NCBI GenBank assembly: GCA_945881915.1 | Contig: CAMCVW010000005.1 | Coordinates: 1 to 64,000 of the forward strand | Reading direction: 5' to 3' | Length of the DNA: 64,000 bases | From: Thermoflexus hugenholtzii JAD2 | Lineage (GTDB): Bacteria; Chloroflexota; Chloroflexia; Chloroflexales; Roseiflexaceae | Shown: piece by piece, positions 1 to 64,000 of the stretch | Layout: every line of letters starts with the position of its first letter | Numbering within the stretch: position 1 is the first letter of the stretch | The notes under the pieces: model-generated | What the model was told of the DNA's origin: nothing | Database searches by the model: none | The model's input: only the letters and a program-made list of their open reading frames with translations | Program-made: the position numbers and the translations under genes

Positions 1-65
1 CGGCCTGGTCCTGACCGAGGGGCGACTGATCTGCAACGCGGTTGCTGTGCGGCCGTGATGATGAC

Positions 66-129
66 GTATCCCCATAGACCCACGGCATGTCCCATAGCCC
101 CACGGCATGCCGTGGGGCTATAGGGATAC
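66..129. repeat. Nested palindromic element downstream of the enolase-family gene
   Basis: An outer 24-bp inverted repeat (66-89 with 106-129, two mismatches) encloses an inner perfect 13-bp palindrome centred at 105/106 with arms TAGCCCCACGGCA/TGCCGTGGGGCTA. It ends one base before the stop of the minus-strand gene at 131. There is no T-run after it on the minus strand, so it is not a textbook terminator, although it could block 3' decay. A related palindrome lies at 44823-44850. Confidence 0.7.
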
Positions 130-130
130 A

Positions 131-1321
131 CTACTCAAAAAACGCCTTATCCTCCGACTCGAGATACTTCTTGGCCGCATTGACGCGGAATGTCACGCCC
201 AAACCCGGTCGGTCCCACACGTCTACATAACTGTTTTTGACAATCTGGTCCGGCAACCCATCCACAATGTCGTACCACCACGGCAGATTGGCCTTGGGGT
301 ACTCAAACGCAATGAAGTTGTCGGGCAACGTCGCACACACCTGCACCAGTGCCGCCAAACCAAACACGCCATTGCCCGTGCCGTGCGGCGCCATGGCAAT
401 CCCGTGCAGGTCGGCGTATTCGGTAATCCACTTGAGCTCGGCGATGCCGCCAACGTCCAACGGATCGGGCCCGATGACGTCGACCGCCCGTTTTTCGATC
501 AACTCCATGAAGTTCTGGCGCAGATACATCTGCTCGCCGGTGTGCAACGGCGTCGATGTCCGCGTTTTCACATCGCGATACTGATCGGCAGTAACAAACG
601 GCGTGTAGTCACCCGACAACATGTCCTCGAGCCAGCGCAGTTGGAACGGCTCGCAGGCTTGGGCAAAGCGCAACGCGTCCTGCGGCAAAAATCCCGGCCC
701 GCAGTCCAGCGCTAAATCGATGTCAGCCGGCAATGCCTCACGCATCGCTTGGACACAGGCGACGGTGTGATTGAGCCCCTGCGTCGTCATCACGCCGCGG
801 TTGCTGTGCACACCCCACGGTCGCCGTTCGCCGTAACTGTAGTTGGGTGTGGTAATCGCCATCGGGCTGTGGAACGAGATCGGCTGTTTGAACAGCGTAA
901 AGCCCTCGGACCACGCCTGGATTTTCTGCACGTTCTCGACATATTCTGCCGGCGTCTGCAACGGCATCGGGTAGCGGTTGGTAGTGATGTAGGTACGCAC
1001 TTTGTCGCGTACTTTGCCGCCCAGCAGTTTGTAGATGGGCAGCCCAGCCGCTTTGCCGGCGATGTCCCACAAGGCCACTTCGATGGCACTGACCGCCGCA
1101 CCCCACGGTTTGAACGCCCCCATGCGGCGGATGCGCTGCATCACTGCCTCGACATTGGTCGGGTCGAGCCCCAAAATCATCTCGCGGTAGTACAACACGT
1201 GCGGCTTGAGGTACGACTTGTAGAATTCGGCTTGGCCGTAGCCGTCAATCCCGGCGTCGGTGGTGATGCGGATGATGGGTGTCCCACCCATAATGGCGCA
1301 TTTGAGGTCGGTGATTTTCAT
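131..1321 (-). CDS. Enolase-superfamily (mandelate racemase-like) acid-sugar dehydratase, copy 1
   Basis: A 396-aa cytoplasmic enzyme of the mandelate racemase/muconate lactonizing group, which abstracts the alpha proton of a carboxylate, usually to dehydrate an acid sugar. The N-terminal capping domain (about 1-130) leads into a barrel. Probable metal ligands are the acidic residues in LALDCGP, LRWLEDM and LHTGEQ. A lysine in LFKQP and a histidine in MAPHGTG, with an Asp in GPDPLDVGG, are the likely general acid/base residues. It has the same length as the next gene (1618-2808) and is highly similar to it throughout, so the two are tandem duplicates. Substrate is unknown; annotations such as RspA or D-galactonate/mannonate dehydratase-like would be guesses. 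The start is the ATG shared by alignment with copy 2. Confidence 0.85.
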   Translation of the reverse strand: MKITDLKCAIMGGTPIIRITTDAGIDGYGQAEFYKSYLKPHVLYYREMILGLDPTNVEAVMQRIRRMGAFKPWGAAVSAIEVALWDIAGKAAGLPIYKLLGGKVRDKVRTYITTNRYPMPLQTPAEYVENVQKIQAWSEGFTLFKQPISFHSPMAITTPNYSYGERRPWGVHSNRGVMTTQGLNHTVACVQAMREALPADIDLALDCGPGFLPQDALRFAQACEPFQLRWLEDMLSGDYTPFVTADQYRDVKTRTSTPLHTGEQMYLRQNFMELIEKRAVDVIGPDPLDVGGIAELKWITEYADLHGIAMAPHGTGNGVFGLAALVQVCATLPDNFIAFEYPKANLPWWYDIVDGLPDQIVKNSYVDVWDRPGLGVTFRVNAAKKYLESEDKAFFE

Positions 1322-1343
1322 TCGACGTTCCTTTCATTCATCA

Positions 1344-1607
1344 AAAGACGATCACGCAGAGGCACAGAAAAAGACGATCACGCAGAGGCACAGAGGACAA
1401 GAGATCGCAGAGGAGGAACGGGATCGGAGACGTACGCGTCTACAAGCTTGGTGGCGTGCAACCGAGTTTGTCGAAGCGGTATATACCGCACATGTGCAGC
1501 CAGCCCTCTCCTCATTCATGTATTCTCCGCGTGCTCCCCATCTCCGTGGCTCTGCGTGTACGTTCCTTTTGCACTCCGCGTGCTTCCCATCTCCGTGACT
1601 CCGCGTG
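1344..1607. repeat. CACAGAG/CTCTGCGTG repeat cluster between duplicated genes
   Basis: This gap of about 296 bp between the two enolase-family genes holds no gene. On the left, a 24-bp unit is repeated exactly at 1344-1367 and 1370-1393 and contains CACGCAGAGGCACAG. On the right, a 34-bp unit occurs at 1525-1558 and 1574-1607 with three mismatches; its reverse complement contains the same CACGCAGAG core. The two blocks are therefore inverted relative to each other. Short elements of this CACAGAG/CACGGAG type are scattered in many bacterial genomes. Function is not known. Confidence 0.8.
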
Positions 1608-1617
1608 CCCGTCCCTC

Positions 1618-2808
1618 TTACAAATCAAAAAACCCTGTATCCTCATCCAATAGATACTTCTGTGCGTTCTTGTTGAACGTCACACCCAAGCCTGGGCGAT
1701 CCCACACATCGATGTAGCTTTCCTTCACAATCACATCCGGCAAGCCATCGACGATGTCGTACCACCATGCTGGCCGGGCCAGCGGGTACTCGAACGCAAT
1801 GTAGTTGTCGGGCAGTGTCGCGCACACTTGTACCAGCGCCGCTAGCCCAAAGATGCCATCGCCCGTCCCATGCGGCGCCATCGCAATGCCGTGGATGTCG
1901 GCGTATTCGGTAATCCACTTGAGTTCGGCGATGCCACCGACGTCGAGCGGATCGGGTCCGATGATATCCACCGCCCGCGATTCAATCAGCTCCATGAAGT
2001 TTTGGCGCAGATAAATCTGCTCGCCGGTATGGATGGGTGTGCTGGTTTTGTCCTTCACATCGCGGTACTGCGCGGCCGACACGTACGGCACATAGTCGCC
2101 GGTGACCATGTCCTCGAGCCAGGCAATCCCCATGCCCTCAACCGCTTGGGCCAGCCGCACGGCATCGGGCACCATGAATCCCGGTCCACAATCGAGTGCC
2201 AAATCGATGCTGGCGGGCAATGCTTTTCGCATCGCTTCGATACAGGCGATAGTATGGCGAAAACCCGCGGGGGTCAGCATGCCGCGGTGCGGATGACGCC
2301 CCCAGTTGCGCCCCTCGCCATAGTAATAGCCGGGGATGTCGTTCGGCATGCGACTATGGAAGGCAATACCTTGTTTGATCAGCGTAAAACCCTCGGGTGA
2401 GGCGGCCATCTTGAGCACGTCCTCAGCGTAGGCCTCCGGCGATTGGTCCCGCAGGGGGAACCGAATGGCGCCGTTGTAGACCCGTACCTTGTCGCGGACT
2501 TTACCGCCCAACAGCTTGTAGATGGGCAGATTGGCCGCTTTGCCGGCGATGTCCCACAACGCGACTTCGATCGCACTGACGGCTGCGCCCCACGGTTTGA
2601 ATGAACCCATGCGCCGGATGCGTTGCATCACGGATTCGACGTTGGTCGGGTCGAGGCCGAGGATCATGTCGCGGTAGTAGAGGATGTGGGGTTTGAGGTT
2701 GGGCTTCCAGTTTTCGGCCTGGCCAATGCCGTCGATTCCCGCGTCGGTGGTGATTCTGACCACCGGGAACCCGCCAATCACTGCACACTTCAGGTCGGTA
2801 ATTTTCAT
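1618..2808 (-). CDS. Enolase-superfamily (mandelate racemase-like) acid-sugar dehydratase, copy 2
   Basis: A 396-aa paralogue of the gene at 131-1321, with the same metal-ligand motifs (LALDCGP, AWLEDM, IHTGEQ), the same MAPHGTG histidine and the same GPDPLDVGG strand. The chosen ATG (2806-2808) gives the same MKITDLKCA N-terminus as copy 1. An in-frame upstream extension exists but runs through low-complexity repeat DNA and is rejected. The differences cluster in the substrate-side loop after YITTNRYP in copy 1 versus YNGAIRFP in copy 2, and around the PISFH/GIAFH strand, so the two enzymes may accept different sugar acids. The gap between the copies is full of repeats, so co-transcription is uncertain. 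Confidence 0.85.
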   Translation of the reverse strand: MKITDLKCAVIGGFPVVRITTDAGIDGIGQAENWKPNLKPHILYYRDMILGLDPTNVESVMQRIRRMGSFKPWGAAVSAIEVALWDIAGKAANLPIYKLLGGKVRDKVRVYNGAIRFPLRDQSPEAYAEDVLKMAASPEGFTLIKQGIAFHSRMPNDIPGYYYGEGRNWGRHPHRGMLTPAGFRHTIACIEAMRKALPASIDLALDCGPGFMVPDAVRLAQAVEGMGIAWLEDMVTGDYVPYVSAAQYRDVKDKTSTPIHTGEQIYLRQNFMELIESRAVDIIGPDPLDVGGIAELKWITEYADIHGIAMAPHGTGDGIFGLAALVQVCATLPDNYIAFEYPLARPAWWYDIVDGLPDVIVKESYIDVWDRPGLGVTFNKNAQKYLLDEDTGFFDL

Positions 2809-2891
2809 GCTGACTCCATTGTCGTACGATGTACCTATCATACAGCACAGTACGGCCGCGGCATGCTGCGGCCTGCAATCACCGTGCGGCC

Positions 2892-2988
2892 GGGGTTCGT
2901 ACGGCTGGGGTTCGTACGGCTGGGGCTTCGTAAGGCCGGGGCATGCTCCGGCCTCGCTCCGGCCTCGCTCCGGCCTCGCTCCGGCCTC
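2892..2988. repeat. Short GC-rich tandem repeats in a divergent intergenic region
   Basis: Two exact copies of the 15-mer GGGGTTCGTACGGCT (2892-2906, 2907-2921) and a degenerate third are followed by four exact copies of the 11-mer GCTCCGGCCTC (2945-2988). They occupy the space between the divergent genes at 2808 (minus) and 3034 (plus), where both promoters must lie. Arrays of this type can change copy number by slippage. Confidence 0.85.
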
Positions 2989-3033
2989 GCAGCTGTATAC
3001 TGATTCCATCAATCGACCAACATGAGGACCACC

Positions 3034-4167
3034 ATGACCGACAAAACCCCTCCACAACCCGGTATGTCCACCCGCTCCGTCCACGCCGGCTGGGAACCCG
3101 ATCCGGCCACCAACGCCGTCAAACGTCCATTGGTCATGGCTAACAGTTACGTCCTGCCCCCCAACGGTGATTGGGATGCCGTACCGTTCGGCTACGCCCG
3201 TGACATGAATCCCAATGAACGCTGGCTCGAAGAGCGCCTCCACGCCCTCGAAGGCGGCGAAGACTGCGTCGTCACGGCCAGCGGAGTCAGCGCCATCAAC
3301 GGCACCTTCATGGCACTCCTCAGCAGCGGCGACCACATGATCTGCTCCGATATTTCATATATTTCGGTGCGCACCATGCTCCTCGAGCACTTCCCCAAGC
3401 GTTTTGGAATCAAAACATCCCTGGTAAACACCGCCGATCTCGATGCCATCCGCGCCGCTATCACGCCACAGACCAAACTCATCCACGTCGAAACGCCGGG
3501 CAATCCCACCACCCGCATCAGTGACATCGCCGCGATCGCCGAATTAGCCCACGCCCATGGCATTCTGCTGTCGGTCGACAGTACCTGGTCGGGGCTCACC
3601 ACCCAAAGCCCGCTGGCATTGGGCGCCGACCTGGTCATGCACAGCATCTCGAAGTACATCAACGGCCACGGCGATGCGCTGGGCGGTGCCGTCATGGGTC
3701 CCAAGCACCTGCTCGATGTCATTCGCAAGTTCGTCGTCAAAGACATGGGTGCCTGCATCAGCCCGTTCAACGCCTGGCAAATCATGCGCGGCGTGGCCAC
3801 GCTGCCCATCCGCATGGAACGCCACAATACCAACGCCATGGCAGTTGCCACCTTCCTCGAATCGCATCCGGGCGTCGCCTGGGTACGCTATCCGGGCTTG
3901 GCCAGTCATGCCCAGCATGATGTGGCGACGCGCCAGATGGACGGGTACTCGGGCATGCTCAACTTCGATTTGGTCGATCCGAGCAAACGGGCTGCCTTCA
4001 TCGCCGAGCTCAAGGTATTCGTCCATGCGGTCAGCCTGGGCCACGACGAGAGTCTGATTTTCGTCTATCACGACTACGCCGAGCAGCACTTCTTCCGCGT
4101 ATCGATCGGCATCGAAGACGCAGCGGACCTGATTGCAGACCTCAACCAGGCATTGGCAAAAATCTAG
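3034..4167 (+). CDS. Trans-sulfuration family PLP enzyme (cystathionine gamma-synthase/lyase-like)
   Basis: A 377-aa Cys/Met-metabolism PLP-dependent enzyme. Fold-type I features are visible: the SGVSAINGTFMAL cofactor loop, VETPGNPTTRISD, the Asp of SVDSTWSG that contacts the pyridine nitrogen, and the Schiff-base lysine in HSISKYINGHGD. Members catalyse gamma- or beta-elimination/replacement on homocysteine-, cystathionine- or methionine-type substrates; the exact reaction cannot be read from sequence. The ATG at 3034 has GAGGA about seven bases upstream, whereas the ATG at 3022 has no ribosome site. It is divergent from the dehydratase pair. Confidence 0.85.
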   Translation: MTDKTPPQPGMSTRSVHAGWEPDPATNAVKRPLVMANSYVLPPNGDWDAVPFGYARDMNPNERWLEERLHALEGGEDCVVTASGVSAINGTFMALLSSGDHMICSDISYISVRTMLLEHFPKRFGIKTSLVNTADLDAIRAAITPQTKLIHVETPGNPTTRISDIAAIAELAHAHGILLSVDSTWSGLTTQSPLALGADLVMHSISKYINGHGDALGGAVMGPKHLLDVIRKFVVKDMGACISPFNAWQIMRGVATLPIRMERHNTNAMAVATFLESHPGVAWVRYPGLASHAQHDVATRQMDGYSGMLNFDLVDPSKRAAFIAELKVFVHAVSLGHDESLIFVYHDYAEQHFFRVSIGIEDAADLIADLNQALAKI

Positions 4168-4198
4168 CAAAACAATACACCATTGAGCAGGGATTTGA

Positions 4199-4223
4199 GC
4201 AGGGTTCATAGCAATGAACCCGC
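4199..4223. repeat. Diverged copy of the GGGTTyATnGCAATrAACCC palindrome
   Basis: The arms GGGTTCAT (4202-4209) and ATGAACCC (4214-4221) have a 4-nt loop and sit inside GAGCAGGG...CCCGC context. The element resembles the two palindromes on the far side of the SulP gene at 5769-5843. It lies in the 119-bp gap after the PLP enzyme. Confidence 0.65.
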
Positions 4224-4286
4224 AGACCCCGCTCAACGATGCAATTCTTTCGCACAGAACATCGCGCATCATCGGAACGGAACACA

Positions 4287-5771
4287 ATGCAGCGCACATG
4301 GTCGACACTCCGTGTCGATTGGTTTGGCAACATCCGACCCGACATCCTTTCGGGTATTTTGGTAGCTCTCGCACTCATCCCAGAGTCGTTGGCGTTCGCC
4401 GTCATCGCCGGGGTCGACCCCAGTGTGACGCTCTACGCGTCGTTTTGTATCGCGGTTGCGACCGCCTTTCTCGGCGGGCGGCCGGGCATGATATCCGCAG
4501 CCACCGGTGCGATGGCATTGGTACTGGTGAACCTCATCAGCGAGCACGGGATCGCCTACATTCTGCCAGTGACCATTCTGACGGGAGTCATTCAAATTCT
4601 GTTTGGACTCTTTCGCCTCGGTGCGTTGCTCCGCTTTGTGTCACGCTCGGTGGTGCATGGATTCGTCAATGCCCTAGCGATTTTGATCTTTATGGCACAA
4701 CTCCCCGAAGTCGTCGGTACGTCGTGGCAGGTGGGTGGGTTGCTGCTCATCGGACTCGCACTCATCTACCTGTTGCCGCGCGTCATCACGACGGTCCCTG
4801 CGCCACTCATCAGTATCGTCGCGCTCACTGCAATCACCATCGGGCTCGGTCTCGACGTGGGCACCGTCGGTGACAAGGGATTGCTCCCTGCCACACTGCC
4901 TACTCTGGTCGCATTTCTGGCGCCGGCCACACTCGATACGCTGGTCATCGTCGCACCATACGCCTTGACATTAGCGGTGGTCGGCTTGCTCGAATCGCTG
5001 ATGACGGCCGTCCTCATCGACGACATCACCGATACCCGCAGCGACAAAAACCGCGAGTGTATCGGCCAAGGCAGCGCAAACATCATCGCCGGGATGTTCG
5101 GCGGCATGGCGGGCTGCGCCCTCATAGGACAGTCGATGATGAACATCAAATCCGGCGGGAGCGGTCGGCTTTCGACCCTCGTCTCGGGGGTGGTACTGTT
5201 GTTCCTCGTCATCGTGTTACGCGATGTGGTTCAGCAGATTCCCATGGTCGCACTGGCCGCAGTGATGATGGTGGTCTGCGTCAATACGTTCCAATGGTCT
5301 TCCCTGCGTGACATCCGGACCATCCCGGTATCCTCGACCGTGGTGACCTTTAGCACCGTCGCGGTGGTCGTCTACACCCATAATCTCGCTCAAGGTGTCT
5401 TTGTCGGGGTACTGTTGAGTGGATTGTTTTTTGCACACAAAATCTCGCGCTATCTCGACATCGTGGTCACCGTCGACGCTCCACAGCGGCATGCCACATA
5501 CCAAATCATCGGCCAGGTCTTTTTTGCGTCAGCGGCACGGTTTGCAGATGCCTTCGACTATGAGGCAGATGTCGCACGGGTGACCATCGATGTGTCACAC
5601 GGCCACTTTTGGGACGTGACATCTATCGCGGCTCTCGACAAAGCCGTCCTCAAGTTCCGCGCCCGTGGGGTCCTCGTCGATGTCATTGGCCTCAACGCTG
5701 CCAGTGCCACTATGGTCGATCGCCATGCACTGCATCCACGTGCTGATAGCATCGAGTTGGGCAATCATTGA
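4287..5771 (+). CDS. SulP/SLC26-family anion transporter with STAS domain
   Basis: A 494-aa inner-membrane transporter. Residues about 15-390 contain the many hydrophobic helices of the SulP fold, including the early PDILSGILVALALIPESLAFA segment and the family-typical GRPGMISAATGAMALVL and FGGMAGCALIGQSMMNIKSGG motifs. The C-terminal region of about 100 residues is a cytosolic STAS domain. Members carry sulfate, bicarbonate or dicarboxylates; the substrate here is unknown. The ATG at 4287 puts the first helix at the normal distance and follows a purine-rich GGAACGGAAC stretch. The stop codon lies inside a 32-bp palindrome. Confidence 0.88.
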   Translation: MQRTWSTLRVDWFGNIRPDILSGILVALALIPESLAFAVIAGVDPSVTLYASFCIAVATAFLGGRPGMISAATGAMALVLVNLISEHGIAYILPVTILTGVIQILFGLFRLGALLRFVSRSVVHGFVNALAILIFMAQLPEVVGTSWQVGGLLLIGLALIYLLPRVITTVPAPLISIVALTAITIGLGLDVGTVGDKGLLPATLPTLVAFLAPATLDTLVIVAPYALTLAVVGLLESLMTAVLIDDITDTRSDKNRECIGQGSANIIAGMFGGMAGCALIGQSMMNIKSGGSGRLSTLVSGVVLLFLVIVLRDVVQQIPMVALAAVMMVVCVNTFQWSSLRDIRTIPVSSTVVTFSTVAVVVYTHNLAQGVFVGVLLSGLFFAHKISRYLDIVVTVDAPQRHATYQIIGQVFFASAARFADAFDYEADVARVTIDVSHGHFWDVTSIAALDKAVLKFRARGVLVDVIGLNAASATMVDRHALHPRADSIELGNH

Positions 5772-5843
5772 GCGGGGTTTATTGCAATAAACCCCGCTCA
5801 AAAAAATCATTCATAGGGCAGGGTTTATTGCAATAAACCCTGC
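5769..5843. repeat. Two perfect palindromes sharing a TTTATTGCAATAAA core
   Basis: Positions 5769-5800 form a perfect 32-bp palindrome (arm TGAGCGGGGTTTATTG) that includes the SulP stop codon. Positions 5818-5843 form a perfect 26-bp palindrome (arm GCAGGGTTTATTG). Both share the core GGGTTTATTGCAATAAACCC. An A-run, not a T-run, follows the first on the plus strand, so neither is a standard rho-independent terminator. They may fold as mRNA 3' ends for the convergent SulP and GH3 genes, or act as a dispersed repeat or protein-binding site. Confidence 0.85.
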
Positions 5844-5868
5844 TGAACCCACCCCGCGTCAATTCTTT

Positions 5869-7692
5869 TCACCCCCCCCAATGCACCGCATGTCCATAGG
5901 TGAACAGCGGATTCTCGGAGTCGTGCGGCACGTCTTCTTTCTGGGCGCGCACTGCCTCCATCGACGACGGCAACTCGAACGGCAAGCGCCCCGTTGGTGC
6001 GATGTTCCCAAAAACGATATCGCACAGCGCCGCGTCACTCGCCCCAAAGCTGCCCGTCAATCCTGCTGCAGCGGCGCGGATTTCGGGGATGACCGCCGGC
6101 CGATCGAGGTAGATATCCACAATCGTCGGCACGGTCTTGCACAGCGTCAGAATAGGTGCTAACGCCTCCGGCGTGAAGGTCAAATCGCCCGTGTGGAACA
6201 TATTTTCGAGGAATATTCCGCCCGGTCGTGGATAAAAAGGTGTGCTAATCCTGAGCAACGCCACATCTGCTTCTGCGGGTGTAGCCACCACCGTGGCATA
6301 CCGCCCCACCACCGCCGCATCCATCCCCTCTACATACACCTTCCGTGGCGTGTGCATGGGCAACAACCCTGCGTCGTTGTGCAACGGCACAATAGCTCTA
6401 CGTTGCGCGTTTTCACCGGCAGCGCGGAATTCTGCATTGCCCACAATCTGCAACGAACGCTCGGCATCGATGTACGGGTCGTCGAATAACCCCTGGCGGA
6501 ATGTGTCACGTAGCACCCGCCGGCACGACACATCAAGGCGCTCCATGCTGATGCGGCCGGATTCCACCAGTTCGATGAGCAATTCCGGGCATTCTTCTCC
6601 GCCGAACATGTCGCAGCCAGCCTCGAGGATTTTTGCCATGCGTTCGTGTCGACTCAAATGCTCAACCCCCCAGGCGCGCGCCCAAAACGTTCCCCCCGGC
6701 ATCTCGTTGTCGGTAATCAAGCCCCAGTCGGTACACACCACGCCGTCGAAGCCGTATTTCTCACGCAGTAAGCCCGTAATGACGCTTTTATTAAACCCAA
6801 AGCCCACTTCTTCGTGCTCGGTACCCAGCGGCATCCCGTAGTAGGGCATAATCTGGGCCGTACCCGCGCCAAAGGCTGCTTCGAACGGTAATAAATGCGC
6901 GTCGAACTGGCCTCCCGGGTAGACCTGTTCGCGGCCATAGTGGAAGTGAGCGTCGTCGCCGTTCATCTGCGGTCCACCACCCGGAAAGTGCTTGGCCATA
7001 CAAAACACACTCTGCGGACCAAGTTGGGCCCCTTGGAATCCATGGATGTACGCAGCGGTCTGGCGCGCCGATGCATGCGGATCCTCGCCGAACGTACTGA
7101 CAATGCGCGCCCAACGCGGCTCGGTCGCCAAATCACACTGTGGGTGCAACGCCATGTGGATTCCCACCGCGCGGTATTCTTGGCGCGCGATGTCGCCGAA
7201 TTGTTGGGTTAACTCCTCGTCGCCAATCGCCCCCAACCCGATGGGTTGCGGCCATGCCGAAAAATGCACGTTGGCATTATTGTTCAAATCGCGGTGCCCT
7301 GCGCCATGACACGGATCACTCGAAAACGTCATCGGGATGCCTAAGCGCGTCTCTTCGGCCCGTAGCTGCATCGCATTGTGCCAGGCAATCATCTGCGCCG
7401 GCGCGACCATGTTGCCCAACGCCTCGTGCGTAATATGCTTGCCAAACACATTCTCTTCGGTCGAATACGGCGCACCCCACGGACTCCGGCCCTCCAGCAG
7501 CGTACCTTCCTCGGTCATAAAGGTAAAGTTGTGAAACAACAAACCGGCTTTTTCGGCCAGATTCATCTGCCCCAACAGGTCAGTCACGCGAGCTTCGAGC
7601 GGCTGACGCGGGTCTTCGTACACATCCAAACGGCCGTTTCCGTTCAAGTCGCGGAATGTGGTGCCGTCGATGGTCAAACGTGGTTTCGCCAT
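5869..7692 (-). CDS. Glycoside hydrolase family 3 beta-glycosidase
   Basis: A 607-aa GH3 enzyme that removes terminal beta-linked sugars. The N-terminal barrel (about 30-380) carries the SSDPCHG, AKHFPGGGPQMNG and DGVVCTDWGL motifs; the Asp in CTDWG is the expected nucleophile. The C-terminal alpha/beta sandwich (about 410-600) ends in GNIAPTGRLPFELP. No signal peptide follows the chosen start, so it is probably cytoplasmic. It starts at ATG 7692, preceded by GAAGGAAC; a long in-frame extension overlaps the neighbouring P450 gene and is rejected. A GNGRLDVYEDP calcium-binding-like DxNxNGxLD segment lies near residues 15-28. Confidence 0.87.
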   Translation of the reverse strand: MAKPRLTIDGTTFRDLNGNGRLDVYEDPRQPLEARVTDLLGQMNLAEKAGLLFHNFTFMTEEGTLLEGRSPWGAPYSTEENVFGKHITHEALGNMVAPAQMIAWHNAMQLRAEETRLGIPMTFSSDPCHGAGHRDLNNNANVHFSAWPQPIGLGAIGDEELTQQFGDIARQEYRAVGIHMALHPQCDLATEPRWARIVSTFGEDPHASARQTAAYIHGFQGAQLGPQSVFCMAKHFPGGGPQMNGDDAHFHYGREQVYPGGQFDAHLLPFEAAFGAGTAQIMPYYGMPLGTEHEEVGFGFNKSVITGLLREKYGFDGVVCTDWGLITDNEMPGGTFWARAWGVEHLSRHERMAKILEAGCDMFGGEECPELLIELVESGRISMERLDVSCRRVLRDTFRQGLFDDPYIDAERSLQIVGNAEFRAAGENAQRRAIVPLHNDAGLLPMHTPRKVYVEGMDAAVVGRYATVVATPAEADVALLRISTPFYPRPGGIFLENMFHTGDLTFTPEALAPILTLCKTVPTIVDIYLDRPAVIPEIRAAAAGLTGSFGASDAALCDIVFGNIAPTGRLPFELPSSMEAVRAQKEDVPHDSENPLFTYGHAVHWGG

Positions 7693-7706
7693 AGCATGTT
7701 CCTTCT

Positions 7707-8936
7707 CTACCAGCGGACGAGCACCGAACGCGCGCCTCGGAACGATGTATTCGGGAGATATTCCAATTGCTGTCCCGCCACCAACTGTGCCCCGGGCAAC
7801 GCCGCAATCAGCTGCTGCAGCACAATCTGCGCTTCGAGCCGTGCCAGCGGCGCGCCGATACAATAGTGCGCACCGTACCCGAACGAGAGGTGTTCTCGGG
7901 CAGCCGCACGCGCCGGATTATACTCACCTGGCACCGCAAAATGTTCGGCATCGTGATTGGCCGCGCCGATGAGCGCCAGGATATTACTTCCCGCCGGAAT
8001 GTCTTGCCCGCCCAGTGTCACCGCAGCGGTAGTCACACGCCGCATCGCAATGACCGAAGTATCGAGTCGCAGTAGTTCTTCGACAGCTGCCGGAATCAGC
8101 GCCGGGTCAGCTGCCAACGCCTGCCAGCGTGTCGGGGCAGACAAGAGCTGCACAATTGCATTGGTCAAGAATCCCGTCGTCGTCTCGTGCCCTGCCAGCA
8201 ATAGCCCAAAGACGACGCTGGTAATCTCGCCCATCGTGAGCACTGCGTCGTCGCCGTTGCGCAGCCGAATCAAATCGCTGGTGTAGTCGTCTTGTGGCGC
8301 GAGCCGGCGTTTTTCCACAAATGCCACTGCCCGTTGCCAAAAATCCACCATGTCGTGCGCCAGGGCGACCTGCTGCTCATCGGTCGGTTTGCCCCAGGTG
8401 AAGAGCACGCGGCTCTCAGACCCGGCTTTGATGGCCGGCACATCCTCTGCATCCATCCCGATCAGCAGGAATATCACCTCTGCCGGCAAGCCGTATGTCA
8501 GTGCCGCCACGATATCCACCTGCCGTTCCGCAACGGCGATGATATCATGGACGTAGCGCGCGACCAAGGCGCCGATGCGTGGGGCCAGCGTCGCTATGCG
8601 CTGCGGGGTAAAAGCTGCCGCCACCTGCCGGCGCACCCGTGGATGTACCGGTGCATCGGCGTTCAGCAACACCCGCTGCATCGCATACCCGCCCGCACGA
8701 AACACCGCTGCAGTCTCGGTTGTCACCGGCGTGAAGGGATCAGTCGCGTTGCGCGATGCATAGGTCACCGCATCACGCAGGACGCGTTTGATGTCGTCGT
8801 ATCCGGTCAGCACCCAATACCCCAAAGCCGCACTATAAAACACCCGTTGTTCAGCATGTGCCTGCGCATAGAGCGCATACGGGTCAGTCAAATACTCCGC
8901 AGAAAATGGATCAAAGGCATCCAGCGGGCAACGCAT
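7707..8936 (-). CDS. Cytochrome P450
   Basis: A 409-aa soluble bacterial P450 monooxygenase. The I-helix motif LLAGHETTTGFL provides the acid/threonine pair for oxygen activation, ExxR is in VEELLRLD with the partner region downstream, and the heme-thiolate loop reads LSFGYGAHYCIGAPLARLE. There is no membrane anchor. The ATG at 8936 has AAGGATGC upstream and gives the usual length. It lies 14 bp upstream of the GH3 start on the same strand, so the two may form an operon. No ferredoxin or reductase gene is adjacent, so the redox partner is elsewhere. The substrate is unknown. Confidence 0.9.
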   Translation of the reverse strand: MRCPLDAFDPFSAEYLTDPYALYAQAHAEQRVFYSAALGYWVLTGYDDIKRVLRDAVTYASRNATDPFTPVTTETAAVFRAGGYAMQRVLLNADAPVHPRVRRQVAAAFTPQRIATLAPRIGALVARYVHDIIAVAERQVDIVAALTYGLPAEVIFLLIGMDAEDVPAIKAGSESRVLFTWGKPTDEQQVALAHDMVDFWQRAVAFVEKRRLAPQDDYTSDLIRLRNGDDAVLTMGEITSVVFGLLLAGHETTTGFLTNAIVQLLSAPTRWQALAADPALIPAAVEELLRLDTSVIAMRRVTTAAVTLGGQDIPAGSNILALIGAANHDAEHFAVPGEYNPARAAAREHLSFGYGAHYCIGAPLARLEAQIVLQQLIAALPGAQLVAGQQLEYLPNTSFRGARSVLVRW

Positions 8937-9017
8937 ATGCGCATCCTTGTATTGTTTCGCTTCTCCGGTCGGTGGCGCTAGTATAGCATTGCACGTATCG
9001 GGGTGAAAGAGGTTTGC

Positions 9018-12000
9018 GTGACCATCACAAACGAACGGTTCGAAGTCTTGCGCGATGCAAACGGCACCATTCCCGTCAGCGCAACCGATATCGCCCAATA
9101 CCAGCGTTCGCATCGCTGTGCGCGTGCGCTGCGGCTCCGTCTGTTTGCCCAAACCGCCGGCGAACAAACCCTCCACGCCCGTCTGCGCCGCCTCGGCATT
9201 GCGGTCGAACATCCCAGTCCCTACCCACTGGCGGCTGGCCGCGCCTACGAGGCGCATATCAATGCCGTCCTCAGCGCACAGCACCCCACTCTGGCAGCCA
9301 CCGACGAAGCACCGCTCGACGGCACCGCAGTGCTCAATGCATTGACAACACTCACTCCCGGCAGCAGCATCTTGCTGCTCCAACCCGCACTCCACGCCAC
9401 GGTCGATCCATGGCTCCTCACCGGCCGACCCGACCTCATGCTCCTCAGTCGGTCTCCCAATGGCGCTCTGACTATTCGCATTGCAGATATCAAATCCGCC
9501 CGTGCCGCTTCCTACGACCATCACATCCAAGTCGGGTTATACGAACGCATCTGTCGTGAATTATTCGCCGATACCCCAGCGCTCACCATGCACACCGCGG
9601 TCCTCTACCAGCCCCCACTCATCCCTGCCTGCGACGCACGCGAACGCGCGCTGTACGAGCAAGATGCCACTCGCGCGCACACCTGGTTCGGAATCGACAC
9701 CGCCTGGTGTGCCGTGCCCCCCAATCCCGATCAGCTCCGCAGCGATATCGCCCGCATCACCGCCCAACTCCCGCATGCCGATGCCTACGCGGCCTGCAAT
9801 ACCCCGTTCGAAGAACTCTCCTACGCTCTTTCGCCAGCCTGCAGCAGTTGTCCATACATGCAACTGTGTCTGCTGCGCGCCCACGAACAAGCCGATATTG
9901 CCCTCATTCCTGGCCTCGATCGCGAGCAGCGCACTGCCTTCCGCCAGCACGGCATCCGCACCGTCCCGCAACTCGCTGGAATGGCAACGGTCAGCCCCGA
10001 GCGCACACTCGTGCCCGTCCAGGCCATCAGCCCAGCCGTCATCTCTGATCAGACCATCGGACCAGACCTCGAAGAGTGGATTGCCCGCGCCCAGCGCCAA
10101 CGCAGCTCCGGCGTTGCCACGGCAGCATTCCTCCCTACCGCCTTCGTCGCCACGTTGCCGCGCATCACGTCACACACCAACCCAAACGTCTGCGTCCTCA
10201 CCATTGAGCCCCACAGCGACGGCGGCAGTGGGCTTTTGTGGTGCATCGCCCTGCGCATCCAACGGCATGACGCAGGTGTCGCCGCGGCGACCCACAGCCA
10301 TGTCGATCTGCTCGATGCGCCACCGACGTTGACCAGTGAAGGGCATCTCATCCAACGCCTCTGCCAGGCGTTGACGCAACAGTTGAGCAGCGATACCTTG
10401 CCTCCCATCCACTGTATCGTCTACGCACAGGCGCATTGGGATATGTTGTGTGCCGCCATTAATCGCCATCTCGACCGTTCGGTCGCAGTACGTACCTGGG
10501 CCGATGTGCTCATGCAACCGCGTACTGCCCAGGTCCCCATCTGCACGGTCGTCAGTACCGAACTCGACGCACACAACGCCGCCAATCTGCCCGTCACCAA
10601 TCTCCCCATTGCGGCGCGCCAATATGCGTTCGAATGGGCGACCAGCGATGACTTCCCGAAGCTCTTTCATACCGGATTGTTCGATACCTTCGGCCCGCGC
10701 ATCGGTACAACGCCTGCGCTCCAAATCCGCGCGCGCTACCACGACAGTATTCCGTCCGAGTACTCCGCTGCCGCATGGGAACTCCTCCCGCCCCCCAGTG
10801 ACGGGCAGGATGTCTATGCGCCTTTTCGCGTGGTCACGCTGCCGCTGTTACGGCGTTTCGTCGCGCATCGGCTCGCCGCAGTGACGCATCTGGCTAGCAA
10901 AGCCTGTCGTTGGACCAATCCCGCAATCATTCCAGCCCCCCCGACCGAATGCGGCAATCAGCCGACCTTCATCGCTGCCCTCAGTGACAGTCTGGTGCTC
11001 GAGCGCGCCGCGGTCCAATCAGAGTGGTATCGTATGCATCTGCCCCACCCGGCAGCGCGCGTGCGCAGTGGCACGACACTCATCGCCACCTACACTGACG
11101 CGCTCCAACCCCCTGCCATGGCCGACCGCATCGCCGCTTACAAGGGTGCTGCAGGTGCCCGCATTCCCAATCTCACCACCTGTACCTTCACTTTCGGCGT
11201 CACAACGGACGGTATGCTGCCGCCTTTGGCCACGCAACGCGCATTGTCCAGTCTGCTGGCTGTCGGCGCTGAGGTCATTTTGGCTGCTATGCTAGCAGAC
11301 CCGCTTACTCCTCAGCATCCCCATGCACTGGCACGTACCGGGATGCGCGGTCGTGTCAGTGCGGTCACCATCGAGGCCGACGGCGGTGCCACGCTCACAT
11401 TCCAACCCACCTACAGCCAACATCGGTCCCCCTACAGCGCCCGCGGCGACACCTTCTTCCCCCAAGAAGGCGTTTCATATACCATCGACGCGAGTCCCGA
11501 TAATCTGCCTAGTATCTACACCGACCAGGCGGTCCAACGCCTGGCCGCAGACCCCACTGCCAATACCCTCGCCCAGCTCTTGGCACAGCCAGCAAATCCC
11601 CGAGCAACCGGCTTGACCGCAGGGATTCATTCGTATGTCGCCGCATGTGCCACTACGGACGTGGTCCGCTTCGGCCCCGATGCCCACGCCTATGTGGGCA
11701 ATCACGCCGATACCCCGTTGCTCCTCGTCCAAGGACCGCCCGGCACCGGCAAAACCTTCACCACCGCCCACGCCATCCTGGCCCGCATCAGCGCTGCTGC
11801 TGCCCGCCAGCAACCCTTGCATATCGCCGTCACCGCCCAAACCCACGCCGCCGTCGATGCCCTCATCGGCGCGCTCTCCGACGTCATCGGAACGCTCCTC
11901 ATGGCCCACCATCCCGCCCAAGTGGCACTCGCCCAGCTCCGCCTGGTGCGTTACCGCGGCAACGCCCATACTCCCGCTCTGGCACAGGTCATCGGCATGC

Positions 12001-13064
12001 ACGACAAAGCCCAGACGCTCCGTGCCATCGCCAGCAGCCCGTGGTGCATCGTCGCCGCCACCCCTACCCCGTTGTCGACGCTGCTCGCGCCGCACCAACC
12101 CTGGTGTGACCTGCTCTTCCTCGACGAATCCTCGCAGCTCGCCCTGCCCCTCGCCTTGGCTGCTGCCACCGTCGTCCAGCCCAATGGGTCGATTGTCGTC
12201 ATCGGCGATCCACGCCAAATGCCCGCGATTGTCACGCACGCGTGGGACGCCGAACCGCACCGCCAGTTCACCACCTTCCCCGTCCACCAATCCCTCTACG
12301 ACTACATCGAGGCAAACCCGCCTGCCGGCCAGCCCGTGCCCGTCGTGCGCTTGTCCGAGTCACGGCGCGTGCCCGCAGCCGTCGCAGATTTTCTGCAATC
12401 CGTCATCTACCACCGTGACGGCATCACCTACCACTCCGCCGTCACGGCCCGGATTCCCTCGATTCTGACCTTCGATCCGCTCCTGCAGGCCATCCTCGAC
12501 CCCGCCGCCACCATGGTCCTCATCACCCACGACGAAGACCGCAGCCACACCCGCAATCCATTCGAGGTCGCCCTCGTCGTCCACATCCTCAGCCAGCTCA
12601 TCCCAAAAGGCTATGACGGCTACACCGGTTACGGCGTCGTTGTGCCCCATCGGATGCAACGCGCCGCCATCAGTGACGCCCTGCGGCCCATCGTGCCGAC
12701 CCCGTCTGCGTCCATCTTGCCGGCCAGTAGCGCCCTCCCCGGAATCGATACGGTCGAGCGCTTCCAAGGCAGCCAGCGCCAAATCATGCTGGTCAGCGCC
12801 ACCGAGTCGCATCCGGCCACCCTGGCCCGCAACGAAGCCTTCCTCTACGACATGCGCCGCCTCAACGTGGCCCTCTCGCGCGCCCAACGCAAAGTCATCG
12901 TCATCGCCAGCCACACCGTCTTTGCCCACAGCCCTCAAACCCCCATCATCCAGCAACAACCGCCCATCTGGCAGGACTACGCCCGCTGGTGCAATGAACC
13001 CGTCTACGATGGCGTCTATAACGGCGTCGGAGTCCACGTCTCTATCCATCGTTCATCGTCATGA
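9018..13064 (+). CDS. RecB/Cas4-like nuclease fused to a DNA2/Upf1-type SF1 helicase
   Basis: A protein of about 1,348 aa. The N-terminal third resembles a RecB-family (TM0106-type) nuclease: a cysteine in SHRCARAL, the PD-(D/E)xK core in TGRPDLMLL and IRIADIKSAR, and a cysteine trio in CSSCPYMQLC, together fitting a Fe-S-cluster nuclease. A helix-hairpin-like stretch follows (GLDREQRTAFRQHGI), then a poorly recognisable middle region. The C-terminal third is an SF1B helicase: Walker A QGPPGTGKTFTTA, motif Ia TAQTHAAVDAL, Walker B LLFLDESSQ, motif III GDPRQMPA, motif V VERFQGSQRQ and motif VI RRLNVALSRAQRKV. It probably works in DNA repair or recombination, or in nucleic-acid defence. The GTG at 9018 has GAGG upstream; GTG 9003 is also possible. 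The gene stands alone. Confidence 0.83.
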   Translation: MTITNERFEVLRDANGTIPVSATDIAQYQRSHRCARALRLRLFAQTAGEQTLHARLRRLGIAVEHPSPYPLAAGRAYEAHINAVLSAQHPTLAATDEAPLDGTAVLNALTTLTPGSSILLLQPALHATVDPWLLTGRPDLMLLSRSPNGALTIRIADIKSARAASYDHHIQVGLYERICRELFADTPALTMHTAVLYQPPLIPACDARERALYEQDATRAHTWFGIDTAWCAVPPNPDQLRSDIARITAQLPHADAYAACNTPFEELSYALSPACSSCPYMQLCLLRAHEQADIALIPGLDREQRTAFRQHGIRTVPQLAGMATVSPERTLVPVQAISPAVISDQTIGPDLEEWIARAQRQRSSGVATAAFLPTAFVATLPRITSHTNPNVCVLTIEPHSDGGSGLLWCIALRIQRHDAGVAAATHSHVDLLDAPPTLTSEGHLIQRLCQALTQQLSSDTLPPIHCIVYAQAHWDMLCAAINRHLDRSVAVRTWADVLMQPRTAQVPICTVVSTELDAHNAANLPVTNLPIAARQYAFEWATSDDFPKLFHTGLFDTFGPRIGTTPALQIRARYHDSIPSEYSAAAWELLPPPSDGQDVYAPFRVVTLPLLRRFVAHRLAAVTHLASKACRWTNPAIIPAPPTECGNQPTFIAALSDSLVLERAAVQSEWYRMHLPHPAARVRSGTTLIATYTDALQPPAMADRIAAYKGAAGARIPNLTTCTFTFGVTTDGMLPPLATQRALSSLLAVGAEVILAAMLADPLTPQHPHALARTGMRGRVSAVTIEADGGATLTFQPTYSQHRSPYSARGDTFFPQEGVSYTIDASPDNLPSIYTDQAVQRLAADPTANTLAQLLAQPANPRATGLTAGIHSYVAACATTDVVRFGPDAHAYVGNHADTPLLLVQGPPGTGKTFTTAHAILARISAAAARQQPLHIAVTAQTHAAVDALIGALSDVIGTLLMAHHPAQVALAQLRLVRYRGNAHTPALAQVIGMHDKAQTLRAIASSPWCIVAATPTPLSTLLAPHQPWCDLLFLDESSQLALPLALAAATVVQPNGSIVVIGDPRQMPAIVTHAWDAEPHRQFTTFPVHQSLYDYIEANPPAGQPVPVVRLSESRRVPAAVADFLQSVIYHRDGITYHSAVTARIPSILTFDPLLQAILDPAATMVLITHDEDRSHTRNPFEVALVVHILSQLIPKGYDGYTGYGVVVPHRMQRAAISDALRPIVPTPSASILPASSALPGIDTVERFQGSQRQIMLVSATESHPATLARNEAFLYDMRRLNVALSRAQRKVIVIASHTVFAHSPQTPIIQQQPPIWQDYARWCNEPVYDGVYNGVGVHVSIHRSSS

Positions 13065-13069
13065 GAAAA

Positions 13070-13099
13070 CCGCCCCGTGCGTCTGCACGGAGCGGCTCT
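13070..13099 (-). terminator. Probable rho-independent terminator (minus strand)
   Basis: The 11-bp stem 13070-13080/13085-13095 (one mismatch) has a 4-nt loop and is followed on the minus strand by TTTTC. It backs up the hairpin at 13210-13236 behind the MacB operon. Confidence 0.6.
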
Positions 13100-13209
13100 C
13101 GGCGACATGTGTTCCACCGCAACGTACCACGCGCCCTGGCTGGGCAGGCAGTTCCCGTGCGCGGCGTCACCGCAACATGCATGGCGATTCAGGGATTTTT
13201 CGCACGACA

Positions 13210-13236
13210 AAACCGCAGGGCTGCACCCTGCGGTTT
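13210..13236 (-). terminator. Terminator between the helicase gene and the MacB operon
   Basis: A perfect 11-bp stem (AAACCGCAGGG with CCCTGCGGTTT) has a 5-nt loop, followed by TTTT in the minus reading. It lies 22 bp past the stop of the minus-strand permease and could also act weakly in the plus direction for the convergent helicase gene. Confidence 0.72.
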
Positions 13237-13258
13237 GTGATCCGTACCGGTCTCTGTG

Positions 13259-14554
13259 CTATTCGTGTCGCAATGCCTGGATGGGGTTCAGTTGGGCTGC
13301 GTTCCGTGCTGGCCAAATCCCAAAGAACAATCCGGTTGCGAGTGACACCGTGAGCGAGATGACCACTGATGAGAGGGTCACGGGTGCCTCGAAAATCTTG
13401 GTGATCGTCAAAATAATCGGCAAAATACTGCCGACCACCACCCCGGTAATACCACCCAACATGCTGAGCACCATCGCCTCGATCATGAACTGCAACAAGA
13501 TATCATTGCTTTGTGCACCCACAGCCCGCCGCAAGCCGATTTCTCGCGTCCGTTCGGTCACACTCACGAGCATGATATTCATGATGCCGATACCGCCTAC
13601 CAACAACGAGATGCCGGCAACCGCCGCCAAAAACGTCGTCAGCAGCGACGTCACCTGCGTCAACGACGTCAGGAACGACGCTTGATTCAGCACTTGGAAG
13701 TCGTCGTCCGTTCCATCCGCATTGAGTTTGCGGGCATCCCGTAATGCCATCTTGAGGCGTTCTTCTACAAACGGAATATCATCCGTATTTTTGACCGCCA
13801 CGGTAACATTGCTCACGCGCAACTCACCGCTACTCGAGCGACCCGCAAACAAGCGTGACTGTGCCAACGTAATCGGCACCAACGCCTGATCGTCTACCGA
13901 TCCAAACGGATTGCCGCCCTTTGCCTCCAGGACGCCGATGACCCGCAAGTTCATGCTGTTGATACGAATCGATTCGCCCACTGCCTCACCACTGCCAAAC
14001 AAGAATGTCTTCAGGTTTGATCCCAATACCACCACCTGCGAGGCACTCTGGACGTTTCCTTCGGTAAAGAACGACCCCGACGCCATCACGATGGTATTGA
14101 CACCTTGGTACTCTGCCGTCGTGCCCAGCACCTGACCGGATTTCTCAGCAGCAGCAGCCGACAAGGTCGCTTGGTTGGTGAAGTTCGGCACCGGACCGTC
14201 AATCGGCAACTTCAACACCTGAATGGTTTTCACATCAGTCATCGTCAACGGCTGTACCCCAATCTGCCCTGGGGGGCCACCACGATTGGGTCTGCCGGGC
14301 AGAATCGTCAAGTTATTTGTGCCAAGTGACGAAAACTGGTTCGTAATCGCATTACTCGCACCGTTCCCCAATGTCATCAATGACACCACTGATGCAACAC
14401 CGATAATCACGCCCAGCATCGTCAAGAATGTCCGCAGCTTGTTCGCCATCAGACTGTCCATCGACACTCTGAGCAATTCCCGGTACTCCAATCCACTACT
14501 CTTCGATTCGGTGACCGGGAGCAGGATTTGTCGCTTGTTGTTAGTTGTTGTCAT
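13259..14554 (-). CDS. MacB-type ABC transporter permease
   Basis: A 431-aa membrane permease of the MacB/FtsX superfamily. One N-terminal helix (about 38-60, [20 protein letters not shown]) is followed by a large extracytoplasmic MacB_PCD domain (about 65-290) and three C-terminal helices (about 310-425) with the conserved [16 protein letters not shown] cytoplasmic loop. The ATG at 14554 has GAGGCAC upstream and overlaps the end of the ATPase gene by 14 bp, so the two are translationally coupled. With its neighbours it forms a tripartite-type exporter or mechanotransducer for peptides, lipids or antibiotics; the cargo is unknown. Confidence 0.9.
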
Positions 14555-15248
14555 GATGTGCCTCGTTCTTGCGGTCATGCAACACGACACCGTCACGAAT
14601 CGTGACAATGCGGTCTGCATAGGCAGCGATGTCTGCCTCGTGGGTCACGATAATAATCGTCAAGCCCTGTTCACGGTTGAGTTGTTGCAGGGTCAGCATG
14701 ATTTCTTCGCTGGTTGTACTGTCTAGCGCGCCCGTCGGTTCGTCCGCCAGGATGACCGATGGACTCCCCGCCAATGCACGAGCTATTGCAACGCGTTGTT
14801 GCTGGCCACCCGACAGCTCATTGGGACGGTGGTCCAGGCGGTTGCCCATGCCCACCAAATCGAGTGCCACCGTTGCCCGTCGCTTGCGCTCCGTGGCAGG
14901 GATGCCTCGATAGACCATCGGCATCTCGACATTGGCCAATGCCGTTTGCCGTGGCAGCAACATGTATTGCTGGAACACAAAGCCTAATTTCTTTGCCCGC
15001 ACCGTCGACAATTCGTTGTCATTCAAACTGGCGACCTCAATCCCGTCGAGCGAATACCGCCCCGCGGTCGGCGTGTCCAAGCACCCAATCATATTCATTA
15101 GGGTGCTCTTGCCACTGCCGCTCGGTCCCATGATAGCCACGAATTCGCCCGATTGGATCTCGACATTCACCCCACGCAACGCGTGGACCTCGAACTCACC
15201 CATGGTATAGACTTTTGTCATACCTTCGATGGTAATCATCGCTGTCAT
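14541..15248 (-). CDS. MacB/LolD-type ABC transporter ATPase
   Basis: A 235-aa ATP-binding subunit. It has Walker [10 protein letters not shown], the Q-loop in [13 protein letters not shown], the signature [15 protein letters not shown], Walker [13 protein letters not shown] and the H-loop in IIVTHE. This is the LolD/MacB ATPase group that drives FtsX-fold permeases. AAGGAAAC lies upstream of the ATG at 15248. The gene sits between the adaptor and permease genes in one minus-strand operon. Confidence 0.93.
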
Positions 15249-15259
15249 GGATGTTTCCT

Positions 15260-16915
15260 TTACGGTCGGCCGAAGCCAGTAGGAACGGCGGAACGTGACG
15301 TTGGTGTGGAGACAATCTCTTGTCCTTCGGTCAGTCCGGTCAACACTTCGGTCTGCACGCCATCACTCAGACCAATCGTGATATCGATTTCTTTGGTCGT
15401 CCCATCCGGGTTGTATACCTGTACGACGCGTCCCGTCCCCTTCGGCAAAATCGCCGAATTAGGGATCAACAAGACGTTGTCACGTTTTGCGGTGACCATG
15501 TCGACCGTTGCGGTCATACCGATGAGCACCCGTGGGTCGTCATCCGTAAAGTCCACCCGGGCATTGTAGGTCACCACGCCGCTGCTGCTCTGGGCTGCTG
15601 GTGCAATGCTCGAGACCGTGCCCACACTCTTCCAATCCGCAATCGCATCCACCAAAATCGATGCGTCCTGGTTCAACTGCACATTCACAATGTCCGTTTC
15701 GCCCAACTTCAAGTCGATGTGCAACGGCGTGCGATCGATGATACCGATGCTCGTCCCAGTCGATGCTTGTCCTGCGACCGCATTGACCGAACTGATGTAG
15801 CCATTGTACGGCGCAATAATTTTGCCGTTTTCGACCTTCAACAAGGCTTGGTTATAGCTTGCCTCTGCTTGCGCCACCGCCGCCTGCTGCATCAAAATAT
15901 CGGTCTGCGTGCCGGGTTCGACGATTTTGTCGAGGCTGGCTCGCGCCTGCTCCATCGATGCTTTGTTCTGCAGCACCGTTGCTTCGGCTGCAGCAATGTC
16001 ACTGGCAGTCGGCTTCTTGAGGGTAGCGAGCTGGAGCTCTGCATCCTTGACGGTGGCTTCAGCCTGACTCACATTGGCGATTTCGGCTGCTTTTGCATTG
16101 TCCAGTGTCACCTGTGCCGACGTCACGTTCTGTTCTGCCGTGTGCAAATTTGATTCCGCTACGATGTATGCATCGCGGTAGTTATTCTTCGACACATCGC
16201 TAATCGTTCCCCGAGCGCCATTGGGATCGCGGTCATTTGCGATCACATACTCCCAGTTATATCGTGCTACGTTGAACTTCGACTGCGCCTGCACCAGGCT
16301 TTCGCTGGCCTTGGTAACATCGATTTCAGCTTTGCTCTTAGTCGCCGAGGAACTGTCCCGAGTCGTCTGCATATTGGTGCGCGCCTGCTCGACTTTGAGT
16401 TGTTGTGTCGATAACTTATCAGCGGACGGCGATTGCAGTGCATCCAAACGCTCTTGCGCACTGCTCAACTGTGCTTCTGCACTCGTGACTGCAGCCTGCG
16501 CCGACGTCAAATCGCTCGTGCGTCCTGCTCCGCTGGTCAACTGCGCAAGCTTGGCCTGTGCGCTGTCCAGCGATGCTTTTGCCGAATCGAGCGAATACTG
16601 CAAATCGCGACCATCAAGGGTCGCCAGAATTTGCCCCTTGGCGACTTTTTCCCCTTCAGCGACGAGCACGTCCTTGATCACACCACTGCTCTGGAATGCC
16701 AAACTGACGGCACTTTTGGCAGCGATGTTGCTGCTACCAGATATTGTCGTTACCAGATTCCCTTTGACTACCGCGATGGTGTTCGTCTTTTTCGTAGCGG
16801 CACTGTTTGCACTCCCACGGTATGCCAGGTACCCACCACCAAGTATTGCAACAGCGATAACGCCGATGACCCAGGGTTTGCGCAAAAATCCTAACCGGGA
16901 TGCTGTCGTAGTCAT
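15260..16915 (-). CDS. HlyD/MacA-type membrane-fusion adaptor protein
   Basis: A 551-aa adaptor with an N-terminal membrane anchor (about 13-33), split lipoyl/barrel-sandwich halves at about 50-115 and 370-400, a very long Ala/Gln/Lys-rich coiled coil between them (about 115-365), and a beta-barrel/membrane-proximal end (about 400-550). The coiled coil is longer than in typical MacA. It probably links the MacB-type permease to the cell envelope. GAGGAGAT precedes the ATG at 16915. It is the first gene of the operon and diverges from the histidine kinase, which suggests control by that two-component system. Confidence 0.88.
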
Positions 16916-17031
16916 ACCATCTCCTCTAATCAATAACTATCTCTACTATACCTACTGTGGATGAGGAATTGCTCATACGTACGTCTTTGTACAATCACTC
17001 AAATGGGTGATTCTCGACGAATACTGCACTC

Positions 17032-17037
17032 TATAAT
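17032..17037 (+). promoter_or_regulatory. -10 element (TATAAT) of a probably leaderless histidine-kinase transcript
   Basis: A consensus TATAAT ends seven bases before the ATG of the kinase at 17044. Transcription would then start at or next to the start codon, and there is no ribosome-binding site in the short interval. No convincing -35 hexamer is present. Confidence 0.55.
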
Positions 17038-17043
17038 GAACGC

Positions 17044-18417
17044 ATGGATACAATCTTTTCGCTCGACCGACTCAAATCAGCCCGTTGGTTCGAACGCCAT
17101 CACCTGATATGGCGTGTCATTTTCATCATGGCACTGCCAGCTACTGTGAGTTTTATGACCATGGTGGTGCTGCGTCTGGTCTACGGCGATCTCCCATCAG
17201 CTCCACCCGGTCGTTTTGCCGGTACAGCAGGCTGGTTTTTGCCGGCAGTACCGGTGCTCGCGATTTGCATCGTTACCTATGCGTTCATACGTATGGGCAA
17301 GGCAAATGTATCTGCGCTCATCCTGCTGATTTTTTGGACAGTCTCGATAACTGGAGTTGTGGTCCGTTTCGGGGCACATACCAACTTTCCGGCCTTATTG
17401 ATTTTGCCCATCGGTGCAGCCAGTTTGCTCTTTCATCGGCGCATCACGATGTTGTTGACGGCCCTGTCGAGCCTCATCGTCGGCATTGCCGCCTGGTTCG
17501 AACTCCAGCGCCCCGACATCGTGTTTTATGACGTGCTCAACCGCCAGCTCATCACCGATGTCGCCCAAATACGCACGATGACCTATACCGCAGTCGGCTT
17601 CTGGGTGGGAATTTATACCGCAGTTGCCTTCATCATGGCGCTCCTGGCGAGTTCCCTCCATACCTCGATCCGCCAGAGTGCCGCACATGCCGCAGCCCTC
17701 GAGGAACTCAAATCCGAGCTCGAAGCACGCGTCACGCAGCAGACCGCAAGCCTACTCTCCGGCGAACGCGACAAAGCCATGCTCGCCGAACGCACCCGCC
17801 TCGCCCGCGAGATCCACGACACGCTCGCCCAGGGGTTGACCGGCATTATTGTTCAGCTCGGTGCCGCGGAGCAAGCGCAACGGGCAAACCACCCGGACAG
17901 TGCTGAACACCTCACCCTCGCCGCCAAAATGGCCCGCGAATCCCTCGCCGAAGCACGCCGCTCGGTCTGGAATCTGCGCGCCGAAGCCCTCACCCGTGGT
18001 GACCTGCGCGACGCACTCGAATCCCTCGTCTCCCGCTTTCAGCATTCTCATATCCATGCGTCGTATCGCTTCGTCGGTGCGTGGCATCGCATCCCCGTTG
18101 ATGTCGAGTCTGCACTCCTGCGCGTCGCCCAAGAAGCACTCGCCAATGCTGTACGACATTCCGGTGGTGACACCGTGAGCATCGTCCTCGGCCTCCAAGA
18201 CACGGTCCTCACCCTCGAGATACGTGACACCGGCAGCGGTTTTGGCCCCGTTGCATGCACGAACCCATCCGGGTCACCCACCTTCGGCATCCTTGGGATG
18301 CGCGAACGCATTGCTGCACTCCACGGCACACTCACCCTGTTCGACGATCACGGCGCCGTTGTGCACGTGTACATCGATCTGCCGACGCTCGAGCCGACCG
18401 TCGTGGAGGAGTCATGA
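17044..18417 (+). CDS. NarL-type sensor histidine kinase with membrane sensor region
   Basis: A 457-aa kinase. Residues about 20-210 hold roughly six hydrophobic helices without a recognisable extracytoplasmic domain. A short coiled coil (about 215-250) leads to the HisKA_3 dimerisation domain with the phospho-histidine in RLAREIHDTLAQGLTG, then a HATPase with ALLRVAQEALANAVRHS and RDTGSGFG. Such kinases sense membrane or envelope state. The stop overlaps the start of the response regulator (ATGA). It is divergent from the MacAB-like operon, so envelope-stress-induced export is a reasonable guess. Confidence 0.9.
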   Translation: MDTIFSLDRLKSARWFERHHLIWRVIFIMALPATVSFMTMVVLRLVYGDLPSAPPGRFAGTAGWFLPAVPVLAICIVTYAFIRMGKANVSALILLIFWTVSITGVVVRFGAHTNFPALLILPIGAASLLFHRRITMLLTALSSLIVGIAAWFELQRPDIVFYDVLNRQLITDVAQIRTMTYTAVGFWVGIYTAVAFIMALLASSLHTSIRQSAAHAAALEELKSELEARVTQQTASLLSGERDKAMLAERTRLAREIHDTLAQGLTGIIVQLGAAEQAQRANHPDSAEHLTLAAKMARESLAEARRSVWNLRAEALTRGDLRDALESLVSRFQHSHIHASYRFVGAWHRIPVDVESALLRVAQEALANAVRHSGGDTVSIVLGLQDTVLTLEIRDTGSGFGPVACTNPSGSPTFGILGMRERIAALHGTLTLFDDHGAVVHVYIDLPTLEPTVVEES

Positions 18418-19052
18418 GCTCTGAGCAGATTCGCGTCCTCGTCGTCGACGACCATCCAGTGGTACGCCATGGACTCCTCGCATTGCTCAAATACGAACCG
18501 GGGATGCTCATTGCCGGCGACGCCGCCGACGGCGATGCAGCTATTGATGCCGTCATGCAGCTCCAACCCGATGTCGTGCTGCTCGATCTGCGCCTTCCCA
18601 GGTGCAACGGCGTCGAGGTCATGCTCCGTTGCCGCCAGCGAGGTTCGGCAGCGAAATTCATCGTGCTCACGACATATGACAGCGACGAAGACATCACCCG
18701 GGCACTCGCTGCCGGTGCCAAAGGGTACATGCTCAAAGATGTCTCATCGTTCGAATTGATGCAGGCGATACGCGCCGTGATGCGTGGCAACGCCGCACTC
18801 GAGCCCAGTGTCGCCGCACGCGTGCTCGCACGCATGCACGACAACGGTGCCGACGACCTCTCGGTGCGCGAACTCGACGTCCTCACCCAGATGGTCCGTG
18901 GCGATGCCAATCGCGCCATTGCCGTCGCCCTCAATGTCTCCGAAAACACCATCAAAACCCATGTCAGTCATATTTTTGCCAAACTCCAGGTCCAAAGCCG
19001 CGCCGAAGCGGTCGCAGTAGCCCTCCAACGGGGCATCGTGTCTACGTACTAA
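18414..19052 (+). CDS. NarL/LuxR-family response regulator
   Basis: A 212-aa DNA-binding regulator. The receiver domain (about 5-120) starts IRVLVVDDHPVVRHG, with the phosphoacceptor Asp in VVLLDLRLP and the Thr/Lys switch residues in VLTTYD and AKGYMLKD. The LuxR-type helix-turn-helix (about 145-210) contains LSVRELDVLTQM and ENTIKTHVSHIFAKL. The ATG overlaps the kinase stop by four bases, showing a translationally coupled pair. Likely targets include the divergent ABC exporter. Confidence 0.93.
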   Translation: MSSEQIRVLVVDDHPVVRHGLLALLKYEPGMLIAGDAADGDAAIDAVMQLQPDVVLLDLRLPRCNGVEVMLRCRQRGSAAKFIVLTTYDSDEDITRALAAGAKGYMLKDVSSFELMQAIRAVMRGNAALEPSVAARVLARMHDNGADDLSVRELDVLTQMVRGDANRAIAVALNVSENTIKTHVSHIFAKLQVQSRAEAVAVALQRGIVSTY

Positions 19053-19067
19053 TCGCTAGGGACTAGG

Positions 19068-19073
19068 TATAAT
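19068..19073 (+). promoter_or_regulatory. -10 element (TATAAT) directly upstream of the permease start
   Basis: A consensus TATAAT ends six bases before the ATG at 19080, between the response-regulator stop and the permease. It resembles the arrangement at 17032 and again suggests a leaderless mRNA. Confidence 0.5.
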
Positions 19074-19079
19074 GACGGC

Positions 19080-19964
19080 ATGAACGCGCAACTTGAACAA
19101 TTTGTGGTCATTTTTCTGGGCATTTTCTACGAGGCTATTCCGTTCCTCACGATCGGCGCGCTCGTGTCAGCTGGGATTCACCTCTTCGTCGACCCCGCCT
19201 GGTTGATGACGAAGCTCCCACGCAATCCCACGCTGGCTGCCTGTATCGGCAGCGTCGTCGGGGTGTTCTTCCCGGTCTGTGAATGCGGTTCGATACCCGC
19301 CGCACGCAGTTTTATCGGCCGTGGTGCGCCTGCCCAGTTTGGTTATGCGTTTGCATTGGCTGCGCCCGTCATCAACCCCATCGTGCTCATTTCGACCAGT
19401 GTCGCCTTTGTAGGAGTGACCGGTTGGGGATTTGTCTGGTGGCGTATCGGACTGACCATGCTCGTCGCAATTCTCACCGCACGGAGTATTCCGTCACCGA
19501 CGACCAGCATCACAGCTCCGCCGCAGGCGCAGGCGCATGTGCACACCGACGACGAACTCCCCATCGTGGTGTGGCTCCGACACGCTGCCTCGGACTGGCT
19601 CGACATGCTGCGTTTTCTCGTGTTTGGTGCAGCAGCTGCCGCCATCGTGCAGGTCTTCGTATCGAATGATTGGCTCATTACCGTGGCAGCCAATCCATGG
19701 TACGCCGTACCCGCACTGATGGCGCTTGCAGCAATCATGGCGATCTGCTCCACCGTCGATGCATTCATCGGGCTGGCCCTGCTCCGTACCGTCGCACCCA
19801 ACGCGGTCTTGGCGTTTCTGGTGTTCGGTCCGATGATTGATCTCAAAAGTATTCCCATGTTCATCGGTGCATTCGGCGTGCGAGTCACCCTGCGCATGAT
19901 TGCCATGACTGCAGTGCTCACCGCCGCAGCCTGCCTGTGCATCGGAGGTCTCGGATGGGTCTAA
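19080..19964 (+). CDS. ArsP/DUF318-family permease
   Basis: A 294-aa membrane protein of the permease family that includes ArsP. About eight hydrophobic segments are visible. The conserved FPVCECGSIPAARSFIGRG loop in the first half has the family's cysteine pair, and the second half repeats the topology with AICSTVDAFIGLALLRT. A cytosolic linker rich in Ala, Gln and His (about 140-165) separates the halves. ArsP exports methylated arsenicals, but many relatives have unknown substrates. It overlaps the next gene by 10 bp, so the two are likely a transporter pair. Confidence 0.82.
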   Translation: MNAQLEQFVVIFLGIFYEAIPFLTIGALVSAGIHLFVDPAWLMTKLPRNPTLAACIGSVVGVFFPVCECGSIPAARSFIGRGAPAQFGYAFALAAPVINPIVLISTSVAFVGVTGWGFVWWRIGLTMLVAILTARSIPSPTTSITAPPQAQAHVHTDDELPIVVWLRHAASDWLDMLRFLVFGAAAAAIVQVFVSNDWLITVAANPWYAVPALMALAAIMAICSTVDAFIGLALLRTVAPNAVLAFLVFGPMIDLKSIPMFIGAFGVRVTLRMIAMTAVLTAAACLCIGGLGWV

Positions 19965-20653
19965 CAATTCGTCGCATCAGTATGGTAACCATCCTCTTTG
20001 CACTGGCAGGAATTCTCAGTTTTCGGACTGCAACGGGGCAGATGGCGCTCTATATTCACCCGCGCTACGAACTCCTTGTCTATGCATGTGCATTGGTGGT
20101 GTTCCTCTTCGGCGCGGTGTCGCTCAGCTCCCGCACGAAGCCGCCGGCGTTGGCAAGCATCTTTCTCCTCCTACCGGTGTGCCTTGCCATCGGGATCACC
20201 CCAAAGCCGCTCGGTTCTGCTGCCCTCGCCGGCCAGATACACGCGCTCAATGCGGTTGCACCGTCGGCCAAAACGACCAATCCCACCGACACAACGACTG
20301 ATCGTGCGCAGTGGGATCTGTATGATTGGGCGATTGCCAGCAGTATAGACATCACGCCGTATGCAGGCAGTGTCACAACGCTAGAGGGTTTTGTGGTGCA
20401 CAGCCCGGACCTAGATCTGCCCGTTGACCAGCTCATGCTGGCGCGCTATGTGCTCAATTGTTGCACCGCGGATGCCGGTGGTGTGGGCATGCCTGTCGTA
20501 TGGGCCAATCCCACCCAGTATGCATCCGATACCTGGCTTCGTGTCACCGGTACCATCTCGGTCGATTCACGTGCGGGTGTGCCACGTGCAATCTTGTTAG
20601 CTACCTCGATTGTCCCCATCGAACAACCCAGAAGGCCGTACCTGCTCCCATAA
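19955..20653 (+). CDS. TIGR03943-type putative permease subunit (YcgQ-like)
   Basis: A 232-aa membrane protein. Three hydrophobic segments occupy about the first 85 residues, followed by an extracytoplasmic domain with VTTLEGFVVHSPD and the cysteine pair in YVLNCCTADAGG. This family is regularly encoded directly after an ArsP/DUF318 permease (YcgR-YcgQ in Bacillus), as here. The ATG at 19955 lies inside the preceding gene. Substrate unknown. It ends three bases from the convergent YggS gene, with no terminator between. Confidence 0.8.
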   Translation: MGLTIRRISMVTILFALAGILSFRTATGQMALYIHPRYELLVYACALVVFLFGAVSLSSRTKPPALASIFLLLPVCLAIGITPKPLGSAALAGQIHALNAVAPSAKTTNPTDTTTDRAQWDLYDWAIASSIDITPYAGSVTTLEGFVVHSPDLDLPVDQLMLARYVLNCCTADAGGVGMPVVWANPTQYASDTWLRVTGTISVDSRAGVPRAILLATSIVPIEQPRRPYLLP

Positions 20654-20656
20654 ATC

Positions 20657-21385
20657 CTATACCGCCGGATAGGACCGTTCCCCAAAGAGCGCTCTGCCCA
20701 CCCGTACCATGGTGGCGCCTTCGGCTATTGCGACATCGATGTCGCCACTCATCCCCATCGACAATTCCGTAAGCTGTTCATGGGGGAGTGCTGCCTGCAA
20801 TACGTCGCGCAGGCTGCGTAATGAGTGGAACACCCCTCTGACGGTTTCTTGGTCGTCACTGTATGGTGCAACCGTCATCAACCCGACCAACGTCAACCCC
20901 GGCAATGCTGCAACCGTCTGCGCCAGCGCAATAATCTCCGTTCGCAGTGGTGCGTTTTCTTCCCACCCTACAGCGGCAATGCCCTCTTTGCTTGCTTCAC
21001 CCGACACATTGCACTGCAACAATATGCGTATCGGGGTGCGGTTGAGTTCCACAGCGTGCCGGCTCAACGCCTGTGCCAACTCCAGGCTGTCGACCGAGTG
21101 TATCACCGCAAACAATTGCGCTGCTTTTTTGGCTTTATTTCTCTGCAAATGCCCAATCAGATGCCATTCGATGTCTGCCAGATCGGAGCACGCGCTGATT
21201 TTGCTCTCTGCCTCTTGGACCCGGTTTTCTCCGAATTGCCGAATTCCCGCCGCATACGCCTCACGCACCAGTTCGGCGGGGTGCGTTTTGCTCACGCCGA
21301 TGAGCGTAACGGTGCTAGGGAGTCTGCCTGAACGTGCCGCTGCCTGGCCGATTCGTTCGCGAATGTAATCGATTGCCTGCTTCAT
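20657..21385 (-). CDS. YggS/PROSC-family PLP homeostasis protein
   Basis: A 242-aa single-domain alanine-racemase-fold PLP-binding protein. Family motifs are LIGVSKTHPAELVREAY with the PLP lysine, FGENRVQEAESK, WHLIGHLQRNKAKKA, IHSVDSLELA, LQCNVSGEASKEG and LSMGMSGDIDVAIAEGATMVRVGRALFG. It buffers pyridoxal phosphate and amino/keto-acid pools and has no known enzymatic reaction. The ATG at 21385 has AAGGAA upstream; the longer frame would run into the bchZ terminator. It lies just past that terminator, so it is probably transcribed separately from the photosynthesis operon. Confidence 0.9.
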   Translation of the reverse strand: MKQAIDYIRERIGQAAARSGRLPSTVTLIGVSKTHPAELVREAYAAGIRQFGENRVQEAESKISACSDLADIEWHLIGHLQRNKAKKAAQLFAVIHSVDSLELAQALSRHAVELNRTPIRILLQCNVSGEASKEGIAAVGWEENAPLRTEIIALAQTVAALPGLTLVGLMTVAPYSDDQETVRGVFHSLRSLRDVLQAALPHEQLTELSMGMSGDIDVAIAEGATMVRVGRALFGERSYPAV

Positions 21386-21422
21386 AGTATTCCTTGTAAG
21401 TTTTTTGGATTGTACCATGCAC

Positions 21423-21457
21423 AAAAAAACGGCACCGCGGGCAATGCCGCGATGCCG
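21423..21457 (-). terminator. Rho-independent terminator of the puf-bch operon
   Basis: Eleven-base arms at 21430-21440 and 21447-21457 pair with one G-T wobble around a 6-nt loop. Seven Ts follow on the minus strand. The stem begins 13 bp after the bchZ stop and marks the end of the photosynthesis operon. Confidence 0.9.
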
Positions 21458-21469
21458 TCCCCACACACC

Positions 21470-22972
21470 CTAGCCGCGGTTGGCTGCCAAGCCTGCAGTC
21501 ACCAACTCTGCGGTCACTTCGGTCGCGCCTCGCTGCCGGGATATCTCTTCGATGGCCATCTGCAACTGTCGTGATGCCGAGATACGCGGCAAATACGGTA
21601 ATTTTTGCAATTCTGTGTCGAGCATTTCACGCGCTTCGTTGGACCAACGTAGGTTCCCCGCTTGGCCCGACGGTGCCGCTGCTGGTTGACCACCAGCCCC
21701 CGCATTGCTCCGTGCTGCGGCGTAGGCACTGTCGACCGGCAAGAAGTTCAGCAACCCGTCGTACAGACGATTGACGATTTCTTGCATCAAAATCACACAG
21801 CCGCGGTAGCCAATGTACGGTGTTCCCACCGCGCGGCGTACGGCTGGTCCGGGGAACGAAGCCGGGATGAAATTGCTGAAGCGTGAACCCGCCTCGCGCA
21901 GATAGATGCGCTCGTTCATTGACCCGAACAGAAACGATGGGGCCTTCTTGTGTATGTGCTGGCGCGTCGCTTCGTTGTCATAATCACCAGGCCTGCGCGG
22001 TCGCGCAGTCGAAAAAACGATTTTCATCCCTAGTTCTTCGCCCAAGAAGCGCTCGAGTCCCTCTGCCAGACCAAGGCCAGCCACAATGCCCACATCAAGC
22101 GTACTAAACCAATCACCCTGCGGGCCACGCCACAAATCCCAGACCGCTTGCAACGTCGTCTTCTTTTCATGGGCGATGAATGCCTCTGCCTGCACACTCG
22201 TGCCGAGCAGTGCTCCGAGCGCCCGCACGAAGGCGTTGCTATCCTTCATCCCGTACGGTGTTGTCAGAATGGGTTTGCCCAGTTGTTCTGCCAAGCCCAT
22301 CCCAAATTCTTTGTACAACACCACTGTGACATCGGCAGCAGCCAGCTGATGCATGTCGGCCAAGGTTGTTGCATAGGGAAAAATGATATTCACCGTTCCA
22401 CCGGCACCCTCGATCATCCGCTTCATCTCTTCGAGCTCCGATGGTGCATTAAAGCAGCCATACGTCGGTCCGATGATGTTCACCGAGAGCGGATTGCGGG
22501 CCACCGATGCGCGTTGTTGCGCACCATATTCATCCCACAGCCATATCAAGACGCGGTCACGACCTGCCCATTCGTCTTCTGCGAGCGAATTGCTATAGTA
22601 GAACTTTGTGCCCACACCCAATTGTTTGACTAATGACGAATGATCAGACCCGATCATTTCGGATTCTGCGGTCGATACCACAATCACGTGTTTGTTATCG
22701 AGTACACCCGTCAACGACAGATTGTCATAGGTCCACTTGACTTTGTCGGCAGTGCCCTTGCCACCGACTTCTTGTTCGGTCATGGTCGCTGGGGTCAAGT
22801 TTTCGATGTGTGGGATTGCGTCTGTATAGTCAGGCACTGCGGTGCCCACCAAGTTGAAGCAGCCTACTGGTGCGTCGCAGATGACATGGACATCTTGCAT
22901 GGGGCACATCGTCCAGATAGCCGCCCAATACCCGCTGGAATCTGAAAGATCACGAATGACCGTCGGTGCCAT
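21470..22972 (-). CDS. bchZ: Chlorophyllide a oxidoreductase subunit Z
   Basis: A 500-aa nitrogenase-like catalytic beta subunit of chlorophyllide oxidoreductase, which with BchX and BchY reduces the B ring of the chlorin to the bacteriochlorin needed for bacteriochlorophyll a. The N-terminus (VIRDLSDSSGYWAAIWTMCPMQDVHVICDAPVGCFNLVG) has the pattern conserved in BchZ, including the PVGC cysteine expected to bind the bridging Fe-S cluster. The last 90 residues contain an Ala/Gly/Pro-rich linker (about 405-430) and a helical tail (WSNEAREMLDTELQKLPYLPR...) like the C-terminal light-independent reductase domain of BchB/BchZ. GAGGGAG lies upstream of the ATG. Last gene of the operon, 24 bp after bchY. 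Confidence 0.95.
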   Translation of the reverse strand: MAPTVIRDLSDSSGYWAAIWTMCPMQDVHVICDAPVGCFNLVGTAVPDYTDAIPHIENLTPATMTEQEVGGKGTADKVKWTYDNLSLTGVLDNKHVIVVSTAESEMIGSDHSSLVKQLGVGTKFYYSNSLAEDEWAGRDRVLIWLWDEYGAQQRASVARNPLSVNIIGPTYGCFNAPSELEEMKRMIEGAGGTVNIIFPYATTLADMHQLAAADVTVVLYKEFGMGLAEQLGKPILTTPYGMKDSNAFVRALGALLGTSVQAEAFIAHEKKTTLQAVWDLWRGPQGDWFSTLDVGIVAGLGLAEGLERFLGEELGMKIVFSTARPRRPGDYDNEATRQHIHKKAPSFLFGSMNERIYLREAGSRFSNFIPASFPGPAVRRAVGTPYIGYRGCVILMQEIVNRLYDGLLNFLPVDSAYAAARSNAGAGGQPAAAPSGQAGNLRWSNEAREMLDTELQKLPYLPRISASRQLQMAIEEISRQRGATEVTAELVTAGLAANRG

Positions 22973-22996
22973 ACTGTTTTCTCCCTCGGTCTATCT

Positions 22997-24265
22997 TTAG
23001 TCTGCGAAAAATTCCTGCATGAATCGATAGCGGTCACCTTTGGTCAACACCTCGGCCACAAATTCAATCGTCGCCGCCATGCCGCTACTCAAAAAGAACG
23101 GCCGTGATGCCAACTGATTGGTGAAGTACATTGCCGGGATGCCGCGTTCTTTGGCGACACTCGCCAATGGCGTCGTGCCAAACACCAAATCTGGGCTATA
23201 TCGATCGATTGCTGCCACATCTTCTTCGAGTGCTTTACGGTAGATTACTTCTTTGGTGCCGTGTGACTTCAGCCACAATTCATCCGGTAACACCAATGGG
23301 TCTTGACCGATGCTGGTCGACACATATGGCACATGGGCGCCAGCCTCCACCAGCATGCGGGCGTAGGCGAGCTCGGTTCCCTCATATCCGGTGACCAAAA
23401 CGGTACCGTTCAGCGGCCGCGCAGCGACAATCGCTGTAGCCTTGGCGCGTTCTTCGTCGGCCACTTGCTGCACCAGAGCTTCATCGAGGCCTAGGATGCT
23501 CCCAATCGATTTGATCCAGGCATAGGTTCCGCTAATCCCGACTGGCGCGCCCCCAGCAATCGACATGCCAATCGACCGTGCGACGTTCATTGATTCTTTA
23601 TAAAACGGATGCAGCGGGGCCATTGCAGACATGCGGCCGCTGCGGCGGAAGTCTTCGATCGAGCGGCCCGGCAAAAAGATCGTCTCGGTCACACCCATGC
23701 GGCGTAATAATCCATCGATGAGTAATGGGTCGGCGGGGAACACTTCACCCAACAAGACGACACTCTTTTCTTGGACCGGACCTTCGCGCTCTGCCAACCG
23801 ATTGAGCAACGCTGCCACTGCGATGTCTTTGGCTTCGGGATGTGAGTGGATGGCATATGCGGGTACACGCACCAAGACCACATCTGCGTCGCCGCTTTTC
23901 TTTGGCAGTAATTCTTCCGGCATGCCAGCAGTTTCGGCGACGCACAACGACACGACGGGGATCAACTTGACCCCAGGCTCCCTGCCGGCGACTTCAATTG
24001 CAGCCCGTGTACCTTCAACCACCTGCCCGCTCATGAGTTCGGCCGTACCCAATTGTGGTGCCAAAATCGATTTGCTCGCACCATAGAAGTGCGTCACAAA
24101 GGTCAGACCGTACAAGCAACCCGTGTCGGTTGCCATCACAGGGTGTGAACCCTCGAGACGCGTCAAAATCCGTAATGAACCAAATGCGGGACACATGGAT
24201 TGCGGGTGGAGTTTGCAAGGCGAAGTGTTTTTGCCTGCTTGATTGAGTTCGATTATTTCGGCCAC
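22997..24265 (-). CDS. bchY: Chlorophyllide a oxidoreductase subunit Y
   Basis: A 422-aa nitrogenase-like alpha subunit that pairs with BchZ to form the substrate- and cluster-binding heterotetramer of chlorophyllide oxidoreductase. Cysteines expected to bind the [4Fe-4S] cluster are visible in the N-terminal CKLHPQSMCPAFGSLR and in ATDTGCLYGLTF. The start is the GTG at 24265, which has AGAGGG upstream and reads MAEIIELNQAG; no nearby ATG fits. It follows the 48-aa membrane-protein gene and precedes bchZ by 24 bp. The strong Shine-Dalgarno site may offset the longer 80-bp gap upstream. Confidence 0.95.
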   Translation of the reverse strand: MAEIIELNQAGKNTSPCKLHPQSMCPAFGSLRILTRLEGSHPVMATDTGCLYGLTFVTHFYGASKSILAPQLGTAELMSGQVVEGTRAAIEVAGREPGVKLIPVVSLCVAETAGMPEELLPKKSGDADVVLVRVPAYAIHSHPEAKDIAVAALLNRLAEREGPVQEKSVVLLGEVFPADPLLIDGLLRRMGVTETIFLPGRSIEDFRRSGRMSAMAPLHPFYKESMNVARSIGMSIAGGAPVGISGTYAWIKSIGSILGLDEALVQQVADEERAKATAIVAARPLNGTVLVTGYEGTELAYARMLVEAGAHVPYVSTSIGQDPLVLPDELWLKSHGTKEVIYRKALEEDVAAIDRYSPDLVFGTTPLASVAKERGIPAMYFTNQLASRPFFLSSGMAATIEFVAEVLTKGDRYRFMQEFFAD

Positions 24266-24345
24266 GTTGCCCTCTTCTGTACTGCAGAGACTTGACTACA
24301 TGTGAAGCAAATAAGAGGCCGAGGCCCCTTATTGCCGGTTACGAT

Positions 24346-24492
24346 CTATTCGTCTTTTACCGTCGTAGGATCGACCCGCAGGTATGCTGCGGTCGCTTGT
24401 TTGTTGGTGTAATACGCTGCAACAACAAACCCGATGATGACCAATGCCAATGGAATGTAACACATGACCAATCCGGACGTTGATGGACCCAT
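24346..24492 (-). CDS. Small single-helix membrane protein inside the bch operon
   Basis: A 48-aa protein. A short N-terminal MGPSTSG is followed by one hydrophobic helix (about residues 8-27, LVMCYIPLALVIIGFVVAAY) and a polar tail ending TTVKDE. GAGAGGAG lies at good spacing before the ATG, supporting translation. It sits between the DUF169 gene (57 bp upstream) and bchY (80 bp downstream) on the same strand. I do not recognise a family. Its position suggests a small subunit or assembly factor of the reaction centre-antenna complex, or a membrane anchor for chlorophyllide oxidoreductase; neither is shown by the sequence. Confidence 0.75.
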   Translation of the reverse strand: MGPSTSGLVMCYIPLALVIIGFVVAAYYTNKQATAAYLRVDPTTVKDE

Positions 24493-24548
24493 GATGGTGC
24501 TCCTCTCACATGTATCGCCACGAGTGTCACCACTCGAAAGCCCCGTAC

Positions 24549-25277
24549 TTACTCTGCCTGCTTTGGTGCGTGTGACGGCATAATCAATTCACGCATTTTG
24601 GCCGGGTCGAAGCGAAAATTCGCTACGAGGTCCAAAACATGTTGGAAGTGATGTGCAGGAATCGTCACAAAAAGCTCACCCGGCAACAGTTTGTTGTGCA
24701 TCCGACCACCGCCGTCCCCCGTCGCAAACACACTGTTCTGTTTGTTCATGGGTGTTGCAAATATCGATGCACATGCCGAAGGTCCGACTTCCCCAATCGG
24801 GAAGGTTCCCTCCCGGACGGATGCTGCCCCAGCGATTTGCATCGCATGCAACGCATCTGTCACACAGATAACCGAATCTATCTGTACACCAGCCGGCACA
24901 TCGTTGAGTGGGGCTGCTGCAAGGGCCACTATGCTGCCATCCGGGAGGCGTTCACTCTGCGCTTTGTTTCGCTTGGCTGCCTCAGGCGTAAAAAACCCCT
25001 GCGCCATCGTCAGATACTCGCCTTCGGTGATGAGTGCTCCTGCCTTGGGTAACAGACCGAGATGCCAAAGCCCCACGTAACAGTCATGATGTTTCGCATC
25101 GACATAGATCCGCTTACCGGATTCGGCTTCACGGACGATGCCGCAGGCAACGACCTGGGCAGGTTCGTACCCTGCAGGGGCGGCATCACGGCAATAGGTA
25201 ATTGCAACGGGTGTGCGCTTTACCTTCAGCACATCGACCAACACCCGATAGAGTTCTAATGGTTCTACAGGAGTCAT
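24549..25277 (-). CDS. DUF169-family protein within the bacteriochlorophyll operon
   Basis: A 242-aa soluble protein of the DUF169 (ArCR-like, COG2043-type) family, whose function is unknown. Visible features are conserved cysteine/histidine positions in VACGIVREA, DAKHHDCYVGLWHLGL and GPSACASIF, a conserved GDGGGRMH segment, and a two-lobed alpha/beta appearance without a membrane helix. The family Cys/His content would allow a cofactor or metal site. It lies nine bases after bchX with GAGAGG before its ATG, so it is almost certainly co-translated with the chlorophyllide oxidoreductase genes. A role in cluster insertion, substrate delivery or regulation of BchXYZ is inference only. Confidence 0.8.
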   Translation of the reverse strand: MTPVEPLELYRVLVDVLKVKRTPVAITYCRDAAPAGYEPAQVVACGIVREAESGKRIYVDAKHHDCYVGLWHLGLLPKAGALITEGEYLTMAQGFFTPEAAKRNKAQSERLPDGSIVALAAAPLNDVPAGVQIDSVICVTDALHAMQIAGAASVREGTFPIGEVGPSACASIFATPMNKQNSVFATGDGGGRMHNKLLPGELFVTIPAHHFQHVLDLVANFRFDPAKMRELIMPSHAPKQAE

Positions 25278-25286
25278 TTCGGCCTC

Positions 25287-26471
25287 TCATCGATAGGATG
25301 GTGCATCCATCTCGCGCAAATCGACGTAACTGAACTCTTGGCCAGTGCGACGAAGTGCCGACAGGAACGCAGCTTTACTATCGAGTTCTTCGATTGTTCC
25401 GATACGAATCTCGAGCGCTCCTGAGGTCACCGTCACGCCGTCACGATCGTTGCTACTCAAATCTGTCACATAGAGCCCGATGGCTTCCATAACCTGCTTG
25501 ACTTTGAGTTGAATCGGGTCGTCCGTCTGTACCTGTGGAATCACCGACGGACTCAATGACAGCATTGGAATGGCTTTTTTGTTCCCGGTCGTCCCTGCAA
25601 ACAACTCATCCGCCGAAGCCGAGTCCGGGCGGCCATCGGGTTCCTCGGCACCAAAGACCCGTAAAAAGTCGTGATACTCAAGCGCCGTATAGTCATCACA
25701 CGGCGGAATTTCGTTGTTGGCAATCTTGCTCGCCAATTCACCGAAGATGGTATTAAACTGCTCGTCTTCGAGTGCTAATCGACAGGCGTCAGCCAACTCA
25801 CGCACTTTTCGACTCAAGGGAATGCGTGCCAGAATGGGCAGACCGACTGCTTTGGCATAGATGTCCGCAGTGTCACTGCCGTCATCGCGATTGACAATCA
25901 ACCCCAGCACGGACGTCGTCCCTCCCATACTCCGGAAGTACGCAGCCGCTTTGGCGATGTTATTTGCGGCATAGAGTGACTGACGGTCATGACCGACCAC
26001 GATGATTACCTGTTCGGCCAACGATCGTGCAAGCGGCGTTGCAAAGCCACCACACACCACGTCACCGAGGAAGTCCATGACGACGTAGTCTAAGTTCCAT
26101 TTGCTCAGACCAAGGCCTTCGAGGGTTTTGAATCCTGACGAAATTCCCTGACCACCGCAGCCGCGGCCGACTTCAGGACCACCGAGTTCACAGCCGTACA
26201 GAACAGCATTTTCACGCAATTGACTGCGAAAAATAACATCCCCCACGCTCAACTCGTCTTCTCGGCCCTGCTCCTTGAAGATACGCCACTGCTCCCCGAG
26301 CGTGGGGAGTGAGTGACCACCAAAGACTGTGTTGCAGGAATCATGCTTCGGGTCACACCCGAGTTGTAATACGCGGAAGCCATCAAAGGTCAGTCGTGAG
26401 GTCAGGTTGGAGGTGAAGAAACTCTTCCCCATCCCACCTTTTCCATAGATTGCTAACATGCGTGGAGCCAT
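25287..26471 (-). CDS. bchX: Chlorophyllide a oxidoreductase iron protein subunit X, with C-terminal extension
   Basis: A 394-aa NifH-like ATPase that passes electrons to BchYZ. Motifs: P-loop YGKGGMGKSFFTSNL, LQLGCDPKHDSC, cluster cysteines in GPEVGRGCGGQGI and DFLGDVVCGGFATPLAR, and the BchX-type ANNIAKAAAYF. The cluster-binding motif DFLGDVVCGGF with downstream VVGHDRQSLYAANN distinguishes BchX from BchL. Residues after about 265 form an extra tail of roughly 130 aa: a Ser/Ala-rich linker, then a compact segment ending EFSYVDLREMDAPSYR. AGAGGGGCG precedes the ATG. It follows bchC by 25 bp. Confidence 0.94.
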   Translation of the reverse strand: MAPRMLAIYGKGGMGKSFFTSNLTSRLTFDGFRVLQLGCDPKHDSCNTVFGGHSLPTLGEQWRIFKEQGREDELSVGDVIFRSQLRENAVLYGCELGGPEVGRGCGGQGISSGFKTLEGLGLSKWNLDYVVMDFLGDVVCGGFATPLARSLAEQVIIVVGHDRQSLYAANNIAKAAAYFRSMGGTTSVLGLIVNRDDGSDTADIYAKAVGLPILARIPLSRKVRELADACRLALEDEQFNTIFGELASKIANNEIPPCDDYTALEYHDFLRVFGAEEPDGRPDSASADELFAGTTGNKKAIPMLSLSPSVIPQVQTDDPIQLKVKQVMEAIGLYVTDLSSNDRDGVTVTSGALEIRIGTIEELDSKAAFLSALRRTGQEFSYVDLREMDAPSYR

Positions 26472-26496
26472 AGAGCGCCCCTCTTCTAGGCTGTAC

Positions 26497-27444
26497 CTAC
26501 CAGGTCAGCAAAAGCTTGAGACAATGCGGATCGAACAATGCCGTGCTATACGCAGTCGATATCTGATCAAGCGTTGATCGATGGGTCAACAGTGCACTGA
26601 CATCCAAGATGCCACTGACCATCAAGTCTCGACAGCGCTGTAAATCACCAGGAGCCCATTCTTTGGACGTCAGCAGTCGTGCCTGCTTCAGGAACAACGG
26701 CATGTACGGCAATTGAATCTGATCGTAATATCCAAGCAAAACAATCGTACCGCCTGCAGCCAATGCTCCTATTGCCGAGGCAGCAGCAGCCATACTGCCA
26801 CTCGCCTCGATGACAACGTCACAGTCACTCACCCCATGTACCGATAGTGACTGCACGCTGACGTCGCAGATGTGGTCTGCAACTGCGTGTGTCAACCGGT
26901 CGGTACTCACATCCGTCACGATGACCGTGGCACCCCGGGCTTTTGCAATGCGAGCAGCCAGCTGACCCACCGGTCCCTGACCGAGGATGAGTACCTTTTT
27001 GCCTGCGACATCACCCGCTATATCGACGCCGTGTAAGGCAGTAGCAGCCAACGCCAGGAACACTCCGTGTTCGGGATTCAGTCCATCGAGTGTGACAACA
27101 CGTTGCCCTTCGCAGTGAATGACACTCGATTGCCCGCCCCAGGCAGGATTGACGTCGACATAACACCGCGCACCGCCCACATAGACAATTTGGTCGAGGA
27201 GCGCTGCGGGTGCCTCAGAGCCGACAGCAATTACTCGTCCGACTGTTTCGTAGCCGGGTATCACCGGGAATTGCAGCATCGGATGGGGCATTTGACCGGC
27301 ATAGAGCATGCGCTCCGTACCTGCACTGATGGATGTGTAGAGTGTTTGTATCGTCACGTCTGTAGCCAAAGCAGGAGTAAGGACTACATCACGAACTTCA
27401 ACCGTCTGTGCGGCGGGCATTACGATGGCGCGTGCGTGTGTCAC
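26497..27444 (-). CDS. bchC: Bacteriochlorophyllide a dehydrogenase (3-hydroxyethyl dehydrogenase)
   Basis: A 315-aa MDR-fold oxidoreductase that oxidises the 3-hydroxyethyl group of bacteriochlorophyllide to the 3-acetyl group. Features are the N-terminal catalytic domain with SISAGTERMLY and PVIPGYETVGRV, a Rossmann domain with VLILGQGPVGQLAARIAKARGA, and a glycine-rich VVIEASGS strand. As in BchC proteins, the usual catalytic zinc cysteines of MDR enzymes are not obvious. The GTG start at 27444 is preceded by AAAGGAG, which lies inside the last codons of bchF; a single base separates the two genes, so translation is coupled. Confidence 0.93.
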   Translation of the reverse strand: MTHARAIVMPAAQTVEVRDVVLTPALATDVTIQTLYTSISAGTERMLYAGQMPHPMLQFPVIPGYETVGRVIAVGSEAPAALLDQIVYVGGARCYVDVNPAWGGQSSVIHCEGQRVVTLDGLNPEHGVFLALAATALHGVDIAGDVAGKKVLILGQGPVGQLAARIAKARGATVIVTDVSTDRLTHAVADHICDVSVQSLSVHGVSDCDVVIEASGSMAAAASAIGALAAGGTIVLLGYYDQIQLPYMPLFLKQARLLTSKEWAPGDLQRCRDLMVSGILDVSALLTHRSTLDQISTAYSTALFDPHCLKLLLTW

Positions 27445-27445
27445 T

Positions 27446-27910
27446 TCATACTCCTTTCTGGGCGAGTCGACGTTGTTTGCCAGCCATAATGCCACGACGA
27501 ATAAACTGCGCGCAGTTTATCAGATAGGTTGAGTACGCGAACAACATCGTTGCCATGACTGCGTTATCGTCCCACCCGAGGTACATGACGATGAAGTACA
27601 CGTTGTGCGTCACAATTGCAACGGCATTTCCGATATCTTCCCAATAAAACTCTTTCGCGAGGAAGTAATGGCCGTAGATTTCTTTTTCCCATATCATGCC
27701 GGTGATGGTGATTGCCCACAGCAGCGCAATTTTGACGATGATGGTTATGGTTGCTTCTTCGTACCCGCTCTGCATGCGCCAGGCCGAATATACATAGATC
27801 ACACTGATGATGAATGCGATGAATTGTGTCGGCGCAAGCACTGCTTGGACTTTCGTCCAGATGCTCCGGTCACGTCGTGCAAGCTGATCAGCGGTGTACT
27901 CTATCGTCAT
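27446..27910 (-). CDS. bchF: 3-vinyl bacteriochlorophyllide hydratase
   Basis: A 154-aa integral membrane enzyme that hydrates the 3-vinyl group of (bacterio)chlorophyllide, producing the substrate of BchC. The N-terminus ARRDRSIWTKVQAVLAPTQF matches the family's RRD-x-S-x-W-x-x-VQ pattern, and the middle motif GMIWEKEIYGHYFLAKEFYWED is characteristic. Four hydrophobic stretches are present. I take the ATG at 27910; a 29-residue upstream extension has no family similarity and no ribosome site, and the site before 27910 is itself weak (GAGATACGGAATATCA). It lies 94 bp after bchG. Confidence 0.92.
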   Translation of the reverse strand: MTIEYTADQLARRDRSIWTKVQAVLAPTQFIAFIISVIYVYSAWRMQSGYEEATITIIVKIALLWAITITGMIWEKEIYGHYFLAKEFYWEDIGNAVAIVTHNVYFIVMYLGWDDNAVMATMLFAYSTYLINCAQFIRRGIMAGKQRRLAQKGV

Positions 27911-28004
27911 TGATATTCCGTATCTCGAATGGTATGCATAGATTATAGGTGGTGCATTTGTTTGCGAACCCACACAAAAGATATACAAAACCTGCAATAG
28001 TCAC

Positions 28005-28940
28005 CTAAGACCGGATGCCTATCGCAGATGCAATCATGCACCAGACAAAAATCATCACTCCACTGGCATTATAAAAAATAGCCCGCGCTCGCGGATCGGT
28101 CATGTGCAAGAATTTGCGTTGTGTCGGAATTTGACCCAAAAGCAACACAAACATGATTCCGGCAGAAATGTAGTTGCCCGTGCCCAACATGTAGAGTGTC
28201 GTGCAAAACAATGCCGCATTGATGGTAATGACCGCACTCATCGCGGCCCAATCGGCACCCATTTGCGCAGGGATTGATTTAATCCCCATCAGACGATCGC
28301 CATCGATACTCTTGAAATCGTTGATTGTCATGATCCCATGCGCACCAAACGAATACAGCGCAGCCAACACCAGGCTACCCATAATGTTCGTCTGCCCTGC
28401 CACATAAAATGACATTGCTCCGGCGATCCATGGCAGACCTTCGTACGATATGGATACCAGGCCATTCCCAATCCATCCGAGGCGTTTGGCCCGGAGTGGT
28501 TCTGCACTGTAGGCAATCGCCAAAAAAATCCCGATGAGCGTCAGGTAGACCACCGGCAAGCCGAACACAAACGATAATCCGATGCTGATGAAGGAGAGCA
28601 CAGCGATTGTGATAAACACCTGGCGGAATGTCACCAGGCCAGACGGGATTGGTCGATTTGGTTCGTTGATGGCATCGACTTCTCGATCACAATATTCATT
28701 GATGACCTGCGATAGACCACACAATATCGGTCCGGCCAACAAGCTGCCCAATGCGATGCGAGAGATATCAATGAAGGTGAATTGTGTCGTGCCCGATGCA
28801 ATGGAGCCACACACAAAGGCAATGGACGGTGGGAACCACGTCACGGGCTTCATCAGCGCAATCGATTTGCCCAATATCTCTTTGAGCGACGGCGTGGTGC
28901 CAACATTGGAGGGCAGGTGAACGGACGGTTCGGCGGCCAT
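28005..28940 (-). CDS. bchG: Bacteriochlorophyll synthase (UbiA-family prenyltransferase)
   Basis: A 311-aa polytopic membrane enzyme that esterifies bacteriochlorophyllide with geranylgeranyl or phytyl diphosphate. UbiA-type Asp-rich motifs are INEYCDREVDAINEPNRPIPSG in the first half and TINDFKSIDGDRLMGIKS in the second; both follow the ChlG/BchG pattern. About eight or nine helices are visible. GAGGAGCC precedes the ATG at 28940. It lies 95 bp after pufC, separated from it by a strong hairpin, and starts the bch portion of the superoperon. Confidence 0.94.
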   Translation of the reverse strand: MAAEPSVHLPSNVGTTPSLKEILGKSIALMKPVTWFPPSIAFVCGSIASGTTQFTFIDISRIALGSLLAGPILCGLSQVINEYCDREVDAINEPNRPIPSGLVTFRQVFITIAVLSFISIGLSFVFGLPVVYLTLIGIFLAIAYSAEPLRAKRLGWIGNGLVSISYEGLPWIAGAMSFYVAGQTNIMGSLVLAALYSFGAHGIMTINDFKSIDGDRLMGIKSIPAQMGADWAAMSAVITINAALFCTTLYMLGTGNYISAGIMFVLLLGQIPTQRKFLHMTDPRARAIFYNASGVMIFVWCMIASAIGIRS

Positions 28941-28993
28941 AAAAGGCTCCTCGTAGGTAGGTGTGATGCAACCGCATGGAGTGAGACTAGCAG

Positions 28994-29024
28994 AGTCGCC
29001 GTCTGCCTTGAGCAGACGGCGACT
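28994..29024 (-). promoter_or_regulatory. pufC-bchG intercistronic hairpin
   Basis: A perfect 13-bp stem (28994-29006 with 29012-29024) has a 5-nt loop. It begins 12 bp after the pufC stop. No T-run follows on the minus strand, so it is better read as an mRNA 3'-end stabiliser or partial terminator that keeps puf messages more abundant than bch messages. Confidence 0.75.
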
Positions 29025-29035
29025 GTCGGAGGGGA

Positions 29036-29998
29036 TTACGGTGTCGGAGGTCGCGAGGAGCGGTTCAGTACGTCAGGGATTTGTCCCGGCTTTGCTGCAC
29101 CTGGGGGGATTACTGCGCCCTGGTGACACATCCAGCAGGATGGGTCTTTGTTCGCCATGATAGAACCGTAGTTTTCCTTCATGTACTTCGCCATCTGTAG
29201 CATCAGAATGGTGTAGTGCTTCTGGTCACGTCCGCCTTGTTCGATTCCCGTTGCTGGGAAGTACCGCGCGTTGTGACAGAATGTGCATCCTTGGCCGAGG
29301 CTGACGTTCATATGGTACATGACGTTTTGGTTGATGGCTGCTTCGTCAAGTGACTTCGTCTTGTCTCCTGTAATGACGACGCCACCGGGGTAGTTGCGGT
29401 CCAACGGCAAGCGGAAGTCGTTTGGTAACGAATTCTGGATGGACGTTGGGTATGTACCGGCGGTCAATTGTGGCTGACCGTTGTGACAGGTTGCACAGGT
29501 TATCTCGAAGCCGATTTTCTGTCCTTCGAGGATATAGGGCAACTTGTTGATAAACTTGCGATTGAGGTCTCCACTCATCAGCAACATGGCACGTGCTGTG
29601 ACTTTCTTGGGATTTGAGTCGTCTGCAAAATTTGCCACGTTGTGACAGTAGCTGCAGTCGACCTTGAGTCCCCCGGACACCTGAGCCACCATGTATGCCG
29701 AAATTTGGGCAGTGCTCCACCCTTTGAGCACCAGGGCATTTTGGGGTTGTTCGTTTGCTTTGGTGTACGCCTGCATTGCTGCCAACGACTCAGGCTTCAG
29801 GTTCTTGTGTGACGGGTCGTAATTGCTATATACCGACGATGGGGGGATTGGCGCGGCTGCTGCTGGTTGTACCAGTGACCAGATCCACCAGAAGGCGACG
29901 ATACTTGCAACCATGGTGAAGGCAGCGACACCGCCTGCAACCAAGTTGAATTTGTTATCTTCGCTCAACGGAGGAAAAGCGCTTCCATTCTGTGACAT
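29036..29998 (-). CDS. pufC: Reaction-centre tetraheme cytochrome c subunit
   Basis: A 320-aa cytochrome that re-reduces the photo-oxidised special pair. One N-terminal transmembrane helix (about 20-44) anchors the protein; there is no lipoprotein cysteine. Four CxxCH heme sites lie at about residues 115 (CSYCH), 168 (CATCH), 238 (CTFCH) and 288 (CWMCH), with methionines in ARAMLLM and LQMAKYM as probable axial ligands. The ATG at 29998 has GAGAGGAAC upstream and removes a non-homologous 20-residue extension. It follows pufLM by 68 bp. Confidence 0.95.
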   Translation of the reverse strand: MSQNGSAFPPLSEDNKFNLVAGGVAAFTMVASIVAFWWIWSLVQPAAAAPIPPSSVYSNYDPSHKNLKPESLAAMQAYTKANEQPQNALVLKGWSTAQISAYMVAQVSGGLKVDCSYCHNVANFADDSNPKKVTARAMLLMSGDLNRKFINKLPYILEGQKIGFEITCATCHNGQPQLTAGTYPTSIQNSLPNDFRLPLDRNYPGGVVITGDKTKSLDEAAINQNVMYHMNVSLGQGCTFCHNARYFPATGIEQGGRDQKHYTILMLQMAKYMKENYGSIMANKDPSCWMCHQGAVIPPGAAKPGQIPDVLNRSSRPPTP

Positions 29999-30066
29999 TT
30001 GCGTTCCTCTCTCGCAGGATCTTCTGCGGTTGCAGTGTGCGCTCGTGAACAAGCGCACTGTATCTG

Positions 30067-31986
30067 TTACTTACTGAAGATGTACTGCGACCAATCAACG
30101 GTAGACATCGGGGCGACTATCTGTGCATCTTGGGCCCAGAGGAACCAGTTATCGACAAGCGTTCCGCTGATCAAGATACCAATCCCGCCGGTAATCCCAC
30201 ACAGCATTGCGAACCACCACGCCCACAAGTGAATGTTGTACGAGTTTGCGTTGAATCCCATCGTCCACCGCCAAAATAGCTGCGCACGGTGTGTTCCGGA
30301 ACCTTCGACCAGCATTTCATCGATTTCGCGTTCTCCGCCCCACTTCGATACCGCCAAGATGGTCGATCCATGAATGGCCAGCACCAGGGTCGAACCCAGC
30401 AGAAAGAATATCGAAATCATGTGGAACGGATCGTAATAGATGTTCCCGACCTGTATGTTGACGTAGTTGGTCCAGTCCAACACCGCTCGGAAGCCATGAC
30501 CGGGGGCGTCAGCCCAGAATCCACGCAGCATCGGGCGGAACAGGTATATCGAGAAGAAGAGGAAGAGTGCTCCCCAGAACCCGACTGCCAAATGTGGTGC
30601 GAGACCAGTCTTGGTTGCGCGTTCCCACAGTCGTGCTGCCCATGCGAGAACCGATATGAACAAGAACAGTGTCGCGACGAGGTAGTCACCGCCGTCATAC
30701 CAGGGCACATTCCATGACATGCCATAGGAGGCTGCAGGCGGCATCACGGCAAGGTTCCAGAGTTCGCGTAGAAAATTGATTGGAGCATTGCCGACTTCAT
30801 GCAACATGCTGGTCAGAATAATCATGAAGGTGCCAAACATCGCGGCAGTACCAACCAGACCCCATGTGCCGAGGAAAATCGGAAGCACTTGACCCATTCC
30901 AAAGATGCGCTTCATCAATGGGACTTCGATGGGATACCCCAGATTTCCCTCCAACCCACGACCATTTGCTTCTTTATCAAGGTCGATGGGAGGAGCGTTT
31001 TTGTCGGCACGCTTCGAAAAAACCAGACCGGCGCCGATAAGGACGATGCCCGCACCCGTTCCACTCCAGATGGGCATGCGGTCCCAGAATGACCAGAAGG
31101 CATTCCAGTCTTTGACCAGCGGACCCGAAACAAAGATACAAACGTTGGCAAAGAGAACCGATGCTGCACCAGACCAGTACGCGAGGCGATGGATGCCAAT
31201 TTCTCCGATGGAATATCCGACAATGTTCCGCCAGTAGACGTCTACATTGTGTTCGGTGACGGGGCGACGCGCAGCACTCAAAATCGCCGATCCGTGCATA
31301 TGCAAAAACAGCGTCGAGCCAAAGAGCAACGTGACGCCAATGGCATGGAATGGATTGTAAAAGAAGTTGTAGTACTGATAGCCAATGTTTGCCAACCAGT
31401 CAAGATGGTGAGTAATCCCCAGTGGGAAGCCGTTGCCCCATGCACCCATTGCAATCGGGCGCAGAATCTGCAACGTGACCCACGAAGACACCACCGCACC
31501 AAAGGCGATTGGTATTTCGTAGCTCATGCCCAGCTTTCGGCTGATATCGACCTGACGGATCATCCAGCCGACGAATGCGACCGTTGCCCAGCCGACAGTC
31601 CATTGCCAAGCGAACCCAGGCGCGCCCCATTGGACAATCTGCAATCCTGCACTAATCGGTGGTGGCTCGAGTGCCGTTGCGAGCGGGTTGAAGCTCGACT
31701 CCAAGAAAAACACTTGGTAGAAGTATCCAAGAGTCCCCATGACGGCACCCAGTAACGATATGCCACCAAAAAAACCGACATAAAATGGACCTATCCAGAA
31801 GTCCAGTGGGTCTTGCCCAAACATCTTCTCGGCTAGTGTTCCACCCTGGCGCTTATAGTGCGCTTCCATTTCTTCGAACGTAATCACGGCGGCGCGTGGG
31901 CCTGCGCCTGTCGTGCTCGCTGCAGCCATTGAAGCGCGATACTCACCATCGGGTTGCAACAGTGGCGTTTGTGGCGCATCAGACAT
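30067..31986 (-). CDS. pufLM: Fused type II reaction-centre L and M subunits (PufL-PufM)
   Basis: A 639-aa polypeptide carrying both core subunits in one frame. The L part (about 1-310) and M part (about 330-639) each have five transmembrane helices. The L half has YYNFFYNPFHAIGVTLLFGSTLFLHMHGSAIL and the M half YYDPFHMISIFFLLGSTLVLAIHGSTIL, each holding the histidine ligands to bacteriochlorophyll and iron. WGG-EREIDEM and the GTHRAQLFWRWTMGFN segment match the M-subunit quinone/iron region. Such a fusion is known from Roseiflexus-type phototrophs. The ATG at 31986 is favoured over the in-frame GTG at 31995, which has an upstream site too close. Confidence 0.95.
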   Translation of the reverse strand: MSDAPQTPLLQPDGEYRASMAAASTTGAGPRAAVITFEEMEAHYKRQGGTLAEKMFGQDPLDFWIGPFYVGFFGGISLLGAVMGTLGYFYQVFFLESSFNPLATALEPPPISAGLQIVQWGAPGFAWQWTVGWATVAFVGWMIRQVDISRKLGMSYEIPIAFGAVVSSWVTLQILRPIAMGAWGNGFPLGITHHLDWLANIGYQYYNFFYNPFHAIGVTLLFGSTLFLHMHGSAILSAARRPVTEHNVDVYWRNIVGYSIGEIGIHRLAYWSGAASVLFANVCIFVSGPLVKDWNAFWSFWDRMPIWSGTGAGIVLIGAGLVFSKRADKNAPPIDLDKEANGRGLEGNLGYPIEVPLMKRIFGMGQVLPIFLGTWGLVGTAAMFGTFMIILTSMLHEVGNAPINFLRELWNLAVMPPAASYGMSWNVPWYDGGDYLVATLFLFISVLAWAARLWERATKTGLAPHLAVGFWGALFLFFSIYLFRPMLRGFWADAPGHGFRAVLDWTNYVNIQVGNIYYDPFHMISIFFLLGSTLVLAIHGSTILAVSKWGGEREIDEMLVEGSGTHRAQLFWRWTMGFNANSYNIHLWAWWFAMLCGITGGIGILISGTLVDNWFLWAQDAQIVAPMSTVDWSQYIFSK

Positions 31987-32077
31987 CGCAGACACTCGCT
32001 TTCTAGCATGTGGTGCATCGCATATGAGATGCCAGTGCGCTCACCACGGGCTATTCCAAAAATAACTTATACGGAAG

Positions 32078-32110
32078 GCGCGGGTCGAACGGGTGTCGCT
32101 CGACCCGCGC
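32078..32110 (-). promoter_or_regulatory. pufA-pufLM intercistronic hairpin
   Basis: A perfect 11-bp stem (GCGCGGGTCGA with TCGACCCGCGC) has an 11-nt loop, lies 31 bp after the pufA stop, and has no T-run. It occupies the same place as the purple-bacterial pufA-pufL stem-loop that protects the antenna mRNA from decay and so raises the antenna-to-reaction-centre ratio. Confidence 0.75.
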
Positions 32111-32141
32111 GGTCTTTCCACCCTGTGGAAGAACGGTTGGA

Positions 32142-32279
32142 TTACTTACCGAGTGCGCCGAAGACCGAGCTGTAGTTGGCGGAGCTCAACACCACGAAGT
32201 GGTTCAAAAGCGCCATTACCACACCCAACAGGGTTACCAGGACGACTGCAGATCGGAATTCAATAGGTCGGTTTGGCAT
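32142..32279 (-). CDS. pufA: Light-harvesting antenna alpha polypeptide
   Basis: A 45-aa single-helix antenna protein. The sequence [22 protein letters not shown] contains the histidine (residue 27) that ligates bacteriochlorophyll, in the ALLxHFxVLSS context seen in Chloroflexales alpha chains. The polar N-terminus MPNRPIEFR is cytoplasmic. GAGGGAAG precedes the ATG. It follows pufB by 63 bp, giving the order B-A-LM-C. Confidence 0.93.
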
Positions 32280-32342
32280 ATGCTTCCCTCGTTTCTGCTC
32301 AGCGTCGATGAGGTACCTCATACAATCGCTGGCGTTAATTCT

Positions 32343-32501
32343 CTAGAACCAAGGCTTCCAGGACCACACCAAAAGGTGAGCTACGGTGGCGATCGCCAAA
32401 AATCCGTACATGGACTTGACGACGATACCATGTACCATCCACTCTTCATTGGTGAACAGTGACTTCCATTGTGCTGGAACCAAATCGTTTTGATTTGCCA
32501 T
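32343..32501 (-). CDS. pufB: Light-harvesting antenna beta polypeptide
   Basis: A 52-aa single-helix antenna protein and the first gene of the photosynthesis operon. It has the N-terminal amphipathic stretch [17 protein letters not shown] with the outer histidine (24), then the helix with the bacteriochlorophyll-ligating histidine (42) in [14 protein letters not shown], typical of beta chains. GGAGGGGGTGACAACA precedes the ATG. The 5' region is the 683-bp AT-rich interval shared with the divergent MerR/B12 regulator. Confidence 0.94.
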
Positions 32502-32813
32502 TGTTGTCACCCCCTCCCTTGCTTTTACTCTTGCGGTCTCCCGCTCGCGTGTCCTGCACTCCCAAATCCGTTCGTATCAGATGTCAAGAGTTATTTGCTG
32601 GACTTGCATGATTATATGTTCGCCACTTTGCCCCCGTCAACCGCCAAATACTACATATATCTTCGATTTTCGCTATGCAAATAGTGTACATGGCATGTTT
32701 TTTCGCGTTTTTGTAGTTCAGTCTTCTTATTTTCAGATTTGCTGCCCTACGCATCAGAATTCAACTTCTAAAATCTCGATTTTCGCATTCCATCCACTTT
32801 TGAGTATCGTCTC

Positions 32814-32832
32814 TGTACTACAAAATAGTACA
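32814..32832. promoter_or_regulatory. Perfect 19-bp dyad, candidate operator
   Basis: The arms TGTACTA and TAGTACA flank a 5-bp spacer, with an additional GTACTA half-site 24 bp downstream of the first. Dyads of this size suit a MerR-family dimer. It is close to, but not, the TGT-N12-ACA spacing of PpsR/CrtJ sites: the spacing here is 13. Confidence 0.6.
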
Positions 32833-33002
32833 CATTCCGTACTACGTTTTGCAAATTCCTCCGCTCGTTACTGGAGATGGAGCGCCTCGATGAGCAATTA
32901 TTCGTTTTCCTCATCTAAAATTAATGTTTGAGTGATCTTGCGCAAAATATTGCGACGAAACGCAAAAACTCTATACACATATGCGTGTTTGTGCTGTTTT
33001 TT

Positions 33003-33024
33003 ATTGTGCAAACATTGTGCAAAA
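33003..33024. repeat. Tandem 11-bp direct repeats upstream of the B12-type regulator
   Basis: ATTGTGCAAAC (33003-33013) and ATTGTGCAAAA (33014-33024) are adjacent copies differing only in the last base. A degenerate copy, CTAGTGCAAAT, lies at 33046-33056. CarH of Thermus is known to bind tandem 11-bp repeats, so this could be an autoregulatory operator. Confidence 0.6.
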
Positions 33025-33184
33025 TATGGCAATATTCAAACAAACCTAGTGCAAATGTGTGACAGTCCGGCGAGCCCAAGCATACCTTGACACCCATATT
33101 AGGATAGTCGTAGACGAACACCGAACAACACAGCCGCAGTCAAACCCAGCCAACTACACCAGTATTGGATCACGGAGGACGCGC

Positions 33185-34222
33185 ATGATCGACAAAATCC
33201 GACATTTACTGGCCTTCTCAGATACACCGCGATACAACATAAAAGCCGTGGTGCAGCAAACGCAAGTAAATGTATCTACCCTGCGTGCATGGGAACAGCG
33301 GTATGGAGTGCCGCAACCAAAGCGCACTGACCATGGGCATCGCCTCTATTCACAGCGTGATATCGAAGTCATCAAGTGGCTCAAACTTGCTACCGAAGAT
33401 GGAATTTCGATTAGTCAGGCAGTTGTCATGCTCCGCGAAGACCCGGAGGATGTCCAAAAGCCGGAAGTATCCGCCGAATATCTGCCCCCACGTACGACCA
33501 TCGCCGACGCAGGGTGGCCTGATTTACGCGCACAGCTTTTTGAAGCGTTAGTACAGGTCAATATTCGGCAGGCAAATGTATTGCTGAGTACAGCGATATC
33601 ACTCTTTCCGGTTGAGTCACTGGTCCATGATGTCATCCTCCCAATCATGAGTGATTTTTCGAAGCGCTGGGTCGATGGCACTGGCTGTATGGCGGTTGAG
33701 CAAATAGCCGTGCAGATTATCCGGCAACGGTTGACGAGTTTGCTGCAGATTCACGCGTCGTACTCCCATGGTCCACGGATGATTATTGGTTCTACGACTG
33801 ACGAACAGCACGACATCGGTGGACTCATCTATGCGCTCATGATGGAGCAAGAAGGTTGGGAAGTCCTGTACATGGGACCGAATCTCGGCATGACCGGGCT
33901 GGCAGATTTATTGGTGCGGTTGTCCCCTGCGGTGGTCGTCTTGACGGCAACGATGGTTGAGAACGTCGCTTCAATGCAGCAAATAGGGCAAATGGTCAAT
34001 GGATTACACCATCACGGTATTCATTTTGGGTATGCGGGCAGGGCATTTGTCCTCAATCCAGAACTCTGCCTGCGCATGCCAGGGACGTACATGGGCGACG
34101 ACTTCCGTAGCGCAGTACATTCTGCGGTCCAACTCAGTGATGAGTTCGGGATGGTTTCGGTAGGGCAAGCGGGCACGCGGCAACGCGAAGGAATTCCAAT
34201 GCGGACACGGTTGGGTCTGTAA
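33185..34222 (+). CDS. MerR-type regulator with cobalamin-binding domain (CarH/LitR-like)
   Basis: A 345-aa transcription factor. The N-terminal MerR helix-turn-helix (about 16-85) contains STLRAWEQRYGVPQPKRTDHGHRLYS. A helical bundle (about 108-195) and a B12-binding Rossmann domain (about 196-330) follow, with EQHDIGG carrying the histidine (209) that would be the lower cobalt ligand. The helical-bundle signature W-x9-EH of light-sensing CarH reads W162...E172-Q173 here, and the residue after the tryptophan is Val. It is probably a photoreceptor or cobalamin sensor acting on the divergent puf operon. GGAGG lies before the ATG at 33185; an upstream in-frame extension is rejected. Confidence 0.88.
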   Translation: MIDKIRHLLAFSDTPRYNIKAVVQQTQVNVSTLRAWEQRYGVPQPKRTDHGHRLYSQRDIEVIKWLKLATEDGISISQAVVMLREDPEDVQKPEVSAEYLPPRTTIADAGWPDLRAQLFEALVQVNIRQANVLLSTAISLFPVESLVHDVILPIMSDFSKRWVDGTGCMAVEQIAVQIIRQRLTSLLQIHASYSHGPRMIIGSTTDEQHDIGGLIYALMMEQEGWEVLYMGPNLGMTGLADLLVRLSPAVVVLTATMVENVASMQQIGQMVNGLHHHGIHFGYAGRAFVLNPELCLRMPGTYMGDDFRSAVHSAVQLSDEFGMVSVGQAGTRQREGIPMRTRLGL

Positions 34223-34246
34223 CGGGGAACACCACGAGGAGGATAC

Positions 34247-34684
34247 ATGCGCGCACTTGAAGGCTGGCTCAATAGTAGTGGGAATCGTGTCGCTGCTGAA
34301 CTCGACGAACGTGGCGAACAAATATGCAAGCTTGTCACCGAACAACTGAAAACGTCGTATAAAAAGATCTGTGTCGACCCAGGGAATCCCGAAAGCGACG
34401 AAATGCGCCTCCAGGCATATACGGAATCTCCCCGTCGCATGCATCGGATCGTGCAAGTCGCATTGCGTCTGCGTGCTGTCGAAGTCATCGAACGAGAATG
34501 CATCTGGACGCTGCAGATGCTGCCGCGCTACGGGGTTGTTCGCCAGAATATGCATGCAATGGTTCGTTGGTACTTCGAGGCAGCGCGCACATTGAGCAAT
34601 ATCGATTCCGCAGATCGTCGATCGCTGGACATCATCGAAGGACTATTCCTCACGGCTCTGTCGCGCCCTATTCCCACTCCCTAG
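34247..34684 (+). CDS. Hypothetical 145-aa protein downstream of the B12-type regulator
   Basis: I do not recognise a family. The protein looks almost entirely helical, is rich in Arg and Glu, has no membrane segment, and contains two cysteines (KKICVDPGN and RECIWTL). GAGGATAC precedes the ATG. It starts 24 bp after the regulator stop and is followed by a strong terminator, so the two genes form a bicistron opposite the photosynthesis operon. A role as a partner or antagonist of the regulator is possible from position only; helical sensory domains of comparable size exist in many families. Confidence 0.75.
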   Translation: MRALEGWLNSSGNRVAAELDERGEQICKLVTEQLKTSYKKICVDPGNPESDEMRLQAYTESPRRMHRIVQVALRLRAVEVIERECIWTLQMLPRYGVVRQNMHAMVRWYFEAARTLSNIDSADRRSLDIIEGLFLTALSRPIPTP

Positions 34685-34699
34685 TTGTGCTCCAGACTA

Positions 34700-34724
34700 C
34701 ACCACCTTCGGGTGGTGTTTTTTT
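34700..34724 (+). terminator. Rho-independent terminator of the regulator bicistron
   Basis: CACCACC-TTCG-GGTGGTG is a stable tetraloop hairpin (34700-34717) followed by seven Ts (34718-34724). Confidence 0.92.
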
Positions 34725-34773
34725 GTGTCCTCATGCTTTTGTATAATGGCTACAGAAGAGCGAAAAGGGAACT

Positions 34774-35484
34774 ATGAAAACGCTGGTGTGCTTCGGGGAT
34801 AGTATTACGCAAGGATCGATAGGCGATGCGTATGTGCGGCATATCGCCATGCAATTGCCGCATGTCAATGTCATTAACGCAGGCGTTGATGGCGATACGA
34901 CCTATAATCTGTTTGAACGGCTCGATACAGCGGTGTTGTGTCATAACCCCGCAGTCGTGATGGTCATGGTGGGCTTGAATGACTTTGGCACGGCGTATGG
35001 GGAACGGTTGAGTCGCGTCTATTATCGGCGTGTCAAAAAAGTACCGATTACCATCGATATCCCTGCATTCGAGACACTGTACGATGGGATTATTCACCGT
35101 TTGTTGCGTGCTGGGATCACCATCGTGTTGTGCACCCCCACAACGCTGGGCGAGATTCCCGACACCGCAGGACAATTCATTTTGGATGGATACGTGCGCG
35201 TGGTGAAGGATTTGGCGCTGCGCCACGACCTCACCCTCATCGATGTACGGGCAGCGTTTGTCCAGGCAATGCGTTCCGATCCGCGCGCTGGTCCTGAGTA
35301 CCATCTATGGAGAGTTCCCATCGATGCATGGCGCGTCTCCCGTGGGACTCCGTACGACCAGATTTCCCTGCAGCGTGGATTCAATCTGCTGGTGGACGGA
35401 GTACATTTAAACGGGAACGGCGCGTCCTTGGTCGCACGGACTGTCCTCCCCACATTACAGCAATTGCTGCCGATGGAGTCATAG
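34774..35484 (+). CDS. SGNH/GDSL-family hydrolase
   Basis: A 236-aa esterase-like protein. Block I CFGDSITQGS has the nucleophilic serine, block II glycine is in NAGVDGDTTYN, block III VGLNDFG has the oxyanion asparagine, and block V DGVHLNGNG has the catalytic Asp/His. No signal peptide is seen. Substrates in the family range from lipids to acylated sugars and peptidoglycan. A TATAAT at 34742-34747 supplies a promoter directly after the preceding terminator, and AAAAGGGA precedes the ATG. It ends one base before murE, suggesting co-transcription. Confidence 0.85.
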   Translation: MKTLVCFGDSITQGSIGDAYVRHIAMQLPHVNVINAGVDGDTTYNLFERLDTAVLCHNPAVVMVMVGLNDFGTAYGERLSRVYYRRVKKVPITIDIPAFETLYDGIIHRLLRAGITIVLCTPTTLGEIPDTAGQFILDGYVRVVKDLALRHDLTLIDVRAAFVQAMRSDPRAGPEYHLWRVPIDAWRVSRGTPYDQISLQRGFNLLVDGVHLNGNGASLVARTVLPTLQQLLPMES

Positions 35485-37011
35485 ATGGCTGATTTTCTTG
35501 ATGTAACCGCGCATATCCCAGAATTGCGCTACCGGACACCGCACGGCACTACCGAAGTCACCGGTATTGCCTATGATTCGCGGCAGGTGGTAACCGGTGA
35601 TATCTTCGTGGCGTATCGGGGTTTCCATGCTGATGGCCACACGCACATCGCCGCCGCCCTGGCGCGTGGTGCCGTTGCAGTCATCTACGAAGACGCGTCC
35701 TACGACACGACGCTCCTCGTTCCGGCGATGCGGGTAGACAACGCGCGTCCGGCGCTCGGCGCTGTAGCGGCTGCATTGGCGGGGTATCCCGCGCGTGCTA
35801 TGCGAATCATCGGCATCACTGGCACCGACGGGAAAACGACGACGACCTACTTGACTGCATTGGCGCTCGATTGTGCGGGCAGTCGATCAGGGCTGGTGGG
35901 GACTGCAGACTTCAAAGTCGGTCCACGCATTTGGGCCAACAGTACGCGTCAGAGTACGCCCGAAGCGCCCGAAATCCAGCAGATTCTGTGTGACATGGTG
36001 GCTGCCGACTGCACTCATGCAGTGTTGGAGTCAACTTCGCATGCACTGTCTCGTCGTTGGCAGCGGCTCGCTGAGTGTGCGTTTGATGTCGCAGTGCTGA
36101 CGAATGTGACGAGTGAGCATCTCGACTTCCATGGGGATGTGGTTCAGTATCGCCGCGACAAAATGGAATTGTTTGCGATGCTCGGGGAATCTCAGGCTGA
36201 ATCGCACAAGCAACGCAAAGTCGCCATCGTCAATAGTGATGATCCATACCACCGTGAATTCCTGGCGGCTGCCCCACTGCGGGCAGAACGACTGACCTAT
36301 GGCGTCCTCAATCACGCCGATGTACGCGCGACAGACATCCGCAGTAGCGCTGCCGGATTGTCGTTTACCCTGTCGTCGCATTGGGGACATCGGCAGGTAC
36401 AGTTGGGTTTGACGGGTGACTTCAACGTCTGGAACACCTTGGCCGCGCTGACTATCGCATGCAGCGAAGGCGTCCCACTCGACGATGCACTCGCTGTCTT
36501 ATCACAGGTCAATGGTGTGCGCGGCCGTATGCAACGCATCGATGCAGGGCAACCGTTCACGGTCTTGGTTGACTACGCTCATACGCCGGCCGCATTTGGC
36601 AAAGTGATGGGTTTGATTCGTCCGATCACCGAGGGGAAACTCATCGTTGTCTTTGGGTCAGCCGGGGAACGTGATCGCGAAAAACGGCCGGCGCAAGGTG
36701 CAATCGCCGCACAGTACTGTGATGTCGTCTACGTCACAGACGAAGACCCGCGCGGCGAAGACCGATTGACGATAATTGAGCAGATAGCAGTAGGCGCACG
36801 CCATTATGGCAAAAAAGACGGCGTGGACCTCTTTTGTATTCCCGACCGGAGTCTGGCTATTGCAGCCGCACTCCATGCTGCACAGCCCAATGATATGGTT
36901 TTGTTGTTGGGTAAGGGTCACGAGGGGAGTATCATTCAGGCGCACGGATCGATTCCGTGGGACGAAGCAGCCGAGGCGGTGAAGGTGTTGGCGAGTCTCG
37001 GTCATTCGTAG
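35485..37011 (+). CDS. murE: UDP-MurNAc-tripeptide synthetase (MurE)
   Basis: A 508-aa ligase that adds the third, diamino residue to UDP-MurNAc-Ala-Glu in peptidoglycan synthesis. Three domains are present: N-terminal UDP-binding (about 1-105), central ATPase with GITGTDGKTTTTYLT and the NSTRQSTPEAPE and LTNVTSEHLDFH motifs, and C-terminal (about 345-508) with VDYAHTPAAFGKVM. The residue-3 specificity loop reads TDEDPRGED where DAP-adding enzymes have DNPR, which would fit a different diamino acid such as ornithine, known from Chloroflexus-type cell walls. The ATG follows the SGNH stop directly. Confidence 0.92.
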   Translation: MADFLDVTAHIPELRYRTPHGTTEVTGIAYDSRQVVTGDIFVAYRGFHADGHTHIAAALARGAVAVIYEDASYDTTLLVPAMRVDNARPALGAVAAALAGYPARAMRIIGITGTDGKTTTTYLTALALDCAGSRSGLVGTADFKVGPRIWANSTRQSTPEAPEIQQILCDMVAADCTHAVLESTSHALSRRWQRLAECAFDVAVLTNVTSEHLDFHGDVVQYRRDKMELFAMLGESQAESHKQRKVAIVNSDDPYHREFLAAAPLRAERLTYGVLNHADVRATDIRSSAAGLSFTLSSHWGHRQVQLGLTGDFNVWNTLAALTIACSEGVPLDDALAVLSQVNGVRGRMQRIDAGQPFTVLVDYAHTPAAFGKVMGLIRPITEGKLIVVFGSAGERDREKRPAQGAIAAQYCDVVYVTDEDPRGEDRLTIIEQIAVGARHYGKKDGVDLFCIPDRSLAIAAALHAAQPNDMVLLLGKGHEGSIIQAHGSIPWDEAAEAVKVLASLGHS

Positions 37012-37028
37012 TGCGTGCGCCACACAAC

Positions 37029-37057
37029 AACCCCCTGACTGGGTCAGGGGGTTTTTT
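37029..37057 (+). terminator. Rho-independent terminator after murE
   Basis: Arms AACCCCCTGAC and GTCAGGGGGTT around a 3-nt loop, with six Ts overlapping and extending the 3' arm. It is 18 bp after the murE stop. Confidence 0.93.
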
Positions 37058-37079
37058 GACAGACAAAAAGGGACGAAAA

Positions 37080-38276
37080 CTACCTTGATTTCGCATCCTT
37101 GAGGGTGGCCTCGAACTTTTGGATGAATTCGTCTACGTGGTGCCGTTGCAGCACCAACGGAGGGACCAGCCGGATGACATCGTCACCGGCAGTGGCGACG
37201 AGCAAATGATGGTCATGGGCGACCTCGCGCAGGTTCGCCACGGGGATGGACATCCGGATCCCGCGCATCAAGCCCTTGCCCCGCAATTCGATGATTTCGG
37301 GATGCCGGGACATCAAGTCCTGCAGGGATTCATCGAGGTAATCGCTGACTTCCTGAACCTGATTGAGGAACTCTGGGGTATTGATTTTGTTGAGAACGAC
37401 TTGTGCAACTGCGGTGACGAATGGTCCACCGGCAAAGGTCGAACCGTGGTCGCCGGCGTGAATCGTGTCAGCGACCTTTTGGCGCATCAAAATAGCACCA
37501 ATCGGCAATCCGCCACCGAGTGGTTTGGCGATGGTCATGATATCGGGTTTGGCTTCACAGGGGTGCGCCCACATCTTGCCGGTGCGTCCAATACCGCTCT
37601 GGATTTCATCGTAGATGAGGAGGGCGTCGTGTTGGTCACAGAGGGCGCGAATTTTCTCGAGGTAAGCCGTCTCGGCGACGCGCAGACCACCCTCACCCTG
37701 AATGGGTTCAATGACCACTGCACAGACATCACTGGTAATGAGCGACTCGAGCTGGTCGATGTCGTTGTATTCGCCGAATCGGACATCGGGCATCACCGGT
37801 GCAAATGGCGCACGGTATTTTTCACGCGCGGTGATGGCGACTGCGCCCATCGTCCGACCATGGAAGGAACCATCGAACGCAACGATGGTGGTTTTGCCTT
37901 CACCGTGGCGATCACGTGCATATCGCCGAGAAAATTTGAGCGCACCTTCCATGGCTTCGGCGCCACTATTGCTGAAGAACACGCGGTCAATGACACAGCA
38001 ACTGTCGACGAGCATTTTGGCCAAATTGGCGGCCGAGGTGTTGTGGTAGAGGTTTGAGAGGTGCAGGAGGCCGCCGGCGTGCTGGGCAATTGCCGCAGTC
38101 ACATCAGGATCGCCGTACCCCAGTGCGTTCACGGCAATGCCAGCTACACAGTCAAGGTAGCGGTTGCCGTCGGTGTCGTACAGGTAACAGCCTTCACCGC
38201 GTTCGAAGACAAAATCGGGGCGGCCATAGGTCTGTAGGACATATTGGCGATCGGCATCGACAATGGGGTGTGTCAT
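37080..38276 (-). CDS. argD: Acetylornithine/succinyl-diaminopimelate-type aminotransferase
   Basis: A 398-aa class III PLP aminotransferase. It transfers the delta-amino group from N-acetylornithine (or a similar omega-amino acid) to 2-oxoglutarate. Motifs: FSNSGAEAMEGALKFSRRYA, FDGSFHGRTMGAVAITAREKYR, LLIYDEIQSGIGRTGKMWA with the pyridine-contacting Asp, and the Schiff-base lysine in MTIAKPLGGGLPIGA. The ATG at 38276 has GGAG upstream (this lies within codons of the alternative ATG at 38288). It follows the hydroxyacid dehydrogenase gene by 17 bp. No other arg gene is nearby, so the substrate call is by family only. Confidence 0.87.
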   Translation of the reverse strand: MTHPIVDADRQYVLQTYGRPDFVFERGEGCYLYDTDGNRYLDCVAGIAVNALGYGDPDVTAAIAQHAGGLLHLSNLYHNTSAANLAKMLVDSCCVIDRVFFSNSGAEAMEGALKFSRRYARDRHGEGKTTIVAFDGSFHGRTMGAVAITAREKYRAPFAPVMPDVRFGEYNDIDQLESLITSDVCAVVIEPIQGEGGLRVAETAYLEKIRALCDQHDALLIYDEIQSGIGRTGKMWAHPCEAKPDIMTIAKPLGGGLPIGAILMRQKVADTIHAGDHGSTFAGGPFVTAVAQVVLNKINTPEFLNQVQEVSDYLDESLQDLMSRHPEIIELRGKGLMRGIRMSIPVANLREVAHDHHLLVATAGDDVIRLVPPLVLQRHHVDEFIQKFEATLKDAKSR

Positions 38277-38293
38277 GGTGTGCTCCATTGTGG

Positions 38294-39196
38294 CTATGAA
38301 GGGTTGCTGTTGATTTCGATGCGGGCGAGTTGCTCGAGTGCCTTGACGAGTGCATGATTGCCCTCGTGACCGAGCCCGGCATGTTGGAGGGTGCGGTAGA
38401 GTTGGAAGATGAGCGCTGTTCCCGGTAATGGCACGCCGACGTCGTCGGCAGCATCGAGCACCAAACGCAAATCTTTTTGCTGTAAATCAATAGTAAATCC
38501 TGGTCGCCAATCGCGGTTGAGGATCTGTGGGCCACGGTTACTGAGCATCCAACTGCCTGCGGCACCACCACTGACTGCCGCCAGCGCTTTGGTCACGTCC
38601 ACGCCACCAGCCTGCGCAAACAACAGTGCCTCGCTCATGGCGAGTGCATTGCCAACCACCAAGATCTGATTGACAAGCTTGACTGTCTGACCAGCACCCT
38701 GCGCACCGACGTGAACGATGTTCTTGCCCATTGCCTGGAATACCGGCAGAGCACGTGCAAAATCAACGTCGCTGCCACCGACCATGATACTCAGCGTGCC
38801 TTTGGCTGCACCTTCGCTGCCACCACTGACCGGTGCATCCAGCATCGACCCACCCTTGGCGTTGATACGCGCGGCCAGAGCGACAGTGGCTTGTGGGCTG
38901 ATGGTGCTCATATCGATGACGAGCGTCCCAGCGCGCATGCCGGCGATGACCCCGGTGGGACCATCGATGACCGCTTCGACATCTGGGGTGTCACTCACAC
39001 AGGTAATAACGACATCGCAGCGCGTAGCCAAGTCTGCGGGACTGGTGGTTGCAACTGCGCCGCTGTCGGCAAGTTCGGTCATGCGGCTGGCGGTGCGGTT
39101 GTATACATACAAAGGGAACCCGGCTGCACGCAGGTTGCGCGCCATACCGCGCCCCATAATGCCCAAACCAATAAATCCAACGGTCAATTGTGACAT
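38294..39196 (-). CDS. Beta-hydroxyacid dehydrogenase (tartronate-semialdehyde/3-hydroxyisobutyrate type)
   Basis: A 300-aa NAD(P)-dependent oxidoreductase. The N-terminal Rossmann fold begins TVGFIGLGIMGRGMARNL with YNRTASRM. The signature substrate motif DAPVSGGSEGAAKGTLSIMVGG and the catalytic lysine in GAGQTVKLVNQILV are present. It could act on tartronate semialdehyde, 3-hydroxyisobutyrate or succinic semialdehyde-type substrates; sequence alone does not decide. The ATG at 39196 starts MSQLTVGFIG. Probably an operon with argD downstream. Confidence 0.88.
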   Translation of the reverse strand: MSQLTVGFIGLGIMGRGMARNLRAAGFPLYVYNRTASRMTELADSGAVATTSPADLATRCDVVITCVSDTPDVEAVIDGPTGVIAGMRAGTLVIDMSTISPQATVALAARINAKGGSMLDAPVSGGSEGAAKGTLSIMVGGSDVDFARALPVFQAMGKNIVHVGAQGAGQTVKLVNQILVVGNALAMSEALLFAQAGGVDVTKALAAVSGGAAGSWMLSNRGPQILNRDWRPGFTIDLQQKDLRLVLDAADDVGVPLPGTALIFQLYRTLQHAGLGHEGNHALVKALEQLARIEINSNPS

Positions 39197-39213
39197 GTTG
39201 ATTCTCGTCGTAG

Positions 39214-39684
39214 ATGATGTATGCAAATCATACCATAGTCGCTTCTGAAGGGTGGATTTCGTGTTGTGAATCCGTCAATGTGCTTGGCTTGACTGCCCGC
39301 CTCGACGACGTCTTTGTACGGAATGGGGCGACGACCATTGACGCATACATCGTTGGGAATGATTGTCCAACGCCTGGCTGGCGGTGCGTCGATGATACCC
39401 AGCGCGAGCATGCAGCAGCACAGGCAAGCCTACTCGGCTTGCCGTTTGCACAAGATTCTGCTTGTGCAGCGTCGGATCACGCAGGAGTAGTCGCTACGAT
39501 AGACATTCATGACTCCGTGATTCAGGCGGCAACTCCGCCGTACCACTTCGTCCATTTGTACGTTGTCTTGGCGATCTTTCTGGGCGGGGTGGGGTTGGTA
39601 TGGTGGTCGGTGCGCCGACGCTCTCACTCATACGCTGGCTCGGGGCATGCAAAAAATACGTCCCGCCGCCGTGATTCTGCATGA
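39214..39684 (+). CDS. Hypothetical C-terminally membrane-anchored protein
   Basis: A 156-aa reading frame with no recognised family. A soluble, cysteine-containing N-terminal region (about 1-108) is followed by one clear hydrophobic helix (FVHLYVVLAIFLGGVGLVWWSV) and a basic Arg/Ser-rich tail, a plausible tail-anchored topology. There is no clear ribosome-binding site, and only 17 bp separate it from the divergent dehydrogenase start, so the true start may be further in. It is the only open frame that explains this interval. Confidence 0.45.
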   Translation: MMYANHTIVASEGWISCCESVNVLGLTARLDDVFVRNGATTIDAYIVGNDCPTPGWRCVDDTQREHAAAQASLLGLPFAQDSACAASDHAGVVATIDIHDSVIQAATPPYHFVHLYVVLAIFLGGVGLVWWSVRRRSHSYAGSGHAKNTSRRRDSA

Positions 39685-39725
39685 TATGATAGGCTGAGAC
39701 TCGCATTGGTATCAAAGGAGTTGTC

Positions 39726-40391
39726 ATGGCAAAGTCTGCATTGTTTGTGTGGGGGGGATGGGACGGTCACGAACCAAAGCAGTGTGTCGATATTTTTGCA
39801 CCGTACATGACCAAAAACGGGTACGACGTCACGATATCGGACTCGCTGGATGCATATCTCGATGCCGAAAAAATGGCATCCTACAACGTCATCACACAAG
39901 TGGTGACCATGAGCACGATTACTCGTGAACAAGAAGCCGGTCTGCTCGCAGCCATCGCCGGGGGCGTCGGCTACGCTGGCTGGCACGGTGGCATGGCCGA
40001 CGCATTCCGCAATAACACCGAATACCAATTTATGGTGGGTGGCCAGTGGGTGGCGCATCCCGGCAACATCATCGACTATACCGTGCAGATCAAAGCGCAC
40101 AGCGATCCGTTGGTAGCCGGGCTGAAAGACTTCTCTATGCACTCCGAGCAGTACTTTTTGCACACCGATCCGGGTAACGAAGTCCTGGCCACAACCAGCT
40201 TCGATGGCACCCACTGTGAATGGATCAAAGGCACCGTAATGCCGGTCGTGTGGAAGCGTCGCTGGGGCAAGGGTCGGGTCTTCTATTCTTCGCTCGGTCA
40301 CGTCGCCAAAGACTTCAACGTCCTCGAAGCACGCACCATCACCGAACGTGGCTTGCTGTGGGCTTCCACTGCCGAAGGCTGGCGTTGGTGA
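39726..40391 (+). CDS. ThuA-like (trehalose-utilisation type) protein
   Basis: A 221-aa protein with a class I glutamine-amidotransferase-like flavodoxin fold. It starts [18 protein letters not shown] and has [25 protein letters not shown], the pattern of ThuA-like proteins, and ends with a [19 protein letters not shown] strand. ThuA proteins act in sugar catabolism (3-keto sugar or glucan handling), with poorly defined chemistry. AAAGGAG precedes the ATG. It is directly followed by the oxidoreductase gene, suggesting an operon. Confidence 0.83.
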
Positions 40392-40405
40392 ACATCCCTG
40401 GTCAG

Positions 40406-41374
40406 ATGCGTGCGGTGCTGGCACCAACGCCGCACATTGCCGACATGGTTGTGGGCTCCGTTGCGACTCCACAACCGGGCCCCGGCGAAGTGTTGGTGCG
40501 TGTGCACGCGGCTGCGCTCAACCGGGCAGATCTGCTCCAACGCCGTGGACTGTATCCGCCGCCTGCGGGTGCCTCCGCCATCATGGGGCTCGAGGTCGTC
40601 GGGACGGTCGTTCAGTCCGCCGGGCAATGGCAGGTAGGGCAGCGCGTCATGGCGGTCGTCGCCGGAGGAGGGTACGCGGAGTACGCATCGATTCCTGCTG
40701 CGGAACTGATGGCAGTTCCCTACAATCTGAGTGACACCGACGCAGCAGCCATCCCCGAGGCGTTTCTCACTGCCTGGCTGAACCTCATCACACTGGGTGC
40801 AATGCAAGCGGGCGAATCTGCATTCATCCACGCTGGCGCAAGTGGTGTGGGTAGTGCTGCATTACAGCTCGCCCGAGCCTGGGGAGTCACGACATACACT
40901 GCTGCCAGTGATGACCGTAAACGTGCAGCTTGCGCCACGTATGGTTCTACTTGGGTCGGGGATTCACGGGCCGGTTGTCATGCCCCTGCTATTCGTGCAG
41001 CGACCAACGGTCGTGGGGTTGATCTGGTCCTCGACATGCTCGGAGCACCTGCTTGGGACGACAATTGCGCGATGTTGGCCCACGGTGGCCGCATGTTGCT
41101 CCTCGGCTTTTTGGCAGGTTCCAAAGGGACAATAGATCTCGGTCCCATCCTGACCCGCAGTCTCACGGTCAAAGGAACCACACTTCGGCGCACACCCGCA
41201 GCAGCCAAAGCCGCATTGGTTCAGGGAGCGAGCGCTTGGCTACTGCCACGCTTTGCAAACGGCACGCTGATTCCCGTTGTCGATTGTGTCTACGACATCG
41301 CTGATGTCGCCGCTGCACATCTCCGTATGGAAGCCAATCAGAACATCGGCAAAATCATCCTCACCCTCCAATAA
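40406..41374 (+). CDS. Zinc-independent MDR-type NADPH:quinone oxidoreductase
   Basis: A 322-aa medium-chain reductase of the QOR/TP53I3 type. It has VRVHAAALNRADLLQRRGLYPPPAGAS, which matches the PIG3-like subgroup, GLEVVGTVVQS, the Rossmann motif IHAGASGVGSAALQLARAWG and a final NIGKIILTLQ. Zinc ligands of alcohol dehydrogenases are absent. The enzyme reduces quinones or enones with NADPH. The start is placed at ATG 40406; a GTG at 40388 overlapping the ThuA stop would add six residues and couple translation. Confidence 0.88.
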   Translation: MRAVLAPTPHIADMVVGSVATPQPGPGEVLVRVHAAALNRADLLQRRGLYPPPAGASAIMGLEVVGTVVQSAGQWQVGQRVMAVVAGGGYAEYASIPAAELMAVPYNLSDTDAAAIPEAFLTAWLNLITLGAMQAGESAFIHAGASGVGSAALQLARAWGVTTYTAASDDRKRAACATYGSTWVGDSRAGCHAPAIRAATNGRGVDLVLDMLGAPAWDDNCAMLAHGGRMLLLGFLAGSKGTIDLGPILTRSLTVKGTTLRRTPAAAKAALVQGASAWLLPRFANGTLIPVVDCVYDIADVAAAHLRMEANQNIGKIILTLQ

Positions 41375-41387
41375 CGACATCTGTCTG

Positions 41388-41436
41388 ACCGAACCTGCCT
41401 ACGAGCTATTGGCTCGGGCAGGTTCGGTTGTCTTTT
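41388..41436 (+). terminator. Rho-independent terminator after the quinone oxidoreductase
   Basis: Perfect 12-bp arms ACCGAACCTGCC (41388-41399) and GGCAGGTTCGGT (41417-41428) enclose a smaller inner CGAGC/GCTCG stem, followed by CTTTTT. Confidence 0.88.
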
Positions 41437-41505
41437 TGGCATCACGGTGGTACGATACCGGCTCACGACAGACGCAATGAGGCGTTTGGCAGGAAGGAAC
41501 ATTCG

Positions 41506-43044
41506 ATGGCGATTTATCCTCCAATTATCAATGCATCCGTATCGACACTCGTCGAACACACCTTGGCGTTGCATACCGGACGACTCAGCGCTGCTGGCGC
41601 ACTTGTTGTCGACACCGGTACCTACACCGGCCGCTCACCACAAGACAAGTATATAGTTCGTGACGCGTCTACCGAATCAACCGTCTGGTGGGGTGAGGTT
41701 AATCAGGGGATGGCGCGTCCGACATTTGAATCCCTTGCTACGCGCATGCAACAGCACCTCGCTGGCCGCCAGACCTATCACTTGCATGCTTCGGTCAACG
41801 CAGATCCACAGTACGCATATAACGTCCTCCTCGTCTCCGAAAGTCCGTGGCATACGCTGTTTGCGCAGAATCTCTTTCGTTCCGAATGGCATGACACCCA
41901 CGAGACCCTCACCATTCTGCATGCACCATCATTCGACGCCATCCCAGCCGTCGACGGTACGCGCTCGAACGTCTGCATCGTGCTCGATGTTGCGTCACGT
42001 ACCATCCTCATCGGCGGTACGGCGTATGCCGGCGAAATCAAAAAAGCAATCTTTACGTTCCTCAACTACCTCCTTCCGATGCGCGGTGTCATGCCCATGC
42101 ATGCTGGCGCAAACGTCGGTGCAGCCGGGGATGTATCCGTGTTCTTTGGCTTATCAGGAACCGGCAAAACGACCCTATCGACCGACCCGGAGCGACCAAT
42201 GATCGGCGACGACGAACACGGTTGGAGTGCACAAGGGGTCTTCAACTTCGAAGGAGGGTGTTATGCCAAAACCATCCGCCTCTCTACCACCGGTGAACCC
42301 GAAATCTACGCTGCCACCAAACACTATGGGACCGTGCTCGAAAATGTCGTCATCGACGGCAATACGCGTCTGCCCGACTTCGATGACATCACGTTGTCCG
42401 AAAACGGCCGGGCTGCCTATAGCCTCGATATTCTCGACAACATCGCTCCCGGTAGCCGTGCAGGTCACCCCAAGACGATTCTGATGTTGACCGCTGATGC
42501 ATTTGGTGTGTTGCCACCGATAAGTAGGCTGACGGTGCCGCAGGCCATGTATCACTTTTTATCTGGCTATACAGCCAAAGTGGCCGGCACCGAACGCGGC
42601 GTCAAGGAGCCCAGCGCGACGTTTTCAACCTGCTTCGGTGCTCCGTTCATGGTGCATCATCCGGGCCGGTACGCAGCGTTGCTCGCCGAACGACTCGAAG
42701 CGCACGGCGCAGATGTCTGGCTTATCAATACCGGCTGGTCGGGAGGACCCTATGGTGTAGGCAATCGGATGCCGTTGGCGCAGACGCGGGCCATGGTACG
42801 CGCAGCCATCGAGGGTTCGTTGCGCGACGTGGCCTATACGATTGACCCGATATTTGGCTTGGCAATGCCACAATCGTGCCCAGGAGTGCCGGTCATGGCA
42901 CTCGATCCCCGTACTGCCTGGGGCGATGCCATACGCTGGGAATCTGCGGCACGTCAATTAGCGCGTATGTTCCACGCAAATTTTGTTCGTTACGCGACGG
43001 AAGCCCCTGCGGGGGCAGCAGCAGGGGCACCGTTAGTTGGGTAG
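41506..43044 (+). CDS. pckA: Phosphoenolpyruvate carboxykinase (ATP)
   Basis: A 512-aa enzyme converting oxaloacetate and ATP to PEP. Motifs: TGRSPQDKYIV, the kinase-1a P-loop FFGLSGTGKTTLSTDP, metal-binding IGDDEHGW, FNFEGGCYAKTI, and GGPYGVGNRMPL with the catalytic arginine. This is the ATP-dependent bacterial type. The ATG at 41506 (AGGAAGG upstream) gives the standard length. In this phototroph it could serve gluconeogenesis or anaplerotic balance; no neighbour indicates more. Confidence 0.95.
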   Translation: MAIYPPIINASVSTLVEHTLALHTGRLSAAGALVVDTGTYTGRSPQDKYIVRDASTESTVWWGEVNQGMARPTFESLATRMQQHLAGRQTYHLHASVNADPQYAYNVLLVSESPWHTLFAQNLFRSEWHDTHETLTILHAPSFDAIPAVDGTRSNVCIVLDVASRTILIGGTAYAGEIKKAIFTFLNYLLPMRGVMPMHAGANVGAAGDVSVFFGLSGTGKTTLSTDPERPMIGDDEHGWSAQGVFNFEGGCYAKTIRLSTTGEPEIYAATKHYGTVLENVVIDGNTRLPDFDDITLSENGRAAYSLDILDNIAPGSRAGHPKTILMLTADAFGVLPPISRLTVPQAMYHFLSGYTAKVAGTERGVKEPSATFSTCFGAPFMVHHPGRYAALLAERLEAHGADVWLINTGWSGGPYGVGNRMPLAQTRAMVRAAIEGSLRDVAYTIDPIFGLAMPQSCPGVPVMALDPRTAWGDAIRWESAARQLARMFHANFVRYATEAPAGAAAGAPLVG

Positions 43045-43062
43045 GTTTTGGATATGCAGAAA

Positions 43063-43091
43063 ACGCCCCTCGCGTCGAACGCAAGGGGCGT
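43063..43091 (-). terminator. Terminator of the DUF59 gene
   Basis: Twelve-base arms 43063-43074 and 43080-43091 pair with one mismatch around TCGAA; TTTT follows on the minus strand. Placed between convergent pckA and the DUF59 gene. Confidence 0.75.
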
Positions 43092-43105
43092 GAGCAGGAC
43101 GATGC

Positions 43106-43423
43106 CTAGAAGAATCCGAGCTGGTCGCGGGCTTCTTCGGTCATCAGGGCTGGACTCCAAAATGGTGTCCATACCAAATTGACACGCACGTCTTCGAGGT
43201 TTTTGTAGACATCGCCGAGGACATGAACCTCGCGTTTGACTTGTTCGATAATCTGCGGGCCAGCCGGACAAGCAGGAGTGGTGAGGGTCATATCGAGGTC
43301 GACGATTTTGCCCTCTTCGAGGATGTCGACGCGATAAATCAAGCCCAGATTGACAATGTCGAGACCAATTTCAGGGTCGATGACATTCTTCAACGCAGTG
43401 CGAACCATTTCTTCTGTAAGCAC
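43106..43423 (-). CDS. MIP18/DUF59-family metal-sulfur cluster assembly protein
   Basis: A 105-aa single-domain protein. The family pattern is clear: ALKNVIDPEIGLDIVNLGLIY, then the cysteine motif TLTTPACPAGPQIIEQVKRE, and LVWTPFWSPALMTEEAR at the end. Relatives (SufT, PaaD, MIP18) help mature Fe-S proteins. The GTG at 43423 is preceded by GAGAGG and gives the usual length; a long upstream extension is rejected because it lacks homology. Monocistronic with its own terminator. Confidence 0.9.
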   Translation of the reverse strand: MLTEEMVRTALKNVIDPEIGLDIVNLGLIYRVDILEEGKIVDLDMTLTTPACPAGPQIIEQVKREVHVLGDVYKNLEDVRVNLVWTPFWSPALMTEEARDQLGFF

Positions 43424-43558
43424 GGTAACCTCTCGTTCGCTAATACCATTCCTATCATACCATAGCGTCGTGTTGCAACCTGTTGCAAAGAATCGTCGTA
43501 CTATAGGGAGTCCAGTCTGACTGGACACACATCTGTCTGTTCGAACAAAGGAGCCCGC

Positions 43559-44518
43559 ATGAATTTTCAATCTCGGATTGCGTCTATTGTCGCAGTAGTA
43601 GCAGTTATTTTGGCACTCGGCGCCGCCACTACGCGCTACGCACAGATTGACGAAGGTACCCGAGGTATCATCGTTACGCAAGGAGCAGTCGAAGGAGTCC
43701 AAGAGCCCGGTTTGTTCTTTCGGTTGTTTGCCCCATTCACCAAAGTCGAAATCGTGAATGTCCGTCGCCAAACTCGCCAGATTAAACAAAACGTAGCAAG
43801 TAGTGACAAACAGCTCTACGACATTGATATCCAAGTTGACTTTAGCCGTAAAACCGCCCCCGAGGCACTCCGGGCCATGTATGGCCGTTTGGGCGTGAGT
43901 GATGAACAGTTGAATGCCCAGCTCGACGGCTTCATCAGCGAAGCAGTCAAAACTGCCAGTACACAGTTCACCCTCGACCAGGGATTGTCTGACCGTGGAA
44001 CGTTTTCACAACGCATCCGTCAATACCTGACCACTTCACCTGGCGAAGGCCAGGTTGCACCAATCGATCAGCTTTACATCAACCTCGAAGCGGTCAAAGT
44101 ACTCGACATCAATGTCGGTGAAGCGTATGCCAAGCTTTTGGCCGAAAAAGCCAATCTCGAGGTCCAAATCGAAACCGAAAACAAGCGCCGTCAGCAAATC
44201 GAAGCTGAGCAATCCAATAATCTGTTCCGCGCTGAACAAGAAGCCAAGGTTGCTTTGACAACAGAAAAGGGTCGCACCGCGGCCTCGCTCGAAGCCGCCA
44301 GCCGCGAATCGCAGGTACGCACCGTTCAGGGTCAGTCCTTCCGTCAGAACCCAGAGTTGCTCCGCTTGCGCGAGCGTGAACTGATGGTTGAAATGCTCAA
44401 GAGCGGTAACATTTGGTTCGTTGATCCCAACACTAATCTTACCCTGTTGCTCGACAAAATGGCCACTGGCACCATCTCGCCACAAGTCCTCAAAGAGACG
44501 GGCATCATCACCCCGTAA
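43559..44518 (+). CDS. SPFH/Band 7 (prohibitin-like) membrane protein
   Basis: A 319-aa protein with an N-terminal membrane anchor (about 8-26, VAVVAVILALGAATTR), a Band 7 domain (about 30-200, including IDEGTRGIIVTQGAVEGVQEPGL and a prohibitin-like IQVDFS strand) and a long Glu/Ala/Gln-rich coiled coil (about 190-265). It resembles prohibitin/HflK-C-type scaffolds that assemble rings at the membrane and modulate proteases. AAAGGAGCCCGC lies before the ATG. Monogenic, with a GAAA-loop terminator downstream. Confidence 0.85.
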   Translation: MNFQSRIASIVAVVAVILALGAATTRYAQIDEGTRGIIVTQGAVEGVQEPGLFFRLFAPFTKVEIVNVRRQTRQIKQNVASSDKQLYDIDIQVDFSRKTAPEALRAMYGRLGVSDEQLNAQLDGFISEAVKTASTQFTLDQGLSDRGTFSQRIRQYLTTSPGEGQVAPIDQLYINLEAVKVLDINVGEAYAKLLAEKANLEVQIETENKRRQQIEAEQSNNLFRAEQEAKVALTTEKGRTAASLEAASRESQVRTVQGQSFRQNPELLRLRERELMVEMLKSGNIWFVDPNTNLTLLLDKMATGTISPQVLKETGIITP

Positions 44519-44557
44519 TGATGGACGGAAGTTCATCGGACCGGTCTTGTGAACGCA

Positions 44558-44587
44558 CACGGGCGACGGAAACGTCGCCCGTGTTTT
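44558..44587 (+). terminator. GAAA-tetraloop terminator after the SPFH gene
   Basis: Perfect 11-bp stem (44558-44568 with 44573-44583), GAAA loop, then TTTT. Confidence 0.88.
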
Positions 44588-44822
44588 CATGTCCTGCGTA
44601 TACTCCATCAAACGAAGTGCTCCAGGGTGATGTGTAATGACGTTGGGGTGGGGTCGCCGTTGGGCTATAAATCCTCAATGAACGGCGGCATCACCCCATG
44701 ATTATGGATAGAAGCGCGACGTACCTGTTCATGGCAGTCACACGCGCGACGGAAACGGTGCCCGTGTTTCATGTCGTGATATATACAGCTTACAGCGTGC
44801 AGTACGGTAATGTATGGACCCT

Positions 44823-44850
44823 ATAGCCCCGCGGCGTCTCGTGGGGCTAT
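44823..44850. repeat. ATAGCCCC palindrome, second copy
   Basis: Arms ATAGCCCCGCG and CGTGGGGCTAT pair with one wobble around a 6-nt loop. The ends match the inner palindrome at 93-118, indicating a dispersed repeat. Confidence 0.65.
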
Positions 44851-44994
44851 GGAGTTGCCGTGAGAATCGGCGTACCGACGAAAACTGCCAGTGCGGTCGG
44901 TTTGTGGTGGCATTCGTGCCGAATTGCTCGGTTATCAATGATTACCCGACCAAAAATCGCTTCTCTTCGGACAACATGATGACGGTATAAAAAA

Positions 44995-45020
44995 CAGTCG
45001 CCGCACTATTGCGGCGACTG
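44995..45020 (-). terminator. Terminator of the APC permease gene
   Basis: A perfect 11-bp stem (CAGTCGCCGCA with TGCGGCGACTG) with a 4-nt loop is followed on the minus strand by six Ts. Confidence 0.9.
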
Positions 45021-45074
45021 TCCCTGTTGGAAACGTGCTGAGCATTGTATACGCAGTGATAAATCCAGCCGACG

Positions 45075-46916
45075 TTACTTGTCGAGGTGGTACGGGACGC
45101 TGACGACGACGACGTTTTTTGAGAAGAGTAACATCGTTTTTATTGCCAGTGCCGTTTGATTATGGAGGAAGTTCTGCCACCAGCGATTGGGGATGAACTC
45201 CGGCAGCACAACGGTGACGACATCATCATGGTACCGCGATTCAATGCCGTGAAGATATTCTCGGATAGGTCGAATCAGTGAACGGTACGGCGAAGGCAAA
45301 ATTTCGAGCTCGACTCCACTCCCCCACTGTGTCCACTTTTCTTTCATTTTTGCGGTACTGCTTGCATCAAGGTCAATATACAGCGCGCGGATATTATCAT
45401 TCGTCAGCGAAAGGCCGTATTGGAGGGCTGGGATAACGCCGCGGTGCACACCACTCACCAGAACAACCACGGTGTGACGGCGCAACGCAACCGGTGCTGC
45501 CGCTTCTGCCAGCGAGAGTTGGTTGGCAACATCGAGGTAGTGTGTGCGAATTTGGTATAGCAAAAAAACCACTACCGGGATAATCAACAAAACCGACCAG
45601 GCGCCTTGATTGAATTTTGTGACCGCGATGACGACAAAAACCAACGCCGTGATACTCGCTCCGACGGCATTGATTGTCATGTTACGAATCCAACCCGCCG
45701 TCTTCAGACGCCGCCAGCGCTGCACCATGCCGTACTGCGACAACGTGAACGCCGCGAATACTCCTAATGCATATAAGGGTAACAATGCTTGTTCGCGTGC
45801 ATTAAACGCAACCACCAATATTGCTGAGACGATTCCGAGGAACAACACACCATTCGAAAAGACCAATCGGTCGCCTCTCTGCGCAAATTGCCGTGGCAAA
45901 AACCGATCAATCGCCAAAAAGTACGACAAACGGGGGAAGTCGGCATATGCCGTATTCGACGCGAGGATGAGAATCATCATCGTAGCAGCTTGAATGATGT
46001 AATAAAAGACGGAACTTCCACCAAAGATTGCCCGTGCGAGCTGCGAGTTTACTGTTTCGGGTTCGGCCGCACCGTCAGGTACGACGTTATACAAACTTGC
46101 AAGAATCGTGATGCCAATAAACATAAGACTCAAAATGACAGCCATTATCGTCAGCGTCGTCGCTGCATTGCGTGCCTGCGGCTGTTTAAATGCCTGTACT
46201 CCATCACTAATTGCTTCGATACCCGTCAAAGCGGTACACCCTGATGCAAATGCGCGCAGGATCAAGAACCATCCGAGCGTCTGGTTAAACTCTGCATGGA
46301 CTATTTCAGGAGGCGGTGCAGGAATCAGTGTCCCCGTGCTGTAGCGGTACAACCCGACGAGAATCATTGCAAACATACTCACAATAAAGAGGTATGTCGG
46401 CACGGCGAAAAGTGCGCCGGACTCTTTGAGCCCACGCAAATTTACTAAACTCAACAGCGCTATCAAAATGAGTGCAATAGCAGTTCGGTGTTGATCGAGC
46501 TCGGGGAGCGCGGATGTAATCGCTGTGACTCCGGCAGAAATACTCACTGCGACGGTCAAAATATATGACGTCATCAACGAAACCGCGGCAATGAGTGACG
46601 GCAACGTCCCGAGATTCTCGCGAGAGACGATGTAGGAACCACCCCCGTTTGGGTACGCGTTGATCGTTTGGGTGTACGAAAAAGATACGATGATGAGCAG
46701 GAGAGTGATTCCGGCTGCAATAGGAGTTGCAAGGCCGAGGGCTTCACGGTTTGCAAACATCAACGCAATCAAAATAGCCTCGGTGGCATACGCAACCGAA
46801 GAGAGGGCATCAGAAGAAAAAACAGCAAGAGCCGTTCTTTTGGGGATGCGTTCATGGGCGAGTTGTTCGTTGGCCAGGGGCTTACCGACCAAAATGCGCT
46901 TCAGCGTTCCTAACAT
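45075..46916 (-). CDS. APC-superfamily amino-acid/cation permease
   Basis: A 613-aa membrane transporter. It begins with the cytoplasmic KRILVGKPLANEQLAHERIPKRTALAVFSSDALSSVAYATEAIL segment typical of a group of large APC proteins. About twelve helices occupy residues 30-470, with a substrate-side YPNGGGSYIVSRENLG motif. A C-terminal cytosolic domain of about 140 residues (HTVVVLVSGVHRGVIPALQYGLSL...) follows, as in KUP-like and related proteins. The substrate may be an amino acid or potassium. Start taken at ATG 46916; a GTG three codons upstream is also possible. Six bases separate the upstream photolyase stop region from its extended frame, so the two may be co-transcribed. Confidence 0.83.
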   Translation of the reverse strand: MLGTLKRILVGKPLANEQLAHERIPKRTALAVFSSDALSSVAYATEAILIALMFANREALGLATPIAAGITLLLIIVSFSYTQTINAYPNGGGSYIVSRENLGTLPSLIAAVSLMTSYILTVAVSISAGVTAITSALPELDQHRTAIALILIALLSLVNLRGLKESGALFAVPTYLFIVSMFAMILVGLYRYSTGTLIPAPPPEIVHAEFNQTLGWFLILRAFASGCTALTGIEAISDGVQAFKQPQARNAATTLTIMAVILSLMFIGITILASLYNVVPDGAAEPETVNSQLARAIFGGSSVFYYIIQAATMMILILASNTAYADFPRLSYFLAIDRFLPRQFAQRGDRLVFSNGVLFLGIVSAILVVAFNAREQALLPLYALGVFAAFTLSQYGMVQRWRRLKTAGWIRNMTINAVGASITALVFVVIAVTKFNQGAWSVLLIIPVVVFLLYQIRTHYLDVANQLSLAEAAAPVALRRHTVVVLVSGVHRGVIPALQYGLSLTNDNIRALYIDLDASSTAKMKEKWTQWGSGVELEILPSPYRSLIRPIREYLHGIESRYHDDVVTVVLPEFIPNRWWQNFLHNQTALAIKTMLLFSKNVVVVSVPYHLDK

Positions 46917-47032
46917 CTCATTCACTTTCAGATAGTACGTTTGGGCCAGTATCCATGTGTGTAAAACATTAGCCGACGAATGATAGCACTCCGCGCGGAT
47001 TATACCAAATCCGCACGCGACACACACTCGAT

Positions 47033-48472
47033 TCAGGTCTGTATATCAGTCGCCGCAGCGCGAACGGCTTTATAGAGCTCCAACGCGCGTACGCGTTGGG
47101 TCGCATGGTCGACAATCGGTGCAGGATATGCCTCGCCGATTATACACCCGCAACTTCGTTGGAGTGCAACCGGCATATTCCACGGCGCATGGATGTACTT
47201 TGCCGGTACGTTTATCAACGCAGGGATGTATTTTTTTACATACGCACCGTCTGGATCGAAGCGCTCACCCTGGCTACTGGGATTAAAGATACGAAAATAT
47301 GGCTGTGCATCGGTGCCCGTCCCCGCAGCCCACTGCCAGCCACCGTTGTTCGAAGCTGTATCGCCGTCGAGCAGGTGTTGCATAAAGAACTGCTCGCCCC
47401 AGCGCCAGTCAATCAGCAGGTCTTTGGTGAGGAACGAGGACGTGACCATGCGCGCGCGATTGTGCATCCACCCTGTCGAAACAAGTTGGCGCATGGCTGC
47501 GTCGACAATCGGGTAGCCGGTCGTTCCCGTGCACCAGGCTTCATACAACGCGGGATTGTTTTCCCATGCAATACCGTCGTATTGTGGCCGGAATGCGCCC
47601 GTGAGGACGTGGGGGAAGTGGGCGCTGATATGGGTATAAAAATCCCGCCAGGCGAGTTCACTCAGCCAGACTTCACCGCCTGAACGACTGTCCGACGGTG
47701 TCGCCTGTGCATCGGCTTGCCACGCCAACCGCGTGCACGATTGTACCGACACGATACCGAAGCGCAGGTACGGCGACAGCATACTTGTGCCCGCCTGCGC
47801 CAGCATGTCGCGACCGCTGTTGTACTGCGCGATGGCACGTTGCCCAAATCGCTCCAGTAGACGCGCCGCATATGCTGCGCTCGTATCAGGAATGGCAATG
47901 GGTGAAGCTGGCCATGTGGGGAATACCGGATCCGGTCGCGTCTGCGGAGTTGCGACGAATTGCGGTGTAGGAAGCGGATCTGCCAACCGGAGTTCAGCAC
48001 GCCATCGTCGATAAAACGGCGTAAACACCGTGTACGGTGTGCCTGTACCGGAACGGATACGGTCCACCGGCACGAGAATTTGGGTGTCACTGGTGTGGAC
48101 CGGGATTCCCATGTGCGCGAGTGCTGCGGTGACACTCCGGTCGCGCGCTTTGCCCCACGGCGTGGGATCAGACTGCCAGCTCACCGCCTGGACTCCATGT
48201 GTCTGTGCATACTCCGGGATGATCGTGCGTGGGTCACCGTAGAGAATGACCAATCCACTCCCTGCCGCCTGTAATTCTGCGTGTAAAGTCGTCAAGCGGT
48301 GGTGTAAAAATGCTAATCGTTGGGCGCCGACCCGCTTGGAGTGGACCAGCATGGGATCGACCACAAAGACCGCAATCACCTGCCCTGCAGCGCGCGTACA
48401 CGCGTCCGATAGGGCGGAATTATCATGGAGGCGTAGGTCACGCCGGAACCAGTGAAGTATCGGCTGGGCCAT
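47033..48472 (-). CDS. phr: Class I CPD-type deoxyribodipyrimidine photolyase
   Basis: A 479-aa light-dependent DNA repair flavoprotein. The N-terminal antenna domain starts PILHWFRRDLRLHDNSAL. The FAD-binding domain contains LAWRDFYTHIS, GYPIVDAAMRQLVSTGWMHNRARMVTSSFLTKDLLIDWRWGEQ, and NNGGWQWAAGTGTDAQPYFRIFNP, including the tryptophans of the electron-transfer chain and the active-site Asn/Glu region. It uses blue light to split cyclobutane pyrimidine dimers, which suits a light-exposed phototroph. A cryptochrome role cannot be excluded. Confidence 0.94.
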   Translation of the reverse strand: MAQPILHWFRRDLRLHDNSALSDACTRAAGQVIAVFVVDPMLVHSKRVGAQRLAFLHHRLTTLHAELQAAGSGLVILYGDPRTIIPEYAQTHGVQAVSWQSDPTPWGKARDRSVTAALAHMGIPVHTSDTQILVPVDRIRSGTGTPYTVFTPFYRRWRAELRLADPLPTPQFVATPQTRPDPVFPTWPASPIAIPDTSAAYAARLLERFGQRAIAQYNSGRDMLAQAGTSMLSPYLRFGIVSVQSCTRLAWQADAQATPSDSRSGGEVWLSELAWRDFYTHISAHFPHVLTGAFRPQYDGIAWENNPALYEAWCTGTTGYPIVDAAMRQLVSTGWMHNRARMVTSSFLTKDLLIDWRWGEQFFMQHLLDGDTASNNGGWQWAAGTGTDAQPYFRIFNPSSQGERFDPDGAYVKKYIPALINVPAKYIHAPWNMPVALQRSCGCIIGEAYPAPIVDHATQRVRALELYKAVRAAATDIQT

Positions 48473-48902
48473 AGGTGTTCCTCATCGCGTGCGATAATAT
48501 CTCGTATTGTAGCGATTTCGCTGCATGCGCGTATACAAATCCACACATGCGAAATGTGATTCGAAGGGTCAGACCAGAAAATTAGTCTCGGTTGCGGTAA
48601 TCCTTAGGAGCGTAACCCGATCGACCAGGATGGGTGGGTCCTCTGCGGGAATCGAACACGATTTTTTCGGACGCTGTGGCGCAGGAGTACTCGTCGCAGC
48701 GAGACTGCAAGGTTTGGGCGACGGACATATGTATTGACAACACTGCTGCGAGAACGTGATGCAGTGTTCATCGCGGTGTAAAGTTCTGTGAAAAGTGGCA
48801 ACCCAGCACATTGCCTTATCTGCGCTGGGGCTCTGTGTCATGGAATCGAATCTTCAATCGAGTGGGAACGGAATCGATCGATATGCAAGGCAAGGAACGA
48901 CA
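48473..48902. other. Gene-free interval upstream of the thioesterase
   Basis: About 430 bp with no convincing coding frame. An 8-bp inverted repeat, AACACTGC/GCAGTGTT, lies near 48739-48768. On the minus strand a T-arm-like TTCGATTC stretch lies near 48650, but no cloverleaf can be drawn. Confidence 0.5.
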
Positions 48903-49394
48903 ATGACGGAACAACAACGCCTCGTGACATGGCAAAGTCCATCCCTCTATACGGATCAACTCCACACATTGAGCGGCGCAGAATATGTCGCTGCAGTCCG
49001 CCGTGGCGACATCCCCATGTCTCCGATGCTCAAACTCTTGGATATCCACGGCCAAGAGTCAGCTACAGGGCTGGCAGTATTCACCGTTGTACCGCAGGAA
49101 TTTCATCTGAACCCGATGGGCATGGCCCACGGCGGGTTAGCGTGTGCCTTATTGGATACGGCGATGGCCGTGTCGGTTATCTCTACCTTGCCACGCGGTG
49201 TTGGCTATGTCACACTCGAAATCAAGGTCAATTTCATCAAGCCGATGACAATGGACAAAGGTGAACTCCGTGCAGAAGGGCATGCACTGCATGTGGGCAG
49301 TCGGACGGCCACCGCAGAGGGCAAAATACTCGATGCAGCCGGCGCACTCTATGCCCACGGCACCACCACATTGTTGCTGATGCGCCCTGCCTAG
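48903..49394 (+). CDS. PaaI/YdiI-type hotdog acyl-CoA thioesterase
   Basis: A 163-aa hotdog-fold thioesterase. The family signature NPMGMAHGGLACALLDTAMAVSV has the HGG with the catalytic acidic residue on the following helix, then VTLEIKVNFIKPM and the final strands ending GTTTLLLMRPA. It hydrolyses aromatic or other acyl-CoAs. The ATG at 48903 has AAGGAACGAC upstream and gives the usual length. It converges on the ECF operon; the two stop codons share the palindrome CTAG (49391-49394). Confidence 0.88.
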   Translation: MTEQQRLVTWQSPSLYTDQLHTLSGAEYVAAVRRGDIPMSPMLKLLDIHGQESATGLAVFTVVPQEFHLNPMGMAHGGLACALLDTAMAVSVISTLPRGVGYVTLEIKVNFIKPMTMDKGELRAEGHALHVGSRTATAEGKILDAAGALYAHGTTTLLLMRPA

Positions 49395-51088
49395 CGCAGT
49401 CCTTCTGCAGCGGTGATACACACATGCAGCGCCGTTCCTGCAGTAATGCCGCAACGTCGTGCCACGTCAAAACCCAACGGCAACCCGACCTGTTCTGCGA
49501 GCACATCAATCTGTGTATCAGTCAATTCTGTCCAACGTGCATCGAGGATGATTCGCCCACCCGCCAATAAAATCACCCGATCCGTCTGAGTAGCGCAGAA
49601 ATTCAAGTCATGCGTGACGAGTACCACCGTGCGACCGGCAGCGGTACACGCACTGATGGCCTCGGTCAGTGTTTTGATGCTGTCATCGTCGAGGCCCGCA
49701 GTCGGTTCGTCGAGGGCAATGATATCGCTCTCGAGTGCCATGATTGCTGCAGTGGCTACCAGTCTCCGACGTGCCACGGGCAAGTCGTACGGGTGGGTAC
49801 CAGCGTCCGACTGCAATGCACAGACCGCCAACGCAGATTCAACTCGCCGTGTCTGTTCTGCGCTCGTAATTCCCAACAACGATGGTCCGTACGCTACCTC
49901 GGCCTGCACCGATGCAGCAAAGAGTTGATTACGGACATCTTGAAAAACGATACTCATCTGTTGCGCAAGCGTGCCTGGCGCTCGTTTGCCAATCGGTATA
50001 CCGTTCACTGACACCGTCCCTGCGTGCGGCCGTAACAGTCCATTGAAGTGTCGCAACAGGGTGCTCTTGCCGGCGCCATTGCGACCGAGCAAAGCAATCC
50101 GTTCACCCCGATAGAGCATCAGATCAACATCCGTCAGTACTGGAATTCCATTGGGATACGCAAATTGAACCGAGGCACATTCCAAAACCGGTTGGGCGGG
50201 TATCGCGTCTGATGCTGCTCTCAATGGCTTCGTGAACGGTGGGGGTTGCGTCGTTGGATCAATTCCCGCCACAAGCTCGTCGATCGTCGTCGCCGGTGCC
50301 GTGTCACGCCAGATTCCCGATTTTGTAGCGAAAGTCGACAACCGCAGGGCATATGATCGGCCCAATGCAGCGCCTGCAGACCCGATGATGTCGGCGGGCG
50401 GACCATCGGCATGCATCTGACCTTTATTCAGTACCAGCACACGGTCAGCATACGCAGCCACCCAATCGAGGTGCTGTTCAGCCACGATGATGGTTTTGCC
50501 GGTCGCCGCAAGCTGGCGTAGGGTCACTCCCAGTGCTGCAACGGTCGGTGGGTCGAGTTGCGCGGTCGGTTCGTCAAATACCAACACCGGCGGATTGAGT
50601 GCGAGTGCAGCAGCGATGACCATGCGTTGCTGTTGCCCGCCCGATAACTGGAACGGAAATCGTTCAGCGAGGTGCGCGATTTCCATCGTGATGAGTGCCT
50701 CGGTCACACGTCCGCGGATTTCTGCAACGGGGAAGCCCAGGTTCTGCAACGCAAATCCGACTTCACCGGCGACGGTGTCACACACACCCGAAATCTGCGT
50801 ACTAGCCTGACTCAGCACGACTGTGACGTGTGGTAACAGCGCATGCACACTGGCATCAAGAGGTGATTGACCATCCACGACTGCAGTTCCCGAGACTACT
50901 CCACGGAAGAACTGCGGCATAAACCCGGCGAGCAACGCACATAACGTGCTTTTGCCAGCTCCCGCCGGTCCGATAATTGCGGTGACGGTGCCGGACTCGA
51001 TCTGCATGGTCAGTCCATGTAACGCGGGAGTGGAGCGTCGTGCATAGGTAAATGTCAAATCGGATGTGCTGACAATCGTGTCGTTCAT
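49391..51088 (-). CDS. Fused energy-coupling-factor ATPase (EcfA-EcfA')
   Basis: A 565-aa protein with two ABC domains that together power an ECF vitamin-type importer. Domain 1 (about 8-235) has Walker A GPAGAGKST, signature [15 protein letters not shown] and Walker B VLVFDEPTAQLD. Domain 2 (about 315-545) has Walker A GRNGAGKST and Walker B IIALDEPTAGLD, but its signature is degraded to DLPVARRRL. Such asymmetry leaves one efficient ATP site. The ATG overlaps the EcfT stop by four bases (ATGA). Confidence 0.92.
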   Translation of the reverse strand: MNDTIVSTSDLTFTYARRSTPALHGLTMQIESGTVTAIIGPAGAGKSTLCALLAGFMPQFFRGVVSGTAVVDGQSPLDASVHALLPHVTVVLSQASTQISGVCDTVAGEVGFALQNLGFPVAEIRGRVTEALITMEIAHLAERFPFQLSGGQQQRMVIAAALALNPPVLVFDEPTAQLDPPTVAALGVTLRQLAATGKTIIVAEQHLDWVAAYADRVLVLNKGQMHADGPPADIIGSAGAALGRSYALRLSTFATKSGIWRDTAPATTIDELVAGIDPTTQPPPFTKPLRAASDAIPAQPVLECASVQFAYPNGIPVLTDVDLMLYRGERIALLGRNGAGKSTLLRHFNGLLRPHAGTVSVNGIPIGKRAPGTLAQQMSIVFQDVRNQLFAASVQAEVAYGPSLLGITSAEQTRRVESALAVCALQSDAGTHPYDLPVARRRLVATAAIMALESDIIALDEPTAGLDDDSIKTLTEAISACTAAGRTVVLVTHDLNFCATQTDRVILLAGGRIILDARWTELTDTQIDVLAEQVGLPLGFDVARRCGITAGTALHVCITAAEGLR

Positions 51089-51837
51089 GGCAAGTACCTG
51101 ATTCCGAATGTTCCTACGACGAGGAGGATGAGCGCCCCGATGCACAGGGTCCGAGCGACATGCTGGCGGCGAGAGTCGACGAGGACATCCATCCGGGTCG
51201 GGCGATTCGTCGCCGCAAAGGCACGTAATTCGAGTGCCATGGCGCGTTCTTCCACATCAACCAAAGCTCCGACCACCAACGGACCCACCAACGGTACCAA
51301 CGCACGGATGCGAGTCGGCAGTGAGGTAATCACCAAGCCACGTGATTGCTGTGCCTCGAGGATTGCATCAGCGCGTAACTTCATGTCGGGGATGATTTGC
51401 AGTGCCATCAGGAGGATGAATTCGATGCTCCGCGGAAGCCCTTTTTCGGCCAGTGCTTGCATCAGGAGTGCAGTAGGCGTCGTGCGAATGACAGTGAACA
51501 ACGCAGCCACGAGCGTGCAATAGCGCAATATCAAAATGCCGACCGCCGCAAGTGCATCGAGACTAATCGTCAGTCCGGCCATGCTGATGGGATTTGTCAA
51601 CGTGTCTGGTATCAATATACCGCGTATCAATAACAAAGAGACAGTTATTGGGACAAAAAACAATGGATAGACGCGGAATATGCTGCTGCGCCCTTCCGAC
51701 ACACTTGTGGTGAGCAGTGCTATGACAAACAGCAAGGCACTTACCCAAAAAGAAGGACTCAGGTAGGCACAGCCGATGAGGAGGACTGCCCACGTGAGTT
51801 TTGTGAGCGGGTGTAGTCGGTCGTAACTGCTCTGCAT
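51085..51837 (-). CDS. ecfT: ECF transporter transmembrane subunit EcfT
   Basis: A 250-aa membrane protein that couples ATP hydrolysis to the substrate-binding S component. It has about five helices and the coupling-helix motifs with Ala-Arg-x: EAQQSRGLVI and ERAMALELRAFA. It starts YDRLHPLTKLTWAVLLIG, as in many EcfT proteins. AGGAGC lies before the ATG. A strong hairpin separates it from the upstream S component. Confidence 0.9.
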   Translation of the reverse strand: MQSSYDRLHPLTKLTWAVLLIGCAYLSPSFWVSALLFVIALLTTSVSEGRSSIFRVYPLFFVPITVSLLLIRGILIPDTLTNPISMAGLTISLDALAAVGILILRYCTLVAALFTVIRTTPTALLMQALAEKGLPRSIEFILLMALQIIPDMKLRADAILEAQQSRGLVITSLPTRIRALVPLVGPLVVGALVDVEERAMALELRAFAATNRPTRMDVLVDSRRQHVARTLCIGALILLVVGTFGIRYLP

Positions 51838-51860
51838 GTCCCCTGCTCCTCAAAACAGAC

Positions 51861-51891
51861 AACCCCCACGTGCGTAGAGCACGTGGGGGTT
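51861..51891 (-). terminator. Partial terminator between the ECF S component and EcfT-EcfA
   Basis: A perfect 13-bp stem (51861-51873 with 51879-51891) and 5-nt loop; the minus strand continues GTCTGTTTTG, a weak T-rich tail. It probably ends part of the tgt-S transcript and lowers expression of the shared T and A modules. Confidence 0.75.
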
Positions 51892-51900
51892 GCCGGGAAG

Positions 51901-52695
51901 TTATTCGGCGTCGAATCGGTCACGGACACGGATGGGCAACAGATTGATAATCGCCCAGACCATCATGAACGAGGCCAACTTATCGAACGGATCAGACACC
52001 ATGCCTTGTCCCAATGTCGATGTCAAGACGGATTGACCGGCAGCCAAGAATCCGGCAACCAACACGTCCGTCCCTGAGCCATTCAATCCGCCCGAAGTAT
52101 AGGCAGAAATCGGGGCTGACACTGCAGCTGCCACGATGCCCGTCACGATGCCTGCCAAACCGATGTACCCGCCGTTTTTAATAAGCAAAAAGCCTAAAAC
52201 AGCGCCAACCACGGCTACGGCGATAAACACGATCTGGTTTGCAGCGAACAATGAACTGATGCTGATAGGTGCACCGTTTTTGTCAGCAATGGCCCAGATA
52301 TCGCCGGAGAATGTGTAGAGCGTCAGTACAAAGACCGACACCGCGACAAAGAACACGGCACCGACGACGGCACCAATCCATGCAGGGGAATTGCTGGTAA
52401 ACAAGCCACGCCGACCAAACACACCAGCCAGCAGACCGATGATTCCGGCCACAATTGCATAGGGGAGAGCGCCCGGATTGAGCGTCAGTGCCCAAATGAC
52501 TGTTCCCAACACTCCCGTCACAAATCCCGCAATCGGTCCGAGGAGTGCGCCAACCAACACGGTTCCAATAGAATCGAGGTAGATGGGCAGCTTGAGGATG
52601 GCGACGAGCTGACCGACGGCGATGTTGATGCCGATGGCCAATGCCATCAACACGATGTTCACTGGATTGGTGAACGTCTTCTGGATCTTGTTCAT
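51901..52695 (-). CDS. ECF transporter substrate-binding (S) component
   Basis: A 264-aa hydrophobic protein with about six helices. The region KLPIYLDSIGTVLVGALLGPIAGFVTGVLGTVI is typical of S components, which bind a small molecule and dock onto the T subunit. The two T/A genes follow directly. Its substrate is not readable from sequence. The preceding gene, 18 bp upstream, is tgt, which suggests queuine or another 7-deazaguanine as cargo; riboflavin-like substrates remain possible. AAAGGAG precedes the ATG. Confidence 0.82.
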   Translation of the reverse strand: MNKIQKTFTNPVNIVLMALAIGINIAVGQLVAILKLPIYLDSIGTVLVGALLGPIAGFVTGVLGTVIWALTLNPGALPYAIVAGIIGLLAGVFGRRGLFTSNSPAWIGAVVGAVFFVAVSVFVLTLYTFSGDIWAIADKNGAPISISSLFAANQIVFIAVAVVGAVLGFLLIKNGGYIGLAGIVTGIVAAAVSAPISAYTSGGLNGSGTDVLVAGFLAAGQSVLTSTLGQGMVSDPFDKLASFMMVWAIINLLPIRVRDRFDAE

Positions 52696-52713
52696 GAGAC
52701 TCCTTTGTCTAAT

Positions 52714-53928
52714 TTACTCTGCACGCTTTACGCCATCCAGCCACGATGCACGCAACTGCGCAAATGTACCTTCTATTATGCTTTGCCGCACCTCACGCAT
52801 CAGGTGGAGCAAGAAAGCAACATTGTGGAGGCTTACCAACCGAATCCCGAGCAATTCTTTCGCACGGAATAGATGGTGGATATACGCTCGTGAATACGTC
52901 TTGCAGACCGTACAGGTGCACCATTGGTCCAATGGTTCATCACTGTCGCGGCAGCTGGCGTTGCTCACGTTCAGACGAAAATTCTTGGACGCATCGCGCA
53001 CCAATGCCGCACCGTGCCGCCCCAGTCGGGTCGGACTGACACAGTCAAACATATCGATGCCGCGGGCTACGCCTTCAAACAGATCGTCGACGTCCCCTAT
53101 CCCGAGCAAATGCCGTGGTTTGCCATCTGGCATATGCGGCACAGTCATGTCGACGACTTCGTAGATCTGTGTCTTGTTCGCCCCCAGCGACCCCCCAATA
53201 CACAAGCCATCAAACGCCATCCCACCGATAAATTCCGCACTGGCTTTGCGCAAATCCGGGAAGACACCACCGTGCACAATGCCGAACAACGACTGCTCGG
53301 GATTCGGCATCGGGATTTGGTGTACGCCTGCCAGGGTCTCTTGGTGGTAGGTCAAGCAACGCTCCTCCCAACGATGGGTGCGTTTGAGTGATTGTTTAGT
53401 GTAGTCGTAGCCAGCGCGGAACGGTGGTAATTCGTCGAAGCACAGAATGATGTCCGCGCCGATGCCCTTCTGGATTTCGATACTTCGTTCCGGCGTAAAG
53501 ACATGCTTCGAGCCATCGATGGTCGATTTGAATATGACCGCGTCGTCCGTTACTTTGACCATTCCGGGTTTGGGCGTGTACGAGCCGCGCCCTTTGACCT
53601 CGTCTGCGATTCCACCGTATTTGAGGCTAAACACTTGGAATCCGCCGCTATCGGTCAAAATTGGCCCATGCCACTGCATAAATTTATGCAATCCGCCGTG
53701 GCGTGCTATCAACTCGTGCCCCGGTTGCAGGTACAGGTGGTATGTATTGCCTAATATAATGTGCGCGCCGTGCGCTTTGACTTCGTCGGGAGCCAACGAT
53801 TTGATGGTGCCTTTGGTACCGACCGGCATGAACACCGGTGTTTCGATGGCACCATGCGCGGTATGAATGACGCCTGCACGCGCGCGTGAGTCGGCGTCTC
53901 GTGCCTGAATGGTGAAGTTGAGTGGCAT
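52714..53928 (-). CDS. tgt: tRNA-guanine transglycosylase
   Basis: A 404-aa enzyme that exchanges guanine-34 in GUN-anticodon tRNAs for a deazaguanine. The substrate-side Asp is in LTDSGGFQVFSL, the nucleophilic Asp in GIDMFDCVSPTR, and the zinc site is CTCTVCKTYSRAYIHH. The base-recognition loop reads GGSLGANKTQ where preQ1-specific bacterial enzymes have GGLAVGE, raising the possibility of queuine as substrate. The ATG at 53928 has GGAGGTCAC upstream; a long N-terminal extension is rejected. It is the first gene of the ECF operon. Confidence 0.93.
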   Translation of the reverse strand: MPLNFTIQARDADSRARAGVIHTAHGAIETPVFMPVGTKGTIKSLAPDEVKAHGAHIILGNTYHLYLQPGHELIARHGGLHKFMQWHGPILTDSGGFQVFSLKYGGIADEVKGRGSYTPKPGMVKVTDDAVIFKSTIDGSKHVFTPERSIEIQKGIGADIILCFDELPPFRAGYDYTKQSLKRTHRWEERCLTYHQETLAGVHQIPMPNPEQSLFGIVHGGVFPDLRKASAEFIGGMAFDGLCIGGSLGANKTQIYEVVDMTVPHMPDGKPRHLLGIGDVDDLFEGVARGIDMFDCVSPTRLGRHGAALVRDASKNFRLNVSNASCRDSDEPLDQWCTCTVCKTYSRAYIHHLFRAKELLGIRLVSLHNVAFLLHLMREVRQSIIEGTFAQLRASWLDGVKRAE

Positions 53929-54079
53929 GTGACCTCCGTGTGATTGCGTCATTATCGCGAAAAATGAGATTTTGTCAAATGTACACGAACCATTCGCGTC
54001 CCTCGCTGTCATATTGACAGCCTGCGCGCTATAATGCAAACCATACGATAAATATCATCCCCGCCATCCAGGAGTGCAC

Positions 54080-54613
54080 ATGAGTCATATCGATCATCGG
54101 AACCACGCAGAACGGCAGGTCGACGCGATTCGGTGTGCGGTACTCACGATTAGTGACACACGCACTGTAGCGGACGATCGTGGTGGCCAAACTGCTATAC
54201 ACGCCTTACAAGAAGCCGGGCACATCGTCGAGGGCTATCAAATTGTCAAAGACGAACCCACCGACGTCATTGCGACGATCGAAACGTGGATTCTCGCGGG
54301 TATACGTGTCATTATTACGACCGGCGGGACCGGTATTTCACGGCGTGATACCACTGTCGATGCAATCGAACCACAATTGACGCGTGTGCTGCCCGGATTC
54401 GGCGAGATTTTTCGGATGTTGTCGTACGAGCAGGTCGGTGCAGCTGCAATGCTCTCGCGTGCTATCGCAGGCACGTGGGGGACCACGCTCGTCTTTTGTT
54501 TACCTGGTTCGCCCAATGCGGTCGACCTCGCCCTGACCAAACTCATCGTGCCGGAATTGCGTCATCTGGTTTGGGAGACACTGCGGCATGGTTCCGCACC
54601 ACAGAAAGGCTAG
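54080..54613 (+). CDS. moaB: MoaB/MogA-family molybdenum cofactor protein
   Basis: A 177-aa molybdopterin adenylyltransferase-like protein. The fold's motifs are present: VLTISDTRTVADDRGGQ, IITTGGTGISRRDTTVDAI, and LPGSPNAVDLALTKLI. It would activate molybdopterin for metal insertion. GGAG precedes the ATG. A TATAAT at 54030-54035 is preceded by the short inverted repeat CTGTCA-TAT-TGACAG (54006-54020), a possible operator. No other moa/mog gene is close. Confidence 0.9.
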   Translation: MSHIDHRNHAERQVDAIRCAVLTISDTRTVADDRGGQTAIHALQEAGHIVEGYQIVKDEPTDVIATIETWILAGIRVIITTGGTGISRRDTTVDAIEPQLTRVLPGFGEIFRMLSYEQVGAAAMLSRAIAGTWGTTLVFCLPGSPNAVDLALTKLIVPELRHLVWETLRHGSAPQKG

Positions 54614-54617
54614 CTCC

Positions 54618-54827
54618 ATGCGTGCGTTTGCATTGGCCATGGTCCGCTTTTACCAAAAAAAAATCTCACCACTCAAGCCGCCGAGCTGCATCTACACACC
54701 GTCGTGTTCTGAGTATACCTACCAGGCTATCGCCAAGTATGGCGTCGTGCGTGGTATTGCCATGGGGACCGAACGCCTGCTGCGTTGCCATCCATTCTCT
54801 GCAGGCGGTGCAGATCCGCTCCCCTAA
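54618..54827 (+). CDS. yidD: Membrane protein insertion efficiency factor YidD
   Basis: A 69-aa protein with the family-defining run ALAMVRFYQKKISPLKPPSC and SCSEYTYQAIAKYG, and C-terminal RLLRCHPFSAGGADPLP. An amphipathic N-terminal helix associates with the membrane. It aids YidC/Sec-dependent insertion. Start chosen at ATG 54618, five bases after the moaB stop. Normally linked to rnpA/yidC, but here it stands with moaB. Confidence 0.93.
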   Translation: MRAFALAMVRFYQKKISPLKPPSCIYTPSCSEYTYQAIAKYGVVRGIAMGTERLLRCHPFSAGGADPLP

Positions 54828-54862
54828 CCCAGTGCTCATAGAAACGGTGGTATAATGCAGTT

Positions 54863-54894
54863 ATTCAACGATTTCTATTGTTGAATGATTTTTT
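54863..54894 (+). terminator. Weak hairpin terminator or attenuator upstream of the NYN gene
   Basis: The 7-bp stem ATTCAAC/GTTGAAT (10-nt loop) is followed by GATTTTTT. It begins only seven bases after a TATAAT (54851-54856), so it could end the moaB-yidD message or attenuate the transcript leading into the NYN gene 260 bp further on. Confidence 0.5.
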
Positions 54895-55120
54895 CGCACA
54901 TATTGTGCCAAAACGCTCGTGGATGGTGTGGCCGATACGGTACACCGATGTGTACTGTCCACCACCCTCACATACGTGCTCGCGCCTGTGGTTTTTGCTG
55001 CCGTAGACTGTTGCACACACTATGTCGCCCATGCAGACTACGCCCCCGGGAACGCGCTTGTTCGTCCGAATCCCGTTGTTTTTTGGTGTCAGTGTGCTCT
55101 ACTGAGGAGCTCACACCACA

Positions 55121-57073
55121 ATGGCAGAGCAACCACGCCGCGATGTCGCGGTATTCATCGACTTTGAAAACATCTATGTCTCGGTCCGCGACAAACTCGA
55201 TGCAAATCCCAACTTCGAAATCATCATGGACCATTGCAACGAGCTGGGACGTGTGATTTTGTCACGTGCCTATGCCGACTGGTACCGCTACCCTCGCATT
55301 ACCTCTGCACTGTATGCCAACAATATCGAACCGATGTATGTGCCCACCTACTACTACGACAAGGGTGCGGGGCGCACCGGCGGGCCTATCAAAAACTCCG
55401 TCGATATGAATCTGTGTATTGACGCAATGCGCACCCTCTTTACCATGCCTGGGTTATCGACCTTTGTGTTGATTACCGGGGATCGCGACTTTATTCCCCT
55501 TGTCAACAGCATCCGACAGCAAGGGAAAGATGTCATCATCATCGGCGTGGGCGGGGCAGCTTCTTCTCATTTGGCACAAAGTGCCGATGAATTCATTTTC
55601 TATGAGCAATTGGTAGGTAAAGCGGAAGCAACTGCCCCCAAAACCGAGCCACGTAAATCGTTGGACGCGGACGACTTCGAGCGACCGGTACGTGAACGCG
55701 AACGGATTAGCGTGGGTCGGCAAAAACCAGAGCGCAAAGAGTCCACTTCCCTCAGTGAAGACGAATCATTTGACCTCTTGGTCAAAGTTGTCCTTGAAGC
55801 CCGTTCGCGTCGCATGGTAACCGGGATAGGATCACTCAAAACGCTTATGCGCGAGCTTTCCAATGGGGACTTCCGCGAATCGACCATTCGTGACGGCAAC
55901 GGTCGTCCGATCGAAAAGTTCAAAGACTTCATCACCGAAGCGGCTCGGCGTGGCAAAATCATCATATCGACTGAGGGTGTCGTCAATGAGGTCTTTTTAC
56001 CAGGCGAAGACCCCAAAGCATTGTCGCAATTCAACAATTCTGATAGCGCCAGTGATCGCAAAGACGAAGAAGCGCCAGCGATTACCGGACTTGCTCCAGA
56101 GCGGTTGTCTGCGAATTCTGCGAGCTCTGCCGACAAATCTCGTCGCCGCCGCCGCCGCGGCGAGCGCACACCAGAGCGCACCACGTCGACGAAAACCGAA
56201 CTCTCGAATACAAAATCGGTCAGCGCAGCAGATGCTGAATTATCCATCCCCTCGGCACCGATTGTATCCGCGAGTGTAGTGTTGCGCGCTGAACCAACTG
56301 CAAACCTCGATAGTGCAGAAGATGAGCCAAACGGCGAATCGACCCTCAGTACCACGCCGTTTAGTGACGAAGAACGTCGCAGCGTACGTGACATCGTCGC
56401 CGCCAGCGAACGGCCGCTGTCGTTCCAACAGATCTATGACACATTGCGTGGATCACGAAACCGCGGTGGCGAAAGCACCATTTCGCGCACCAACGAAGAT
56501 CTCCGTTCTCTCGTCAAATTGTCGATTAACGCTGGGGAGCTCCAACGCATTGGTCGCGGGAATCGCGTCAGCTATCGGATAGCACCTATTGTCACAACCG
56601 ACCAGATTATCACTGACGAAACACACAGCGATGCAAACACTGCTCCCGTCGCTGCCCCTCCAGTAGTGATTGCTGCAGGCAGATCGACGCGGGCGACGCC
56701 TCAGATGATTCCGACTCCCCAAGACAATGGTGACGACGGATTCGCACTCCCAGCTGTCGCCGCTAGTCAGATCAATCGGCGTCGGACCAAACAACCTGAT
56801 GTGCAACCAGCGCCAGTGGCGAGCGAATTAGCCCCGCCGGCCGAACAAAAACGGCGCGGCTCCAAGCCAAAAGCAGCTGATATGCCAGTGGTGGGCACAC
56901 GACCTGCTGCAGCAGAATCAACCGACAAGCCCAAGAAACCCGCTGGTCGCGATGGGCAACGAGCATCAGCGAGCAAAACGCCGCCGACTCCTCCCGCGAA
57001 AGCCCCAGTAGCAGCCGTGTCGCCGACCCAGAATGCCAAGCCACGGCGACGCAAGCAAAACCCGGAGGCCTAA
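55121..57073 (+). CDS. NYN-domain (LabA/DUF88) protein with LOTUS/OST-HTH domain
   Basis: A 650-aa protein. The N-terminal NYN (PIN-like nuclease) domain (about 8-160) has the Asp residues in AVFIDFENIYV, KNSVDMNLCIDAM and ITGDRDFIPLV. A LOTUS/OST-HTH-like domain (about 205-295) follows, then a disordered stretch with an RRRRRR-type basic patch, a second winged-helix-like segment (about 408-485, FSDEERRSVRDIVAASERPLSFQQIY), and a long Pro/Ala/Lys-rich basic tail. The design suggests RNA binding and cleavage. It is followed by trpF after one base, so it heads an operon. Confidence 0.87.
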   Translation: MAEQPRRDVAVFIDFENIYVSVRDKLDANPNFEIIMDHCNELGRVILSRAYADWYRYPRITSALYANNIEPMYVPTYYYDKGAGRTGGPIKNSVDMNLCIDAMRTLFTMPGLSTFVLITGDRDFIPLVNSIRQQGKDVIIIGVGGAASSHLAQSADEFIFYEQLVGKAEATAPKTEPRKSLDADDFERPVRERERISVGRQKPERKESTSLSEDESFDLLVKVVLEARSRRMVTGIGSLKTLMRELSNGDFRESTIRDGNGRPIEKFKDFITEAARRGKIIISTEGVVNEVFLPGEDPKALSQFNNSDSASDRKDEEAPAITGLAPERLSANSASSADKSRRRRRRGERTPERTTSTKTELSNTKSVSAADAELSIPSAPIVSASVVLRAEPTANLDSAEDEPNGESTLSTTPFSDEERRSVRDIVAASERPLSFQQIYDTLRGSRNRGGESTISRTNEDLRSLVKLSINAGELQRIGRGNRVSYRIAPIVTTDQIITDETHSDANTAPVAAPPVVIAAGRSTRATPQMIPTPQDNGDDGFALPAVAASQINRRRTKQPDVQPAPVASELAPPAEQKRRGSKPKAADMPVVGTRPAAAESTDKPKKPAGRDGQRASASKTPPTPPAKAPVAAVSPTQNAKPRRRKQNPEA

Positions 57074-57074
57074 T

Positions 57075-57698
57075 ATGCGCGTCAAAATCTGTGGCATTAC
57101 TTCCCCCGAACACGCCCTGGTTGCTGCTGCGAGTGGAGCCGATTATCTCGGCTTCATCTTCGCTCCGAGCAAACGCCGTGTCACTCCCGAGCAGGCCAAA
57201 GCGTTGGTGGGTACCGTTCGTGATGCGGGATATCTGACGCCGATTATCGGGCTTTTCGTCAACGAAACGACCGCTCAAATGGTACAGACGGTACACGATG
57301 TCGGTATCGACATCATTCAACTCCATGGTAATGAGCCATTCGAACTGCTCGATGCGCTCCCCATTATGCCCATTTGGCGCGCCTTACACCTGCAAGGCGC
57401 AGCGCACGAATCAGCATGGTTGCAACACACCAACAACCACGTTACCATGCTCGTTGACGCATACGTTCCGGATTCTTATGGCGGTACAGGTGTACGCGCC
57501 GATTGGGAAGCTGCTGCCAAACTGGCTGCGCAACGCGACATTGTGTTGGCAGGTGGGCTAAACCCGAGTAACGTACGAGAGGCAATAAAGACCGTCAAGC
57601 CGTGGTGCGTCGACGTCAGCAGCGGTGTCGAACGCGCCGGCTACAAAGACAATGGTCTCATCACCGCTTTCATCGATCTTGCCAAACAGGAACGGTAA
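57075..57698 (+). CDS. trpF: Phosphoribosylanthranilate isomerase
   Basis: A 207-aa barrel enzyme of tryptophan synthesis. Motifs: VKICGITSPEHAL with the catalytic cysteine, GADYLGFIFAPSKRRV, the Asp in LVDAYVPDSYGGTG, LAGGLNPSNVREAI and VDVSSGVERAGYKD. It converts N-(phosphoribosyl)anthranilate to CdRP. It is one base after the NYN gene and apart from any other trp gene. The start is inside a GGAGGCCTAAT context. Confidence 0.95.
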   Translation: MRVKICGITSPEHALVAAASGADYLGFIFAPSKRRVTPEQAKALVGTVRDAGYLTPIIGLFVNETTAQMVQTVHDVGIDIIQLHGNEPFELLDALPIMPIWRALHLQGAAHESAWLQHTNNHVTMLVDAYVPDSYGGTGVRADWEAAAKLAAQRDIVLAGGLNPSNVREAIKTVKPWCVDVSSGVERAGYKDNGLITAFIDLAKQER

Positions 57699-57701
57699 TC
57701 C

Positions 57702-59153
57702 ATGATTCGAAAATGGTGGAGTTGGCTGGGTGCCTTGCTGACAACATTGCTGACGCTCCGTTACCTCTTGTCACGTGTGCGCCCAGTCATCCTGAAGCCG
57801 ACAGAGCATCACACCAGCGAGCTCAATGGAGCGCTCACTACCCTCGGTATTCGCCGCATCGTCGTGAGTGACTTACACCTCGGTGCTGGCGATAGGCTCG
57901 ATGACTTCAATGCAGATCGTGAATTCGCAGAATTCTTGACACTCTATGCTGCCACCGAACCGACCGAGCTCATTCTCGCAGGTGATACCTTTGAATTCTT
58001 GCAGGTTACCCTGCCGGATGTCCCTGACTTCGAGTGGACACCGCGGGCTGCTGAACGCCGTCTTTCGGTGATTCTCGATGCTCATCCGCTTGTCCTCGAT
58101 GCGCTCGTGCGCTTCATCCGGTCTGATGGAATGTACCTGACGCTCCTGATTGGCAATCACGACTTCGAAATTCACTATCGCAGCGCCAAACAGACGCTCA
58201 GTTCGCGCCTCGGCCTCGCAGTCGATGATCCTCGCCTACGTTATGGCATTCGCTATATTGGCGAGGGTATGTTCATGGAACACGGGAATCAATTCGAGCA
58301 GTGGAATAGTTTTGTTCGTTTTGATGGAATCAGCCAACCATTCGAGCTTGTTCGAGGGACGCTGGCAGTCAAGAATGTCATTAATCCGCTCGAACGATCC
58401 TCCTTACCTATCGCTCCCTACATCGACAACGTGAAACCGAGTTCTGCGTTTCTGTGGCATTTGCTGGGGCTCGCGCGGTTACGCGATCTGCAGGTCGTCG
58501 GTTTTGTGCTGCGTGGTGTCGTATTGACGATTCGCAGTATGCTCGTCCCACTTTCCTACCGCAAAAGTGAATCGCTCGACGAGTCAATCAATACGGTCCG
58601 TCATTTGCAGAACCAAAGGCGCATCAAACGTGCGCTCGATACTACCCGGCGTGTCATCGAACGCCGTTCGGAGCGGCCACTGTCTTCGGTTCCCCCGTAT
58701 CTCGTGAATCATATTGAACGTGAGTCGCGGCGCCAACTGCACCGCGAAATGCGCGAATTCAATGTCTCGGTCCTGCGCGAAGTCGTCCACATTGCCCATC
58801 AACCCAAACACGCGACGACGCGTGTATTCATCTGTGGACATACGCATATGGCGCAACACGTCGCGTTCAATGAGCGACAGACCTATATCAACGTCGGGAC
58901 CTGGACCGATGTCGTCATCGACATCACCACCGGCAAACGCCAAACCCAACGCTGCCCGTTCCTCGAGATTCGTGTCGACGGACAAGGAGGTCTCGAGCAT
59001 ACGTTTATGGTATGGCGTGGGAGTGAGACGCCTCCTACCCAGTGGGAGCCGGAAGGAATGGGTCGTCCGCGCCTCACGCGTGCATCACATTCCCCTGCAC
59101 GGGTTCGTTCAGATGGCGTTACAATAAGAACATGGAAGAATGAAGGAGAGTAA
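57702..59153 (+). CDS. Calcineurin-like metallophosphoesterase, membrane-associated
   Basis: A 483-aa protein. An N-terminal hydrophobic segment (about 4-25) may anchor it. Metal-binding motifs are VVSDLHLGAGD, LILAGDTFEFLQ, LIGNHDFEIHY and VFICGHTHMAQHV. Between the third and fourth lies an insertion of about 200 residues with a hydrophobic helix (VVGFVLRGVVLTIRSML). It resembles UDP-diacylglucosamine pyrophosphatase-like phosphoesterases only in fold; the substrate is unknown. It starts three bases after trpF. Confidence 0.83.
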   Translation: MIRKWWSWLGALLTTLLTLRYLLSRVRPVILKPTEHHTSELNGALTTLGIRRIVVSDLHLGAGDRLDDFNADREFAEFLTLYAATEPTELILAGDTFEFLQVTLPDVPDFEWTPRAAERRLSVILDAHPLVLDALVRFIRSDGMYLTLLIGNHDFEIHYRSAKQTLSSRLGLAVDDPRLRYGIRYIGEGMFMEHGNQFEQWNSFVRFDGISQPFELVRGTLAVKNVINPLERSSLPIAPYIDNVKPSSAFLWHLLGLARLRDLQVVGFVLRGVVLTIRSMLVPLSYRKSESLDESINTVRHLQNQRRIKRALDTTRRVIERRSERPLSSVPPYLVNHIERESRRQLHREMREFNVSVLREVVHIAHQPKHATTRVFICGHTHMAQHVAFNERQTYINVGTWTDVVIDITTGKRQTQRCPFLEIRVDGQGGLEHTFMVWRGSETPPTQWEPEGMGRPRLTRASHSPARVRSDGVTIRTWKNEGE

Positions 59154-59155
59154 CA

Positions 59156-59467
59156 ATGAAGACCTTCCGATGGCTCGGCATCATATTCGTGGCTATCGTC
59201 GGCTTTGTCGTTTATCGCGCGCTGCGCCAGGAGGACACTGTGACTGCACCACAATCCAATTCTAAACGATCAATCAGCCCCGATTTGTTGGCAATTCTGG
59301 CAGACCCAGGTGATAAAGGTCCCATCGAACTCGTCAGCGACGCCGAAGGCAAAGAATGGCTCATCAATCGTCGCAATGGCTTCCGCTATCCTGTCGAAGA
59401 CGGAATCCCAATCATGCTCCTCGAAGAGGGCGAAAAGAACAAAGACGACTCCATCATCACCGGCTAA
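59156..59467 (+). CDS. Membrane-anchored Trm112-like domain protein lacking zinc cysteines
   Basis: A 103-aa protein. One N-terminal helix (about 4-22) is followed by a short linker and a domain (about 38-92) that matches the Trm112/UPF0434 pattern: LLAILADPGDKGPIELV, then INRRNGFRYPVEDGIPIMLLEE. The four zinc cysteines usual in CPxCKG and the second CxxC are absent. GAAGGAGAG lies before the ATG, three bases after the phosphoesterase. The family activates methyltransferases or has unknown roles; a membrane-bound cysteine-less form has no clear function. Confidence 0.78.
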   Translation: MKTFRWLGIIFVAIVGFVVYRALRQEDTVTAPQSNSKRSISPDLLAILADPGDKGPIELVSDAEGKEWLINRRNGFRYPVEDGIPIMLLEEGEKNKDDSIITG

Positions 59468-59846
59468 ACACCGTCGGGTTTTTAGGAACAAGCCTCTCTG
59501 CACGTCGTGCCGAGAGGCGTTTTGTGTAGCATGCATTTCAACAGAACACATCCGTTGCTCTCTGATCTCCTGCTCGTACACCTCCATGAGCAGGTGTATG
59601 CAGCTCTGCTTCCCGTATAAACTACCTCCAGATTGCCGTTTCATTCTCTGCTGATCCACTACGGTGTGCCGCATACACGCAGTCTCGCTCGCCCAAAAGA
59701 TACCCTCCTGCAGTGCGTGCAGAAGGGGAGATGAAGCACAACTGTCTTCTCAGAAGCCTGATGTTGCAAACTCTGTCATAGCGGAATTCAGGTTGCGAAC
59801 GCGATATCACAGATGTGTTAGCGTGACGGTATCATGGGAATCCAGG
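59468..59846. other. Gene-free interval between convergent genes
   Basis: It contains a hairpin at 59492-59518 (GCCTCTC/GAGAGGC with an inner GCAC/GTGC pair) followed by GTTTTG, probably the terminator for the Trm112-like gene, and several smaller inverted repeats such as CTGCTCGT/ATGAGCAG. No coding frame is supported. Confidence 0.6.
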
Positions 59847-61022
59847 TCAGCGTTTGGGTGTCAACGCAGAGCGAGTCAGCGCGATGAGTCCGAGCATGCT
59901 GACGACGACTGCGACACCATTGACCAGCAAAATGCCGCCCAACCCATACAAATAGACACTACTAAACGAAGAAAAAATGCGTCCGGTTCCTACGGCAACC
60001 GACATCAAGGCCATCATGGTTGCCCTGGCGTGCGGAACTGTTTCGGACACTAACGGGAACGCGGCGACAATCGCATATTCAATGAGTACATAGAAGCAAA
60101 AAATCACTGCTGAAACGACCCACCACTGTGTGCCGACGAGTGCCATGACGAGCAGCATCGCAGCAGTTGCGATAAAGCCATACACGACTGATCGTCGCTT
60201 CCCGAGTCGATCTGCAAATGCGACCACAGCTGATGACCCGAGTAATTCCGCGATACCGATGATGACAAACAACCCACCGAGCGTTGTTTCATCTGCGCCG
60301 AGCCCTGTTTTCAGCCACATGCTCTGTGACACAAAGAACAAGTCATTTCCGCCAAACGTCAGGAATGCAAATGCCAGAATCAGCCAGACTGCAGGCCGGC
60401 GCATCAATGTATTGGTGCTGATTGGTGCCGCACGATGTTCGCTGCGATGTTCCGGTATACGCAGCAGCAGGAACGCGTTGACGACCCCCAAACAGGCAAG
60501 AATTGCATATGCTATGCGCAAGCTGTCGACCTGATCGATGAGATACATCAGTGGTGCAACGCCGATGATGGCTGCGACAGCCCACGACATTTCGAATATT
60601 CCTAATACGCGACCCCGTTTTTCGTATGGAGTGCGTGCACTCAAGTAGCTTTGCCCTGAGGGCATATAGATAGCTGTTGCTAACCCGATGAGCACATAGC
60701 CGAGCTGGAACATCCAGAATTGGGTTGCCAGACTACACCAAATCGCACCCAGCACAAACAACCCCAATCCACCAATCATCACGCGTCGTTCGCCGTATTT
60801 GTCGGCCATCCGGCCGCCAATGGGCGACACAAACGAAGCGGCAGTCTGGAGTGCGATCAGACTCGCAGCTTCGAGCGCACCGACATTGAATTGGAGCGTC
60901 ACAAAAGGCAGCAATGGGTATACGATACGAAATGCAGTCGTCGAAGCCAACCTTCCGGAAGTCACCAAAAAAAGATCGCGTGTTGTCAATGCTGCTGGTT
61001 CGGAATGTGTCTCGGCCGTCAT
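59847..61022 (-). CDS. Major facilitator superfamily transporter
   Basis: A 391-aa membrane protein with about twelve helices in two halves. The loop 2-3 motif GGRMADKYGERRVMIGG is the MFS motif A, with a weaker ADRLGKRRSVVYG in the second half. It is of the drug/sugar-efflux type with unknown substrate. GAGGTGGCT lies before the ATG at 61022. It is monocistronic and divergent from the small membrane-protein gene. Confidence 0.88.
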   Translation of the reverse strand: MTAETHSEPAALTTRDLFLVTSGRLASTTAFRIVYPLLPFVTLQFNVGALEAASLIALQTAASFVSPIGGRMADKYGERRVMIGGLGLFVLGAIWCSLATQFWMFQLGYVLIGLATAIYMPSGQSYLSARTPYEKRGRVLGIFEMSWAVAAIIGVAPLMYLIDQVDSLRIAYAILACLGVVNAFLLLRIPEHRSEHRAAPISTNTLMRRPAVWLILAFAFLTFGGNDLFFVSQSMWLKTGLGADETTLGGLFVIIGIAELLGSSAVVAFADRLGKRRSVVYGFIATAAMLLVMALVGTQWWVVSAVIFCFYVLIEYAIVAAFPLVSETVPHARATMMALMSVAVGTGRIFSSFSSVYLYGLGGILLVNGVAVVVSMLGLIALTRSALTPKR

Positions 61023-61141
61023 AGCCACCTCGGAATAAATATACCAGTGGTGCTCATGCAATCAGTGGTAGCGTCTGCGAAGGTATGTAGTATAGTATAA
61101 CAGTGTGCTTCCTGTTCTGACGTACACGAGAAAAGGCTCAT

Positions 61142-61306
61142 ATGAACCAACTATTTCTCCTCCCGTTGGCACTCATTGTGCTCTGGTTCGGATGGAAACT
61201 GCTGAAAGGCACGTTGAGACTCATCCTCGTCCTCATCTTGGGCATCGCAGTGTACTTGCTCCTCCGTGATAGTTTCGTCATGTATTATCTGCAGTGGTTC
61301 CAATGA
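61142..61306 (+). CDS. Small two-helix membrane protein upstream of the HipA-like gene
   Basis: A 54-aa protein with two hydrophobic stretches (LFLLPLALIVLWFGW and LILVLILGIAVYLLL) separated by KLLKGTLR, and a short C-terminal tail ending QWFQ. Its stop overlaps the ATG of the next gene (ATGA at 61303-61306), so translation is coupled. A TATAGTATAAC stretch near 61090 is a likely -10 region. The coupling to a HipA-like gene is its only functional hint. Confidence 0.68.
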   Translation: MNQLFLLPLALIVLWFGWKLLKGTLRLILVLILGIAVYLLLRDSFVMYYLQWFQ

Positions 61307-62103
61307 AGGCGCACACTGCCGGACTGCGCCATGTACAAGCCACCCGCTATGTCATGCCACTCCGTGAAGGCGGTTCACTACCCGGTCTCGTCGAAGCAGA
61401 CGATGATGGCATGTACGTCGTTAAGTTTCGCGGTGCTGGCCAAGGAAGTGGCGCACTGGTGGCCGAGCTGGTCGTCGGAGAGCTTGCGCGGACCATCGGC
61501 TTGCCAGTACCGGAGCTCGTCTTCATCGACATCGATTCGGTTTTAGGTCGCTCTGAACCCGATGGCGAAGTCCAGGCGCTCATCCAGGCAAGTGCTGGGT
61601 TAAACTTGGGATGTGATTTTTTGCCGGGGTCACTCCAGTTCGATGGTGCAATGGCGGGCATGGTCGATGAATCACTCGCATCTGCCCTCGTCTGGTTTGA
61701 TGCCTACATCACGAACATCGACCGGACTGCACGTAACACCAATATGCTGTGGTGGCATCGTTCCCTCAAAATAATTGATCATGGTGCAGCGCTCTATGTC
61801 ATGCATGCGTGGGATGGGTACGAATCGCGCGTCAATACGCCGTTTGGCGCCTCACGGGATCATGTCCTTTTGGCACGTGCGACCGATATCGCAGGTGCAG
61901 ACGCAAAATACAGTGGGCTGATTGACGCAGATCTCATCCATCACATCACGGGTATGGTACCTCCCGCTTGGTGGCCTCTCGGCCAACGCTGGCAAGCGCC
62001 TGAACAAGCACGTGACGCCATGCGCCACTACCTCATTGAACGTCTGCGGGCCCCTCGTGCGTTTGTCGCCGAAGGAGTACGCGCACATGCAGCACTCGTA
62101 TGA
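61303..62103 (+). CDS. HipA-like kinase-domain protein
   Basis: A 266-aa protein related to the HipA_2 group. Visible landmarks are YVVKFRGAGQGSGALVAELVVGELARTIGLPVPE, which resembles the ATP-binding lobe, the catalytic-loop-like WFDAYITNIDRTARNTNML and the DFG-equivalent LKIIDHGAALY. It is shorter than HipA toxins, and the Ser-phosphorylation region is absent. It may phosphorylate a protein or small molecule. It overlaps the upstream small gene by four bases and the next gene by 17. Confidence 0.83.
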   Translation: MKAHTAGLRHVQATRYVMPLREGGSLPGLVEADDDGMYVVKFRGAGQGSGALVAELVVGELARTIGLPVPELVFIDIDSVLGRSEPDGEVQALIQASAGLNLGCDFLPGSLQFDGAMAGMVDESLASALVWFDAYITNIDRTARNTNMLWWHRSLKIIDHGAALYVMHAWDGYESRVNTPFGASRDHVLLARATDIAGADAKYSGLIDADLIHHITGMVPPAWWPLGQRWQAPEQARDAMRHYLIERLRAPRAFVAEGVRAHAALV

Positions 62104-62464
62104 TTACGCAGTTATTCGTGTTATTCCGAATCTCGAACGCGGGGAATGCATCAATGCAGGGATTGTTCTCTACTGTCGTACGTTGCGGTACCTGGTGGCG
62201 CTTGTCCACCTCGAAGAGACACGCATACGGTCACTCGACGCGCACGTAGATATCGCCAGTCTGAATGCGCAGCTGACCCTCTATGCAGACATCGCACAAG
62301 CTGCACCGCACGCAGGACCAATCGCGCGACTTCCGCATGCCGAACGGTTCCATTGGTTGATCGCGCCACGCAGCACCATTCTCGCAGCGGGATCGGTGCA
62401 CTGCGGATTGAGTGCAGATCCACACGCGCAGGCGCATATCCTATTTCGTAGACTGGTGACCTAA
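62087..62464 (+). CDS. DUF3037-family protein
   Basis: A 125-aa protein with the family opening YDYAVIRVIPNLERGECINAGIVLYCRT, then a helical middle and RFHWLIAPRSTILAAGSVHCGLS. Function unknown; the family commonly sits directly after a HipA_2 gene, as here. GAAGGAG lies before the ATG at 62087, within the end of the preceding gene. The pair ends in a terminator. Confidence 0.85.
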   Translation: MQHSYDYAVIRVIPNLERGECINAGIVLYCRTLRYLVALVHLEETRIRSLDAHVDIASLNAQLTLYADIAQAAPHAGPIARLPHAERFHWLIAPRSTILAAGSVHCGLSADPHAQAHILFRRLVT

Positions 62465-62496
62465 AACCCCCTGTGCAAGGCACAGGGGGTTCTTTG
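62465..62496. terminator. Bidirectional terminator between the DUF3037 and kinase genes
   Basis: A perfect 12-bp stem (AACCCCCTGTGC with GCACAGGGGGTT), 3-nt loop, with CTTT on the plus side and TTTT on the minus side. The flanking genes converge. Confidence 0.9.
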
Positions 62497-62519
62497 CAGG
62501 GTGGGCAGTGCATGTTGCC

Positions 62520-64000
62520 CTACGGTGTGCGGATTATCAGGCTAATTGAAGTGTCGTCTGTGACCAATGTACCAACGGGCGGCTCGGTACTGACGACAAC
62601 GCCTGGGTCAATCGTGTCGCAGATCGTGCCCAGTATGTCGCATCCCTGGTAGACACTGGTGCCGACGGCGAGATTTGAACCACGGATAATCGCTTGTGCA
62701 TCCGCCTCGGTCGCACCGGTCACGTCAGGGACTCGGCGATTCGCACCTATAGAGACGTATAGTCGTACGGTGTCACCAAGTTGTATGGGGGATCCCGCTA
62801 CCGGGTCGGTACGGATGACGGCATCTTGGGGGATTGATGGGTTGCTCTCTTCGATAAGAATCGTACGTAACCCTTGGTTTTCGAGGGCACTGCGCACCTG
62901 CTCGGATGGTTTGCCGTTGACATCTGCTGGTACAGATGGAGTCGCTCGACCGAGGCTCAGAACATAATATATCGTTTTGTCCGTGGGAATTTGGCTGTTG
63001 GCGACGGGTCGTTGCCGCATCACCCCTCCCGCTGGAATGTCATTTGAGTACTCTGGTGGATCTACTTTGACGATGATCCCCATGGTCGCAGCAACCGCAA
63101 ACACCGATGCCTCATCGTACCGCAAAAAATCCGGCACTGTTGTGGCTGAATCGCTTGGAACAGCCGGTCTGAGGGACAGCGTGCTGCCATCCGCGGGCGA
63201 TGATGCATCAGGTGCGCCCATCAACTCCTTCAGCGGTCCCATGAGTAACAAATACACCAGTGCCACTGCGAGCGTCAATAGCATCAACAAAATGATAAAT
63301 CCGCCAAATTCACGACCATTGCGTGTAGGCATTGGGGATGTAATCGTCGAGCGCTTGGGAGGCAAATTCCGCATATTGGCGTTCAATGGGCCTGTCTGTG
63401 TGTTCTGTCGGAGATTGCCCGTGCGCACTGATTGTGGTGCAGTGATACGCACTTCAGATTCTTCTTGCATGCGGAGCATGTTTGCGAATTCTCGTGCGGT
63501 AGCAGGTCTGTCGCTGGGATTTTTGGCAAGTGCACGCAAAATAAGCTGCTCCAGCGCAGGTGAAACATTCGGATTGTGCCGCCGAATCGGTGGCGGCTTT
63601 GAACTGACGTGTTGCAACGCGACCGCCACTGCACTGTCGCCAGTGAACGGCAACTGCCCGGTCAGTGATTCATAGAGCGTGACCGCCAACGCATAGATGT
63701 CAGATTGTGCAGTCGCCGGTTGCCCTTTGGCTTGTTCGGGTGATATGTAATCTGCGGTTCCAAAAGTAACCCCAGTTTCGGTCTGGGCTGTCGATAAGCC
63801 ACTTTTGGCAATACCGAAGTCGGTAATCTTGGCAGTACCATCGTGGGTAACTAAAATATTCTGCGGCTTTACATCACGATGAACCATGCCCAAGTTGTGC
63901 GCTGTATCGAGACCGTCTGCAATGGTGGCGCCAATTTGGAGTACCTGCTGAATCGGGATCTGACGCTTACGCAGGATGATGCCCTTCAAGTCATGCCCGT
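62520..64000 (-). CDS. Ser/Thr protein kinase with PASTA domains (N-terminus beyond window)
   Basis: At least 493 aa; the frame is open to the window end, so the ATP-binding lobe lies outside. Visible: catalytic loop MVHRDVKPQN, DFGIAKSG, APE-equivalent YISPEQAKG, a juxtamembrane linker, one helix (about 230-250, GGFIILLMLLTLAVALVYLLL), and three PASTA repeats starting VPDFLRYDEAS, VPADVNGKPSEQ and VPDVTGATEADA. It is the PknB/Stk type that senses peptidoglycan and controls growth and division. Ends 24 bp from the convergent terminator. Confidence 0.92.
   Translation of the reverse strand, partial: GHDLKGIILRKRQIPIQQVLQIGATIADGLDTAHNLGMVHRDVKPQNILVTHDGTAKITDFGIAKSGLSTAQTETGVTFGTADYISPEQAKGQPATAQSDIYALAVTLYESLTGQLPFTGDSAVAVALQHVSSKPPPIRRHNPNVSPALEQLILRALAKNPSDRPATAREFANMLRMQEESEVRITAPQSVRTGNLRQNTQTGPLNANMRNLPPKRSTITSPMPTRNGREFGGFIILLMLLTLAVALVYLLLMGPLKELMGAPDASSPADGSTLSLRPAVPSDSATTVPDFLRYDEASVFAVAATMGIIVKVDPPEYSNDIPAGGVMRQRPVANSQIPTDKTIYYVLSLGRATPSVPADVNGKPSEQVRSALENQGLRTILIEESNPSIPQDAVIRTDPVAGSPIQLGDTVRLYVSIGANRRVPDVTGATEADAQAIIRGSNLAVGTSVYQGCDILGTICDTIDPGVVVSTEPPVGTLVTDDTSISLIIRTP

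Follow-up and report, generated by a model that had tools for sequence, protein, structure and literature searches.

The window, that is the whole stretch of 64,000 nucleotides that was analysed, carries a run of photosynthesis genes on its minus strand, in which pufBA is followed by the fused pufLM, pufC, bchG, bchF, bchC, bchX and further bch genes, all running away from a divergently oriented regulator gene that is separated from the start of pufB (position 32501) by a gap of 683 bp (Table 1). A second, smaller gene, ORF145, starts 25 bp past the stop codon of the regulator. The initial annotation described a protein with a MerR-type HTH and a cobalamin domain, with a lower-ligand histidine in the motif EQHDIGG, facing pufB, and this is confirmed by domain matches, residues and coordinates; in the translated ORF, W162, V163, E172-Q173 and H209 stand exactly as they had been read. 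Absent from that annotation were ORF145, a second CarH copy elsewhere in the genome, and the operator repeats. A DNA photolyase family protein is encoded about 13 kb from the regulator (window positions 47033-48472, minus strand).

Table 1. Genes and predicted regulatory elements around the puf-regulator gap (window positions).
Feature	Position	Strand	Remarks
Fused pufLM reaction centre	30067..31995	-	
pufA (LH alpha)	32142..32279	-	
pufB (LH beta)	32343..32501	-	First gene of the puf-bch run
Predicted puf promoter, TTGACG-N18-TATAAT	32611..32640	-	Predicted start near 32603; conserved in 16/16 loci
TACTACATATAT	32649..32660		Just upstream of the puf -35; conserved in closest relatives
Candidate operator, two tandem 11-bp repeats (TATGCAAATAG TGTACA on +)	32669..32690		Starts at -87 of the puf start
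TGTACTACAAAATAGTACACATTCCGTACTAC, possible second operator	32814..32845		Conserved in own genus
TTGTGCAAACA TTGTGCAAAAT ATGGCAA, 11-bp-spaced repeats	33004..33032		Upstream of the regulator promoter; close relatives
Predicted regulator promoter, TTGACA-N18-TAGACG	33087..33116	+	Conserved in close relatives
CarH-derived regulator (clade A), 345 aa	33185..34222	+	Domain, fold, residue and tree evidence; MerR HTH at residues 17-85, four-helix bundle and Rossmann cobalamin domain at about 110-320, lower-ligand H209
ORF145, 145 aa, predicted globin/phycobiliprotein-like fold	34247..34684	+	Probably co-transcribed with the regulator

The regulator matches the MerR_1 family with an E-value of 6e-15 and the B12-binding family with an E-value of 1.5e-7, the latter just below its cut-off, and TtCarH is among its best sequence matches in the PDB (E-value of 6e-30). 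Its predicted model is closest to the cobalamin domains of solved CarH and photocobilin structures, with Z-scores of 20.8-19.0 over about 200 residues, where matches within one Z unit of each other count as tied. The CarH equivalog is also its best family in NCBIfam, but with 143 bits against a cut-off of 400. The lower-ligand motif D/ExHx2G is present (E207-Q-H209-x2-G212), with TAT at the SxT/V position and AG in place of GG, and, judging from these residues, the protein should hold cobalamin through H209. The same genome encodes a cobalamin adenosyltransferase.

In our tree, the CarH-like sequences include two well-supported clades, A (puf type, 100% support) and B (98%). Clade A, to which the window regulator belongs, is CarH-derived and specific to phototrophic Chloroflexales, and nearly all genomes with a clade-A copy hold a second CarH-like gene. 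In the window genome this is a canonical clade-B CarH adjoining crtB, and clade-B genes adjoin phytoene synthase genes in Roseiflexus and Chloroflexus as well. Tree, HTH identity and fold thus bear out the CarH ancestry that had been proposed for the regulator. At the residue level, clade B is canonical in 20 of 20 sequences (Trp-His...Glu-His, lower His and the proline of GxxxP). Clade A retains the Trp (W131 in TtCarH numbering) and the lower His (H177) in all 22 members, and the upper-ligand His (H132) and the GxxxP proline in none. Its EH pair is retained in some lineages (Kouleothrix, some of the G058-G060 copies, and G051), and is replaced by ER in Roseiflexus, EQ in the window protein and VQ in three sister genomes (L006-L008). 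A Cys is found six positions after the Trp (Cys168 in the window protein) in the window's own genus, in Roseiflexus, and in those G058/G060 copies that are linked to puf or ORF145.

What sets CarH apart from CarA, which is B12-independent, is an intact Wx9EH motif, called crucial for photoreceptor activity (PMC9304148), and light-responsive cobalamin domains have been described by the signature GxxW, EH, GxxH and GxxxP, obtained by screening for signatures and testing exemplar proteins experimentally (PMC11796333). In the window regulator, Wx9EH is broken (W162, nine residues, E172-Q173), Val163 occupies the position of H132, and all four signature elements are lacking, the residues that decide them being S, Q, D and G. 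The altered upper face noticed in the initial annotation is hence real and broader than described there, as H132, EH and the GxxxP proline are all gone and GxxW and GxxH have changed too. The direct light switch on puf/bch that it went on to propose is not supported under either the Wx9EH (PMC9304148) or the four-element definition (PMC11796333); its alternative, sensing of B12 or redox, may still apply. With the upper-ligand His and the GxxxP proline missing across clade A and EH lost in the window's own lineage, a CarH-type light switch is unlikely in this regulator. A modified light response may nevertheless exist, above all in Kouleothrix, because EH is kept in several clade-A members outside the genus and the loss of H132 alone is compatible with photochemistry: a His at 132 is not required for the light signature, and CtMerR has an Arg there yet works (PMC11796333). 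In TtCarH, removal of H132 blocks monomer formation (PMC10442372). By sequence criteria, the window regulator is a member of the CarH lineage and not a CarH photoreceptor. Possible further B12 light sensors were seen in Chloroflexaceae and in G062 (L148-L160 and L120), as proteins of roughly 670-810 aa, some fragments being shorter, with a long N-terminal part that by eye is DICT/GAF-like and a C-terminal cobalamin domain with an intact GEGWHRGEVSVAAEHF-type motif; no globin fusions were seen by eye in the large Chloroflexaceae cobalamin-domain proteins.

CarH operators consist of repeats of 11 bp arranged in tandem, whose core is TnnACA (PMC9304148); we relaxed this core to TnnRCA after inspecting the data, with clade B giving independent support for TGTGCA. 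Using this motif, 2-4 tandem repeats begin at -87/-86 of the predicted puf start in 16 of the 16 gaps examined, in all of which the puf promoter is conserved as TTGACN-N17/18-YATAAT. Since this start is fixed although the gaps span 470-1252 bp, the register of the repeats is that of puf and not of the regulator gene, which makes targeting of this DNA well supported and supports the earlier suggestion that the regulator acts on puf. Arrays were observed in 4 of 6 lineages, and shuffled gaps never gave more than one lineage in 2000 shuffles. The fetched loci hold 77 promoter-like sites, of which 55 show the repeat layout, and all of these 55 are the puf site in overlapping loci. The regulon was searched by genome-wide sequence patterns only: the three-repeat pattern has the puf gap as its sole match in six genomes, five of Roseiflexus and one of a close relative (G061, G065, G066, G068, G069 and G070), the reversed-pattern control had 0 hits in 26 genomes, and strict three-repeat patterns had no match in the window genome, whose gap has two clear repeats out of four, with degenerate sequence where the remaining two would lie. 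By pattern search, the possible second operator is unique to the puf gap across five genomes of the window's own genus. Comparable repeat arrays were not found in Chloroflexaceae puf upstream regions, nor was a riboswitch found by Rfam over positions 32000-34300. Within the order, 11 clade-B promoters share the layout TGTGCA-N5-TTGACA-N5-TGTGCR, in which the -35 box takes the place of the middle repeat; unlike these, the puf array lies upstream of the -35, which favours activation or upstream control over simple blocking, so that activation of puf by the clade-A regulator is slightly favoured over repression.

Related repeats were also observed at other sites. In G062, which is without clade A, a tandem array of four 11-bp repeats that can be read on either strand lies about 800 bp upstream of pufC (L111:6874-6914), and the canonical CarH of this genome may act on puf genes. 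In G057, likewise without clade A, the puf promoter is accompanied by a pair of 11-bp repeats of opposite orientation (L057:6012-6560). Within the window's own genus, a three-repeat CarH-type array lies upstream of a polyprenyl synthetase gene (L114, L115 and L116), where the canonical CarH might act on the supply of carotenoid precursors, and in G081 a three-repeat array adjoins an Mg-chelatase-like AAA/VWA gene (L117:7198; bchD-like), possibly a bch target.

The order pufLM-pufA-pufB, regulator, ORF145 recurs in the window's own freshwater genus, in Roseiflexus and in Kouleothrix, which indicates that the arrangement is not due to chance; one member of another family likewise has the regulator divergent from pufLM. 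ORF145 is found behind the regulator in almost every locus. Within the order, its family is found in 54 of 63 genomes with pufLM against 1 of 19 without, the latter being broken at a contig end (Fisher p 1.3e-10), and phylum-wide in 20 of 301 genomes, all of them phototrophic Chloroflexales. ORF145 has no Pfam family, including no match to Phycobilisome, and no match among PDB sequences. Its predicted model (pLDDT 88) best matches phycobiliproteins and smURFP (Foldseek probability 1.00, TM about 0.7), with Z-scores against phycobiliproteins of up to 16.3, where unrelated helical folds can reach about 13. A profile-profile comparison with six phycobiliproteins (three of them taken from PDB hits) was not significant, and heme oxygenase (PF01126) was not found in the window's own genus, Roseiflexus or Chloroflexus. 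On these grounds, a bilin-binding function for ORF145, appealing by fold, was retained only within the two-gene switch considered below. A Chloroflexus relative of ORF145 is convergent with a cupredoxin gene resembling auracyanin (L052:8190-8633 and 8692-9186), and in G051 a relative adjoins Mg-chelatase-like genes.

With moderate confidence, we interpret the window protein as a CarH paralogue that binds cobalamin, is uncoupled from light, controls puf and shares its input with ORF145. Points against this interpretation include the presence of puf genes without a clade-A copy in G057 and G062, and of extra clade-A copies away from puf in G058-G060, as well as the two degenerate repeat positions in the window, the relaxation of the repeat motif after inspection of the data, and the possibility of a modified light response. 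Clade-A regulators not at puf, some with EH retained, were seen at L087, L089 and L090.

A canonical CarH-like photoreceptor, whose AdoCbl-bound oligomer would occupy the puf gap in the dark and be released by green light, with an altered upper-face chemistry, appears improbable. The regulator resembles the CarH of Thermus thermophilus, Bacillus megaterium and Myxococcus in its MerR-type HTH, its four-helix bundle and Rossmann cobalamin domain, here in the same fold and domain order as TtCarH, its tandem 11-bp operator repeats, and an invariant capping Trp and lower His; EH survives in Kouleothrix, some G058-G060 copies and G051, and CtMerR functions without H132 (PMC11796333). It differs from them in its missing upper-ligand His, in a GxxxP proline lost in 22 of 22 clade-A members, in the breakage of the Wx9EH motif, on which CarH photoreceptor activity is said to depend critically (PMC9304148), with EQ or VQ in its own genus and ER in Roseiflexus, and in an operator that lies upstream of, and not over, the -35 of puf instead of a crt target. 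The retention of the lower His and the Trp alongside the loss of the adenosyl pocket would fit a sensor of cobalamin supply or redox state, in which a non-adenosyl cobalamin on H209 would report B12 status or, via Cys168 nearby, redox state; we regard this as a serious, if fairly unlikely, possibility. The Cys is shared by the window's own genus, Roseiflexus and the puf- or ORF145-linked G058/G060 copies, but is missing in Kouleothrix. A precedent exists in purple bacteria, where photosystem genes are controlled by AerR, a protein that binds hydroxocobalamin (PMC9144470): like the window regulator, AerR/PpaA has a CarH-like cobalamin domain and is encoded beside photosystem genes, on which it acts as the window regulator is proposed to do, but it is without a DNA-binding domain and works through CrtJ/PpsR, whereas the window regulator has a fused MerR HTH.

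The signal could also enter through ORF145, with cobalamin structural or dispensable as in CarA, a case that we judge unlikely. There is a parallel with Myxococcus xanthus, in that CarA is a CarH paralogue with an impaired adenosyl pocket (a broken Wx9EH) and a retained B12 motif that coexists with a true CarH (PMC9304148), and the partner gene has the constant position and the restriction to phototrophic Chloroflexales noted above. CarA, however, lost the Trp and kept EH, whereas the window regulator shows the reverse, with the Trp kept and the His of the pair lost; its probable targets are photosystem genes, its neighbour is predicted to be globin-like, and the strictly kept lower His argues for bound cobalamin. 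A two-gene photocobilin-like switch, with photosystem expression set by coupling between a ligand carried by the globin side, for instance a tetrapyrrole, and the cobalamin of the DNA-bound regulator, is conceivable because photocobilins fuse a CarH-like domain to a biliverdin-binding globin (PMC10979010) and stand-alone bilin globins (BBAG-2) occur next to B12 proteins (PMC10151467). The window pair resembles them in the CarH-like cobalamin domain and in the predicted fold of ORF145, which matches phycobiliproteins, but is encoded by separate genes, with no PF01126 found in the window's own genus, Roseiflexus or Chloroflexus and no link found at the sequence level, and we consider such a switch highly doubtful. 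We give equally little weight to the idea that the regulator controls only itself and ORF145, its adjacency to puf being incidental: repeats do occur upstream of the regulator promoter in the window's own genus, but the distance of the array to the puf promoter is fixed, that to the regulator varies by hundreds of bases, and synteny is maintained across genera.

For the preferred interpretation, a light-uncoupled paralogue, we propose the following history, drawing on the homology, paralogy, residue losses, operator repeats and their register, synteny and partner distribution computed here. An ancestral CarH would have been duplicated in phototrophic Chloroflexales, with the clade-B copy staying at crtB as a canonical AdoCbl-type CarH, whose operator repeats contain the -35 of its own promoter, and the clade-A copy, represented by the window protein, being recruited to the puf promoter. 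The latter appears to have kept the DNA-reading head of CarH, its code of 11-bp repeats, and the lower His and capping Trp that serve base-off/His-on cobalamin binding, and to have lost the adenosyl pocket and the interface residues through which photolysis acts on the oligomeric state. The regulator, most likely bound to cobalamin, would sit directly on the tandem repeats, which in the puf promoter run from -87 to about -44, and control puf transcription from upstream, probably by activation. Its input would more likely be cobalamin supply, or a ligand or redox state, together with ORF145, than CarH-type photolysis by green light.

No transcription factors for photosynthesis genes are as yet known from filamentous anoxygenic phototrophs, and neither Chloroflexus nor Roseiflexus castenholzii yielded a PpsR homologue (PMC7308566), which agrees with the initial annotation's mention of a lineage without PpsR. 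The locus described here supplies a candidate photosynthesis regulator, its probable operator, placed to the base and with its spacing defined, and a likely partner, in a family to which the genus Roseiflexus, with cultured members, belongs. The question of photosynthesis regulation in these bacteria becomes directly testable. It would also provide, beside CarA, a second, independent case of a CarH duplicate apparently without light coupling, here recruited to the photosystem itself.
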